Part shown: in pieces, positions 1 through 64,000 of the stretch
How the letters are laid out: every line of letters starts with the position of its first letter
How positions within the stretch are numbered: the first letter of the stretch is position 1
DNA from: Citrus sinensis
Taxonomy: Eukaryota > Streptophyta > Magnoliopsida > Sapindales > Rutaceae
NCBI RefSeq assembly: GCF_022201045.2
Contig: NC_068559.1
Location: forward strand, 29,085,501 to 29,149,500
Reading direction: 5' to 3'
DNA: 64,000 nucleotides
The notes under the pieces: model-generated
Databases searched by the model: none
What the model was told of the DNA's origin: nothing
What the model saw: only the letters and a program-made list of their open reading frames with translations
Program-made: the position numbers and the translations under genes

Positions 1-1600
1 AATATCTCAAATAGTCATTTCAATGCCTGTCAAAATTATGTCTAGACTCTATATGTGTAAAGAACGTTTGTACTCGCAGAGAAAGAGATAAATTAAACTC
101 AAGATTTTGCCTTAAAGAAAGGATGTTCCTACTCGTAAAGGAAGATATGCCTACCAAAAACAAAACTTGAGCGAATAAATCACAAACCCATACATTTAAT
201 AAATAGTATTAAAAACAACAAATCTCTAACGTAAAACGTGACTAAAACGAGATCGGTAATAAACCAACAAACAAAAGCATGAAAACCGTGATAAAAATCC
301 AAAATCAAAATTATTCTTACACCAAACACAATTAAATTTGAGATCTCCTAAACTCTGAGCGTGACAATATGATAGAAAAATCACCAAGCAACTAAAGGTC
401 AAATCATTTATCTTACTAAAAGAAACATATTTTCTTAAAATTTAGATTAATAATAGGCTTTTGTTATGTTAAATAATCATATAACATATATGATTATGTA
501 ACAACTGTTAAATTTTCATCCAACGATTGTGAAAATAATATAATTTTATTATCTTATATTTTTACAACCGTTAAATTTTCGTCCAACAACTGCTACATAA
601 TTATGTATGTTACATAATTATATAACATAACAACCTCCTTAATAATATTATCTTGAAATATTATTATATGGGTAAGCGGGTTAATTTACCCTCCAGCATA
701 GTAATGAAATATTATTATATGGGTAAATGTGTTAATTTACCCTCCAGCATAGTACCCCAAGAGAAATAGACCAAGCGCCCACAACTGATGTAAGAATAGC
801 AGATAGCCTCTAGTTGGTGAATGTCTGACAGCTTTTCGAGGTACCGAAAGGACACGGCTGCAAGTTATTTTATATTTTTATTGTTTTATTTCTTTAACTT
901 TCAATCACAACCGTTGGTCATCACACCAATTTCTTGAGATCTCCATAATCGTTTAAACAAAAAAGGAACCAATTACCTTACGCAAATGTTCCCATCACAC
1001 CCAACTAAAGCTTTACAAACGGCCATTTTTTTTTTTATTTCCTTTCAATATACACACACTCTTTTATACCGTCCATACGTGGCAGCGTCACATTGGACCT
1101 GCGCAAATGCGATATCGTATCGACAGCGAAAAATAATACGATATTTTGTCCACTAGCAAATAAAACTATCACAATAAAAATAAAAAATAAAAAAGCACAT
1201 GTCATTTTCATTTGTCCCCACAACTTTATAATCCTTCCAACCGAGTTTCCCAGCTTCATAACCAGGCCGACGATAAAACCCACAAAAGCATTACAAATTT
1301 ACATTCACATGCCATCATAATAAGAGCTTATGTTTTGTTCATCATAATTCCTGACACAAACAAAGCGTGAAAGCTAAAATTAAAGGGAAAAAAAAATTAA
1401 AAATCTGGACAGAAATACAAATATCTTAAAACCACAATAATCTTTTTCATTTCTGAAGAAACAAACTCTAGAAAAGAAAGAAAATTATAAATTATCGAAA
1501 GAGAAACAATTCATAAATCTGATCAACTCTCTCTCTAAAACCCTCTTTCGATCCTTTGATCACCATATTCCTGAGGAAGAGATCTGGCGAAATGACATCG
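1..1600. other. AT-rich intergenic region, no gene seen
   Basis: I see no coding region here. Short open frames near 1035-1320 lie on both strands, are lysine/isoleucine rich and resemble no family I know. The one clear structure is a 51-bp tandem duplication at 654-754, listed separately. The right part should hold the 3' UTR and polyadenylation region of the minus-strand A20/AN1 gene that ends at 1665. Confidence 0.6.
654..754. repeat. 51-bp tandem duplication, two copies
   Basis: Two adjacent copies with a 51-bp period occupy 654-704 and 705-754. They share the blocks TATTATTATATGGGTAA and TTAATTTACCCTCCAGCATA and differ at a few positions in the middle. No coding or TIR context is visible. 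Confidence 0.85.
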
Positions 1601-1664
1601 TTTCATGATGTGTATAAATTGATCTGAATTTTTGACCTTTCAATCGTGTTTTCAAATTAAGCTT

Positions 1665-2201
1665 TCAAACTCTAACGATCTTGGCAGCTTTGATCACCGG
1701 ATTTTCTCTCGCGATGGCGTCGCGACCGGCCGATTTATAATCATAGCTGCAATCGTGACGATCGGAGTACCGATGTTCGCCGCAGAACAGCTCCCCGCAG
1801 CGACATCTAAATCCGGTCAATCCAACCTTTCGTCGACAACCGGAGCACCGATTCACAACTCGTTTCTCTACGTTGGCTTCCTTCTCTCGCCGATCCGTCA
1901 ACTCCTGATTTTGACCGGTCGTACCGGCAGCATCGGATGACCCAGACCGGATGATAGGCCGAGATCTCAAAGATTTCTCGCTAGAAAACTTTATGATCGC
2001 TACACCGCTTCCTCCGCCGCCGCCGCCGCCCGTACTCGAACCAGCAACGGCGCTTGCGGTGGTGGTAGCGGTTGCGTTGAAACATTTCTGGCACATATTA
2101 TTTGTGGCTGGATTTCCGGTGAAGCCACAGTTGTTTACGCAAAGAGTCAAAGTTTCAGGAACCTTGAACTCTGTCTCTTCTTTTTCTGTTTTCTGAGCCA
2201 T
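1665..2201 (-). CDS. A20/AN1 zinc-finger stress-associated protein
   Basis: This is an intronless gene encoding a 178-aa protein of the plant stress-associated protein (SAP) family. An A20 finger lies at residues 21-40 with Cys21, Cys25, Cys37 and Cys40 (C-x3-C-x11-C-x2-C). A linker follows, rich in Thr/Ala/Ser with a glycine run near residues 58-64. A C-terminal AN1 finger spans about 119-157 with Cys119, Cys122, Cys133, Cys135, Cys140, His143, His149 and Cys151. Length, domain order and the VIKAAKI tail match the family. SAPs are cytosolic or nuclear, bind ubiquitin or act as E3 ligases through the A20 domain, and are typically induced by heat, salt, drought and ABA. The start ATG at 2199-2201 is followed by MAQKTEKEE, usual for the family. 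A 5' UTR intron is common in this family but I cannot place one. Assigning it to one Arabidopsis SAP (SAP4/5/6-like) would be guesswork. Confidence 0.95.
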   Translation of the reverse strand: MAQKTEKEETEFKVPETLTLCVNNCGFTGNPATNNMCQKCFNATATTTASAVAGSSTGGGGGGGSGVAIIKFSSEKSLRSRPIIRSGSSDAAGTTGQNQELTDRREKEANVEKRVVNRCSGCRRKVGLTGFRCRCGELFCGEHRYSDRHDCSYDYKSAGRDAIARENPVIKAAKIVRV

Positions 2202-2887
2202 TTCTGAGAAAAACTCTCTTTTTTTTCTCCAATTAAGAGCTTTAGAGACAGAGGGGATTAAATCGAAGAGAAGTGAGAGTTCTAGAGAGAGAGGGGGTGA
2301 TGGGGCGAAGGGTTTGGTGTTCGAGAGAGGAGAGTGGGGATTTGAAGGGATTGAGAGGTCGGTAATGGCAATGGAATATGGACCTCATAGAGACGCGTAT
2401 CAAACATTTTGTTGGTGTAGTTTTACGGAAATGACCTTGCCGGTTTGGGATTTACTTTATTCTTTTGCTTGTTCTAGATTGAATCTGACGTGTTAATCGT
2501 CATTATCGAGAAAGTATACAATGTCATAAAGCTTATTTTAGTTATGGTGGAGCCGCGATACAGCCCTGTACGTATTGGACGCGAACTTGGTCCAACTTTT
2601 CGGCCGAAACTGTGCCAAATGCAAGAAATACAATAGGTTCTGCTAGGATTTTACAATACAACAGTAAACTTGCTTGAATTTTAAGCTAGTTAGATTTTGC
2701 TCATTGTTTCGATCTCCTGAGCAGCGTCACCCCAGCTTTTTATGATCTAGTTCCAGAAGTTTAATTAAACGAAGCTGCAAGTATTTTGAACTTTTAAACC
2801 AAATTTTAATAAAACAAGATTAACAACATGAAAAATCTATCATGATACATGGGACCTTTCAGATTTTTTTAAGAATAATAATATAAT

Positions 2888-3030
2888 CATAAATTTTTAT
2901 ATAAATTGATGTAGCGTTAATTTATTAATTAAATTAGATATTTTTTAGCCTATATAATTTATTTTTATTATTTTATATTTTTATTTAATTAATAAATTAA
3001 TATCACATCAATTTATATAAAAATTTGTGA
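2888..3030. mobile_element. Short AT-rich MITE with about 46-bp terminal inverted repeats
   Basis: The left arm (CATAAATTTTTATATAAATT onward) and the reverse complement of the right arm (CACAAATTTTTATATAAATT onward) match over about 46 bp, ending in TTAATTTATTAATTAAAT on both sides. The loop between them is about 50 bp. This is the form of a small foldback MITE. No clean target duplication was found, so the superfamily is open. Confidence 0.65.
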
Positions 3031-3311
3031 CTGTATATCACTTTTTTCTTAATAACCCTTTCTATATTCCAAGCAATTATCTTATAATTAACATTTTCGC
3101 TGTGTGATATGGGCGGAAAGAAGAAATTACCTGTTTGTAAGATTGATTAATCAAGGGGCAGTATGGAGAATTCGTCATTTCGACGTACCCCACAGTGTGT
3201 AATGTTTTACAGGGTAGCTTTAAGCCGCCCAATCTGACCGCTCCCATGTATGTAGGTCCAGCGTTTCCACTTCTAACGGCGTCGCTTTCATTCTTTCAGG
3301 GGAAAGGGAAA

Positions 3312-3380
3312 GACGTCTCTTTCGTTAGGCCGTGAGGTACACGTCTGCTTCACACGTGTCTCGGGCTCCGCGATGACGTC
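3312..3380. promoter_or_regulatory. Cluster of ACGT-core (G-box/ABRE/CRE-like) motifs
   Basis: Within 70 bp there are GACGTC (3312-3317), ACGTC (about 3341), the perfect palindrome ACACGTGT (3352-3359) and TGACGTC (3374-3380). ACACGTGT is a strong ABRE/G-box and TGACGTC a bZIP/TGA-type site. The cluster lies about 1.1 kb upstream of the A20/AN1 start codon. A bZIP/ABA-responsive promoter would suit a stress-associated gene, particularly if that gene has a 5' UTR intron. The function is inferred. Confidence 0.35.
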
Positions 3381-5575
3381 TCTGTGACTGTGCCTGCTCC
3401 CATAAGTGTTTTTGCCAGCGCATTAGTACTGTCATTAGGCATAACAAAAATAGTTTTTTTGGGTTCGTTTATCTGATAATTCTGACTGAATTAAAAAGAA
3501 GAAAATCCCCCCCCCCCCAAAAAAAAAAAAACAATGGAGTTGCTGACCTGAATCACTTGTGATTTTGTTTAATGTTTAGCTCGGAAGTGGTGTATCCGGA
3601 TCGGTCGGCTGGTGTGGGTCCAGCACATTGACTGGGTCTGTGATGTGACTTTGTAATTACAAGGTCAGACAATTCTGATGGGGTCGTATGCGTGGCGACT
3701 GTTCGGTGTAGGATGGAAAGTGTGATGATAGGGGTGGCCACACGTGACTATGCCCCTTACAAGATTTGTCTTTCGGCCAATTGGATTTGGAGGGATAGTC
3801 AAGAGTCAAGACCGACTTTATATTATACGCTACACTGCGTCGTACTGCATTCTGTATACGCCTGGAATGTCGTGAGCCATTGTCGTTGATGTGCGAGTGT
3901 GACCAATATATTAACCGTATACACTGATGAGATATATATATACTATATGTACATTGTAATTCGTATGGTTATTGGTAAGCGTTGTAAAAGCCTCATCATC
4001 ATACATGATCGCATGACGAATGTGTACAATAAAAACAAAGCTCTTCAACAAAAACATCTTGCACTTCTTTATCATTAACATTTGATTTGTTACAATAATT
4101 TCTATTTCAAGGATTCATCGCTTGGTTATACACAAACTGCTGCTGGGTAATGAACTTTCAGCAACGTACAATGTAGAGTATGGAGGGGTTTTTGTTGGTT
4201 GGCCTAATCAAGATGATAGATGCAATAGAATATTAAGACACTTATTAAAGTCTATAAATTTTTATAAGACAAACTTGCCACGTCGAGAACTTGCATGAGT
4301 TATATTTCAAGAGAAACTCGTTAGAAGAGCATATGTGTACTTATTGTTATTTATTAGCCAAGTTTTCTACATCCAAGCAAAATTATTTTAAGGTATGAGA
4401 TAAAATATATAAAAGAATATTTATAAAAACTGTAAAATAAATAAATGAACGAATACATACCATAACAATGAAGATTCAACGACGGTTATGCTTGAAGAAA
4501 AAAGTGTTATAGTGCTAATGAAAAAAAAAAAACGTGAATTACAAAGAGACATAATAAAATTAGGGATGTTTTTAGTATATATTATTATTTCTTATTCAGA
4601 CTCTTTTCCATTAAAATGAGACATAATTTTTTTTTTCAGATGTAAATGTCTAAAATTCATATAAAAATTTTTAAAAAAAAACAAATAAGTAAATTTGAAA
4701 AAACAGTTGAAATTTACAAATTTTCAAACTTCACATGTTTAACAATTTCAAAATATTACCAGATCCAGTCTATCAATTATGAATTTCAAAAATTTTCAAT
4801 TCGTTCATTCTATGGAATTGGATAAAATTGGAGTAAATTCTGATCGCCCCCTATCATTATAAACTAATGCTATGTTGCTATACGAAAACTACACTATAAA
4901 TATCACGCTATAACTTACATATATTTTCGTTTGTTTTTTTCTCTAAATAAGAACATCGAATTTATTACAAGAAACCAAAAGGTACATTGTATTACTACTA
5001 AAAACGTAATGGACCTGAAAGTTTATTGTAGTGTTATCAACTTATCTCTGCATTGTAGATAAATATGCTACCATGCCTCGTACTGATCGCCAACCTTATT
5101 TTTCTAAATAATATTTATGAATCATAGGCATCATATCAATTGAAAAATATTACATTTTTATGTATTATATTTTTTTAAACTCCTAGTTAACAGTATATAT
5201 TTGAGTCATAACTTAAATTCTAATATTATGTGTCACTAATAATGAATTTCATAATATAAATTTACTTAACTAGTATTTAATAGATGAATAGCACATAAGT
5301 TAAGATTTAAATTACAAACTTAATGTTGGACTACCTAACATTACTTCTCAACTAATACTCTCTAATCCCACCTAATTATTTTTTAAATTTAAAATAAAAT
5401 ATTATCTATAGCACAATATTCGGTATAATCTACTTTATATTTATCTAAAATTCAAAAATCCAACTCAAGGTTTGCTGTTGATTTTAATCTAATTAATTAA
5501 ATAAGAGAATATTTTGTATTAAAAACCCACAAAAGCATATTTATTAAGAAAAACATTATGCCGTTAAAACTCCCA

Positions 5576-5599
5576 ATATATATATATATATATATATAG
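5576..5599. repeat. (TA)n microsatellite
   Basis: An uninterrupted TA dinucleotide run of about eleven to twelve units, upstream of the PWI/RRM gene. Confidence 0.9.
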
Positions 5600-6065
5600 C
5601 TAAATAAAAATCTGTGACTAGGGTAATTATTGAAAAACGAAAAATGCAAAGAAGTCAGGAAAGCCATTTAAGTTTCAAGTCGGTTCATAATAAATGCACA
5701 AATAAAATAAAGCTCAAAATCCAAATCCCCCTCTCGTAGCCTATACTTCCCCCGCGGACAAACAAAATCCTGGGGCTTTTATTTTTCCATGGAACCCGAA
5801 AAAAAAAATTGAAAAAAAAAAAAAACCCAACCAACTAAACGAAGCCCGAACTGTTGTTAATCGACGATTTGTTTCCGTCAAGGCACTAGGCGTCCGAACA
5901 CTCTCACTCGCATTCAGAATTTGCAATTAGGGTTTTTGCCGAGGATCGACCATTTGTGAAGCGAATATACCAATCATTATTATGCAATCATCTCTTATGG
6001 TGTCTGTTTGTTAGTTTGAGTTTCAATTAGTTAGGGTTTTGAAACACCGAAAAAAAAGGAAAACA

Positions 6066-9000
6066 ATGGGAAGCGTGGATGATCGGACATTTAAGGTTAA
6101 TTTCAGCGCCGATGGAGTGGCGAAGTTGAGAGACGGAGTCAAAGATAAACTCAAAGAATTTATGGGCGATTACACTGACGATACACTCGTGGTTCGTTTT
6201 TATTTTTTGTCGAATTATATTGATGTTGTTGAAATCGATTGAATTGTTGCATTGTGTATTTCTATATCGCTTGCAATTAATTTCTTGTCTAGAAAATAAA
6301 TTTTTAGGGTATTATTTGTATTACTGGGGTTAGATTCATCCGGATGATATTTTCTAGAAATTTTGAAATTTGGAGACTCACGGGGTTTTCCAAGAACTGG
6401 AAGTTCTGCTGTTGAATTTGAATTGAGTGCATAAGGTTGAAATAGTGAAGTTGATAGTCCTGTCGGTAGAGGGAATGTTTGTGTTACCTGCTTTTCAGGT
6501 TCCACGAGTTTTTTCAGTTTCAGTCATTTGTAAGGTTTGAGGTTTTAAATGGCAGCTGTTGGCTGTGGAGAATGAGATGACATTGCTGTTCTTTGATATT
6601 GGTTGCTGAGTATTTGCCTATTTGTTCTTGAGTGTATGGAAAATGCTGTGACCTTGTGGGAATGGGGTGATGAAGAATGAATTTGAAGTTAAATCCTAGC
6701 AAAGCCTCAAAGCTCTATATGTTTAAATCTCCGCCTAAATTTATTGGTGGGAATCAGAACTTGTGTAGGTATTTCAATCATGTGGCGACTGTTAACACTG
6801 ATATTTGAAATTTTTTTCTGGAGTATTTGAGTACGTTATCAAATAGGTTCATATAACGGATTTTTGTTTCATAAAATCTACTTGTTTTGGTCTTTAGTTA
6901 TTGTTTTCCATTTGAGTCAGATAGCTTGCAGGTTAAGATTCATACTCGGAAGGTGTTATGTTGCTTTTTGGGTTGTTAGATTCGGGCTTTCTCTCTTGCT
7001 GGCACAATATTGGAGTGATGGTTGGGCTGTAGTAGCCTGGAGAGCGGATAAGTTATATGAATCTTTGATACCCGCATTCTACCATCCTAGGATAAGTTAT
7101 AATTAAATGATGTTTATCCTCTGTTCCCTATATGTATAATGTGTTTGTGATTTTTCGATGCTTTCAGTCGCTTTCATGGTTGGGTCATGCCAATTTATCA
7201 CATGATATTGCCTTCATATCTCAAATATGAAGATCTTGGGTTTGAAGTATTTCTTTAATATGGGGGATTTAAGTATTTTGATTTTATCGATGCTAGAATT
7301 TTTTCCCCCCTTATTTCTTGATTCGCATTGGCAGGAATACGTTATAGTTTTACTGAGAAATGGCAGGCGCAAGGAGGAAGCAAGGAATGAGTTGAATGTG
7401 TTTTTGGGGGATGACAGCACTTCTTTCGTATCTTGGTAATTCGATTTATATGTTAATTTAATTGGAGAACCTGAGCTTATAGAAATTAGTTTGTCAGCTA
7501 TTATCTTTTAATTCATGTTCGTCTCTGAAAGTGGTTTATATATTTACTTTGAACAGGTTATGGGATCATCTGGACTCAAATTTAAATTTGTATGTTCAGC
7601 CCGAGGAATCTCAGAGGCATGAAGCATCAGAAATAAAACCTACATTGGGGGACCATGCTGGGAAGATTGATTCTTCCCTCCTGGATTCAGAGTCCGAAAG
7701 AGGAAAGTCTAATAAATTATCGAGGAGTCGACACAATAGGGAATGGAAAGGATTAGTGAGGGATTTGGATGAACCACCCCCACCTCTCCGGAGATTTGAG
7801 GCTGAGAATACCCATTTTGAGGAAAAAACACATCGCATAGTCACTCGTGCCAGAGACTCTCCTTCGCCTCCTCGACAAAAATTCCAAAAGAAAAGGAGCA
7901 GGCATGAGGAGCGGCAGCACTCAAAGGTTTGGATGTTTCTGTTCCTTCTGTTGATCAATTGATCTCCTCTACTTTGTATGTTAGAGTAACCAATGTGTTA
8001 CTTTTGTCTCTACTCTACATAATCAATTCAAAGCAAGATGTAGTTTTATAATATTTTTCTTTTATTTTTATTTGTTGTGTGGATGCTGAAATGTTTATAG
8101 AAACATATTATCATTTTGGATTCAGACTTCGTGGCTGGTTATGTGGCTTGGGGTTAATTTTAATGATGTTGGATATCTCATAGTAGAAATCTTTGTAAGA
8201 TTGTAATTCTTGAATATTATAATTTTTGAGGGCATATTGGTTGTTCTGATGCTATGAGCTTCTTTTGAGGATTTTAGCTGTACTCTTACAGCATTGGTAT
8301 ACAGTTTCATCTGATCAAGGCTGATTTCTTTCTAATCCATTAATGAACTTCATGACAGAGGGAAGTGGGTCAATCAACCATTGATGCTCCCCGACGGTTA
8401 CTTCAGTTTGCAGTTCGAGATGCGGTGGGAACTACAAGGCCATCTAATTCAGGAAAAGAACCTTCACTGAAGCGCCTTCGTTCTGTGGTGTCAACATCTA
8501 CTGGAGAATCAGAAGCGATTGAACGTCCTCGGAGGATTCGGTCAGTTGCAACAGTTCCAAATCCTTTGGCAACTGTCATTAAAGCTGTGGCAGAAGCTGC
8601 TGAAGATGTAAAAAGGATTAAATCTGGGGGAAGTGTGTTTGATCGACTTGGTCGTGGTATGGATGTATCAGATATGGCTGACGAACCACCAGAATTCGGA
8701 GAAGCTGTTGTTGAAGATGATGAATATGGAAGCTTTAGCCGAATTCAGGAGCAAACCGGTTCAGCATATTATGATAGATGTGACTATAGTAGACAACATG
8801 ATGGGAACATGACAATGTTAGAAAATGAACCGGCATTGGCCTTTGACTCTATGTCTGACAATGAAGGGTACGATGATATCAATGTTACGGGCCATAGAGT
8901 CACAGATGTTTGTCAATCTGGATCATCTGATGCAAGCAAGGGTGATTTTATGATGATGCATTACAATGTAGCCAAAAATGCTGATTATGAAATGCAATTA

Positions 9001-11657
9001 ACGCAGAACAAAGATCAGGATCAGCCTGTTGCGGTGGTAAGTGCTTCTCATAAGATGGTCAAGATTTCTGCGAATGTAAATACTTGGAAACCTCATCAGG
9101 AGTTGAGAGTTCCAGAAGCTGATGGTCGAAAATCTATTCAGGAGATTGAGGCACGTAATGGAAAACCTGGCTTGCAACTAATGAAGGAGAATAGCAACCT
9201 TGTTACAGTTGGTAATGGAAATGTAAGATGCTCTTACTCATGTTCGCATTGCAAGGTCTTTAGTTGCTTGTAATTTTCCTTGTGTCATACTGATCAATTT
9301 TCTTTATTAGTTATATTTATTTCCTGACAATCTTTTTGCACTGCTATTGTTGACAGGCTAAACCTACCGTACGTATTCATAAAGAATCTGAAAAGGCACT
9401 GCCATCTGTTTCTGGTGAGTTTTAAGCTCGTGCTGTTTTTGTTAGATGATTACTAGGCATATTGCAAATTTGCAATTTTGTTGTTATCTTTGTTATTATT
9501 TTCGCGTCACTCATGTCTGTGATCTCTTTAGCCCCCTCCCCCTTATTTTCAGTTCTTTGATTCTTTTTATTCCATTGTGACTTCATTTTGCTCATCTTTG
9601 TTCTGCGTTTCCCATGATATGAACTTTTTTTTTTGGGGGGATGGTTTTTGCAGGTTTATATACTGCTGGTCGTCCTCAAGAGGACGCTGATTCTCGAACC
9701 ATTTTCATCAGCAATGTACTAGCTTACACTCCTGACCTTGTATGTTAAAAAAAAAAGAATTTTTTGGGTCTCTCTTTTTGAGTGGCTTTTGTTTATTCTT
9801 CTACAGGTTCATTTTGCAGCTACCAAGGATAGTCTTTCACGTCATTTTAATAAGTTTGGGGAGGTTCTGAAAGTGGTTATAGTCACTGATGCTGCAACAG
9901 GGCAACCAAAAGGGTAAGGATGGTCTTTCACTTGCTTGGGTAAAAGTCTTCTTTCAATCTAATGATAAGACATTTACTGGTACTAAATCAAGATATTTTA
10001 CCAGGTCAGCTTATGTGGAGTTCATGAGAAAAGAGGCGGCAGACAATGCATTAAGTCTGGATGGAACCTCCTTTATGTCTCGGATTTTGAAGGTATTTAG
10101 ATACCTGGTGATTTGATTTTCTGAATAATTTTTGAGGATAGTTTTCCTTCTATGAAACATAGGGGGTGGGGGAAGGTGGGGGTGTGTGCTCATGAAATCC
10201 CTGGATTTTTGAATGGGCAGTGAAAATTTTCTGATAAGTGTAACAGTTTTTTAATTGTTCACATTGGCTAGAATAGTCTCAATAGCACTGTGGTGTTGAA
10301 TTCGCTGATTGGTTGTTGCTTAATAGTTAATGATTTATGTTGGGGTGGTCCTGAAGTACTATTGCTTTCAGTGCCTCATGGGGTGTGCTCAAGAACCAAA
10401 TGCTAATTCTGAAATGGTAGGGAAATTTTATGGGGTATCAAAGTGGCGTCCCCTAACTAGTGAATTTTCAATTTTAAATATTAGGCTACCTTTTAATGAA
10501 GTATGAATAAAGCAGCAATTGTATCTGAGTCTCTTAAAATTTTCTGTGTCAAATATTAGCAAATCCTTTAATGAAAAATGATAAACTAGCAATAATATGG
10601 AGTCCTGTAGATTGTGAACCTATTTTGGCATGTGTTGTATCCCTTCTATTATATATAACAATTAATAATAATTTTCACTTGGATCTTGCTTAGAATCTAC
10701 CATAAGTAAGTTCACGGCTTTGACCATCTAAGTTTATCCTTCTACACTTATTTATTGAATTTTAGCTAAATTTTGGGATGACTTAGAATAGAAATATTGA
10801 GGAAACTGCCAAGTTTTCTAGCTGTATTGTATCATTTTTGCATTGGGGACACGTGTTAGAATCTTGCAGATATCTAGAGTTTCGTTAGTTTTTTTTTTAT
10901 GCTAGAAGAAGTACCTTACCTGTGGAGTTTGGGGAATACATGAAGTTGTTGAAACTGTTAAATAATATCATTTAAAATTGACGTTATTTGGTCCAATTGT
11001 ATCTTTTGTATATGCATTATGCCAAGACAGTATTAATGTTTTCTCATTCCACTTTGAACGTGCACATGGCATTACATTAGGCATTTTTATGATTTGGATG
11101 GGGGATGAGAAACCCCACCCTGTAAACACCAACCCTTACCCCTATTATTACCCAAACTCAGGAGATTACGAGCACAAAGCGCCTTGAGGGCTAGCCAAGC
11201 TACACCCTAGGGGCCACATGGCAGTAGGCTTGAGTCACTTAATTTTATATATTTGCCCCTTTTCTGCAACTTTTGAATTGGTTGCTTTAAAATGCGATGA
11301 CGCTGCTGAGCCTCAACTATCTTTTGTAATTGGTGTTTCCTGTAGGTTGTGAAGAGAAGTGCTGCTCATCAGGACACTGCTCCCCTCATGACTTGGGGCC
11401 GGGGTGCACGGGGTTCTCCATATACTGCAGCTAGGTTTACCCGAGCTCCTTTCCCTAGAGGCATTCATGGGGCATTTAGACCTCATCTTCCTATTAAACC
11501 TGGTGCCAGAAGTTTGCAGTGGAAGCGGGATGCTCAGGCCTCTCCATCTGATAGTGGTGCCCAAGTTCCTGGGAACAGTGTTCCTTCTCCCACTGCTCGT
11601 AGCCTCACCTACATCAGACCAGAGCTTAAAACTTATGGGAGTTCGGGTACCACTTAG
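6066..11657 (+). CDS. Nuclear RNA-binding protein: Nab2/ZC3H14-like N-terminal domain plus PABPN1-like RRM
   Basis: Splicing nine exons gives a 695-aa product: 6066-6191, 7335-7435, 7557-7926, 8359-9222, 9357-9414, 9654-9715, 9807-9913, 10005-10092 and 11346-11657. All borders are GT..AG and the total is 2088 nt in frame. Residues 1 to about 90 resemble the PWI-like fold of Nab2/ZC3H14 poly(A) RNA-binding proteins (key stretches VLLRNGRRKEEARNELNVFL and FVSWLWDHLD). A long, charged, probably disordered middle follows. An RRM spans about 521-594 with RNP2 IFISNV and RNP1 KGSAYVEF, closest in pattern to nuclear poly(A)-binding PABPN1. The tail is Arg/Gly/Pro rich (WGRGARGSP, PFPRGIHG). A role in nuclear poly(A) RNA binding or mRNA export is inferred from the two domains. 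I see no CCCH fingers, unlike animal ZC3H14 or RBM26/27. The start ATG at 6066 is the third in-frame option after an upstream basic run and gives MGSVDDRTF, the natural start of the domain. Confidence 0.85.
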
Positions 11658-11659
11658 TT

Positions 11660-12700
11660 CTAGAGTTAACGTTGTCTACTAAATAGCTGCTCAATGATTG
11701 CTCCATATTCCGTAAATGTCTGCATACGGACAGCTGGAACAATGAATCAAGCAAATTCCATGGTTATAAGAATGAACATGACTTTATGTACGTGTAGGAC
11801 ATCTTCCAGAGTTGAAAAGGGGGGGAAAAAGTCTGAAGATGTGTGGAGCCTGGGAATGGATGGTTATGAGAATTACGATTTTTTGGTTCTTATGGTGAGA
11901 AAAAGAGAATGTTAGAGAAATGAAGGGGGTGATTGAAGGTTTTGCTCTGATTCACTGTGAGTGGGTGGCAATAAGAGGACTAGAATCGGAATTATTTCTT
12001 TGTTTGGCAAGTTTTCCTGCTCCCCAGTTATATATATATATGCATTGAAATTTGTGAATGCAGAGGATGAGTAGTTGGTTCTAGTTTTGAGGCATCAAAT
12101 CATTATGATTTTTTTTTTCTTTAAATATGCGCTTATATATTGTTTAATGAGAAAAAAGGGAGAAGCAGAAGAAACTATTGATGGGAAAAAAGATTCGAAG
12201 AAAAACCTTTTGTGGTTATTTCCTCTTCGTACGTACTTCTTACTGCTTATAATTTTGAGACTGCTTTTATAAGTATCAGTTTTTGTTACGAAAAATGTTT
12301 ACGGTCTTTTTTTTTTTTTAAAGTTTTTACCTTTCTGTAATTTGGTGTGTGATTTTGAAAGATCCAGTGTATAATTGTTACAGGAGGGAACTCTAGTTTC
12401 GGGTTTCAGACATAATGAACGTTCCACGGATTGCAGCAATTGCATTATTTGCGAATGAAATTTACCTAATATTTTTTGTCTTCTTGTGAAGTGAAAACTT
12501 GATTATAATTTTTAAAGAAGCCTCCATAAAAATAAAATTAAAAAAAAAAATCGATGTGGAAAAAGAAATCATATTCGACAACAGTCAATCGGTATTGCCG
12601 GTACTGAACTTGGAAGAGCTTCAAGTTGATCGAACAATTCAGAGAAAATAAAACATCAGAGTGGTAATATAAAGAGTAAATGATGCCGATAACCAAAGAA
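11660..12700. other. 3' UTR and intergenic region
   Basis: This holds the 3' UTR of the PWI/RRM gene and AT-rich DNA with T runs near 12110 and 12310. Short open frames at 11694-11915 and 12075-12272 have no recognisable domain. Nothing else is seen before the hAT element. Confidence 0.55.
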
Positions 12701-12715
12701 GCAATGAGTTGCAAC

Positions 12716-13592
12716 TAGGGATGGCAATGGGCAGCGCCTGCAGCGAGTTTGTCATTACTAAATCCAAACCCGCATAAAATTTAAATTACCAAACCCACCC
12801 GCAAACCGCAGCGGGTTTTAATTTTTGTACAAAAATCCACCCGCAGCAGGTTTTAACAATTACCAAACCCGCAATGGTATCCGGCGGATTTTTTGCGGGT
12901 TTCCGTATTTAAAATCACAAATGTTTAATATATAAATTTATAATAATAACCTCAAATTCCATATAACATACTTAATTTTATATTTAAATAATGTAAATGA
13001 AAAATTAAAATTTCTACATCAATTCAACACAAATTCTCAAATTTAAGTATAAATTACACAAATCCATTTAAAAAACACAAACTAGTATCTAAAAATAATA
13101 ATTACATTTCATATTATCATTTAAAACAAGCTCCAAGAGAAGATATTCATTTCATTCACCACCATAAGCACCCATCCAACACAATGCCTATAATAATAAT
13201 TAAGATTAATATTTTCAAATACTAATTCGAAGGAAAATGCCTTTAGTTTTCTTTAGATTATGACTTTAGAATAGGATATAGGCCACATACACACATACAC
13301 AACTTTGAGCCTTTGGCTATTTGGTAATTTAATTAATGACATTATTTTCTTTATACATTTTTAGATTAAAATTAAATTAAAAATATTTGAAAAAAATATT
13401 GCGGGTTTGGTGGATATCCATGCGGGTATCCACCGGATATAAGGTTAATACCAAACCCACCCGCATCCATGTGCGAGTTTTAATTTATAATACTAAACCC
13501 GCCCGCAACGGGTAAAATTACCCACAACGGGCGGGTTTTGGCGGGTGGGTTTGGGCAGGTTTGCGGGTTTGCGGGTACAATTGCCATCCTTA
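12716..13592. mobile_element. Non-autonomous hAT-type DNA transposon, 877 bp
   Basis: The termini are TAGGGATGGCAAT on the left and ATTGCCATCCTTA on the right, a 13-bp inverted repeat with one mismatch, typical of plant hAT (Ac/Ds-like) elements. It is flanked by a perfect 8-bp target duplication GTTGCAAC at 12708-12715 and 13593-13600. Both ends carry many copies of ACCCGC / GCGGGT, as expected of subterminal transposase-binding repeats. The AT-rich interior has no transposase frame, so it would depend on an autonomous relative. The perfect target duplication suggests a fairly recent insertion. It lies about 500 bp upstream of the mitochondrial-protein gene at 14103. Confidence 0.9.
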
Positions 13593-13712
13593 GTTGCAAC
13601 ATTCATTAATCATTAATATTATACCGTCGCACATGGTATACGTAGTTTGTAATTTGTTTTTGGCAAAATAAAAATGAAATAGATAAAAATATAATAAAAA
13701 TGAGAATAAAAT

Positions 13713-13845
13713 TGTAGTGCAACTGTGGTACCGTGCCACAGTTGCACCCAACTGTTGGATTTCTACTTATTCAAGTAGACCCCACTCATTTGAGTGGATC
13801 CAACAACTGGTGCAACTGTGACACGGTACCACAATTACACTATAG
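13713..13845. mobile_element. Foldback MITE with about 45-bp inverted repeats
   Basis: Left arm TAGTGCAACTGTGGTACCGT and the reverse complement of the right arm TAGTGTAATTGTGGTACCGT match nearly end to end and continue through CACAGTTGCACC to a short spacer around CAAGTAGACCCCACTCATTT. The whole unit is about 130 bp and could fold into one hairpin. It carries no coding sequence. It lies between the hAT element and the gene at 14103, within that gene's upstream region. Confidence 0.8.
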
Positions 13846-14102
13846 CCTATCCCTAAAAATGATATGATTCTCCAAACAAATACAGCATATACGATCAACA
13901 GTCGTAGAAAAAAAAATTACGATATTGGGGAATTGTAGGAAAGAGATCTAAAGGATCGTAATTTTAATTCAGGGGCATTGACTGAGACTGACTGCGGCCT
14001 TCTATTCGATCACATGTGTTTTATGTGATGGGATCCCCTGTTTAAATCTCTGATGCGCCCACCATCTTCCCGTGTGTTTTTGTAGAAAGCTAAAATCTCA
14101 GA

Positions 14103-14978
14103 ATGGCCGCCATCGCTTCCCGTAGATTTTCCTCCAGACTCTTCAAACCCTCTTCATCTTATTTGTCGTGCGCTTCTTTCATAACTCATAACCGTAATCC
14201 TAACCCTAGATCCTCCTCGAATTCAATTTTCTCACAACAAAATCCCTTAGACCCTAACTCCAAAATCTTATATTTCGTTTCAGCTTCACCCTTATCAGAT
14301 CCCCCTACCTGTTTGGTCCCTCAAACGCCTTTAAATCCAAAACCTATAAATCCCCATCTGGGTCTCATTATTAGGTCATATTCATACTCGACTGCCAATA
14401 AAAATCACGACTTTTTGCATCATCAACTACAAAGCCCCAACCCCATGAATTATACAAGATCACAGTCGAAACCCAGATTTTTCTCTGAGGAGCCGCAGCA
14501 AGGTCAAAGCCCGAGTGAGTACCCCAGTCAAAACCCTAATTTCAAGCACCAAGAAATTGAAGGACCAACAGTAGAGCGTGATTTATCAGCTTTAGCTAAA
14601 GAAACCAGACAGGTGCTTGAAGAAATGATGAAGAAAATTTACAGTCTCAGCAGAACCGTTGCCCTTCTGGGTCTGTTCCAATTAGGAATAGGAGCTTGGA
14701 TTACATACATTACGCAAGCATCACCCATAATAGAGGTCTCAATGCAGAACGTCGTGGCTTTTGGATTTCCATTTGCTTTGGCGCTTATACTGAGGCGATC
14801 TTTGAAGCCAATGTACTTCTTCAAGAAGATGGAGGAACAAGGTAGATTGCAGATTCTTACTTTGACACTTCAGGTTGTTAAGAATTTGAATGCTCTATTT
14901 GCTCGGGTACACGGGGTTAGTTTGCTTTGTATTGCAGGTTTGTCATCTGGATTGTTGTTCCATTTGTTGGCTAGATAA
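14103..14978 (+). CDS. Mitochondrial membrane protein of unknown function
   Basis: This intronless gene encodes 291 residues. The first 100 or so are rich in Ser, Arg, Asn and Pro with no acidic cluster and begin [14 protein letters not shown], a convincing mitochondrial presequence. A low-complexity Gln/Pro/Asn region follows to about 155. A helical segment (159-185, [20 protein letters not shown]) then leads into three hydrophobic segments at about 184-204, 216-231 and 270-290, so the C-terminal half is probably a small inner-membrane domain. The protein ends just after the last segment (LLFHLLAR). I recognise no named family or catalytic motif. The ATG at 14103 is the first in frame and starts the presequence. 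Both the hAT and foldback elements lie within 1.4 kb upstream. Targeting is inferred from composition only. Confidence 0.8.
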
Positions 14979-14979
14979 G

Positions 14980-15755
14980 ATTCAATTGGACTTTGTGTTT
15001 TCGGGTTTAGTGATAATAAAAATCGATTTGGAATTTTCTTAAACCAAGTTGATTTTGATTTTAATTTTTAATTTCACTATGACGGTGCTCGAAGCTGTAT
15101 TTTATGCTCCATAGAATTATTTAGGTTTTTACTTACTGAACATAAAATGCTGGGATTTGCTTTTGTGATCTTATGGAATTTGGAATCTGCTGGGTGTGTA
15201 AATGTTTGGTGGGATTATATGGAAAGATTTTATATTCTTTTGGATGAAATTTTGTGCGATGTTTCTTAGCATGTACTGGATTTTCCTGTGATGTAATTGG
15301 GTCAAATAGTATGGTGTTTGAAAAAGAAATTGCTTCTTATTCTTACCTTACCTACAAAGGTGGAGGATAATTGACCATTTAGAACCAAAAACACAAAGCC
15401 CGCCATTATTAAACCATTCAAGTCATTAACTATTATACACAATCCCATTAGCAGGTTAAAGTGTAGTGCATGTGCATCGCATCAGTCATCAGTGTGTGCA
15501 CTCGTTATGACATGTTTCATCAGAAAATTGCGAATTATGCATTACATGTTTCTCCGTCTGAAAATCAAGGTTGGGTTACCTTCCAATTTTCGGAAAAGAA
15601 AGTAGGAAAAATGGTTGGGTTCATGCCATGGGTTGGAAGTGCGTTCACATTTTGAGAAATTTAAAGACAACTCGTCTGCATTATCAGAGAAAACGACGAC
15701 ACTTATATATTCATTAACTAAACGGGCATTCTAGCTAGCTACATACGTACGGATG
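14980..15755. other. 3' UTR and intergenic region, nothing coding seen
   Basis: This stretch contains the 3' UTR of the gene ending at 14978 and, towards the right, the presumed 3' UTR of the minus-strand AG peptide. The open frame at 15470-15655 has no recognisable domain and is probably chance. Confidence 0.5.
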
Positions 15756-15759
15756 AAGC

Positions 15760-15963
15760 CTAGTGTAAGAGAAGACCACAAACATAAAACAGAGCAGAAG
15801 TCGCAATGACATAAACCGAAGCTGAAGAAGCAAAAGCTGATCCGGTAGCCATGGCTGGTGAAGGAGCTATCGCATCGTCAAAAGCGTGAACCATAAGTTT
15901 TGGCAACAGCATTGCAAGAGGCAAAACAGCTGCTGCTATTAAAGAACCCTTGATTGAAGCCAT
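15760..15963 (-). CDS. Arabinogalactan-peptide-like secreted protein, GPI-anchor type
   Basis: This short intronless gene encodes 67 residues from the ATG at 15963. An upstream in-frame start would add five residues (MRFKR), but MASIKGS makes the better signal peptide. Residues 1-27 form a hydrophobic signal sequence ending near VHA. The mature part is very short and holds an Ala-Pro-Ser-Pro core (AIAPSPA, 31-37). The rest is Ala/Ser rich and ends in a hydrophobic stretch (50-66), as in GPI-anchor signals. The shape matches plant AG peptides: an extracellular, heavily O-glycosylated peptide on a membrane anchor. It has only one Ala-Pro pair, so the glycomodule is weaker than in the AG peptide at 23798. 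Both are exactly 67 residues. A long TATA tract lies about 45-80 bp upstream. Confidence 0.7.
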   Translation of the reverse strand: MASIKGSLIAAAVLPLAMLLPKLMVHAFDDAIAPSPAMATGSAFASSASVYVIATSALFYVCGLLLH

Positions 15964-16007
15964 TCTTTTGAACCTCAAATGTGTGCGAACTCTGGTGTTG
16001 GTGAAGA

Positions 16008-16042
16008 TATTATATCTATATATTTATATATATATATATAAA
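16008..16042 (-). promoter_or_regulatory. TATA-rich tract upstream of the AG-peptide gene
   Basis: On the minus strand, TTTATATATATATATATAAA and a further ATATA run lie about 45-80 bp before the ATG at 15963. It can serve as the TATA region and is also a microsatellite, so its length may vary between individuals. Confidence 0.5.
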
Positions 16043-16049
16043 GCTGCGA

Positions 16050-17400
16050 CTTGAGAAGGTGATATGGCATTATCATTTCTTATCTTTGTATATTATCTAT
16101 TATCTAATAAATAGAGAAATTTTCTTTTAGATTTGGTTTTTCATCTTCTCATAATTAATTTGATTGTTATTACACAATAGTAATTATGTAAATATTTTAA
16201 TGAGACATATTCTTTGTAATGAACATCCAATGGGGAGTGTTATGAATTTATTAAAATAAATGTAGATGTTCATAACATATATCTCTTAGTCTCTCCACTA
16301 TCTCTCATTAGCAACCTTTAGTTTTCCTATAACTTCCAGTCTTCCACTATCTCACAAGGAATTATGAATTACGTAAAAATGAGATATTAATGTGTTAGCT
16401 ATTAGATATACATCTTTTTCTAAAACAAATATGGGAGATTTTCCGTGAACTTTCAGGGCTGAGCCACCAATCCATGCAGCTGGATGGCACAGCCCTTTAA
16501 AAAAAAAATTAAAATTAAAAATGGAAAAAAAAATCCCTATCTTCTCTCGTAAAATCCCAATTTAATTTTCGTTGCAAAATTATAGCTTATGTTTATACAT
16601 ATAACGGAAACTGAAACCATGAAAGACAATGAAATTATCAGATAGCAAAGCATGCATATTTTTGGACAAATTTCTACCTATTTGAAAAATAATGTGATGT
16701 TTATCTAATTGTTTCTTCCTTTGATAAACTAGATTCTATAAAATAATTAAAAAAATAAATTAAAATAAAATTCTGCCTGTTCACAAATAAAATAGATTTG
16801 ATGTGTAGTCAAGTCCGGAATATTCTTATGAAGAAATTTGTGATATTTCACTTGGAAAGGGATTTGCTAATGTTTTGAAGGACTCCGAGGAGTTGTTTCT
16901 TTGATATTCTCTTCGATCATCAATGGAATGTCTAACTATTAATCGATTATCATTCTTCCAACTTCCATGCTTAATTATAATTTAAATGTTACAAATTTGA
17001 CAATGTCACGTCATATATCTGCTCGGCGTTAGAATTATGCGTGTGGGTTCATTTTTTGGTTCGCTGTAATAGAATTATGTGTGTAATAAATAAAAACGTT
17101 ATATTATCGATTATAGATTCGTACTCATAGTTATTTATATTAATTATTTAAGGATGCAATAAGTGAATTCAGCTGGTAAAATTTCTTGAGTGGAACCAAA
17201 GATTTGAAATTTGAATTCCCCTCAGATAAGTGGAGAGTTAATGTTAATTAGATTGCGATTAGTTTATAATTAAAAAAAGAAAAGAAAAGAAAATGAATGG
17301 GGAATGAATTAGATTGCCATTGCACATTAGTCTATAACTCTTTGAAAAATCATATGGATGGAGAGAGGATTAGATTGTCAATCAGTCCATATAAAGATAT
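16050..17400. other. AT-rich intergenic region with SINE-like debris at its right end
   Basis: There is no coding sequence. A small imperfect hairpin (AGGGCTG ... CAGCCCT) lies near 16457-16497. A tRNA-derived SINE-like segment begins near 17160. Confidence 0.5.
17155..17400 (+). repeat. SINE-like segment with three copies of a 3' motif
   Basis: Around 17175-17225 a box A-like CAGCTGGTAAA is followed by a box B-like GAAATTTGAATTCCC, as in degenerate tRNA-derived SINEs, and an A-rich tail (AAAAAAAGAAAAGAAAAG) starts near 17272. The motif TTAGATTG followed by (C/T)ATTAG..TATAA occurs three times, near 17248, 17309 and 17369. No flanking target duplication was identified. Confidence 0.35.
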
Positions 17401-17559
17401 CAACATGTGCAGCGTGCAAGCTCGTGTTGTGAACTGAAAGCCATATGGCATCACTGCGATATAGTAACGAGACTTACAGCACGTTCGTCTGAATTATACA
17501 GTTTGAATTTCGAAGTGAGCGTTCAGCACTCAGGAGTCACCCGCATTTCTGTCTTTCAT

Positions 17560-18610
17560 CGTGCCAAACCCTCCATGATGTCCATGGTCAAAGTTCTTCT
17601 CCACTAACTATCAAACTCATCATCAACCTCCATCCCCTTAACTTTCTTTGACATTCCATCACTCATCTTTCTCAATGAAGCCATCGCCATGCATTGTTTG
17701 ATCGTGCAGTGATTATTGACAGACGATATGGCCCTTGAAGAGATCTTTTTTGAAGGAGTGGTGCAAAATAAGCCGACATTGACTTGTACAGTCTAGTATG
17801 GCCAGAGCTACTTTTGTGGCAGGCTCAATTGACTTGGAAAATATCAATGGAACATGGATTATTGCTCAATGAAAGATGAAGAAACAGGCGGAGTAAGTAC
17901 TTGGGTTCTTCTGTATGCGTCTGTTTGGTAAAAACTAAAAAGCAAAAGCACGTGACATTACCACACGTCAAAAATATCTACGGATCGGATTTTCTTCGGG
18001 TTCGGGCTTTATAATTATAATCCGTTTCGATCATCCGGTGCCCACTACATATTTCCGCAACTGTAGGTGTATCGGGTTCGGTAGGTCAATGAGTACAAGG
18101 AGAGAGTTGTTGGGTGAAGATGGGATAGTTGCGGCAGCAAATGCAATTGGAAACACAATCATGAAGTTGGATAAGGGCAAGTTGGGTGAACATGAATAGA
18201 TGATCCATGGTTTCGTTGCCCGATCACCAAGTTGGGTTCCATCTTTACAAGACTGATTTTGGGTGGCGCAGGCCTAAGAAAATCAAGGAGACTTCAATTG
18301 ATAAAAACGTTGTTTAGAATTAAAGTGCTGTAATTTTTAAATTATAAAATAAAAATTAATATTATTTAATAAATAATAATTTTAATAAAATTAATAAAGA
18401 TATAATAAATTTTTTATTATATAAATATAAAATTAAATTAATTTAACTTTTAAAATATAATAATTAATATTTATTAAATATTTTATTATTATAATTTTTA
18501 AATTATAATTATTCTAATTCCAATCATACTAAAAATAAGGGCCATTTCGCTTGCTGAAAGTAGAGATCTCGAAGGTGAAATCGAGGTTGGTGTGGATCTA
18601 CCTAACGTTC
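17560..18610 (+). pseudogene. BAHD acyltransferase pseudogene, copy 1 (malonyltransferase-like)
   Basis: Remnants lie in order on the plus strand. Near 17634-17657 is PLTFFDIP, the N-terminal signature of anthocyanin/phenolic-glucoside malonyltransferase-type BAHD enzymes. Near 17760-17850 come KEWCK and RATFV. Near 18030-18190 is a central block with ELLGEDGIV. DFGWRRPKK at about 18254-18280 is the structural DFGWG motif with its last Gly changed to Arg. Near 18545-18600 is the C-terminal block RAIS..ESRDLEGEIEVGV. There are several frame changes and in-frame stops, the catalytic HXXXD region is not found, and an AT-rich insertion of about 220 bp splits the 3' end. It is a clear sister of the copy at 19740-20880. 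Confidence 0.8.
18310..18535. mobile_element. AT-rich insertion inside BAHD pseudogene copy 1, MITE-like
   Basis: Copy 2 reads continuously through SIDKMRAISFTESRD, while copy 1 has about 220 bp of extremely AT-rich DNA between SIDK and RAISLAESRD. The ends show a loose inverted similarity (TTTAGAATTAAAG...TAATTTTTAAATTATA against the reverse complement of the right end). It was therefore probably inserted after the two copies diverged. The superfamily is unclear. Confidence 0.5.
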
Positions 18611-18924
18611 AAATGATGCCTTCACCTTTCTCTTCAATCAAGTCCTACATGGCTACATGTCCTTTAATAATTCATTGTCTCCTATATCATTTACATTTAT
18701 TTGTCCTCTTTATCAATGGAAACAAGATATCTCATTTCACTTACTGCTGTGTGATTCACATTTACAGGATGTTTCTTTTATTTTTTACAGGGATTGGGCA
18801 CGTATCATCATGTGAACGTGGGACAGTAATTAATTATAGTTGTCATTATTTCAATGGCTGATGAGATACAAATCTTTTAACATCGGAAATATCCCAACTT
18901 TAATTAGGACGGACAGAGTCTGGT

Positions 18925-19450
18925 ATTTACCCTGAATGCTATCCCGAATTTACGTCCCTAATGATAAAATATACCGTTTGATTTCATTTGTTTTTTATTT
19001 ACTTTTGAGAAGCACGTATTTTATTTGTTTTGTATAATTTGATTGTCAATCAACGTGTTTGGTTTACTTTTTTCATTTATTATTTTTCAATTGTGCAGCA
19101 TTTATTTCATTTACTTTTCCTTTACATATTCCTTTCGTTTAAGCGGAGTAGAGAATTCATTGCAGCGCTGAAAAGAGTGAAAAATCATAAGTGCAAAATT
19201 CCATTTGGAAACTGCAAAATCGGAATTGGTTTGTGAATGTGCTAAACCTCTACATTTTCGGGGCTAAGGAAAAGGAAAATGTAAAGGGACAGTGGAAAGA
19301 AAGTGTAAAGGGATAGTGGAAAGGAAAAGTGTAAAAGGAAAGTGGAAAGAAAGAAAACAAATAAAATATGTGTTTCTAAAAAACAAATGAAACCAAACGG
19401 TACGTTTTATCATTCGGGGCGTAAATTTAGGGTTAGCATTCGGGGTAAAT
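18925..19450. mobile_element. MITE with about 80-bp terminal inverted repeats
   Basis: The left end ATTTACCCTGAATGCTATCC and the reverse complement of the right end ATTTACCCCGAATGCTAACC start an inverted repeat that runs about 80 bp, including TGATAAAA.TACCGTTTG.TT and TCATTTGTTTTTTA. Total length is about 526 bp with no transposase frame. Such long TIRs suit a Mutator-like MITE, but I could not confirm a 9-bp target duplication. It sits between the two BAHD pseudogene copies. Confidence 0.75.
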
Positions 19451-19739
19451 AATTTTTTTGGGACAAAAATCTTGTGTAATTAGAGATGTCTTAGTGTTAA
19501 ATCTCTGCTAGGCTCTTCCATCACTCGTATTTGTCATTTATTCTGCTTTGTGTATTGCAGTTTCCACTTTCCTCTGTTGTATACTGCTCGTAATTCAATA
19601 ATGAAAAAGCAACCATACATACTATCATCAAGCAAGGCAGGTTACTTAACTTTGCGGCCTTGAATATTCTCTCCAATTGTTTCGAACTATTATTCTTCTT
19701 CGAGAATCCTTATCCCATCTCTCAATTTTTGTCAAACAC

Positions 19740-20880
19740 TTTAGTCTTTACCAGTGCTCAAGCATTCACCCGCTCTTACTCTCCAACATCTGTCCCCTTT
19801 CGAACCTTACAGTACTGCCGCAAGGTCAAGGATACACTAAGTCTCACATTCTTTACGCCCATGGGGACTATGTTTTATTAACTTTAGCTGAGTCTAACAG
19901 TGGTTTTAATCGTTTATCGGGCAATCATCAACGTTATGTGAATGAATTTTACTCATTAGTGCCTGAATTGGCTAGTACTAGTGCCTGTAAGCAAGCTAAA
20001 CTTCTATTGCTTGCCGTGCAACTTAACAGTTTTCTCTAATGATGGAAGAACATTTAGCAATTTCTTAAAGACATGGGGCTCGGTATGTAGAGACTCTTCT
20101 TGCTTGAGCGAGCCATTTGGTTGTTTGGCGATAGAAGACACAAATGGGCTGGAGGGAATTTTCCTGAATGAGTGGTGCAAGCGAAGACCTTCACAAGAAA
20201 TGGTCGTCATATGCAATGGAATGGCCAATTTAGATTTATCAAATACGGTTAGGGCAACTTTTTTGTTAGCCCGAATAATATGGAGAAGATCAAGCAATGG
20301 ACTAACTTGCTCTTTAATTTGGGTTTGTTATGTAAAAGCAGAAGCAAAGGTAAATGAGCCAGGTAAATCATTGGGTGAGGATCCGTGTTACTTCGGGTTC
20401 AATGCGGGCGGTATAACCACTTTGTACTATCGGATTCCCACAACTCATTTTGGTAATTGCTCAGGGTTTGCACGTTGCTTGGCAACTTGGGATGAATTGT
20501 TAGGAGAAGATGGGATCGTTGTTGCAGCAAATGTGATAGGAAGCACGGTTACAGAGCCGGATGGGGAAATATTAGGAGGGGCGGAGAAGTGGATTTCGGA
20601 TTATGAGGTGTTTTTTTGAGTCAAAGCTCCATGTTATGGTTGCTGGGTCACCAAAGTTGGAGTTTTATTATGAGACTGATTTTGGGTGGGGAAAGCCTAA
20701 GAAAATAGAGGAAATTTCAATAGATAAGATGAGAGCAATTTCATTTACTGAGAGCAGAGATGTGAAGGGTGGCATTGAAGTTGGTTTGGCTTTAACTAAG
20801 GCTAAAATGGATGCTTTTACAATGTTCTTCAGTGAAAGTCTTGATGTACTTCAATTAAAGAAAAATAAATTATATTTGTT
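19740..20880 (+). pseudogene. BAHD acyltransferase pseudogene, copy 2 (malonyltransferase-like)
   Basis: A nearly full-length relative of anthocyanin or phenolic-glucoside malonyltransferases, read in at least three frames. Recognisable blocks are LLSNICPLSNLTVLPQGQG and LTLAESNSGFNRLSGNH (about 19760-19920), YSLVPELA, then a jump to DGRT.SNFLKTWGSVCRDSS, NGLEGIFLNEWCK, VRATFLL, TTHFGNCSGFARC, ELLGEDGIVVAANVIGSTV, DFGWGKPKK (20678 onward) and ESRDVKGGIEVGLAL. The HHAVLDG segment with the catalytic His of HXXXD is missing: the sequence passes from LTVFSN straight to DGRT. A frame change falls at the T run near 20608-20616. The N-terminal 40-50 residues are not recognisable. It could not be an active enzyme. 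Functional BAHD members transfer acyl groups from CoA to flavonoid glycosides in the cytosol. Confidence 0.85.
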
Positions 20881-20899
20881 CTGTTTACTCAAGAGTCAA

Positions 20900-22100
20900 C
20901 ATTAACTTTTTAGTATAATGATTATTGCTTAAAAAGTAATGCTAAGTGTAGAGAAAGATAAGAGAAATTTGTCTTTTCTTTCTCTACTCACTCACTCTCT
21001 CTTCCTGTTTCTTTTTTATTTCTCTCATTTTTCTTTCATGTTTCGCTACACCAAGCATTTTGCTTACTTTAAACGATCTCTTGGTGTGACAAAAAGCTGA
21101 AAAATTAGAATTTTTTTTTTGTGTTTTTTCCCCCAATCTTTTATAATTATTAAAATCTAGTAAAAAAAGATGACATAATGTAAATAAAGTGATCAATATC
21201 ATAATTTAAAACTCAATCTTGACCCCTCTTTTGACTAATAAATAATAAATAAGAAAAAAGACTATGAGAGGATTTTTGTCCTAATTTGAGACTAATTAGA
21301 GCATGGAAGAGAAAAATCAGGCATTACATAAATCTTCCTCATTTCAAATAAGAATCCTCTCCATGTTTTTCTCTTTTTCTCTTCTAACCTCTCATAGTTA
21401 CATGAGTAGCCAAAATTAAGTTTTGAATTTTGATGTTGATAATTAAGTCAGTTTTATTTTATTTACAATTAAGCTATTTTTTTTAACTAGATTAAAAAAG
21501 AAACTAAGGAGAAAGTAAAAAATAAGAGAGAAAGAAATAATAAGAAAATCTTAATCCCTTCATTTCTTCATTTCTACTTTCTCTATGTGCCCAGCTATAA
21601 CTAAATAGTATAAAGCAATGCAGAGTATCGGGGTTCTATAAGAAATTTTAAAGGGTTATAATAGCTCAATTGTAGAACAAGTTTCGTGGTTTGAAACTCA
21701 TATTATTAACCCAAAGTCCAAAACAAGCTTTGTCACGTTGGTGGGCTTACCGGCTCAATTGACGTGAAGGTAATAAAAGTCGGGATCCGATGTAATTAAT
21801 AAGAAAAAAAATACAAATAGAAAAGAGGATAATTAACGAATTAAAAAACAAATCTTAAAATAAAAAAAAGGATGATAAAGAAGAGGAGAAAAAAAAGTTA
21901 AAAAACCCATTTTTCTGGAAAATTTTCGAAAATAATCATAAAATTTTTGTTATTTTCACAATTAATCCTCTCAATTTTTTTCTATCAACATTAACCAAAC
22001 ACATGTTTTTCTCCCTAAATTACCTTTCTTTACAAGCCAACTTTCTTTACAAGCCAAAAACAACTTTCTTTCTCTCCTATCGCACGAAACTTGGTGCGAC
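20900..22100. other. Intergenic region rich in A/T and CT runs
   Basis: No coding sequence is seen. Pieces with possible MITE or SINE character are noted elsewhere: a SINE-like block at 21640-21800, and loose inverted matches between about 20940 and 21596 that I do not accept as an element. The right end, about 22112-22130, holds one copy of a repeat that recurs at about 23029. Confidence 0.5.
21640..21800 (+). mobile_element. Possible tRNA-derived SINE fragment
   Basis: TTATAATAGCTCAATTGTAG resembles a tRNA 5' part with box A, and GTGGTTTGAAACTC resembles box B about 25 bp further on. An A-rich end follows near 21800. No target duplication was found, so this rests on the box A/box B resemblance alone. 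Confidence 0.35.
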
Positions 22101-22111
22101 AGACAATTTTG

Positions 22112-23047
22112 GACCTGCCAACGTAAAGTGGCAGCACCGAAAATGGGAAATCATTTGGCTTCGTATACGTTGTTCCAGTAAAAGATTGGAAGAAGAATGT
22201 ACATGACTAAGGCAAAACCAACTAAAGTATTGACAATGGCAAACAATGGTGTCGCTAATGGACTTCCCAAAAAGCTAGAAACCGTAGACCAGTCGATTCC
22301 AATAGCACCAATGCCTAGGCCACTCAGTCCTGAACCTATTTGTTGAGCTGTGACAAATCTTTTCCATATCCAGCAAACAAAAGAAAGAGCAGTAAGGGAA
22401 GGGAAAAGGTATCCTGGGACGATATAATAAGCAAAACACGATACAAACACCACGAAAAAGAATTGTATCCTGGTAAGTCCTCCCTTTGGCCTGTTCTCTT
22501 TTTCATGTAGTGCCCTGCAATTTTTTTTTTTAACAGATTGAATAAATGCATCGTGTTGCTTCAAGTTTAAAAAATGGTGGAATTTGGAAGATGAATGAGC
22601 ACCTGAATAGAGAAACTTGAACCAGGTTTGCTGGCCACCACATGTATGGATAGTCCACGAGGTATCTTCTGAATATACCAGCCCACCCATAATCAAGCAT
22701 CTGAATTGCCCAAAACAAAATATAAAAATCAAAGTTGAGAAACTTTTAGAATGTTTTGTAACTGTAGTACTAATGTAAAATTGTAAATATACCTGAGTTG
22801 TTAGTGCAAGCAACAAGGGCGCTACCGGATGTATACTTCTTTTATAGAAAGCCCTGAGCATTGCAATAATATGGACAGCATAAACACCACTAGCTCCACA
22901 GCTAGCGAAAATGGTGATCAAAACATGTTCTTTAATATTGAAAGGCCCCGGATTAAATGAGAATGACCAGTTCGTAACAGCCTTTTGTCTATCTCTAGCA
23001 TCCCAAGCATCAGAGCTAACTCTTCTAGGACCTGCCAGCGTAAAGTT
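22112..23047. repeat. Direct 19-bp repeat flanking the OPT fragment
   Basis: GGACCTGCCAACGTAAAGT at 22112-22130 and GGACCTGCCAGCGTAAAGT at about 23029-23047 differ by one base and have the same orientation. They lie just outside the two limits of OPT homology (about 22140 and 22990). Such a pair can mark a break-repair or insertion event that brought in the transporter fragment. Confidence 0.65.
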
Positions 23048-23272
23048 TCTTCTCTCTTCAGGTACTGATCCTTCATTGGAGCTTCCTTTCCGCGACAAGC
23101 TTCGCTCAGGTGGTTCAACTCCACCAAGTACAACAGTCTTTTCTGGTATTGCCCATATTCCAGAATAAACCAATTGAGATTGTTTGCAAAGCTTGGTTTT
23201 TCGGTTTGGGAGAGATGGGAGAAAGAGAGATTGTTGGGGGAGAGATGAGAGAGAGTGGTATTTTGGTCTCAA
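22151..23272 (-). pseudogene. Chimeric fragment: oligopeptide transporter (OPT) piece joined to an unrelated leader
   Basis: Three exons keep proper splice sites: 23272-22793, 22700-22603 and 22514-22151. Spliced, they give one open frame of 313 codons ending in TGA. From VTNWSFSFNPGPFNIKEHVL onward it is a clear plant OPT-family proton-coupled oligopeptide transporter, with FRRYLVDYPYMWWPANLVQV, ALHEKENRPKGGLTR, FPSLTALSFVCW and GLGIGAIGIDWSTVSSFLGS. It covers roughly residues 110-330 of a normal protein of about 730 residues, with some five membrane segments. The stop falls where the family has Lys before FPIF. The first 90 or so residues are not OPT: they are Ser/Leu/Lys rich, look like a plastid transit peptide, and have no ATG at the front (the frame opens with TTG). 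A 19-bp repeat flanks the OPT part. I read it as a captured gene fragment, probably non-functional. Confidence 0.75.
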
Positions 23273-23274
23273 AG

Positions 23275-23660
23275 ATTTTTTTATGACTAATATTAATAGA
23301 AGTTTATTTGGGGGTTTAAGATAAAAAAAGTTAAAATTTTTATGATTATTGATGTAAATTTCCCCATTCTGCCGCGAGTGAAAGATATTTGTGTGGGGTT
23401 TGACCTAGCCATGGGTTAGGGGAAAGGTAGGTTAACGGTTGGATAAAAAAGAAGCGTTCGCCGAACTACGAAGCAAGAAACCATCATCAGCAGCAACGTA
23501 TTAAAGTCTTTAAGTCTGAACTACCGCCACGTTAAGGGTAACTAGCCGTTTTCTTAACGGACTAAATAAAAAACACATATGTTGTGTTCTGTTCTCTCAA
23601 CGTGGCCACTTCCCCCGCCAGCTGTCCACGTTCCTGTGGGGCCCCCACGCGCAAATGCTC
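23275..23660. other. Upstream region of the AG-peptide gene
   Basis: This stretch separates the chimeric OPT fragment from the plus-strand AG peptide and should hold the latter's promoter. No coding sequence is seen. The right part is GC-richer than its surroundings (CCCCCGCCAGC, GGGGCCCCCACGCG). Confidence 0.5.
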
Positions 23661-23663
23661 TCC

Positions 23664-23671
23664 TATAAATA
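23664..23671 (+). promoter_or_regulatory. TATA box of the AG-peptide gene
   Basis: TATAAATA lies 134 bp before the ATG at 23798 in a GC-richer promoter stretch. The spacing would place the transcription start near 23695-23700 and give a 5' UTR of about 100 nt. Confidence 0.7.
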
Positions 23672-23797
23672 AGCAATAAACAATAGACTTCAGCACCGCT
23701 TCCTCTCACTCATCGTGTTGATTATCATCGACGTCTTCAACGATCTCGCTAAGCAAAAGCCCAGACCCTTCCCATCTTCCCCTCGCATTTCATAAAA

Positions 23798-24001
23798 ATG
23801 GCAGCAATGAAGAAGATTAATAGAGTTGCTTTGATTTTTGTGATGGCGGTTTATGCTGTGGCTGTTGTTTCTGCTCAAGAACCGGCACCTGCGCCGGCAC
23901 CATCCATGGACAAGGGAGCTGCTTCTTATTCTACGGGGCTTTCTGGGGCCCTCATTTGCTCTTCTTTCTTCTTGTCTGCTCTTGCTTTCCTCAACCATTG
24001 A
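23798..24001 (+). CDS. Arabinogalactan peptide, GPI-anchored
   Basis: This intronless gene encodes 67 residues and is a textbook plant AG peptide. Residues 1-26 form a signal peptide (LIFVMAVYAVAVVSA) with likely cleavage before Gln27. The mature core is QEPAPAPAPSMDKG, whose alternating Ala-Pro prolines would be hydroxylated and carry arabinogalactan chains. Residues 41-67 are the GPI-attachment signal: small residues (SYSTGLSG) followed by a hydrophobic tail. The final product would be a glycopeptide of some 12-20 residues on the outer plasma membrane. The 3' region contains AATAATAAAAG near 24230, a plausible polyadenylation signal. The 5' UTR is pyrimidine rich. Confidence 0.92.
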   Translation: MAAMKKINRVALIFVMAVYAVAVVSAQEPAPAPAPSMDKGAASYSTGLSGALICSSFFLSALAFLNH

Positions 24002-24249
24002 GTTTCTATTCATTATATTGTTTTTCGGGCTCCTTTTGTACTCTCTGTTTTTGAGACACTCGCTTTTTTCTTCTTCTTCTTCTTTTTCTTTTTGTTGATG
24101 ATGGGCTGTTATTATTATTATTATTGAGATTTTGGGGCTAATATTATTTGTATTCACTATTGATTATTATTCGTTGTTGTTATACTATATTGTATATAGC
24201 CATCCTTACATATTTGTTATATACGGTTGAATAATAAAAGAGATTTTAT

Positions 24250-25700
24250 ATTATTTTATATATAATTTGTTTATCCTCTGATCCTTTCTCTTTGTTCTTG
24301 ACTTCTTATGGGAGTTTCATGTGGTGTGAATGGGACTTGGCTTCATAAAAATGTTGTTGAATTATTTAAGTGCAGATCAGAGATTTATTAGAAGCAATTG
24401 GGTTTACAAACACCGCAGCCACAAGTTGATGATTAATTATTTAATAAATTGAAGATAAATTAATTAAAAAGGGGTTTTAATTTTTCATCCTGTTATTTTC
24501 TCTGATTAAAATCAGGAGAATTATTATTAAAATTGAATTGTTCTTTTTTGCTAACCTTTTATAAATATAGAATTGGTAGTTATTAGACGGAAATAGAATT
24601 AATTAAATCTCAATCGTATAATAATATTTTACATAGACATATGACAGAAAATTACGAAGAGTAGAGGACATGTCTAACTCATTATTGCGTCTAAAATTTA
24701 TTATTATATTTTTTTGGTAAGGGTTAAATACAAATTTTAATTGTAAAATACCGGTTGAATTGTACCAAATTAGGGGGCCCAAAAAAAAAAAAAAAACAAG
24801 TTGGTAACTTCCAAATCCTGTTTGTGCGCTCACATATGAGCTGAAGAAGTGAAACTGAAATTTGAATCAATGAACAAGAAAAATTGCACGCCTGCAGTTT
24901 GAGCAAAACCGTATATGACATGTGTGTACATATACACATATATGTGTAGGAACTCGTCAAATTCTTACTCCATTTCATTCAACTCCTCTTTATGTCCTTG
25001 TGGTGGTGGGACAAGAAATTGGAAAAAGCAAATTGAATTTTATTAATTTCTTTTTTATTGGTTTATTAAAAATCTCTTGTTATTAAACAGAATAATCATT
25101 TGGAAGAATATTCTTTTTTTTCCCCCTTTTTTGTTGTTTCTCCTAGCGGACAAAGAAAGGTCGAAAATTTAATGTGAACGGAAAAATACTTTTTCAACCG
25201 GCAGAAATTCTTTTTATTTTATTTTTTCTGATGGAATTAGGAATATATTTATTTTTCCTGTATTATCCATCGAGGTAACACAGACATCAAGAAAATTGTA
25301 AAATTCAGTCACCGAGCGAGCCACTTCCAATGATAAACGCCAAAACAATTGTGTAATTTTTCCCTTGCATGCGCAAAACAGTGTAATCTTTAACATATGC
25401 TTTGAAACAAGAACACAAAATTCAAGTAGAAGCTTTTGTGTAGTTCCATATAGATTTCAAACTTGCATACAACACTCTGCAAAATGAATGACGACTCCAG
25501 AAAGTATTTCGTCACTCCATGCATTTACATTCTATTACTGTAACAATCAAATACTGAAAGCAGACAGTCTCTAATTTCTCACTTTTGGGGACAAGAAGCC
25601 AAGTGGGTAAGAAACACTGCAACTGACACATCTGTTATTTCAAATTCGAATAAATTCACCCATCCATCAGTTTTTTCTATTATTATGTAATTCAAGGTCA
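24250..25700. other. Intergenic region, no gene seen
   Basis: This is AT-rich DNA with poly-A/T runs (for example 24780-24797). Open frames at 24603-24978 and 25214-25396 on the minus strand lack any domain. The right edge may hold the distal polyadenylation region of the Makorin gene. Confidence 0.5.
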
Positions 25701-25739
25701 TATAATCTGCAGTTTGTTATACAATCCAGCATGCTCAAG

Positions 25740-26429
25740 CTTTCCACATGAAGGTCCCCTCAGGCAACTGGCCAGCAATCCTGCATTTGGCACCATACAC
25801 GAGCTGAACAGAGCAGAGAATGTGATAAACAATGTACATGCATCCATAACAGTTATTGCTTCAGTATACACCTAATAGAGAGTGCAAATTGTCAACAATC
25901 ACAAATATTCTGAATTCCAAGAATCACAAGAATGAAATTGCAGGGCATACATAATTGAACAAGTTTTTGTTAATCTAAATGCTTTCCAAATACAGTTTCA
26001 TCAAAACTGATTCTTTCAATCTCCACAATTGAACACATAGAATATCATGATTGTGTTACCAGAAGTTAAAAAGCCATAGAATATCAGATAACTGCACCTT
26101 ACCTCAAAAGATTACAAGAGCATGACACTGACTATGTAGGACGACTTCCACATCAATGTTGCTAATATATCTTGACATTATTAGATATCCTGCATACATG
26201 AAGAAAGGGTGTCAGCAAGCCATAACTATGCATATGACAGGTTGCTATAACTGGAGACTTCTCATAAATGTTAAATTAAATGAGTAAGTGATATCTCTAG
26301 ATGGACCGTAGTCAATGCCATTGTTGATTACCAAATGCCTAGGATGCCACTGCACTTAATTAGTTGTTGAAAACACAAAAGAGGATTCATTTCTTGATAA
26401 CTTACGCTGGAATGCTTTAACAACTCTTT
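25740..26429 (-). other. Probable spliced 3' UTR of the distal Makorin transcript
   Basis: Downstream of the distal Makorin stop (26430), an AGC|GTAAGTT donor lies at 26406/26405 and a matching acceptor (TATGCAG|GATATC) at 26190/26189. A further donor (GAG|GTAAGG) lies at 26103/26102, and a candidate acceptor (TGTTCAG|CTCGTG) near 25806. These suggest two introns within the 3' UTR. It is an inference from splice motifs only. Confidence 0.4.
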
Positions 26430-29400
26430 TCACCTTATGTGCATATTAGTAAGGAACTCTGACAACCTGAAAAAATTTAGTAGGAAAATATATTTCAAAA
26501 AAGATAAAAGAAAAATGAGCTTTTAAACCAGAGTAACTGTTAATTGAGATAAATTAGTGAACCTGATATCTTTAGCTATCACAGTGCTTCCATCGTCTGA
26601 CCCAAGGTGACGCAGAACAACTTCCTCCAAACGACCATCTGTATAGGCATGCTGCAAAGATGGAATGTCAATAAACACAACCAAATAACAGCCAAAACTT
26701 CACAGATGAATAGTAATCAATGGTTAGCAACAGGCGTCAGAAAATCATACACATAATTTCCAGGCAAGACAATGCCAACATCAACTTACTACTAAATTCC
26801 ACTAGAGAGAGAAATCCAAACCATAATAAACTAGAATTCATTATATATTCAAAGGAAACAAACCAAAAGCTTCATCTTATTCCATGATGCAAAATGTAGT
26901 GGACTATCAAAACACCAAGATGAACGACAACTCAAATGTCCAACACAGAATGGACTAGAGATATCATAGCGAGTTCTAATAACTTAATCTAAATAACTCT
27001 CATAATCACTCGAGTCACTTGAGTCAAAATCTAGTTGCGTTAATAACAAAGCCATCTCCACATCCAAAGCCATTCTAACTTCATTTTCAGCATCAAAAAA
27101 ATCAGGTTCATCTTCCCCAAGTAAGTCCCCGAACGCATCAATAAATGAATCCATATCCACAACATTGGATCTTGATGGAGGTGGCCTGAATGGAGGTGGC
27201 CTGCGTGGAGGTGGCCTGTGATATTTCCACATGTAAGAACCAGGCTTGACCATATGCTGGAACACAACACAACATTATATCTATTAATGGAGACATAAAG
27301 CCAACGTTCTCTGCTACTAGTAGCTATGAAAATAAATAAATGAAAAAAAAAAAGGAAGAACATATGGCGCACAACACTTGGAACAGAGAAGTCATTACTC
27401 AGGTGATCCATTTCAACAGAACCTCAAGGAACAGCAGCAAATAGATGCGACTGATAAAACAAACAGCACATTTATGCTCTACACGTATTCTACAACTATC
27501 AATGAAAATCATTACAAGGAAAAAAAAAATGCAACATAAACTGATTACTACAATAACTCAAGAAGAGAGGGAGAGATGGCGGCACAGACATAAGGGTGGT
27601 ACGAATTTCACTACCCTCAACAATGAGATTCAACATATTTTAAAATGTATTTCAATTTGATTATTGTAATAACACTTTCTCCAAAGCACTGCAAACTATT
27701 GTTGCCTTTTAACTCCAAGAAAATTCTTAAGATTACCAACATCCACCTTCTACATTACCATAACTAATCAAGAGTAACAGACTTGCTCCATTTCAGTCCC
27801 ATCTTTCATTTTCATGCTCTTTTGGCCAATTCAAATCTTAACATGGCAACGTTGTACCAATTGTTGAAGAGCTAAATAACTGACCTTGACAGATTTCGCA
27901 TGGACATGAATTATAACAAAACAAACATAGCACAAGACAAGATCTTTAAAGCCACATGAAAAGATAACAACACACCCTTATTATATAGCAGACGTGGAAA
28001 TGGATATGGATCTGACATACAGTATATAGACATTTCCCACTCTCCAACAGCAATGTTACTCCCATACATAGCTGGGACCAGAACTCCTGTTTCAAAATAA
28101 GTTTTCACACTGAACTCCCAAATTGAGGTCATGGGCTGAACTCATGTTCACTGATACAAATGCTTTATTGGCTCAAAAGCCCAGTTGTTGAGTTCAAAAT
28201 GATCATCCAAATGACTAAAACCCTACCATAGCATTCACCTACAGCACATGATACAGATTTCGAAAACATTATTTCCCTGATCTTTGATCAGGGGGGAAAA
28301 AAAAAGAAAAATTAAAGCACCGAAAAAGACATCCAATTGACACTCATTGAACATAAAAGAGGAGGAAAACAGCATAGCAATAATAAAGAACTTGCAAAAT
28401 TTCATGCCTTCAACAAGCATTTATAACCAGCTTCACACTACTAAGGGGTAAAAGGGTAAAAATAAATAACTACATAGCTGCAACTGATATTGACAGTTAA
28501 GTTACCTTGTAGAAACAACTAGTTCCAAATGGGCAGTTGCCATTACCAAAGTTAAAGTGCTTGCAATCGATTGACCTGCAAGAAACGAAACCAAAAAAAA
28601 AAAAAGGTTATGTCCAAAGCCATGACTAAAAGAAAAGCACCTCAAGTCTATAATTATGTAAACTGCCCTGCTGTAAAATTTTAAAAAAATTGTCTAAAAT
28701 CGTGTAAAATGCATAACAATAAATTAGAAAACAATGATGAGCAATGGGTCAATAGATTCCAGAATTACTTGAGTTTCGACTTGTAGCTATCAATAATTTC
28801 CTGTTTTTCTTCTGGTGTGTAATACCAAATGACACTTGGAATTACAAAATATGATAGCTTCCGGCAAATTGGACAAGCCCTCAGTGCAGTATTGACATCC
28901 ATTCCAGAGGTTGGAGAACTACTACGCCAATTCCTGATACAGGATATACAGAATGGATGATCACATTCAGATAGCAACCCAAATTTTCGTTCAGCTGCCG
29001 TAGGCTTTGATAATACACGATCCAAACACACACTGCATTCAATTTCTTGGCTACGTCTTAGAGCTTCAAGGTGCTTTTGCTTTTTCTCACAAGATTTCAT
29101 ATGCTCTTCTCTTTCTTCAGGTCTGAAAGGATGCAAGCATTGCTTCCCACAAGTTGGGCATGTGTCTCCATGAATATGAGGACATTTTTCCCCACGAGGA
29201 CAATTACCAGCAGCAGCAAATGAACAGATAGAACGGTCAGCAGGTTTTAGATTCCTGGGCTCGTCAACCTCATCATTCTCTAAAGAATCATTGCACACAG
29301 ACTCCGGATTCCATGCTGTCTTATTAGGAGGAAGAAAAGGTCTACTCAGTGCAGATAGCTCTGGCATGACACCTGGAACTTTAGTTATCCCACTTGATGT

Positions 29401-30020
29401 AGCTCTTGAAGGATGAGAAACTGATGAGGAAGATGAAGCAGCCGACTCTGACCGAGAAGGTTTGACATGCTCATATCTGCACCGACTAGCATAAGAGCAG
29501 AACCCTTTCTGATAATAAGTGCATATCTAAGATAACAATTAACAAACCATAAGAAACAATTTTTGGATTAAAAAAGCAATCAGTTAAACAAACGTCAATA
29601 ACCAAGTGAAAAAAGTGATAGAACAAGAGACTTTTACATTATTTGGTGGATCCTTCCAATCATGTGAAAATTCACAATGCTCGCCTTTCAGACATGCTCC
29701 ATGAGCAAAGAACTTGCAAAGGACCCTGAAAGAATCGAAGAGCCACAAGATATTATTATGACAATAACAGTACCTTATACCAAGAAATAAGCAAGACCAC
29801 AAGGGGCAGATACCTAATGCAATGAGATCATTAATAGCTACAAAGTCAATTCATAAATCAGTAATAGCTAAATTATAACATTCTTCAAACGCGTATATTT
29901 TCGCAGCAACCAAGCATAAAAAGGCAATAAATTTTAGATTAGCTAAACAGAAACTACGATCTAAAAGCAATATTAAACAAAACTGAAAGGAATTGAAGAA
30001 GAAGATCACCTCTTGGACAT
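26430..30020 (-). CDS. MKRN: Makorin RING/CCCH E3 ubiquitin ligase, distal (canonical plant) isoform
   Basis: Exons 30020-30010, 29725-29638, 29526-28769, 28575-28506, 26651-26563 and 26466-26430 join in frame to 350 aa. Domains in order: CCCH finger 1 (Cys7, Cys15, Cys21, His25), CCCH 2 (Cys35-His53), CCCH 3 (Cys134, Cys142, Cys148, His152), and the makorin-type Cys/His motif straight after it ([11 protein letters not shown]...H...C). A C3HC4 RING follows (Cys197, Cys200, Cys221, His223, Cys226, Cys229, Cys251, Cys254), then CCCH 4 (Cys290, Cys300, Cys306, His310). The C-terminus [17 protein letters not shown]...IRLSEFL is the usual plant Makorin tail. The first exon codes only MSKR, as in other plant Makorins. 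Family role: RNA-binding ubiquitin ligase. Exon 5 of this form begins with the His that completes CCCH 4. A second 3' end is listed separately. The divergent neighbour is the PsbP-family gene at 32246. Confidence 0.92.
26984..27256 (-). CDS. MKRN: Alternative terminal exon of Makorin (acidic-tail isoform)
   Basis: A consensus acceptor (TTCCAG) precedes CAT ATG at 27256, and the frame stays open to a stop at 26984. Spliced to the exon ending at 28506 it gives a 399-aa Makorin. Its first codon is His, so it completes the fourth CCCH finger as the distal exon does. The added tail has [17 protein letters not shown], then three near-repeats of [10 protein letters not shown], then a strongly acidic, Leu/Met-rich end ([32 protein letters not shown]). 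Composition and position resemble the acidic C-terminus of animal Makorins more than the plant tail; homology is not proven. Use of this exon requires cleavage and polyadenylation between 26984 and about 26660, or skipping of the distal exons. Expression cannot be seen from DNA. Confidence 0.75.
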   Translation of the reverse strand, partial: HMVKPGSYMWKYHRPPPRRPPPFRPPPSRSNVVDMDSFIDAFGDLLGEDEPDFFDAENEVRMALDVEMALLLTQLDFDSSDSSDYESYLD

Positions 30021-30224
30021 GTCGTTTCGTTCTTGAATTTGTGAAAGACGCAAATAAATTAAAGTGTTCGAAACGAGTCCTTTTTATTTGCTTCCGATGA
30101 ATCAATTGAAACCCTAGAAACTTAAAATCATTCAATTGATTGATTGTTTTAATGGAAAGCTAAAATGGGGAGAGAGAAATTGAAGCGACAATGAAGGGGG
30201 CACGTGAATTTCCATCATTGATTC

Positions 30225-30980
30225 ATGTTAGAAACAAGAGAGTACCCGCTCCCTATCCCTAGGGTTTTTGGCGGTCGATGTGTCTTTTTGGGACTGCAAG
30301 TACATTATTGCCCCTGCCCCCTATCTATTGCAATTATGCCAAAATTTATTATTGTTTTCGGTGAGGGTCGGAATGAATTTCAGAATTTTGGTATTACCAA
30401 ATTTGGGACTTGAGAAGTATTCTCATTGGTTGAAGCTAATTTTTTAAAATTATACTTCTCATTGGTTGAAGCTAATTTTTTAAAATTATATATCATAACA
30501 ATTTTGTTGACAAATTATTTGGGTATGTTTGTTATGACGCAATTTAATATATATGTGCATGTGAATGAAGCGTGTCTTAGCTCAGGACCTCAGGTAGATA
30601 TAAATGTATATGAGAAGAGAATTGGATTACTCATAGGTACTATTTTTGGGTTTATAGCCCCAATGCTAGGGACTCATTTTATCTCTTATTCAATTTTTTT
30701 TTAATATGGTACATGTACCTCTCAGAAATATTGAAATGAGATCTAATTTATTTTTTAGTCTCTATTATCCTTAAAGAAAGTTGTTAAAAAATCAAAGCCC
30801 TCAAAAATGGATATTCATAGTGTAGGAACTATTTGAATTAAAATTATCTCATAATCTAATCTTGTACTGAGCAGTGATAATTTGTGTTAATAAATAAATA
30901 AATAATAATCTAAAACTTGAATACATGTAAATAATTCTGACCAAATTATAACAAAGTTTTGCTTTTCAAGCAATCATGAT
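30225..30980. other. Promoter-side intergenic region of Makorin
   Basis: A CACGTG G-box lies at 30201-30206, about 180 bp upstream of the Makorin ATG. A 36-bp tandem duplication follows at 30421-30491. The rest to the hAT element is AT-rich and without coding signal; the open frames at 30225-30413 and 30426-30704 look random. Confidence 0.5.
30421..30491. repeat. 36-bp tandem duplication, two copies
   Basis: TCTCATTGGTTGAAGCTAAT followed by TTTTTAAAATTATA occurs at 30421 and again at 30457, nearly identical, so it is probably a recent slippage or unequal-exchange product. Confidence 0.9.
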
Positions 30981-32054
30981 TAGGGATGACAAAAAGATCA
31001 AACTCGATTTTTGGACTGATTGATCTTATCCAAAATTTTCTTATTTTGACCTAATTTAAGAGTTAAGGGTCGCTTTATAGCTTAAATACTAATTTAGATC
31101 AGGGTATGGGCCTTACTTGTCCCGACCTGAAAACTTAAGGGAGAAAAAGAACAATCACACACGCCTCGCACATTCACACATGTGACACAACTCACACTCT
31201 CAAAACACAAAAACAATCTTAGTTATTTTTTTCTCCCCCTTTTCTTGGGGGGTATTGTTGCTGCATTTACAGACCAGTGTAACCATTGCTAGATTCTCAT
31301 TAGGAGTAACTATATTGATTACATGTAATATCTAACTTATGATCTTTATGTACCATTTAGATGTAATAATGCTATAAAATTATCTGAAAAAAATATGTTG
31401 TGGAAGTGGAATACAATTATTTTGAAGGACAATTTTCAAAAAAAATAACACAATCATGAATTTGATAACAGAAAACTAAATATATATGTAAGGTATATGA
31501 ATCTCTGCATTGTGGGGGGCCGCTAATCTTGTTGGTAAAATTTTTAAGTAGAAAACGATAGCTATGGAGTTGAAACCCCACACAAAAAAATACGGAAGAA
31601 ATTTAGTTGCAATAATGCTAAATAATCATCATCATCATGAGACATCATCTAATAACAACAGCAATAAAATTCCTTTTCTAAAAGATTCATATCACGTATA
31701 TTACATACTTTACCTTTACCCAAGACAATTAACCACGCCGATCAATAAATTAGTTGGCACGTCAAAAATTTCTCGTGTGACCCAATCAAAACAATTTCAT
31801 TCATTTTATTTGGCATAATACAAATTTAATGAATCTCACGAATCGCAATTCTCAAATAACTTAACATTATCATTTAACCCCTTCAACGCATGACTTCCTA
31901 ACTTGAAAAGTAATAAAAAGGAATTTTGTTGACAAGTAATATATTAGAGAAGGTTATGTTCTTTTTTTTTTTAAATTTAAATTATTTAAATATCAAAATA
32001 AAAAAATTTTAAAAATTATGGGCGGACTCGGGCTTGGCCCAATATCATCCCTAG
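30980..32054. mobile_element. Non-autonomous hAT-type element, about 1.07 kb
   Basis: The ends read TTAGGGATGACAAAA on the left and ATATCATCCCTAG on the right, an imperfect inverted repeat of the TAGGGATG hAT type also seen at 12716-13592. Flanks AATCATGA (30972-30979) and ATTCATGA (32055-32062) form an 8-bp target duplication with one mismatch. The right subterminal part is GC-rich (GGGCGGACTCGGGCTTGGCC) and the left carries GGGCC..CCCGACC. No transposase frame is present. It seems older than the element at 12716, judging by the imperfect target duplication. It ends about 190 bp before the ATG of the PsbP-family gene and so forms part of its upstream region. Confidence 0.75.
31505..31600 (+). 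repeat. Possible SINE-like fragment nested in the hAT element
   Basis: GGCCGCTAATCTTGTTGGTA resembles a box A region, and GGAGTTGAAACCCC at about 31566-31579 a box B, followed by an A run. The evidence is weak and no target duplication was found. Confidence 0.25.
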
Positions 32055-32131
32055 ATTCATGACGAGGCAGGCAGGCAGGCCTTTTAAAGGGCCGACAACA
32101 TAACATCTGAAGCTTTACCCCCGCTTGATTG

Positions 32132-32155
32132 GATAAGGAAAATAATCATCTTATC
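32132..32155 (+). promoter_or_regulatory. Paired I-box (GATAAG) motifs upstream of the PsbP-family gene
   Basis: GATAAGG at 32132-32138 and its reverse form CTTATC at 32150-32155 lie about 90-115 bp before the ATG. I-box motifs are common in light-regulated photosynthesis gene promoters, which fits the product. They are short motifs and could occur by chance. Confidence 0.4.
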
Positions 32156-32245
32156 AGGTAATTAAAATAAATAAATAAATAAAATAAATCGCATAAAAAT
32201 CAACCAACAGCAGCTACCACATCCACTAATCTAAGCCCACATTCC

Positions 32246-32956
32246 ATGGCCGCGATATTCTCACCGTCGTCCCCCGTCATCTCTTCGTCCGCCACAACCA
32301 CCGCCTGCAAAACCCCAACAAAACCACCCCACTCTTCTCTCTTCACACCCACCAAACAATCTCTCACTTCCCTACTGACGGCTACTTTAGCAACCACCAC
32401 GCTCTTAACAGCTTCGCCATCATTAGCTGAGCCTGCACAAACATACCACATCTACTACGGCACAGCCGCCAGCGCAGCAAACTACGGCGGCTACGGCGGC
32501 AACTCCGACAAGAAAGCCTCCGCTGAGTACATTTACGATGTCCCAGATGGATGGAAAGAGCGCTTGGTGTCGAAAGTTGAGAAGGGTACAAATGGAACAG
32601 ACAGTGAGTTTTATAACCCTAAGAAGAGAACTGAGAAAGAGTACTTGACGTTCTTGGCGGGGTTTCGGCAGCTCGCGCCAAAAGATGCTGTGTTGAATAA
32701 TCTTGCTTTGAGTGATGTGGATTTGCAGGACTTGCTAGCGAGCGCTGATAAGGTGGCTTCTGAGGAGAAGAAGGATGATAAAGGACAGCTTTATTATGTG
32801 TATGAGATTGATGGTGTTGGTTCTCATAGCTTGATAAGTGTTACTTGCGCTAACAATAAGCTTTATGCACATTTTGTTAATGCACCGACGCCCGAGTGGA
32901 ATCGAGACGAAGAGACCTTGAGGCATGTTCATGAATCTTTTAAGACTGTTCAGTAA
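32246..32956 (+). CDS. PsbP-family thylakoid lumen protein (thylakoid lumenal 19 kDa-like)
   Basis: An intronless gene for 236 residues. Residues 1 to about 42 are Ser/Thr/Pro rich with almost no acidic residues, as in chloroplast transit peptides. A hydrophobic stretch (43-58) ending in SPSLA-E (59-62) follows, a thylakoid-transfer signal with a lumenal cleavage site. No twin Arg precedes it, which suggests the Sec rather than the Tat route. The mature domain (about 62-236) has a PsbP/Mog1-type layout: YIYDVPDGWKERLVSKVEKG near the start and LYYVYEIDG...HSLISVTCANNKLYAHFVNAPTPEW near the end, closing with LRHVHESFKTV. It lacks a full PsbP N-terminus, so it belongs among the PsbP-like/PPD lumen proteins of the photosynthetic apparatus rather than the oxygen-evolving-complex subunit. 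I think it is the TL19 type, but that is from memory. It is transcribed away from Makorin. Confidence 0.85.
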   Translation: MAAIFSPSSPVISSSATTTACKTPTKPPHSSLFTPTKQSLTSLLTATLATTTLLTASPSLAEPAQTYHIYYGTAASAANYGGYGGNSDKKASAEYIYDVPDGWKERLVSKVEKGTNGTDSEFYNPKKRTEKEYLTFLAGFRQLAPKDAVLNNLALSDVDLQDLLASADKVASEEKKDDKGQLYYVYEIDGVGSHSLISVTCANNKLYAHFVNAPTPEWNRDEETLRHVHESFKTVQ

Positions 32957-32959
32957 GAG

Positions 32960-33870
32960 TTTGGTGTGGTCATTTAATTGAGTGAAATGAAGTTTATTCG
33001 ATATGTTCGTTTATGTGTAATATTCAGTCTTTTTAATCTGCCATTATAAATAATCTTCAATTATAAAATTTGAACAAGATTTTGTTGTTACATTTTTTAA
33101 AAATTATTATGTTTCTGCTTTTCGTGTTAGAAGATGATCTTCATTTTATCACAACAAATTAAGATATGAGCAGTGAAGCAATCAGGTCAGTGTTGGTGCG
33201 GTAACCTTTACCACCCGATGGCTGAGTGAGTGGTTCGATGAAACTACAGCAAATATGATAGTATCTTGCTCTTGTTTCATTGCTTCTTGTTACTACATTA
33301 TATGAGAGAGGAGGTATGACACTGGTTCAGTAGGAGCAGAGTTACTAGCAACTGACAAAAGTTTAATTAGAACAATTTAGGTTGAGAACTTGTGAATTGA
33401 TGTGAGGAGCAAACAAATTATCTCCCAAAATCCAAGAAATCAAGTATTGACTCTTTTCGTTTTCCAGGAATCAATGCATTTACCTCAACCAATTGAAGGA
33501 AAAATTTACTCCAAGATTGACTAATATGTGAATGAATCCAGAGTAAATTTTAGAGTAGGCCATTTTGAATTTGGTATATACCAAAAGCTGTTGCATCGAT
33601 GGAGCATTGCTAATACAACGAATTACAATTTTAAGTAAGAAAATAAAACCTTATTTCCGAGTCAGTGACAAACCACAATGAGATGCATGACATCATACAA
33701 GGTAGTAGCAACAAAACATGAGATGTTCTCCATATTCAATTCAACCAACATCAATCTGAGATGCATAGATAGCAAGAAATATATGCAAGATGCTACACTA
33801 GTAAGAAAACATGTCATCGTTTCTTCTTCAGATGAATTTTACAATCTGGCGTCCACATTCAACTCAAACA
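32960..33870. other. Intergenic region, no gene seen
   Basis: This holds the 3' UTR of the PsbP-family gene and probably the 3' UTR of the minus-strand gene at 33875. A tRNA-like phrase near 33200-33240 (GATGGCTGAGTGAGTGGTTC) does not fold into a full cloverleaf. Confidence 0.5.
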
Positions 33871-33874
33871 CTGA

Positions 33875-34406
33875 CTAGTACAATGTGAAGCCATCATCGT
33901 AAGAAACATGCCACCCTGTCCGACAAGGCGGGGCATTTTTATCATACTCAGCACAGCAGCTCCATCTTTTCTTCCAGTTAGCACTTCCAGTGTTTGGCCT
34001 ATCATCCTTTTCATTCCACTTATAAACGATCACCCCAGAGTGATCGCTCCACTCCCCATCAATCCCTTGGTGTGGTGGCGCCAGGGCAAACAACCCTTTC
34101 TCCCCTGCAGTTAAACACTAATTAGTAAAGTACCGAAAGAAAATATCGAAAAGAAAGAATCTCAATTGGCAAGTTGGTGCCAAATGCTAAAGCTATATTA
34201 GAGGTAAGAAATATGGTACCAGTTGTGTGGCCGTGGAAGGAGCATGCAGTTGGGGAATTATCTTTGTCAAGATAAAGAGTGTTGCATCTCAAGCATCGTT
34301 TTTTCGTTTGTATTTGACATCTAATACTCGTGAAACACTTGAATTTTACTTCGTTTGATTGTTTGAAAAGAACAAGATTGGAGTAATGATTGTACGCTAA
34401 AGCCAT
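33875..34406 (-). CDS. Small Cys/His-rich protein with a CHORD-like zinc-binding pattern
   Basis: Two exons, 34406-34220 and 34104-33875, join in frame to a 138-aa protein. The ATG at 34404-34406 gives MALAYNHYS. The first exon holds KRCLRCNTLYLDKDNSPTAC with a following FHGH (CxxC, then Cys and His). The second has WSCCAEYDKNAPPCRTGWH. The order CxxC ... C-x2-HxH ... W-x-CC ... C-x3-H resembles the CHORD/CHORD-like zinc-binding layout, where two zinc ions are bound by Cys and His pairs. It ends shortly after the last His (VSYDDGFTLY). I do not recognise a named gene. The first 45 residues are basic and hydrophobic and might be a targeting sequence, but this is unsure. The intron at 34219-34105 has normal borders. 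Confidence 0.7.
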
Positions 34407-34429
34407 CAATACTTGATGATGTACGTGTT

Positions 34430-35950
34430 CAATTCAATTCAAGGACGAAATGAGGCAGCTTCTCTTGTTTTTGATTCAGAGGAAGCGATGAAGTCCACGT
34501 GGAACATTATGATTGAGTAACGAATACTGATGAGGCTTATGGGCCGGGCTTTTCTAAGCCCAAAATCGAAAGCATCTTCCTAAATGCAGAATACTTGCAA
34601 AGAGAGATGAGGCTTCGCTTAATTTTGAGGGGGACGGGGTTTGGTTTCTAGTAATTTAGGTTTGTTTTCCCCTAATATAACCCGATCGGGTTTACTGTTC
34701 GGTTCGGTTTTAAAGGCTTGTCCTTTTTATTTCTTCCGTTCTTGCTTCTCTTGGCTTTCTTTCTTCTGGGTTTGTTTCTTTTTCTTTTGATTCCTGATTC
34801 TTAGTTTGCTGTAGAATATTTTGGGTGTGTAAAATTTGTATCTTTGTTGGTTGAGAGTCTTCTTATTGTAGCATTTTGGGCTTAAGACATATGGTTGACT
34901 TGATCTTGCCGGTAAAAAAGAAAAATTTATGAGGTTTTTTTATTTTATACTTATGTAATTCTTGTGATGGTAGTGTTTTTAGCTAATCAGTTGTTTTTTT
35001 TTTTTTGCCTTCTTTTTGAGATTTGGCTTTCTAAATTTTGCATATTCATGTTGCTCTCAAATTTGAGTTTAAGATTGAGGATTATGAATAAAATATAATT
35101 GAAAATCTCATATTTTGACATATACTTTGCAAGGTTGTTGAATTGAATATATTTGTATTCATTTTTATAGTGTGATTAAAGCTGTTTTAGGTGTTATATT
35201 CTGTATTTATGTAAAATGAATACAATTCGACCTCTTACGATCTAAACCGGAATTGAAATCGAAAATCCGAACCTGAAGCCGAACCGAATTTCAAATCGAA
35301 TCGATCCCAAACCGAATTTAAAACGGAACCGTACAGAACCATAGTAGCTTTTCAAACCGTTTGGGTTGAATTATCAAACCCGAACGGATTGTAAACCGAA
35401 CCGAAATCCGTAAAAAGCGAACCGAAAACCAAAACGCCCACCCCTGTAAATGCCACAGCCCATCATCTTATATTAATTTTATTTTTGAGATTTGGCAGAC
35501 AGAGGTACAGAGATATGGAGTCGAGCTAACACTCACCACTTTGTCTCAGATTTTTCCTTTTGCTTTCTTTCGCTCTTGGCTGAATAATCCAGAAGTAATG
35601 GCACCGATTTCTTCAGCTTGTAAGAGCTCTCTCTTTCTACCTGTTTACCCGTGTCCAAATTTTACGATTGATAATTCTTTGTATACTTATTTATTATCTC
35701 TTTATTTCTAACAATGGACTTTAATTATCTAATTAACTACGGCTAATTTATTCTAATCACAATCCTGTTTTTGTTTCTCGAGAAATTTCGGGGAGAAAAC
35801 AATAAAGTTTTGGATCTATTACCCTACGTTGCATAATATTGTAAATAACGGATAATTTAATTTAATTTAATCTAGTGTGCTGGCTTTTGTGGATAGGAGA
35901 GTGATTGATGATCGAATAATTAGTTGATTCTATGAGATGATCATGAGGTG
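34430..35950. other. Upstream region of GPI1 with transposon-like (CCGAAC)n debris
   Basis: 34670-34720 has ACCCGATCGGGTTTACTGTT and TTCGGTTCGGTTTT. 35220-35445 holds many CCGAAC / ACCGAA units ending in CGCCCACCCCTG. Both look like subterminal parts of a hAT-like element of the TAGGGGTGGGC type, but I cannot find a matching left terminus. A candidate 5' UTR exon with a short upstream ATG (35598) and a GTAAGAG donor (35620) lies before the GPI1 start. Confidence 0.45.
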
Positions 35951-35954
35951 AAAA

Positions 35955-38900
35955 ATGAGAAAACAATGTAGAATTTGGTGGCCGAAGCACCTGTCATCAA
36001 CTGAGCCTTCTTCATCGTACACTTTCTTGTTTGGCTGGTTCGTCTCTTGCGCATCGGCATCTCTCGACATTGTTGTGGCATTCGCTTGTGATGAATCCTC
36101 TTTCTCTGGCTGCCAATACAGTCTTAAGGTATAAAGAATAATTGTTTTAATCTTTTTTGGCAATTAGAAGTTTGTAAAGAACATCTAATTCTCCAAGCAC
36201 CAAGTATTTTAGTTGCATTTCTTTTAATTGTGTAACTCTCACAGTACATATCAAGTTTAGATGATTTTGACAGTGGTTTGTTCAACAACATTGGACAATG
36301 TTGTAACGTTATATTATGAAGCATTGATGAGTATACAATGTTCACTTTGAAACTTGTAGAACTCTGATATTATGATACATTGGTGAGTATACTATGTTCA
36401 GTTAGAGCTAGGAGAAATGGTATCATAGAGATTTAATTGGATTAGAGCTATTGATGTTTTCAGATTATTTTCTTATATTCCTGTTTCTCACTGTATTACT
36501 TTCATATTGTTTTCTTAGTAACACGTTATTGAGTTTGGGGAGATGTTGTGATGAGGTTTGATTACGCTAAACTCTTTTGATGGATATTGGTCTGTCCGGA
36601 GGGGTAATGAAGCTGCAATGGAGGTTGCTCTGATTTTTTGTGTGTTAAAGGCTTTATGGAGTTAATGAAGCATATTTTCGTGCATTTGAAGTGGATATAT
36701 GAAGGATTTTAGTTCTAGATTATATCTTACAGTGTGCACTATTTCTTGTTATCAGGAAATCCTCTGCGATACAAACAGGAGCATGTCTATAACTTTACAG
36801 GATAAGTCAATGTTTTCTTTGCTTGGTCAGTGTGCCGCATGTCCCAGCGATAATGATCAGTTGTTCGGGATTGGAGTGGGAGATAATGATAAAAAAAAGT
36901 ATTCTACTTGTCATATTGCTTGTGCACTAAACAGTGAGGGTATGCTAAGAAAGAGAAATAGAAGATACTATTGTGGGTGCCACAAACTTGATGGCTTACT
37001 AGAGAAACATACGCAAGCTGCTACTGGAAGCAATCACTGGATTGAGATGGCATATGATCCTTATGAAATTCATGGTAGAAATATTCACTGTATTCCCAAA
37101 TTGCATCACATTCACTGGAACGGGCGATTGGTGTCTCAGTGCGATGTCCACGTATGTAAGTCATGATTACCCTTTTTTTTTTTCAATTTTTAAAGATAAG
37201 TCATGATTACTTTACTGCTTGATATATGTTTAAGTTGTTTTTTTCAGTTGTGGTAAATCTCCTTTCTGTTTGAAAATTTTAGGTGATACTTTATGAAACT
37301 CCCACATATGGTGCACGCCATTTCTCCTTGAGTTGTTGGAATTCTTTCAAAAAGGTGAAAATTCCTCTCAAGGAACCCAAGTGGATTGATGAACTTCACC
37401 AGAAGCAACCTCTCAATGACTTGGTAAAGTAGTTTGCAAGATTGCCCTTTGTGCTATATACCATGTTTCAAAAATTCTTTAGTGACTGAAAATTTGTATT
37501 TTTGTCTTCCTCAATTCAGGATGCAGTGATTCTAGCAATGAATAGTGCCACTGCTTCCAAAATGGTCTTTGAGAGACATGTTGGCTCCAGCAGGCCTTTC
37601 ACTAAGTTTTCTATTATTTGCATGTATTTCTCTAGTCTTTGGTGATTACACTATCCTAGTTTCCTGTGCACTTTCTAATGGCATGTGTTGTTTTTAGGCT
37701 TATTGCTCTGGTGTGGCAGTTATTGGCTGTGTCTATGGCTTCGTTGTCCACTATATTCTATATTTTTCTTCAGTTTCTTCATAGCCTTCTGGGTTTTGGA
37801 TCACAATCGTGGATATACACTACATCAAAAAGTTTATTCAACACTGCTTGGATAAATATCCAAATTCGTTGTGGTCAGATCTTGTTTTGGCCTATCCTTC
37901 TTCAGGACAATGACTCCAGGTGACAAGAGGCTCTCGGTAACATATATTGGAGTTTTTTTATTTATGAGGTTTTCCTTTGTGGTAGAAAATGAAATTATAT
38001 ACTTTGATTATTTAATTTAGAATCATTTAAAATGTTGTTTATTTCTCTATTCTCTCATTTACAAAAGGAGCTTGTAATTCCTACCAAGAAAAAGAAAAAA
38101 ATAAAATTTATTTCTCTGTTTTTCTTATTCGGAAAGCTCATGGTTAACCAGTTGAATTGTTAGCCTATTTGGTCCAACCTAGATGGACTGGATACCATGA
38201 TCTTAAGTGTATTACATTTGATCTATTGTTGTCTTCATTTTCTGGAACAGGCCCTTTTATTTCTTGTAGCATAATTTATTTTATTTTATTTTTTATTTTT
38301 TGTAAGGTCTCAGTCATGTGTTGAATATGCTGAGAAAGCTGCATTACGTAAGCACTCCATGTGGTCAAGCTTAGCTGTCGATTTGCTTTTGGGAAACTTG
38401 ATTGGTTTCTCACTGTTGTTTAATGCGGAATCAGTCTGCTTATGGGTTTCGGACTTTGCCAATGATACTACAAATGAGCTGTTGCGTACAGGTTGTGTAT
38501 GGTTGATGGGAGTGCCAGCAGGTTTCAAGTTGAATACCGAGTTGGCTGGAGTTCTTGGCATGATTTCCCTTAATGCCATCCAAATATGGTCTACACTCTG
38601 GTTCTTTGTTGATTCCCTCTTGGTTTATTTGGTGAAAGGACTTGCTATATTAGGAATTCTTTTTGGGATGACTGTACCTGCTGCCTTGGTTAGAGACATG
38701 ATTGTGGTAGTGACGTTGCATGTTTCAACCCTCCATTGGATGATATCACTTTTGTACTCTCAGCAGATACAGGCATTAGCAGCTTTGTGGCGCTTGTTCA
38801 GGTTAGCCTGAACTAAAACTTTTTCTGATTAAAATCATTAAGATTCTCACTTGCAAGTTGCAATTACAGATGAAACCTACTATTAAGACTAGGCCCTTCT

Positions 38901-39995
38901 TTTTACATGATCTAATGAGTGCTTCATATCTATTGATCACATAAATTGTTATTATGTACTTTGAAGTAGTATTATTTCTGAAAGAGGTTGGCTGGTGACT
39001 GTTTGTTTTTGTGGGACGGGCATATTTCAACTTTACTGCATTATAGGTTGCAATTACAAATGAAACCTACTCGTATGACTAGGCCCTTCTTTTACATAAT
39101 TAATGGGTGCTTGATATTTTTTTTTTTTTTGGTAGAAAACAGGAAAATGTCTTGAGATTTAGTTGTCTCTGTGATTTTGATGTTTCTTTGCTTCAAGTTC
39201 TTCATACAGTTGCTGAATTATTTTGGCAGGGGTCGTAAGTGTAATCCTCTTCGACAAAGACTAGATAGCTATGAGTACACTGTGAAGCAACATATTGTCG
39301 GATCTCTTCTCTTTACGCCACTGCTACTTCTGTTACCAACAACTTCTGTTTTCTATATTTTCTTCACCATGATGAACACAAGCATCAGCCTTATCTGCAT
39401 GCTGATCGAAGTCATTATATCTATTATCCATGCCACACCTTATATTAAAATTGTACTCTGGTTGGTGAGACGAAGAAGATTTCCAGCTGGGATATGGTTT
39501 GAGATTGTAACTTGTCATAGCAATAGCGTTAATTCTCCAGAGATTGTTAGCCTTGATAAAATCATTTCACCTTCTAAAAATTCACTGCACCAAGAGAATA
39601 TAAGTGGAAGATCTCATGCTCTGGTTTCAATTCTTCAGAGCAACTTTTTTACTATAGGTGAGGGGCCTTGTGCAAATTTCCTATTTCTTCCAAGGACACA
39701 CTGGACTAAAATGTAGAAGTGTTTGATTATGCTTGTTGCATAAGAAGGATTGGCTGTTCTGGTTTTTTATTTACTGGATTGTATTTCTTTTTGACTTTGC
39801 GCTAACACGAATACGAAAATATCCTGCAGGACAAATAGTCATACCTCACTACAGAAAGGTTTTTACTAGGGTTTCAAGATCATATTTTGCCACATCAGCT
39901 TATGGAGTTCTTACTGGGAAAAGGTGAGTTGTCTTCCCTATCCAAGCTTTATGTTTTACTGATTCGTGTGCAGGTGTGGATCTTTCAAACTGTGA
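35955..39995 (+). CDS. GPI1: GPI-GlcNAc transferase subunit GPI1/PIG-Q
   Basis: Nine exons give 691 aa in frame: 35955-36128, 36756-37151, 37283-37423, 37520-37623, 37698-37919, 38307-38801, 39230-39657, 39830-39923 and 39974-39995. The protein is a subunit of the ER-membrane complex that moves GlcNAc from UDP-GlcNAc to phosphatidylinositol, the first step of GPI-anchor synthesis. The N-terminal half is soluble (MRKQCRIWWPKHL start). The C-terminal half matches the Gpi1 domain: many membrane segments, RSQSCVEYAEKAALRKHSMW, the loop RGRKCNPLRQRLDSYEYTVK, and FPAGIWFEI. The last exon codes only CGSFKL and is assigned by its acceptor and the immediate stop, so the final seven residues are less sure. 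Intron 6 contains a local duplication. Reading frames and junctions are otherwise intact. Confidence 0.92.
38857..39118. repeat. Duplicated block of about 72 bp within GPI1 intron 6
   Basis: GTTGCAATTACAGATGAAAC at 38857-38929 recurs as GTTGCAATTACAAATGAAAC at 39047-39118. Both copies continue through ACTAGGCCCTTCTTTT and GGTGCTT/GAGTGCTT with few differences. They are 118 bp apart and in direct orientation. Confidence 0.85.
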
Positions 39996-40489
39996 TTTTC
40001 AACTGAATCTATCTCTTTTCTTGTGTGTTTCTTTTCCTCAAATCTCAGAATTTCGTTTACTTTGGGGACCAAGCTTCCTTCAACAATGCCTTGGATGTTC
40101 ATCCCATACAAAGAGTACTGGTGTCTTTGCCGTAATTCAATACTTGCATGCATGCTGGAATGTGACTGTCATTTGTTTCAATGATACATAAAACACATTG
40201 ATTGCCTAAACTTATTGGTTTCTCAATCCTCTTGTGTCACTCCTAGCCCCCTCTTGATAAGATCGAGAAATTTTGGCTACTTACCATTTAGTTTTAGAGG
40301 GTTCCGGCCATTCCATGCCTAACAATATTGGTTCTTTACCAAGGCTGATTGCACATTTTGTAGGAAATGTCAGTGTGATAATAGTTAGATGTGTGCATAA
40401 CTGATTTTTCTTTGGATTTTGGCATATTATTTATTATTATTATTATTATTATTTTAACATGATGGTTGGTTTTTTTTTATTGTGATTAA

Positions 40490-40750
40490 GGTTTTGTTTG
40501 GGATTAAAGTTGAACAGATATAGTTTAAAAGTTACAGCAATAAAGTATTTAGTAAACATTAGTTGCTGTAACTTAAAAGTTAAGTTGATTTGATTTTATA
40601 CTTGTTAGGTGAAAAATCTATTATATATTACTAATTTTATTAAAATTATTACTTAAAAATTGTATTTACTATAAATTAATAATTTTTATTTTATAGTTAT
40701 AATTATTTTTTTTCACAATTGCTGTAGCTTCCTCCATACCAAACAGGGCC
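40490..40750. mobile_element. Tourist-like (PIF/Harbinger) MITE, 261 bp
   Basis: The left end GGTTTTGTTTGG and the reverse complement of the right end GGCCCTGTTTGG form the terminal repeat, with a second inverted match inside (GTTACAGCAAT / GCTACAGCAATTG). The element is bounded by TAA at 40487-40489 and TAA at 40751-40753, the 3-bp target duplication of this superfamily. It has no coding capacity. Confidence 0.75.
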
Positions 40751-42883
40751 TAACTACTAGTTTGTTTACACAAAGTTTTCCAATCACCGAGCTTGAAGAT
40801 AAAAACAATCATAATAAGAAGTGGCCAGTTTATTATCTTCAAAACATTTTTTAATTATAAATAAAATAACTTTTTTTTTCTTTTCCTGCTGTATGACATA
40901 CCAAAATTTATCTTGGTAAATTCGGTGGTTGGAAATTGTACCCTAAACTTTAATAAATCTATCGTTACTTTAAAATAAACATAAGATTAACAAAATGAAG
41001 ACTAGGAGGGAAAGACTGGTCAATGCACGGCTTCCTTCCTTTCTTCATCACGTCACCTCGGGCAAAAATGTAGGTTGGTTAATGAATCCAAAAGTATTGA
41101 ATACTCCATTAATATTTCAGTATGACAGAATTACTATCGCCTTCACATTTTAAAATGTGTATTTGAAGCTAAACTGAACAGTGGCAAAGCTTTTACATAT
41201 TTTAAAATTTAAACCTGGCTGTGCCTTTTTGACCTGATTTTTTTTCTTTTTTTTTTTGAATTTCTAGATACAACCCCATATGCGTAGAACTGATTAACTT
41301 CATGATTAGTTGTGGATTCTTTTTCTACTGTATTCTTCAACTTGTCAAGTGCATCTCTTCTTTAAATTTCATCCGTTGATTTTCTGAAAGTTGCGACCTC
41401 TCAAACACAAATCTACCACCTGCTAACTAAGTGCCAAAGATCAAATAAATCTAATTACTTCGGAATCAATTAAAAAATTGACTTGGTTCACGTGTTGGAG
41501 GGGGTGCCATGAAGAGAGAGAGAGAATCAGATGAAGTTTTACTACTGGCGGCAGGGTAGATACTGTTAATTATTCTTTTATTATTTTTTTAAATATTTTT
41601 CAGTAGTCCTTCCTAGTTCCTATAACAAGTTAACGACATAGAATACGTCTTCGTTTAAATTTAGTCGAATAAATAAATCTATCCTTGCGATCTTTATTAA
41701 TAAACAAAACCCTCTAAGAGCTTATTGTTATTTGATTTCTGTTTAAAGCTGTTGATGAATATACGCTAATTAATATTAGTGTTAAATTATCGTGAGACTG
41801 TATTTGTTTATGTACATATACAATGGTTAACTTTAACCGTTAGACTGATTGTGATTTAAGGGTTGAGATTTTGTTTAAAATTTTGTATATAGACATGGGA
41901 TGGGATAGGGGAACCCTCTTTTTAACATTAATTTTTATACAAAATTTTAGGGGCAGTTTGGTAAGCAGCAGCTTTTGAAATAATTATTATTAATTATGCT
42001 GTAAAAATAATTAACTTTGAAAATGATCAGTTAAATGTTTCGTAAAATTTACTTTAAAACTATTGTAAGTTTTAAAAATAATCATATGTGTTTAATAAAT
42101 ATTATTGTTAAATTATGGTAAGAATATAGATAATTGAACTAAACTTAATAAAATTTATTTACACATTTATAAATATATATATAAATATTTTTAATTGTGT
42201 ATATGTAATAATGATAACTAAAATAAATAGTTTATATTATCAATTATATATATATTTTAAACTTTTTATCTCAATATAATAATAATAAGAATATGTTTAA
42301 AGTTAATGAGGATAAGGTTGGATTTCTATAATATATGTGATGATAGAGTACTGGTTTAAGATCTTAAACCTTTTTAAAATTTAGAAATGCTATTAAGTAA
42401 TATGGTTTAATAGTATAAATACCATTATACTATTAACTATATGGCTTAATAGCCTTTTCAGACTTTAACAAATTCAAGATTTTGGATCGAAATATTTCTA
42501 CATTATGATATATATGGAATTGTGTTAAATATAAGAGAGATTAAAAGATATTGAACACCAAAATTAACTTTTGGCTTTTCAAAATCATTTTTAAACTTTC
42601 TAAAAACAATTCAAAACAGACCCATAGTCATCAAATCATAATCAATCTAATGGTTAAAATTAATTGATTATATGAATTTCTTTTAAAGTTTAAATATTAT
42701 TAATTCCTTTCATCACATTTCACTCTTTACTGCATGATCTTCTTCTTCCAAAATGATTTGTATAATAGTAACAATTTTTTTTTTAAATAATCCTGGATGA
42801 TCTAATATTCCAATTTCAAGCCCCAAGACAAAATTATATTGCCTTACAAATATACCCGTATAGTCATACAAAACTATGCATTA

Positions 42884-42905
42884 ATCTCTCTCTCTCTCTC
42901 TCTCT
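42884..42905. repeat. (CT)n microsatellite
   Basis: A CT dinucleotide run of about eleven units, followed by TTGAGGGGGG. Confidence 0.9.
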
Positions 42906-44025
42906 TGAGGGGGGTGTTAATAATAAGAACTACTTAACATAATAATAACTCCACAAACAAGTGTACATGACTGCAAACTTTTTATGGCTAAGATTTTTTT
43001 AATAAGAAATAAAAAGAAAATTATACAGTATATCTAAGCTTTTCTTCACCTTTTAATGTGAATAACACTTCTTTTTCCTTCCATATTCTTTAATTTATAA
43101 TACAACACTATTTTTTTTAAGAGCATAATTGGATTTAAGAAGGTAACGCTTGAACTTATTATTTCTCCATGTAGAAACCATCGAGAGAAGAATATATAGA
43201 AAAGAAAGAAATAAGAAAAGTATCAAAATAGGCAAAAATAAGAGAGAGAAAGATAATAGAAGTAAATGTAAATTTTGGTGGGGCCAAATTTTATTAGTTT
43301 TTCTTTAAAAAAGAAATCCACGTCCATAATAATTTTAACCACTGGATTTATTATGATTGAAGATTTGTTTGAAAAAAAGAGCTCCTGATCCTCTCTCTAT
43401 ACACACACACAGAGGCGAACCCAGTTTCTCCTCTTAGGTCATTTTTTTCTCTGTGAGCCTGAAGTCTCTTATGAAAGAGTTAAATAAACTATTTTTGGAC
43501 ATATTTTCCATATAATAAAATACGTATAGTCTAGTGATAAGAGTATTGCATAAGTGTTTAGGTCCGTCACCCATATATATGGTGGGAGGTTTTGATGGGG
43601 GGGGGAGTTGTTGAGAAGCTCACTCTAATATGCCATCTAGAGGTTACAAACCCATAGAAAATTTTATCATCCCACTAATAATTAATTAATAATTGGTTAA
43701 TTCGTAACTCTCACAACAAATATTTGGGGGAAAAAAAGAACACTTTTTTACAACTCGATTGCCAGTAACTACATAAAATTAAGCACTTTACTAAAAAGCA
43801 GTAATTACTTGAAATCATCGTACGTACTTAGTACTTGTCCAAACGGACAATCCTTAATTAAACTTCACACTTCACTCGCTACTTCATCCTCAAATTTACA
43901 CTAGGCTTTACATGACGATGGGAACAAATTAATCAGCCTTGAGTGCAAAAGATGCACAAGATAGAAAAAATTGGTGGCATAATTCCTTTAATTAAATCCA
44001 TTAATTGCATGTGTGAGTGTGTGTA

Positions 44026-46168
44026 TCACACTGAGCACTCACCATCATGCTCAATTTCAGAAGCTGGCTCATCATCTTCTTCAAAGCATTCAATACCTAA
44101 TGCCGCATGGCCATGGCCAAAGGCTTTAATGTGATCTTTTAAAGACCTTTTGTGCTTAAAATCCGATCCACAAACGCAATACCAAATTCTGCCACAATTT
44201 TTCTCATGAGTTCTCCAATCACCTTTAACTGCAAATGGCTTGCCACATTTTCTGCACATGAAAGGTTTGATCCCATGCTTTCTCTTGTAATGTGTTTGGA
44301 GAGTTCTAAAGTCTTTGAGAGGCCTAGCTCTTGGATGATCAATGTTATGCTTACATCCTTGTGCACAGCAGTAGCAAGGGAGTTTTAACATGGCTGATGG
44401 CTGGGATCCTCTTAAAGAGTCAGGTCCTTTTCTGTACTGAGATCCATGGCCCCACATGTGCATCTGCAATAATATTGAAGCAAGCAAGCAAACAAGCCCA
44501 TGATGATGAGAGAGAGAGAGAGAGAGCGAGCAAAAAGAGGAGGCACACATGATATAGCCAGACTGCCAGAGCTAAGAATATTAGAATAAAGCAGCTAAAA
44601 GTTTTGCAATATGCCACATTGAGAGAGAAGGAGAAAGACACACTCAATTATGTATATATGTTACAGCATTTAGCAACCCTAAATTGATAGAAGAAACAAA
44701 AAGGTACGTTAGTGGACATTCAAAAGAACATAAACTGAGCAAACCCATCTATAGAGATTAGAGAGTAGTGAAAAAAAATAAATTAAATTTTAATACAGCA
44801 ACTTGACTTTAAACTTCTTTGATCATTGATAATTGTGAAATGCATTTTGATTATCTGACAACACCTCCTAGACTCTAAACTATTCATCTTATTGTATAAA
44901 ATTCTACTTTGAATAGTTCTAAGTTTCTTTAAAATGCATCTCAATAAGAACATGACTTGCAAAGGGTTTGTAATGGGTACTCTCGAATACGAAGCAATGT
45001 CAAATCCTAATTTGTTGTGACCATTTCCAGGTAAGTTTGGTTTGTCAGATTGGGATTATTTTCTACTAATCATACAAAGCCGAAGGCATCTGAGTTCAGG
45101 GTTTATGTTTAACAGACGTGAGGAATTGGGGTTTGTGAATTTAACTCTTGAGGAATTGGTGTTTGTGAATTTAATTGTGCAACACTTAAAAGAAAAAAAA
45201 AAAAAACATTGGGTGCAGAGCTGGAGTGTGCAGATTGAGAACGGTACAGGTTCTTGATGATCTAAGATCATCATCTGAACCCTGGAAGCACCAAAAATTT
45301 TCATCAGTCTTCCTTTAAAACATTATGGAAATGGGTGGTGAGCATGCACAATCTTCAAAGCAATATTGAAAGCATATGAGGAACATCTCATGAACTTTTG
45401 CAACTATCACACACAAGAAGCCCCAGCTTTGAGCTGAGTTTCTGTTGAAGCTATAGATGACATGCTCATGTATCAAATCTAAAACCGGGAAATGAACGTG
45501 CAAAAATTAAAACTATGTAGGAGAAACAAATTAGCTTCGTATCTTGTTAGTATAAAATTAATTAATAAAAAGATGACGTACAAATTAAATTCAGAAAAAG
45601 GGAGAAGACTATATGTACAAACCTGCAAGTTGTTGTAACGATTAAAGTTCTTGGAGCAAATAGGACATGAGAATTGTGTTGGACCAATGAGAATCTGAGA
45701 AGCGGTAGGAATCCAGTACTGGCCTTTGTTTAATCTTTCCAAACTCATGACTACTCCTTCCTTAATCTTATCCTCTGTTATTGCCGTCACATCTGCAGAT
45801 GATGAGAGCCTTATTGAGTCCAAATCATGATCAGAGCTGCTGCTAGGGTTAGGGAGCCCTATGTGTAGTGCCACAGTTACAGTTTCTTCACCATCATCAT
45901 TAGTACAGTTTACCTTGTCCTCTTCCTTGGCAGTACTAACGAAAGGTTCTTGTTGATCTTCTTCTTGTCTCCGAGCAGGGCTTAAGCAGTTTATTAGAGG
46001 AAGTGCTTCTTTCAGAGGAGGTGAAGGAGGAGGAGGAGGAGGAGGAGGAAGATAATTTTGGCTTTGAAAGATAGACTTGTTGCTTATGATGTTAGGAGAG
46101 TAGTGAGGATGAAGAGGCTTGAAATTGAACCACCCATTGAAGAGATTTGATGAATAAGGATCTGTCAT
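44026..46168 (-). CDS. WIP-type C2H2 zinc-finger transcription factor
   Basis: Two exons, 46168-45623 and 44463-44026, encode 327 aa. The start [14 protein letters not shown] matches the conserved N-terminus of WIP proteins, so I use the ATG at 46168. A proline run (41-52) and an acidic/serine-rich region follow. The WIP domain begins near residue 150 with [20 protein letters not shown]. Its first C2H2 finger (Cys168, Cys171, His184, His188) is split by the intron after NNLQ. Further fingers include [12 protein letters not shown], the [12 protein letters not shown] linker, [20 protein letters not shown] and [20 protein letters not shown]. The acidic tail [16 protein letters not shown] is usual in the NTT/WIP2 group. 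WIP factors are nuclear regulators of fruit transmitting tract, root and vascular patterning, or seed-coat pigment in the TT1 branch. Which branch this is needs a tree. Confidence 0.93.
45120..45179. repeat. 30-bp tandem duplication in the WIP gene intron
   Basis: GAGGAATTGGGGTTTGTGAA at 45120 and GAGGAATTGGTGTTTGTGAA at 45150 head two adjacent 30-bp copies with about three differences. They lie in the single intron (44464-45622). Confidence 0.85.
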
Positions 46169-46849
46169 ATTGAAATCTGATGAGGACAAAAGAAGAGAGA
46201 TCAGCTAGCTACACTACTTTGGCTACCATCGACCACAGTGATGATTTATATACACATACATAAACATTTTTGTGTGCGTGGATGAGTTGAGGGAGAGAGG
46301 GAGAGAGAGAGAGAGCGAGAGCTTAGGGTAAATTTGATAGAGGAAAAGAACAGATTCATTAGTGGTTGGTAAAAATAAAAGAGTGTTGAAAGTCAAGAAA
46401 TTACCCCCTGCTGCAGCAAACAGAAAGGGGTTAATATTAGAAAGTAAAAGCCGAAGGAGAAAGTCAGAGATTAGACCTGCAGCAGCTTGTCTCCCAAGAG
46501 ATTGTTGCATCACATACATAAAGATTAAAGAGAGAGATAGAGAGAGAAACATTCTTTTTTTCTTTTTCTCTGAATTTTTTTCCAAATTTTATTTTTGTGA
46601 TCAATGCTATCTTACTTCCAGTAACTCAAGAGGTTTTAGGGTAGAGGCCATCCGGCATTTGCTTTGGTGCGCGTGTTCAATGTTCCATTTTCATGCACAT
46701 CCCTTCCTGCATCCACTGTTTCTATTCCACCATCACTCCATCTTCTTGATCTTTCTTGCTTCAGTCAACAAACTCACAAACCCATTTCACTTTATTTACT
46801 ATAACTAGGGTTTTTCAGTTTTTATATCATCACTTAGTTCGAATCCTCT

Positions 46850-49800
46850 TATACTGATACATGGCAGCAACCCTTTGTACACAAACTTGCTAAAGAATAC
46901 AAATATCTTATGTATCCATGAAGATGAATTGAATTCATGTGAAGTCACGTCAGCATAAAGTTAATTCGTTTGCATTAATTAGTCGTGCATGTTTAATTAG
47001 CTTTTAATTAGAAGGTTCTTATGCTAGCTAATAAACAAACATCACAATCTTATTCCCATCTCTTAACTCATTCATTACCTTAATCACCTGGCTGCTGTAG
47101 CAAGACAACGACATTCATATTGTCTTTGGTGTCTCTTGTTTTAAGCGAAATTTTGTGCCTACCACCTAGCGGCTCCCCGTAAATTCAAATCCTTGTCCAA
47201 AGTACAAGGAGAAGCTTCAAGTATTAACACGAAATCGACACGTGGAACCAAAATTCAACATGAAAAAATGAATAGTACAATTTAAGTGGTATTGCTTGTG
47301 TCGGCATGATCCTTTATATTTTATAAAATCAAAACTTTTGCCGTGTGGAAAACCAAAAATAAAAGTTTGAAAACGAAATGCAAATGCGAAGCTAGTGGCT
47401 AGTTGGCGGTGAAGCCGGCAAGGATAATGATAGATACAGAAGTTACATGCCTGCCTCTCTCATAATTTATGGTACTCTGAGATGCAAGTAATTAACTTGT
47501 AGGTAAAATTAAAACCAAAGAGAAAGCACGTACGTACGTTGAAACTATTTAATGTTGTCTATCTATAATTAAAAATTATCGCACTGTAATTAGATAACAT
47601 TATTCATAATGTTAAATTCATATATTAGAACTTGCATATGTATGTATTAGAGAAAACTATATGAACATAGGAAAAAGGAAAAAAAAAAAAATTCCTGCAA
47701 GTGCGGCTTTTATTAATTATTTTCTTTGGCACATCACTATTGCACCTAGATGCTTCTAAATTTTAGCTGATTTTGAGAGAAGGGACCCTCTTCAGCCAGA
47801 AGAAGCGGAAGGGGTTGGACTTTTTAGCAATTTAGATTTTGGAGGCAAAGGCAAAGCGACAAAAAAGTTTGAGACAATTCAAATTATTGGGGTGTCTTGT
47901 GTGACTACAATAACAAAAAATAAATAATAATTTCTCATTGGCCCAAAGCTTTTAGTATTGATCACAAAGTTATATAATGCGCAGTCTCAGCCACATATTA
48001 ATTCTCAGCAGCTAACGAGCTTTCAATTTGTCGCCAGAGTGTGTTAGTTTCCTTCAATGGGATTTTCAGTAGTTGCCAAGAATGAATAAGAGAAAAGGAT
48101 GCATCAATATTCAGTTTTATAAGGTTTCTTAATCAAACTTCCATTCATTTTCTCAATTCCTCAATTAAAACTAAATCATGAACAAATTGTTAATTTATAT
48201 TTAAACTCATTTTTTTATTGCTCAAAATGAAATTGTTACAGTGGAAACAATATTTTCGTTTTACTCAAACCGTAATTACTACTCGTCCTGTATGAAGGCC
48301 ACGTTGGTGCTTTGTTGACTATTGAAGATATTGAAGAAGCAAATGTACTCTCGTTTCAATCAAAGAGTTTAACTTAGCTCAAAGCCACTCCTTGCGATAA
48401 ACAAAGCAAAACTCATGGGGGAATTGAAACCTAGTTATTAACAATTCATACGTTCATTCAGATCAATGATTCATGTTTTCAATATGCAGAGAACTTCGCT
48501 AAGGCACGATCGAATGCATCAACATTTACAGATTTTTCCCGAAATCTAAGATCTTCCACTATAATATACCAAATAAATTAATGTGTTCATCAAGAATCCA
48601 CTAGGTGCAAATTTTTACCATATAAAATTGTTATACTTTCAATTCATTCAGTGGTAATGGCGATTTTTTTTTTTTGTCTGAACCACGAAGTGGTCCTAAG
48701 TGGACCCCAATTATGGGAGGTATCTTTAAGCCCGTAGCACAACCCAGACTAATCCCCGCTCGCACCGGGTCGGCCCATAAGAGATAAAGTGCTGGCCAAA
48801 GTAGTGATTCCATACGAGAGCGGAGCTTAAACTCCTGACCTCTCTTAAGAAGTGAGAGTGCCGAACCACTCACACCAACCAACTTTGGTTGGTAATGGTG
48901 ATTTTTTAATCTTCAACGAAATGTAGGTATTGATTGAAGAAATAAACAAAACGTAAGGGAAGCGATATATTTCATTTTATTTGTTATTTATGGTTATTGA
49001 TGAAGAGTCTTTAATTGCTTTTGACCATAGCCCTTACCCACATCTTAACTATTTCAAATTTTTTTTAAGAGTTTATTTTGACCACAGTCCATGTCCCATA
49101 ATTTAATGTTTCCAAGATTGCACGAGTGTGCGTTTGGGAACTGAGCTTGAGAGTCTTTAGAGTCTCCATGTCCAAGAGCTATTTTGGCTTTCCCAAACAA
49201 TTCTGCCTCCTAAATTCGAATTCCCATGAGGACTCAAAAATCAAACCACTATTGTTTGTTTCCGAATTGTTTTAATTAATTCTTTCTACCTAGTTAACAA
49301 AGAGCCCCATTGCAAAAAGTCAAGGCATGCATCCCCTCCTTTGTGGTGTTAAATCTCAAGCAACATAATACCCTCTTAGAACCACCTATTACCACGGTGA
49401 TAAATTATTATTTTCATATATTTATGTAGAAATATATTGAAGGTCTTTTCTGTGCTAGTGGAGTTAATTTTTTTCTAAATATTTAAAATAAATATGACTT
49501 ATTTTAATTTTATATATGTACTTTTAAAATAGGTGTCACATGTTTTAGGTCTAGAAATTGTGATATTTTTAAACCGAAGGCTCAAATTATGGGATGAGAA
49601 TTGGGTGCTCGGTGAACTTGTGGTGAGCACCAAATTAATAATCAGAAATTAATTCTGAAAACCCTCGAAACTCATTTCAAACAAATCTTAATTGTTAATT
49701 TGATACTTAGCGCTTATCCTGGTTCCAAATCTTTGACTTCACAAATTCATAGCCAATCCAGACAATTTTGGTAAATTTCCAAATTGTAACGTATATTTTT

Positions 49801-52800
49801 ATATTAAAAAAGAACAAAGCATGTCATATGTAAATGCACTTTGATCAATTCAGAAAAGAATTTCAGCTTGGATCTTTCATATTCTTTTAAGACCAATAAA
49901 GCTGAATTTGGCGAAAATCCCGCGGCCCACCGCCATTTCCATGTCGCAGAAATAAGCACTTGTCTCTCTCTTTCTCTTTCTCCATACACGTCCATAAATT
50001 TATGATTGTTCTTAAACTCACACGTACACTTGGTTAAGTTAATAATCCAAACTTTGATAAGATGGAAAGCGATTGGGTGAATAAGGAGCCAACAGTAGGT
50101 AATGCGAGAGAAAATGATGATGAAGGTGACCGGTGACCAGCTGCATGGAATGCAACAACACGAATGAGAGGGATAAGTTAGCATAAACTGATCGATAGAT
50201 ATATGTATACATTTTCCATTATTATATAAACAGCATGATTGGAACTCACTGTTCGCATACGAACACGACGTCACCCCCATTCATAATCATGGCAAAGGTC
50301 CAAAAATTAGTTCGAATTCTTTAGTTGCTGGCTCGCTCTACTATCTACACTAGAGTTAGTGTCAAGAGTAGATGAAAATGAAATGGCTGGCCAGATAGAA
50401 ATGGGCTTATCTTGCTTCGGACTTTGCTTGCAAGTGGCAATTCCTCCACTCAACATCAGTAACAGTAATACAGATGCAGGTTCATAGGTAGCCGAGTAGC
50501 AATCCTGCTTGGCTAATTAATGGCACGTTAATGTCAATTTCCCCACAGGAAAAATCCCTTTCTTATTTTGCAACATTTTTTGAGCAAAAAGAATTTATAT
50601 TTTTGAGAAAATATATCCGATTAGATGGAAATAGAAACTTGATTGGTAGGATTGGTGGGCACGTGTAGTATTCGAATTCACAAGGAAAAAGTTAAGATTA
50701 ATACAATTCAACTCTGTTTCTCGGATTTGACTTAATACTAGTGTAAATGTATCTGTAAAAATATTATCAAAATCAAGGTCACCGTACTTAAACCCTGGGT
50801 AATTTCTTCGCCTCAATCAATCTCATTGAATTCACAATATTCACTCTCGTGCCCGCCCAAAGATTATAAAGTCTTTGGGCCAAATGGATGTGGAGTCACT
50901 GATTCTTTTGATTCTAACCAACCCATGGGAAAACCAATTAAAACTACACAGTACTCTGATCATTTCTGACTGGGTGGCCCAATTGGTATTCTTTCATCAA
51001 TAAGGACGGATGAGAAACAATCAGATATATTGGTCCGAATGGTCCACAGAGATCGCTACGCATGCACGGTTCTAAAAGAACCCAGAAAATATAAGCAATT
51101 GGAATATATGATATTATTGTTGCCTTCAATTCTGCAAAAGCCTTCAACTCTGCAAAAAAGATGTCCAGCAAAACTATCAATATTATCGCATGCACTTCCA
51201 TTGTTCCACTGCATTCTCCTGGTCCTCTAAAATGTAAATGATCTCATCAATAACTTCAATTTAAGCGAGTGTATATGTACCCTCCCGTCCTTTTGTTAGA
51301 CTTATTGTTATTTTGTACCCTAAAACCATGCGATAAATAAACAATTTTAGAATTTCATAAAATTTATATATTCGTTATTTATTTTGAGCGTACATTATTA
51401 GTCCTTATTTATAAAATATGTGATTTATGTATTGGGCATATGATATCAATACTACAAGATATAAATCATAGGTTCTTTATAAATAAAAAGTTATTCACAA
51501 CTATTGATGAAATGGGTATTTCATTATGCAAGGCTGTAACTTTTCAACTTCTATTATGAGTGATTTGATTTTATCTTAATTACCGAAGTAGAGATTTCGA
51601 GTAGAATAGTTAATATGTATATATTTTGAACTAGACTACGGTGGATAATGATCTAGTTTAACGAATGTCATTAATCATAACTCATATAAGCTTTAATAAG
51701 CTTAATCGACCTTAATCCTGTGTGAGTAATGAACTTGCATTCATGTATTATGCCGTTTGAGTTATCATGGATTGAGATCCATATAAACAGTCAAAACCTC
51801 GATAGATTGGAGATGTAATTTTATGAATTGAGGAAACATATATACTTAAAAGATGAAATCTATACTAATGATGCTTACCTTAGTTACTGTGGTACTTGAT
51901 CATTTAAATTTGTGGCAGCAGTTTATTCACTACATTGTTTACTGAATAATAATATTTATTTGTAATTTTTTTTTTACAAATATAGGTTTATTGAAAGTGA
52001 TAGCTAGAACAAATAATGACTTAGGGGCAAATGCATAATTATAGGAACATGACATTTAGCATCAACCTAGCTTTAATTATAAGCATCAGATATATGATCT
52101 AATAAGTGGTTATTATTGGCCTAAAAGCAAGGCTAAAATTAATTGAAAAGAGTTTTAATTAATTGAGTTTCTATTTAATTGTATGGGTACTAGAGTGTAA
52201 CTTTGGATTTTTAGTGGAATAGCCTGAAATTAACTTAGTAGTTTTAGTTTGTTATGAGATCATTAGGTCTTAACTATTAAGTTGAAGTTAGAAAGCTCAT
52301 AGATTTGCAGTCCCTCTACTAGCTCAATTCCTATTTAAACTCTGACTCTAATAAATGCATATATAAAGGAGAGGAAATTAGAATAGAAATATGACTTTTA
52401 CAAGTTTTCTTGAAAAAGAAAAGATACAATTTTAGGTTTTCCTTCTCCTGCACGGTAACTAGGATTCTCCACACGCCCAATAATTAAGGTTCTCTACATA
52501 CCTCGACAATTAGAGTTCTCTACATGCCCACATATGTGAGAGAGATAATTGAAGATGACAGAGAAGATTGCAACCATATTTTGTAGATCTCAATAGTGGC
52601 AGTAAAAAAGATTGCAGTCATCTTCTTCAAATCTTCAACATGAAATCAAGGTAGTTCTCTAACCTTATGCATGTATGCATAAAATAAAATAAAAAATTCT
52701 TGGCTTCTGCTGATTTTATAAAATTTTTTAAAAAAATTATTTTTCTAGATTTCATTTACCATCACCTTTTGCACTTTGCTGAGGAATTTGTCAAAATTAA

Positions 52801-55800
52801 TAATCGATAGATGATGTCTCTATGATTGATCTCATCAGTTCAATTAAGCCTAGCTGTTAAGTAGGGTGTTTTATTAACTTCTAGCAAGCTCTTAGCTTAA
52901 ATGCATGCAATTGGCTTGTGGCAGCACCAGCAATTTTCTAATTTCTCTCCATCAAAATTCACAACACATGAAGACATAGGGGTGCAGTAAATGGATGGTT
53001 AAGAAGGCTAACATTAACATATCATTTTGCCTCAGAAAAAAAAACATCATTTTGCCAACGACTATAGTCCCTACAAAGAAGACAAAAAATTAGCTTATTA
53101 CTTCAAGTCGTTAGCACTTAAGATACTTAGTAGAGGGATAGTGTGGCAGAAAGTTGACCTCCCAATGAGGACCCATGAAAGGATGATCAAGACAACTTGA
53201 ATTCCAGTTGATTAGTCTCAAGTCTGAGCTTTAATTGGAATTATAACTGAAAGAGATGTAACCGTAAAGCCCTTTCTCGTGTAAGAATTTGTTTCTATTA
53301 TATTCCATTAAATATAAGACGAAAGACTCTACATCGGAATATATAAAAATTATGATTCAGATGTATCACACAATAGTACAAATTAAGAGCATATATATTA
53401 ACGTTCAATTCATGCATTATGATGTTTTTCATATATGAAGTTAACAAAACAACAAACATCGATCTGCAACGCTGAGAAAGAAAATTAATGTTATTTTAAT
53501 TTCTTCAATGTAACAATTAATTAATTAACAGTCGAAGTCTGAGGCATATAGACATCAAGAATAGACAAATCCCGCGTATCGAGTGTGAAATGACTTGCAT
53601 ATATGCATATATGCCATAAGGGTGTAGTATAACAAAGGTATTTTAGAATCTCTCATGTGTGTGTGTGTATGTACATAGGTATATGTATGGCAATTAAGGA
53701 ATAATTAATGACTTGCTTTGCCTTGACATCAGCCGGAAAATATTGATGTGCATTACTGATCACGCTACTAATGGAAAATACAATTGACGGCCGGTTATAT
53801 TGGGCGTGGGCAAGTAGAATGTTAAAAGCCCAACTTCTCTTTTGAATTCCGCTCTATGCCTAAAGGGGCGGTAATTGATCAACTAGCCGCGATCGAGGAA
53901 GGCAATATAATTCTTTGAAAAGTACACAATTGAAAATAATTCAATGGTCATGGCTATGTTAGAGCGCGAATCACAGCCACACACTCAAAGTAATAAATAG
54001 TAAAAAACACATTATTACTTTAATCGTGTGGTTATAAATGAGCGTTCCATCGTGGAGCAGTTCCAACATAATCGGACTATAATTCAATCTCGGACAATTG
54101 TACGAATCACCCTTTTTTAGGACATTTTTCAAAATATATAAATCTTTTTTTTGGTACTATTCCACCTTCAGTGGAAATCATTTTCAATCATCCACTATTG
54201 TCTAAATTGTGTTAAAAATTTAATGACGTCAAAAAGATAGAATTCTCATTTAATTTTAACAAATAAAAATAATCTCTAAATCAAACAAAAAAAATGCCAC
54301 AATTTATCAAAGTGAAAATCCTTTAATTCAATTGAAAGAACAGTGCTCAGCCCTAACCTTGACTCAACAACCACACACTACCAAAATTAAAATTTATTTA
54401 ATTTACAATCAAATAATAATAAAAAGATGCATGGTTGGCAAACATCAGCTGGTGGCAGTGGCGGGGTGTGGTAAGGCATGGCAGAGTGAGGAATGAAGGT
54501 GCTAGATCTTATCAAATCTAGCATCCAACGATGTGGCGCTATGCCATGGTGGCTGATCGTGGTTGAAGTCAGCAATGAGTGAGAGGCAAGAGAAGAGGCT
54601 ACAATTTTTTTTTCTTGTTAAAAAAAAGTAAAGATATATAATTTTTGTTCGAGAACAAAAAGAGACTGATAATAAAAAAATAGAGAGAGAGAGAGAGACT
54701 GAGCTAGAATGCTGGTTTTGTTTTGAATAAGATTAAAGATTAGCGTTGTGTCTTACTGCAGTGATGCCTTTTTTTTTTCTCTCTCTCTCTATTGCTTTGC
54801 TTGAATTCTTTTAATTTTTTTGTTTAGCATTTGTTTTTAATTTGGTTATTGGATTGATTTTGGGATTAGGTTGGGATTTTAATTCTTTTAACTATTTTGT
54901 TTCATTTATTATTTAATATCTAAGTTGCAAAGAATAATCGAAATCATCTAATTTTTTATCATTTACCTAGGGATGCAATAGTAATTTTACATAAAGAGGT
55001 AAAATAGTTATTTACTAATATTCAGTTAAAATCTCATGCAGAGTTTAGAAAGTAATAGAATAATGATACATTTTATAAATTTTAGACAGAATTCTATAAA
55101 GAAAAAAAATTATATATTTTTAAAGAAAACATAATAAAAGACGAGTGATCGATGAATAATTACCCTCTAATTTCTTTATACAAATCATTAACAATACCTT
55201 TCTCAAAGAATGAAAACTGAAACGGTGGCACATATAAAAACTATCTGGAGATTCTAAATACTCTCATTCGAAATATGCATATATTTAATTTTTTAGTATG
55301 ACTGTAACAACTAACAACTACTTGTAAATTAAAATTTTGTGAAGCACAACAACTAAAGCGTGCACTTGAGAAAATACATACAAATTATTGGTATGACTGA
55401 CAGTGTTGAGGTCGTGCATGCCAGCTCGTTAATTTGATGGTCTCGGTCGATCACGTCGAATTCCCAATTATTCTCATCTTGCTATTGATTATACTATTAA
55501 TCTTTTTGGTTAGTTTGACTGCTATTTTAGTTCTAAGTAACCCATGGTGGGGAACAAAATTAAACTAATTTAATTACAAAATCTCATAAATTTAACAGAC
55601 AAGTCGTACGAGATACAGTGCCGAACACTTCTTTAATTTGTTCTTCTTTCCTGAAGCTATGTGTGAGTAAATTAGATGCACTTTTTACTTTACACTCAAT
55701 CCTCACATTGATACAACATCGAGAAAGAGTGCATGAGAGGTGATTACCTCTAATTTTGATTATATTTCATATGCAAATTGAAGTGCTGTACCAAGTTGTA

Positions 55801-56310
55801 ATTACTGAAACAACGGTTAATTAATTACCCAAATCATCCTACATATCTTGCTCCCTGGCCCTTTGACATTCATAGAAAATTTTCTCGTTGGGACTTGGAC
55901 GGTTCATTTTGTCATTTCAATGGGTCCAAACTCCAACTTGTAGTCGAATAGCTGATTCATATGGACCCAATCAAGATTGGAATCAACAAATAGCGAAGAG
56001 GGCACCGCTCAAACCTTGTTGAGTATTTATTTATAGATACTTGTTGAGTAAGGGACTGATTCAAGTCTCACACAACAATCATTATGGCGTTTTCCATGTA
56101 TGAGTGAAGTTAACAAACTATTAAATCTGCAAACTAAGAATGTTATTTTCTTCACATATTAACATCAACGGCTGACAATTAGGTAATAAAGGATGACTTT
56201 CTTCAAATTGAAGCCCAACATTCATTCTATATAACTGGTGAACACACGATTCAAAAGAATTCGTTAGTGGGAGAACTACATTAACTAATAAAATAAGCAT
56301 TAAACTCAAT
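46850..56310. other. Long gene-poor region
   Basis: About 9.5 kb without a convincing protein-coding gene. Present are a SINE (48664-48884), GA/CT runs (54680-54698, 54778-54791) and long AT-rich stretches. Open frames at 49804-50280, 50595-50816, 50944-51201 and 54387-54575 show no domain or codon pattern that I trust. A stretch near 51500-52680 has a TATA-like TATATAAAGG (about 52359) and pyrimidine-rich repeats that could be an old LTR-type remnant, but no coding domain or second terminal repeat was found. Confidence 0.5.
48664..48884 (-). mobile_element. tRNA-derived SINE
   Basis: Read on the minus strand, it opens with a tRNA-like head (GTTGGTGTGAGTGGTTCGGC, box A region), has a weak box B (GGAGTTTAAGCTCC), then a conserved-looking body (GGGCCGACCCGGTGCGAGC) and ends in a poly-A tail after GTGGTTCAGAC. 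It is flanked by GGTAATGGCGATTTTTT (48653 on) and GGTAATGGTGATTTTTT (48891 on), a target duplication of about 17 bp with one mismatch. The 83-residue open frame inside it is not a gene. Confidence 0.8.
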
Positions 56311-56316
56311 TTCAAA

Positions 56317-56389
56317 GGGGGATGTAGCTCAAATGGTAGAGCGCTCGCTTTGCATGCGAGAGGCACGGGTTCGATCCCCCGCATCTCCA
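56317..56389 (+). tRNA. tRNA-Ala (anticodon TGC)
   Basis: A complete 73-nt cloverleaf without intron. The acceptor stem pairs GGGGATG with CATCTCC (one G-T pair) and the discriminator is A. Box A is TAGCTCAAATGGTAGAGC, the anticodon stem is CTCGC/GCGAG with loop TTTGCAT (anticodon TGC at 56351-56353), and the T arm is CGGGTTCGATCCCCCG. A run of T follows directly (CTTTTTTT), a Pol III terminator. No CCA is encoded, as expected for a nuclear gene. An open frame on the minus strand across this locus is only its antisense. Confidence 0.97.
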
Positions 56390-56398
56390 TCTTTTTTT
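56390..56398 (+). terminator. Pol III T-run terminator after tRNA-Ala
   Basis: TCTTTTTTT starts one base after the tRNA discriminator, the standard RNA polymerase III stop. Confidence 0.85.
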
Positions 56399-56399
56399 T

Positions 56400-58980
56400 A
56401 TTGTCCATACTTTAGTAAAAAAAAAAAAATGGATCTTTGTTTACCAACCATGGACTATCTAATCAAATCCAATTCTTAGTTATATTCCTAAAAAATTTGT
56501 ACTTTTCTCTTTTTTGAATGATTGACAATATATTCCAATTCTCTCTTGCTATGTTCCTAAAAAAATTGGTACTTTGGCAAAAAATCAATCCTTATTTACC
56601 AATTATATAATATCTAACCAAATTCAATTATCTCGCGCTATATTCCTCATAAAATTTGATTCTTCGAACTAACAAAGATATCTTGGTGGGATTGTCACAT
56701 GTAAAATTGTCATAATTTTACAAATAAACAGCCCACTTATTTCTCAAGAAGAGGTAAGAAAAATGCTCGATATTATTTGATCGAATAGTTAACTCAATCC
56801 CTTAATATTTGAGAAAACCTTTTTTTTATTTGTGTGAACTATTGTCAAACCATGCCATACCCAGTTATCTAACCCAAACCCACTTTAAAATTTAAAAAAT
56901 GTGGTGAAGTAAAAATCCCTCCTCAATAATAAATTATTTTAGCCACTAATCATCTACCTATATTTAACCAATGATCATTCAATTTTATAACAAATGTGGA
57001 TTTGCACTCAGAGCATTTCATTTTCAAACATACTTTTAAAATATAATATTGTTTATTTGCATTTGTATGTGTAATAATAGTTAGATACCAATGTGTTTTG
57101 ATAGATAATCCAATGTCAAAATTTTAAATTATAATATAATTTTTAATGTTCAGGATATAATTTAAACACTATAATCACCCATAACCTCGTGGTATACTAT
57201 TTTCTTGTCCATTGATGTGAGAAAGAGTCGAATATTCACATTGGGTAACAATCAAGTATGATGTAACTAATTTGCCAAAGCTTCTTGAGCAGATTGGCTT
57301 GCACCTCCTGTACATTTGAGTTTCATCAGTCACAATGAGAGTTTATTTTCTTTAGACTCTTTAGAGTCTTAGGGTCCATTTGGTATTTTTTTTCTTACTG
57401 TTGTTTTCATAAAATAAAAATGAGAATGAAAATAATATTTTTAAAATTTTAAAAATGTGTACAGTATCATTTTCAAAAATAATCTTGAAAATGAGAAAAA
57501 GAAAAACACGTTCGGAAGGAATATTCTTAAAGAATTATTATCAGAATAATTTTCATATTAAGTAATGTATAATCATTTTTATTATTTAATTAATTTGATT
57601 ATTATTTTTTTAAGAATAAATTGGGTGATCTTATTTTTTTGTTTAAAGAAAAATGATAAAATCTACCTATTTGATTTAATCAATATATAAAAACATAAAT
57701 ATCATAATGTTTGTAAAAAGAAAAGATTATTTTGAGGAAATTGATTTTTTAGATGGTGATAACGACGACAACAACTTGTTGTTGATATTATTATTATTTT
57801 GAGAGATGATGAAGTTGTTCATTTTGAAATTTAATACTGTACTGGGAAATAAGGAAACTAAGAAAAAGTTGTTTTCTTATTTCCTTTGTTAAAAGTTTAT
57901 AATGAATTTTATATTTTTAAAAATATTTTCAGAAACAATCTGCCAGACACGTACTTGGTGTTTTCTGAATTCAAAAAACAGAAAATAGAATTTGAAAAAC
58001 ATTACCAAACACACACTTAGTCTTTGGTTTCTTAAGTTTTAATTGAGTATTTCTAAGAGCTTATATTGAAATTGTTTTGTATAAAATTAATAATCTAAAA
58101 AGGTATATTATAATTATTTTAGAAAGTTTTAATAGATTTTATAATATGAGGCATTAGAAGATTTGTAATGTTGCAATTAAAAATAAATAAATAAATAAAT
58201 AAAACAATAACAAAACGAGGCTGAAGAGTAATCGGATCTCCTCAATCAGCCTGATTCCTGAATTAAGTTTCAATTTCCACTTTTCTCCTTTTTAGACACA
58301 AAATTGACAAATCAAGCTTATATATCAATATTATAGAACAAACATGTCTACTAATATTTTATACATTTATACAATTGTAATTTTAAAATTAAATAAAATT
58401 TTATAAATGAAAAACTATGTATATGTTTATCCTTATAAAAAAAAATCATGTCTAATATATGAGTTTTGATGACAAGAACTTACAAATTAATTTAGAATAC
58501 AAAATATAATCTTGTCATTAATCAAACAAATAGATCAATAACCTTAACTCTAACCAGACATCAGAACAAATCGCGTCGACTCAAACTCTACTTATTTAAT
58601 AAATTTATCAAATTTAATAATATTTATTTATGTTGTATTCGTATCAAATAATTAAGCGCTCACAAATTTTGCTAGGTCTAAATTAAGTACTGTAGCTCAC
58701 CTTCTAAAAAAAGGCGGAAAAAAGAAAAGTCTTAGCTCACCCACATGGGATATCTATTAGCCACCGCGCAAATGATCACAAGCAAAATTGCATCAAAACG
58801 TCACCGTCAAGCTGCTTTTTAATCAACAAGTCAACTTTTCAAAATTTTCACTTAGGTCAAGGCCTACAAATGAGAACGAAGATAGACGGTAATAGACGCA
58901 TCTAATATTCAAATTCAACGCTCCAGAAATCCCGCACGTAGCCCGCCGGATACAACGAATAACCCCCCCTCTCACCCTCA
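56400..58980. other. AT-rich intergenic region upstream of the ADP/ATP carrier
   Basis: No coding sequence. Contains the Harbinger-type MITE at 57372-58016. The right part (58870-59000) is more GC-rich with several CG-containing motifs (CACACGCGTGAA) and probably belongs to the carrier promoter. Confidence 0.55.
57372..58016. mobile_element. PIF/Harbinger-type non-autonomous element, about 645 bp
   Basis: The left end GGGTCCATTTGGTATTTTTT and the reverse complement of the right end GTGTGTGTTTGGTAATGTTT share the TTTGGTA core, and similarity continues through TTTTC/TCTG-rich DNA. TTA flanks both sides (57369-57371 and 58017-58019), the usual target duplication. The interior is AT-rich with no transposase. 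It is weaker than the 40490 case because the extreme end bases differ. Confidence 0.6.
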
Positions 58981-59160
58981 CACGCGTGAAAGCATGCAAA
59001 ACCGCACATGTAGCGGCAATAAAAAGCGAGTATTGCTCATTTCAAAGCACGCCGGCCTCCAACCACAAAATAGCAAAATATCTCTGCTTCTCTCGCTTTT
59101 CGCACGCCTTTCCTTTCTAAGCAGAGCGGGAGGCGGACACCAATCTGTCATTTTTCAAAG

Positions 59161-60215
59161 GTAAACACATTAATCACTCTCCACCGTCCGATCTCATTCT
59201 ATCAGATCTGTTATTTTACTTGGTTGTCGACTCGTTTCTGCTTCAGATCTGCTAATGTTTTTTTTTTAATGCTTCTTTGAAACGCGCGTGAATGACATGC
59301 TTAATAGTTTGTTAGATCTTTGTCTTTGCTGAAATTTAGTTGAGCGTAATTTTTATTTGTAAGCTTGTTCAGATCTTATTATTAGTCAATGAGATTAAAT
59401 AGATCTATTGTTATCTCTTGTATGTGGTTCTATGATTTTTATTATTTTGTCATTTTGTGTTTTTTGTGTTTCATTCTTTCTTTTTTTTCCAAAATTTGTC
59501 ACAGATTGTCTTTAAATTTGTTAATTAATTAGTTATATACTTGTCTAGATCTATTTTACACAATATTTGATCGGGAAGTTTTTGTGAGTGTTAGCGTGAC
59601 TAATCAAATATGCTGAGTGCTACATTTAGAATTTTCTCAATATTCATAGTTTCTCAAGTTTTTGTTATGTTCAGATCACAATCATGCGGTCTTACTGTAT
59701 GGAGGATTCAGATCTGTTTATGCTTCTGTTGTTTTCTTGTCGTGATAAGTTTGCTGTTCGGATGTTGCTTTTCCTTACGTCGTAGGCAATAGTGCTACTT
59801 TTAACTTGGGAGGATTCAGTCATAAAATTAGATAGATGATATGTATTTGTTTCCCATATCACAAGTGCTGGTTTCTAGATCATCGTAGGTTATTGTTAGC
59901 ACAACAACTAGACACACCTTTTTGAAATTTTACATTACCTTTTATATTATTCCCCAGTCAACATTTGAGAGCTTATTTGAAAATCGTGATAATGTATCTT
60001 TCAATGATTGCTTAACGGGTTCTTGTTCACTCTGATATTTTACTCCAATTAACATTCTTGATAACTTTTTGTAATTGCTAAGAGGTCTTTTGTTCCGCTT
60101 ATGAACTATTTTAGCACATTTACGATTGCTTGTTGGTGTGTTATGAATTGATATGCGTAGGTTTCTACATTGTATCAACCCAATTTTTGAATGAAAGTTT
60201 GTTTCAATTCTGCAG
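59161..60215 (+). other. 5' UTR intron of the ADP/ATP carrier gene
   Basis: An AAAG|GTAAAC donor at 59161 and a TTCTGCAG|GAAAAG acceptor ending at 60215 bracket a T-rich 1055-bp intron, 11 bp before the ATG. The preceding leader (about 59040-59160) is pyrimidine rich. Long first introns of highly expressed plant genes often raise expression, which would fit a carrier of this abundance. Confidence 0.65.
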
Positions 60216-60226
60216 GAAAAGTCACA

Positions 60227-62104
60227 ATGATTGATCAGGTTCAACATCCTTCCGTCATGCAGAAGGTAGCTGGACAGCTCCTTCATTCCAGCCTTTCCCA
60301 AAATATTCAGGATTATGAAAGGCCAACCATGTACCAAAGACGTGGTGCTTATGGGAACTACTCCAATGCTGCATTCCAATACCCCATAGTCAGTGCAGCT
60401 ACAACCGATCTATCTATGGTGCCGTCAACTGCATCTGCTATTTGCGTCCAAGCCCCAGCTGAGAAAGGCTTTGCAGGCTTTGCTATTGATTTCCTTATGG
60501 GTGGAGTTTCTGCTGCTGTGTCCAAAACAGCTGCTGCTCCCATTGAGCGTGTTAAGCTTTTGATTCAAAACCAAGATGAGATGATCAAGAGTGGTAGGCT
60601 ATCTGAACCCTACAAGGGCATTGGTGATTGTTTTAAGCGTACAATGAAGGATGAGGGTATTGTTGCTTTGTGGAGAGGAAATACCGCTAATGTTATCCGT
60701 TACTTCCCCACTCAGGTAACCTTTTGTTAAAACTATTTATTTAATGTATGTTTCCTGACTAATTTTATGCTCATATTTATCTCAAATTTTGTATCAGGCC
60801 CTGAACTTTGCATTCAAGGATTACTTCAAGAGGCTCTTCAACTTCAAGAAAGACAGGGATGGTTACTGGAAATGGTTTGCTGGTAATTTGGGATCAGGAG
60901 GTGCTGCTGGTGCTTCATCCCTTCTCTTTGTTTACTCCTTGGACTATGCTCGTACCCGTCTGGCCAATGATGCCAAAGCTGCGAAGAAGGGAGGAGAGAG
61001 GCAATTCAATGGGCTGGTTGATGTCTACAGAAAGACATTGAAATCTGATGGCATTGCTGGGCTTTACCGTGGTTTCAACATTTCATGTGTTGGAATCATT
61101 GTGTACCGTGGTCTTTACTTTGGCATGTATGATTCTCTGAAGCCAGTGGTCTTGACTGGAAAGTTGCAGGTGGGTACATTAATTTGATATGTTTTGTTTA
61201 TTGATTTATGTGATTATTTGGTAGAGAATAGGCTTATATTTATACATTATATTTTATTATTGCAATTTCTGTTTGCTTGTACATTGGCAATGGGTATTAA
61301 TCATGGTTTCAGTGCAGCAATATTTGCATGTTGAAATTCATGTGGTGCCCCTTTAACCTACTTATTTTTCTTTTATAGCAATAATTATTGCAGGCAAGTA
61401 CCTTGGATGTGATTTGTTATGATTTCCAAACCTTTTTTTTGTCCTGTTTGACTTTTCGATCATTTTCCAAAGTTGTTGTTTAGAACGGATGTTACACACT
61501 TCTTGTTTTAATCAAGTTATGCATCTTTTGCCTTCCTTTGAGACTGAGTGATGTTTTCATTTTCAATGTTAGTTGAGTGGTGATCTAGATTCTTGTGTTT
61601 TGTTCTAGGAAGTCTTAAGTCAGTGGATGCAAGCAAGTTGGTTTTCATGTAGAATGTTTTAGATTTTGATTCATCGTTTGTGTAAAATTAGTGGGATGGA
61701 ATTACACAGTGGGGGCAATCTTAAGCATTTATACTGTTTTGATTAATGGAATAATCAACCTTATCTTTTCATGTTCTTGACATATTTTCTGGTGTTGGTT
61801 ATTTCAGGATAGTTTCTTTGCTAGCTTCGCCCTTGGGTGGCTCATCACTAATGGTGCTGGTCTTGCTTCCTACCCAATTGACACTGTCCGTAGAAGGATG
61901 ATGATGACATCTGGTGAGGCTGTCAAGTACAAGAGCTCTCTTGATGCATTCTCTCAGATCCTGAAGAATGAGGGTGCTAAGTCTCTCTTCAAGGGTGCTG
62001 GAGCAAACATCCTCCGAGCTGTTGCAGGTGCCGGTGTGCTTGCTGGTTATGACAAATTGCAGTTAATTGTCTTTGGGAAGAAATATGGCTCTGGCGGTGC
62101 CTAA
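60227..62104 (+). CDS. Mitochondrial ADP/ATP carrier (adenine nucleotide translocator)
   Basis: Three coding exons, 60227-60715, 60798-61169 and 61808-62104, encode 385 aa. This is the inner-membrane carrier that swaps cytosolic ADP for matrix ATP. Residues 1 to about 77 are the N-terminal extension of plant carriers ([20 protein letters not shown]). Three mitochondrial-carrier repeats follow: PIERVK at 105-110 in repeat 1, SLDYARTR in repeat 2 and PIDTVRRR in repeat 3. The diagnostic RRRMMM signature is complete at 315-320. Other conserved blocks are [37 protein letters not shown] and [20 protein letters not shown]. Length is close to the 380-390 of plant homologues. The start codon is the first ATG after the 5' UTR intron; an upstream ATG at 60191 lies in that intron. 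Confidence 0.97.
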
Positions 62105-64000
62105 GGCATATTCCCTTTGGTTTTTTTAGCTTTAGATATTGATGAAAATCTGATACTCAGAGAATTTTTCCGGCAGAGGAGTCTTCTTTAATAATTCACT
62201 CTTTTGGGGGGAGCAAGAACCCCCTGAACAATTTAGTTTTGGATGGAAATTTTGTTTTGCATAAACCTGATTCACTCGAGTTACACAGCTCGACATGATT
62301 TGAGGAAATATTTTCAATGTACTAGTGATTTTTTCTGATCAGTTAAACATCATTTTGCTTTTAAGTTTGTGCCTCCGCTTGCAGGATCCCAGCTCTCATT
62401 TGTTATTAGTTTGCTTGAAATTTGGTCATGCCAAATTTGTTCCAACTTGTGTTATCGAAAAAACTTATCGTCAGTTTTTACTCGATAAGAGGAATGTTTC
62501 GAGAACCGTTGATCGATGTCCAGATACTTTTATCTTCGGAAGATAGATTTTGTCAGACTTTTCATGTCTTAAAAGATAGTTCTTGATTTTGTAGAATTTT
62601 CAAAACTATTTAATGAATTTTCTGTTCTGAGCCAGTTGATTCACAATGACATGTTGCTCTACAATCTGAGAAACACGAACCCGTTGAATAATCTCATGTT
62701 TTCAAATTTTTACTGCCAGTTAATATACTATTTTCTGTTTCTTTCCGCAAGTTAAAGAGAAACGAGTTGAGAACTAAACTAATATGGACTTGAGAATTTG
62801 CAAAGTGGTAAAGCCAATCTCCATCGTTAAAGCATGATGATTTGATGGGCTCATTAGGCTTGGCAACTGAGTGGGCCCAAATTGCACTGCCAAATATTTT
62901 TTGGTTGGTTTTGATTCACCGTGTCTCTTTTACTTTTTGGGGTTGGACCTGTGCAAAAATTGAAAGCAACGATAGGGAATTTTGTACCTTTAGCGGTGTA
63001 TGGGCCCATAATAGATGCTGGAATAAGAAGAATTCAACTCGCATTTTATTCCCATTGTATAAACTAATCTTTGCTTTAATTGGAGTTGACTGAGAATACA
63101 TCACCTTGGAGATTTACTGCTGCTTCTTCGAAGAGTCATCTGTCTCGTGTATCCTATTCCTATGCCCATTACCATTCTTTTGCCTATTTTTGACTAGCTT
63201 TTGATGTTCCATTGATTTATTCTTGTGTCCAGAAAAGGAAAAAGAAACATTACAGTCCTAAACAAATACATACACTGATAGACAGCTCTTTCTCAGTGCT
63301 TGCAAATCCAATTTCCATGTGTATGTGTGAGAAAAGTAACTGCTTAAAAAAAATTATCAATTCCTTGCGTGCAGCCAAGGCTTCCTTGGTCCCATAAATC
63401 TCATAACATTAGAATCTAACTCTAATTAATTTTTGTTCATGGGTATTCTTTTAATGAATTTTTTGTGGACCCTAATCTTGCATTGTTACTGTAGTTCATG
63501 AAGATACATCTTCAACTTTATTGCAAAAAAATAATTTAAACAAAATACAGTTTTCTCATGGAATGCCAAATCAAAAGCTTGTTCGGCCAGCCATATTTGG
63601 TTTTCTAATTCTTTAACTTTTATATATATATATATATATAGTTTAATGCATAAGCCATTTTTGCATAGAGAAATATATGTTATTTTCCTTGGGATTCTCT
63701 AAGAGATAAAAGTATAAAACTCACTGCTTTTTTTTTTTTTTTAATTTCTAGTTATTGCATTCTCTAAGAGATAAAATATACGTTTTCTGCTCACCTCAAT
63801 TGTTGAAAAGTGAAAATGACAACTTGCCAAATGCCAAGCCCCGTGACCTAATAATCTTGAAACCCTTAATGATTTCAGCTGGTTTGGTGATCCGTTTTCA
63901 ACCATATGCAATTACTATATAAAAACAAAGAAATGGATTTTGAACTGTACCAATTTCCCATATCATTAGTCGTGCCAATAATACAATGGTTTCCTTTTCT
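62105..64000. other. 3' UTR of the carrier and intergenic region
   Basis: The 3' UTR probably runs to about 62330. Beyond it I see only AT-rich DNA, a TA microsatellite (63621-63642) and a T run (63729-63742). The open frames at 62842-63093 and 63212-63397 show no known domain. Confidence 0.55.
63621..63642. repeat. (TA)n microsatellite
   Basis: A TA dinucleotide run of about eleven units in intergenic DNA. Confidence 0.9.

Follow-up and report, generated by a model that had tools for sequence, protein, structure and literature searches.

A Citrus sinensis Makorin gene with two candidate 3' ends that each complete its fourth CCCH finger

Introduction

The short form of CPSF30 arises by intronic polyadenylation. 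The gene (At1g30460) encodes a plant CCCH protein that exists in a 28-kD form and a 65-kD YTH form, as described in PMC4496715. In Arabidopsis ERF4, alternative polyadenylation leads to a pair of protein isoforms, and the EAR repression motif is present in the one called ERF4-R (PMC6409740). Among the Makorins, human MKRN1 is produced as four isoforms (MKRN1-long, -short1, -short2, and -short3) through alternative splicing and variable polyadenylation; the short1 and short3 forms are reported to be missing either an N-terminal segment or the C-terminal zinc finger along with the 6 residues that end the RING (PMC9024132). A shortened MKRN1 is described as acting on translation in rat neurons by way of its PAM2 motif (PMC6805484 and PMC7001992). 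Most plant Makorins, according to PMC3022923, have three N-terminal CCCH fingers, a Cys-His motif, a RING, and one C-terminal CCCH finger.

Here we describe a gene for a Makorin, an RNA-binding E3 ubiquitin ligase with a RING and four CCCH fingers, that occupies the minus strand from 30020 to 26430 of the window, by which we mean the whole stretch of 64,000 nucleotides of Citrus sinensis DNA that was analyzed. On the basis of its sequence, we consider it likely that this gene, which is single copy, has an alternative last exon that is used via intronic polyadenylation.

Results

Structure of the shared body. The gene has four exons that both predicted forms would share, all on the minus strand and separated by introns that start with GT and end with AG. 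Exon 1 (30020-30010) begins at the ATG (MSKR) and ends at the donor AG/gtgatc; exon 2 (29725-29638) encodes the first CCCH finger, and exon 3 (29526-28769) encodes the second and third fingers, a candidate Cys-His region, and the RING, both being supported by splice sites, Pfam, and motif. Exon 4 (28575-28506) ends at the donor AAG/gtaact, one codon before the last ligand of the final finger. Together these exons (30020-28506) comprise 927 nt, or 309 codons, a multiple of three. The encoded protein has four CCCH motifs, with starts at residues 7, 35, 134, and 290. Three of the fingers lie N-terminal to the RING, with Pfam CCCH families over their cut-offs, and a Cys/His-rich stretch, seen by eye, lies between the third finger and the RING at residues 156 to 179. 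The C3HC4 RING matches PF00097 over residues 197 to 254 with 29.3 bits (cut-off, 21), and one further CCCH finger follows it at residues 290 to 310 in both isoforms, where the best stretch for PF14608 covers 289 to 310 in form A and 289 to 311 in form B.

A candidate PAM2-like motif of 10 residues, comparable to the PABP-binding motif of animal Makorins, is present in the linker that connects the second CCCH finger to the third (residues 90 to 99; 29358-29329, minus strand). It lies within the common part and hence would be carried by both isoforms. The pattern L-x3-[AS]-x2-F-x-P, which was fitted after the motif had been viewed, was present in 44 of 20000 shuffled linkers. In human MKRN1, the PAM2 residues mutated are A169, F172, and P174, and the A/S-x2-F-x-P spacing of the plant motif equals that of these residues (PMC6805484); A169S is there one of the three motif-breaking changes, however, and the plant protein has S at that position, which is a point against PAM2.

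Genomic setting. Searches of the Citrus genome itself covered 299.7 Mb in 11 contigs, with the window on contig C4. The 399-residue protein described below gave strong E values only at its own exons, the next-best match (E = 0.007) being to the first two fingers, and the sole strong match of exon 3 was to itself; the Makorin gene is single copy in this genome. A paralogue candidate on contig C5, matched by finger plus tail at E = 1.02, was rejected as a chance match to a poly-lysine frame that has no CCCH finger. No relative of the 253-residue exon 3 frame or of the exon A tail was found in viral or prokaryotic contig collections, a scope that makes the missing relatives uninformative on conservation in plants.

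Other genes in the window, as identified by Pfam, encode an A20/AN1 zinc finger protein (1668-2384, minus strand), an OPT oligopeptide transporter (22154-23404, minus strand), a PsbP-like protein (32183-32953, plus strand), Gpi1 (39156-39713, plus strand), and a C2H2 BIRD-IDD/STOP2-like protein (44029-44571, minus strand). Four open frames of 219 to 305 codons have no Pfam match at an E value of 0.001 or lower: 8356-9270, 14094-14975, and 19960-20616 on the plus strand and 45482-46204 on the minus strand. A perfect tandem repeat (period 36, 2.0 copies) is present at 30420-30490, upstream from the Makorin gene. Between 25000 and 31500, no known RNA element scored above its gathering score.

Two terminal exon sets complete the fourth finger. 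Downstream from the exon 4 donor there are two in-frame terminal exon sets, each with an acceptor and a stop. Exon A (27256-26984, minus strand; 273 nt including the TAA stop) is preceded by tgttgtgttgtgttccag and opens with CAT ATG; it encodes the His and a tail with KPGSYMW, an RPPP-rich part, and an acidic part and would give a protein of 399 residues. The second set comprises B1 (26651-26563, minus strand; supported by splice sites and frame), which is preceded by gacattccatctttgcag and opens with CAT GCC, and B2 (26466-26430, minus strand), which ends at a TGA and with B1 gives a protein of 350 residues. Tail B is presumably the usual plant Makorin tail, as found in the rice and Arabidopsis proteins.

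In both forms, His310 is the fourth ligand of the finger C-x10-C-x5-C-x3-H (residues 290 to 310). The position of the intron, one residue short of the finger's final ligand, means that the His has to come from the terminal exon; because either exon brings it, the finger and the RING would be kept and the tail alone would differ. The original prediction had described this anatomy, and our recheck reproduced it exactly: the coordinates and lengths of both 3' ends (399 and 350 residues), a donor one codon ahead of the last ligand, and two terminal sets that each begin with a His codon behind an acceptor AG, with totals in frame with the 927-nt body.

Past the stop of the B form there may be a 3' untranslated region (UTR) intron on the minus strand (26405-26190), with donor-like GTAAGTTA at 26405 and an acceptor-like site before 26189. 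Its donor lies about 25 nt past the TGA and so is probably too near the stop to cause decay.

Could the arrangement be due to chance? An exon that is unused, or that reflects splicing noise, would be an intronic open frame that happens to follow a cryptic acceptor, and the gene would then yield the 350-residue protein only. We asked how often such a frame would bring a His with it, counting as acceptor-like any site at least as good as the weakest of the gene's own six acceptors. In the 1854-nt intron, 16 acceptor-like sites were listed, the last of which is that of B1; among the other 15, only that of exon A is followed directly by a His codon, and only there do more than 61 open codons follow. 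Dinucleotide shuffles of the intron gave an acceptor with at least 90 open codons in 97 of 3000 cases and one with a His codon first as well in 2 of 3000. The prediction that a chance open exon would rarely supply the missing ligand is borne out by these shuffles; the thresholds were set post hoc, 90 codons being exon A's own length, so that such figures are optimistic.

The same count was made over 34 sequences (304,314 bases, both strands, window included), in which 13 of the 33 fetched loci had been chosen for their likeness to CCCH, Makorin, or MKRN1_C and a few loci overlap. There were 2987 acceptor-like sites, with CAT or CAC next in 123, and at least 90 open codons followed in 2 of these 123: exon A and one site in a locus that weakly resembles the RING part (L015).

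Does exon A read as coding? Composition bears on the same question. A phase-specific, third-order coding model was built from 32 long frames (25,164 bases) and 143 noncoding stretches (155,692 bases) of the same genome sample; the coding training set is small, and transposon frames are possibly among it. Under this model, exon A scored 0.321 bits per codon in frame, compared to -0.142 and -0.593 in the other two frames, and all three antisense frames were negative. This score falls between the 25th and 50th percentiles of 79 coding windows, which are the training data themselves, and was reached by a fraction of 0.0004 of 5000 noncoding draws; among 263 other frames of 85 to 130 codons in the sample, 8% scored at least as high.

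Dinucleotide shuffles with in-frame stops removed (2000 for each exon) reached the exon's own coding score once for exon A, 24 times for B1, and 106 times for exon 3. A statistic based on the contrast between frames was not significant for exon A (reached by 141 of 2000 shuffles), and it failed likewise on B1 (273 of 2000) and on exon 3, the coding nature of which is undoubted (1327 of 2000). Without its proline-rich part, exon A was less extreme on both measures (37 of 2000 on the score and 412 of 2000 on the contrast). The evidence that exon A may be translated now, or was so in the past, is good but short of decisive.

The rarity of the arrangement (2 of 3000 shuffled introns) and the coding-like composition (1 of 2000 shuffles) speak against splicing noise. 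In its favor are the post hoc design of the chance tests and the lack, for exon A, of any Pfam match, significant PDB match, or further copy in this genome. We regard an unused exon A as unlikely.

Character of tail A. The tail encoded by exon A shows a sharp change of charge. Its first 30 residues include 10 P and 7 K/R with no D/E, and its last 60 include 19 D/E with 1 K/R. A 15-nt tandem unit inside exon A (27218-27175, minus strand; 2.9 copies) encodes the RPPPx repeats in frame, the unit being a multiple of three. A single-sequence AlphaFold2 model of tail A has helices at residues 35 to 45 and 53 to 76 and is of modest confidence, with a mean pLDDT of 67.3 and a pTM of 0.22. No Pfam family matched tail A, and a search of the PDB with the fourth finger plus tail A gave five matches, all insignificant (E values of 0.14 to 4): four over the finger (the best at 0.14) and one, to a kinase chain, over the tail (1.2). 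In the Citrus genome, tail A alone matches only itself. A repeat origin of exon A was rejected, the 1854-nt stretch having no second match in the genome; an old repeat might nonetheless have escaped the nucleotide search, which passes over words that are very common.

It is plausible that tail A is a protein-binding element, with the acidic part offering a surface for partners. A role in RNA binding would be unlikely, given that repulsion is to be expected between RNA and the acidic part.

Comparison with the animal Makorin tail. The acidic tail had been likened to animal Makorin C termini, which raises the question of whether exon A might encode an ancestral tail common with animal Makorins, tail B then being a plant novelty. 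The make-up of tail A, acidic with short hydrophobic stretches, does resemble that of the C terminus of human MKRN1. However, the alignment of the two scored 32, a value equalled or exceeded by 297 of 2000 shuffles of the whole tail and by 1137 of 2000 when shuffling was windowed, so that the likeness is compositional. In addition, the Pfam model of the animal tail, MKRN1_C (PF15815), had no match listed at an E value of 10 or lower to either the 399-residue form or tail A, in a search run with the HMMER filters on, which drop most matches above an E value of about 0.1. Across the Citrus genome, PF15815 gave one subthreshold match, at 15.1 bits against a cut-off of 25, and this lay on a different contig.

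Tail B scored 45 against the same human sequence, through HAYxDGRxEE, and this was reached by none of 2000 shuffles of either kind. Judged by this alignment, it is tail B, rather than tail A, that begins like the animal protein. The supposed relationship of the acidic tail to animal C termini is not upheld, and an ancestral origin of tail A is very improbable.

Possible polyadenylation and fate of a putative exon A transcript. For a stable exon A mRNA, polyadenylation should occur upstream from B1. Three candidate poly(A) elements follow the exon A stop on the minus strand: AATAAG (26881-26876), AATATA (26849-26844), and AATGAA (26842-26837). The T fraction is 0.53 in the 30 bases that start 10 nt past the start of each hexamer, and such hexamers are about as frequent after the stop (3 in 332 nt) as in the part of the intron that precedes exon A, where there are 10 in 1249 nt. 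A donor-like GTAAGT at 26789 would define a 138-nt intron that ends at the B1 acceptor (26651).

These features bear on a different reading, in which exon A is a nonproductive (poison) exon that is spliced onward without being polyadenylated and that, through nonsense-mediated decay (NMD), tunes the amount of the 350-residue form. With splicing from 26789 to B1, about 190 nt would separate the exon A stop (26984) from the junction downstream, so that the transcript would likely be a target for decay, and the poly(A) signals past the stop are weak, as this reading would have it. A decay exon, on the other hand, requires neither the His nor 90 open, coding-like codons, both of which would be superfluous in it. 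For this reason, we favor an alternative last exon and judge a poison exon to be improbable.

As an alternative last exon, exon A would act as follows. Splicing at the first acceptor (27256), followed by cleavage and polyadenylation before B1, would lead to the 399-residue protein, with its RPPP-rich linker and acidic helical tail, whereas skipping of this acceptor in favor of 26651 and then 26466 would lead to the 350-residue protein, with its short tail. Both junctions would be used, and the choice of poly(A) site would presumably fix the ratio of the isoforms.

Discussion

Our analysis of this Citrus Makorin gene points to two 3' ends that lie behind one donor, both of which would complete the fourth CCCH finger. 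The original prediction had read this arrangement as a switch of tails. The part of that reading that concerns gene anatomy stands, namely, the two in-frame ends, the preserved finger, and the coding-like exon A; the part that related tail A to the animal C terminus does not.

Should both ends be in use, the same catalytic and RNA-binding body would come with either of two tails, in an E3 ligase that is conserved among eukaryotes and the role of which in plants is poorly known. This would provide a clean handle on tail-specific partners, and it would explain the usefulness of an intron placed one residue ahead of the last ligand of a finger. If exon A is unused or nonproductive, this is an ordinary matter. 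We also speculate, as a possibility that is itself rather doubtful, that the arrangement is a conserved and regulated switch, in which the choice of an intronic poly(A) site over a distal one swaps the short tail for the RPPP-acidic one and thereby gives one RNA- and poly(A)-associated E3 ligase two sets of partners, with the RNA-binding fingers, the PAM2-like motif, and an intact RING common to both isoforms. Animal MKRN1 acts at poly(A), and so, were such a switch to exist, the very process that the protein monitors could in turn tune its gene.

Among the matches listed in a literature search that covered few subscription plant papers, no title or abstract start described alternative 3' ends for a Makorin of a plant. 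The peptide string HTVKPGSY was absent from the text searched, the search being one of literature rather than of sequence databases. An automatic annotation of the 399-residue form may well exist elsewhere.

The closest described systems share parts of this arrangement. In its three N-terminal CCCH fingers, RING, and C-terminal CCCH finger, with a candidate Cys-His motif in between, the Citrus protein has the arrangement given for the Makorins of rice and other plants (PMC3022923). Like human MKRN1, it would be one Makorin with differing C termini; unlike in the human gene, the finger is completed by either Citrus end and the RING stays whole, whereas the human short1 and short3 forms are reported to lack the C-terminal finger and the end of the RING, or an N-terminal segment (PMC9024132). 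The pair CPSF30 and CPSF30-YTH offers a plant CCCH RNA-binding gene with two transcripts and two C-terminal parts, as is proposed here; the difference is that the longer CPSF30 form gains a known domain, YTH, (PMC4496715) and tail A has no recognized domain. ERF4 is likewise a plant gene with two protein isoforms that depend on poly(A) choice, as we propose for this Makorin, but ERF4 is a transcription factor, and the motif that it gains or loses is a known one (PMC6409740). The alternative last exon is therefore a known kind of mechanism, and the variant seen at this locus is a split finger that is completed by either end.
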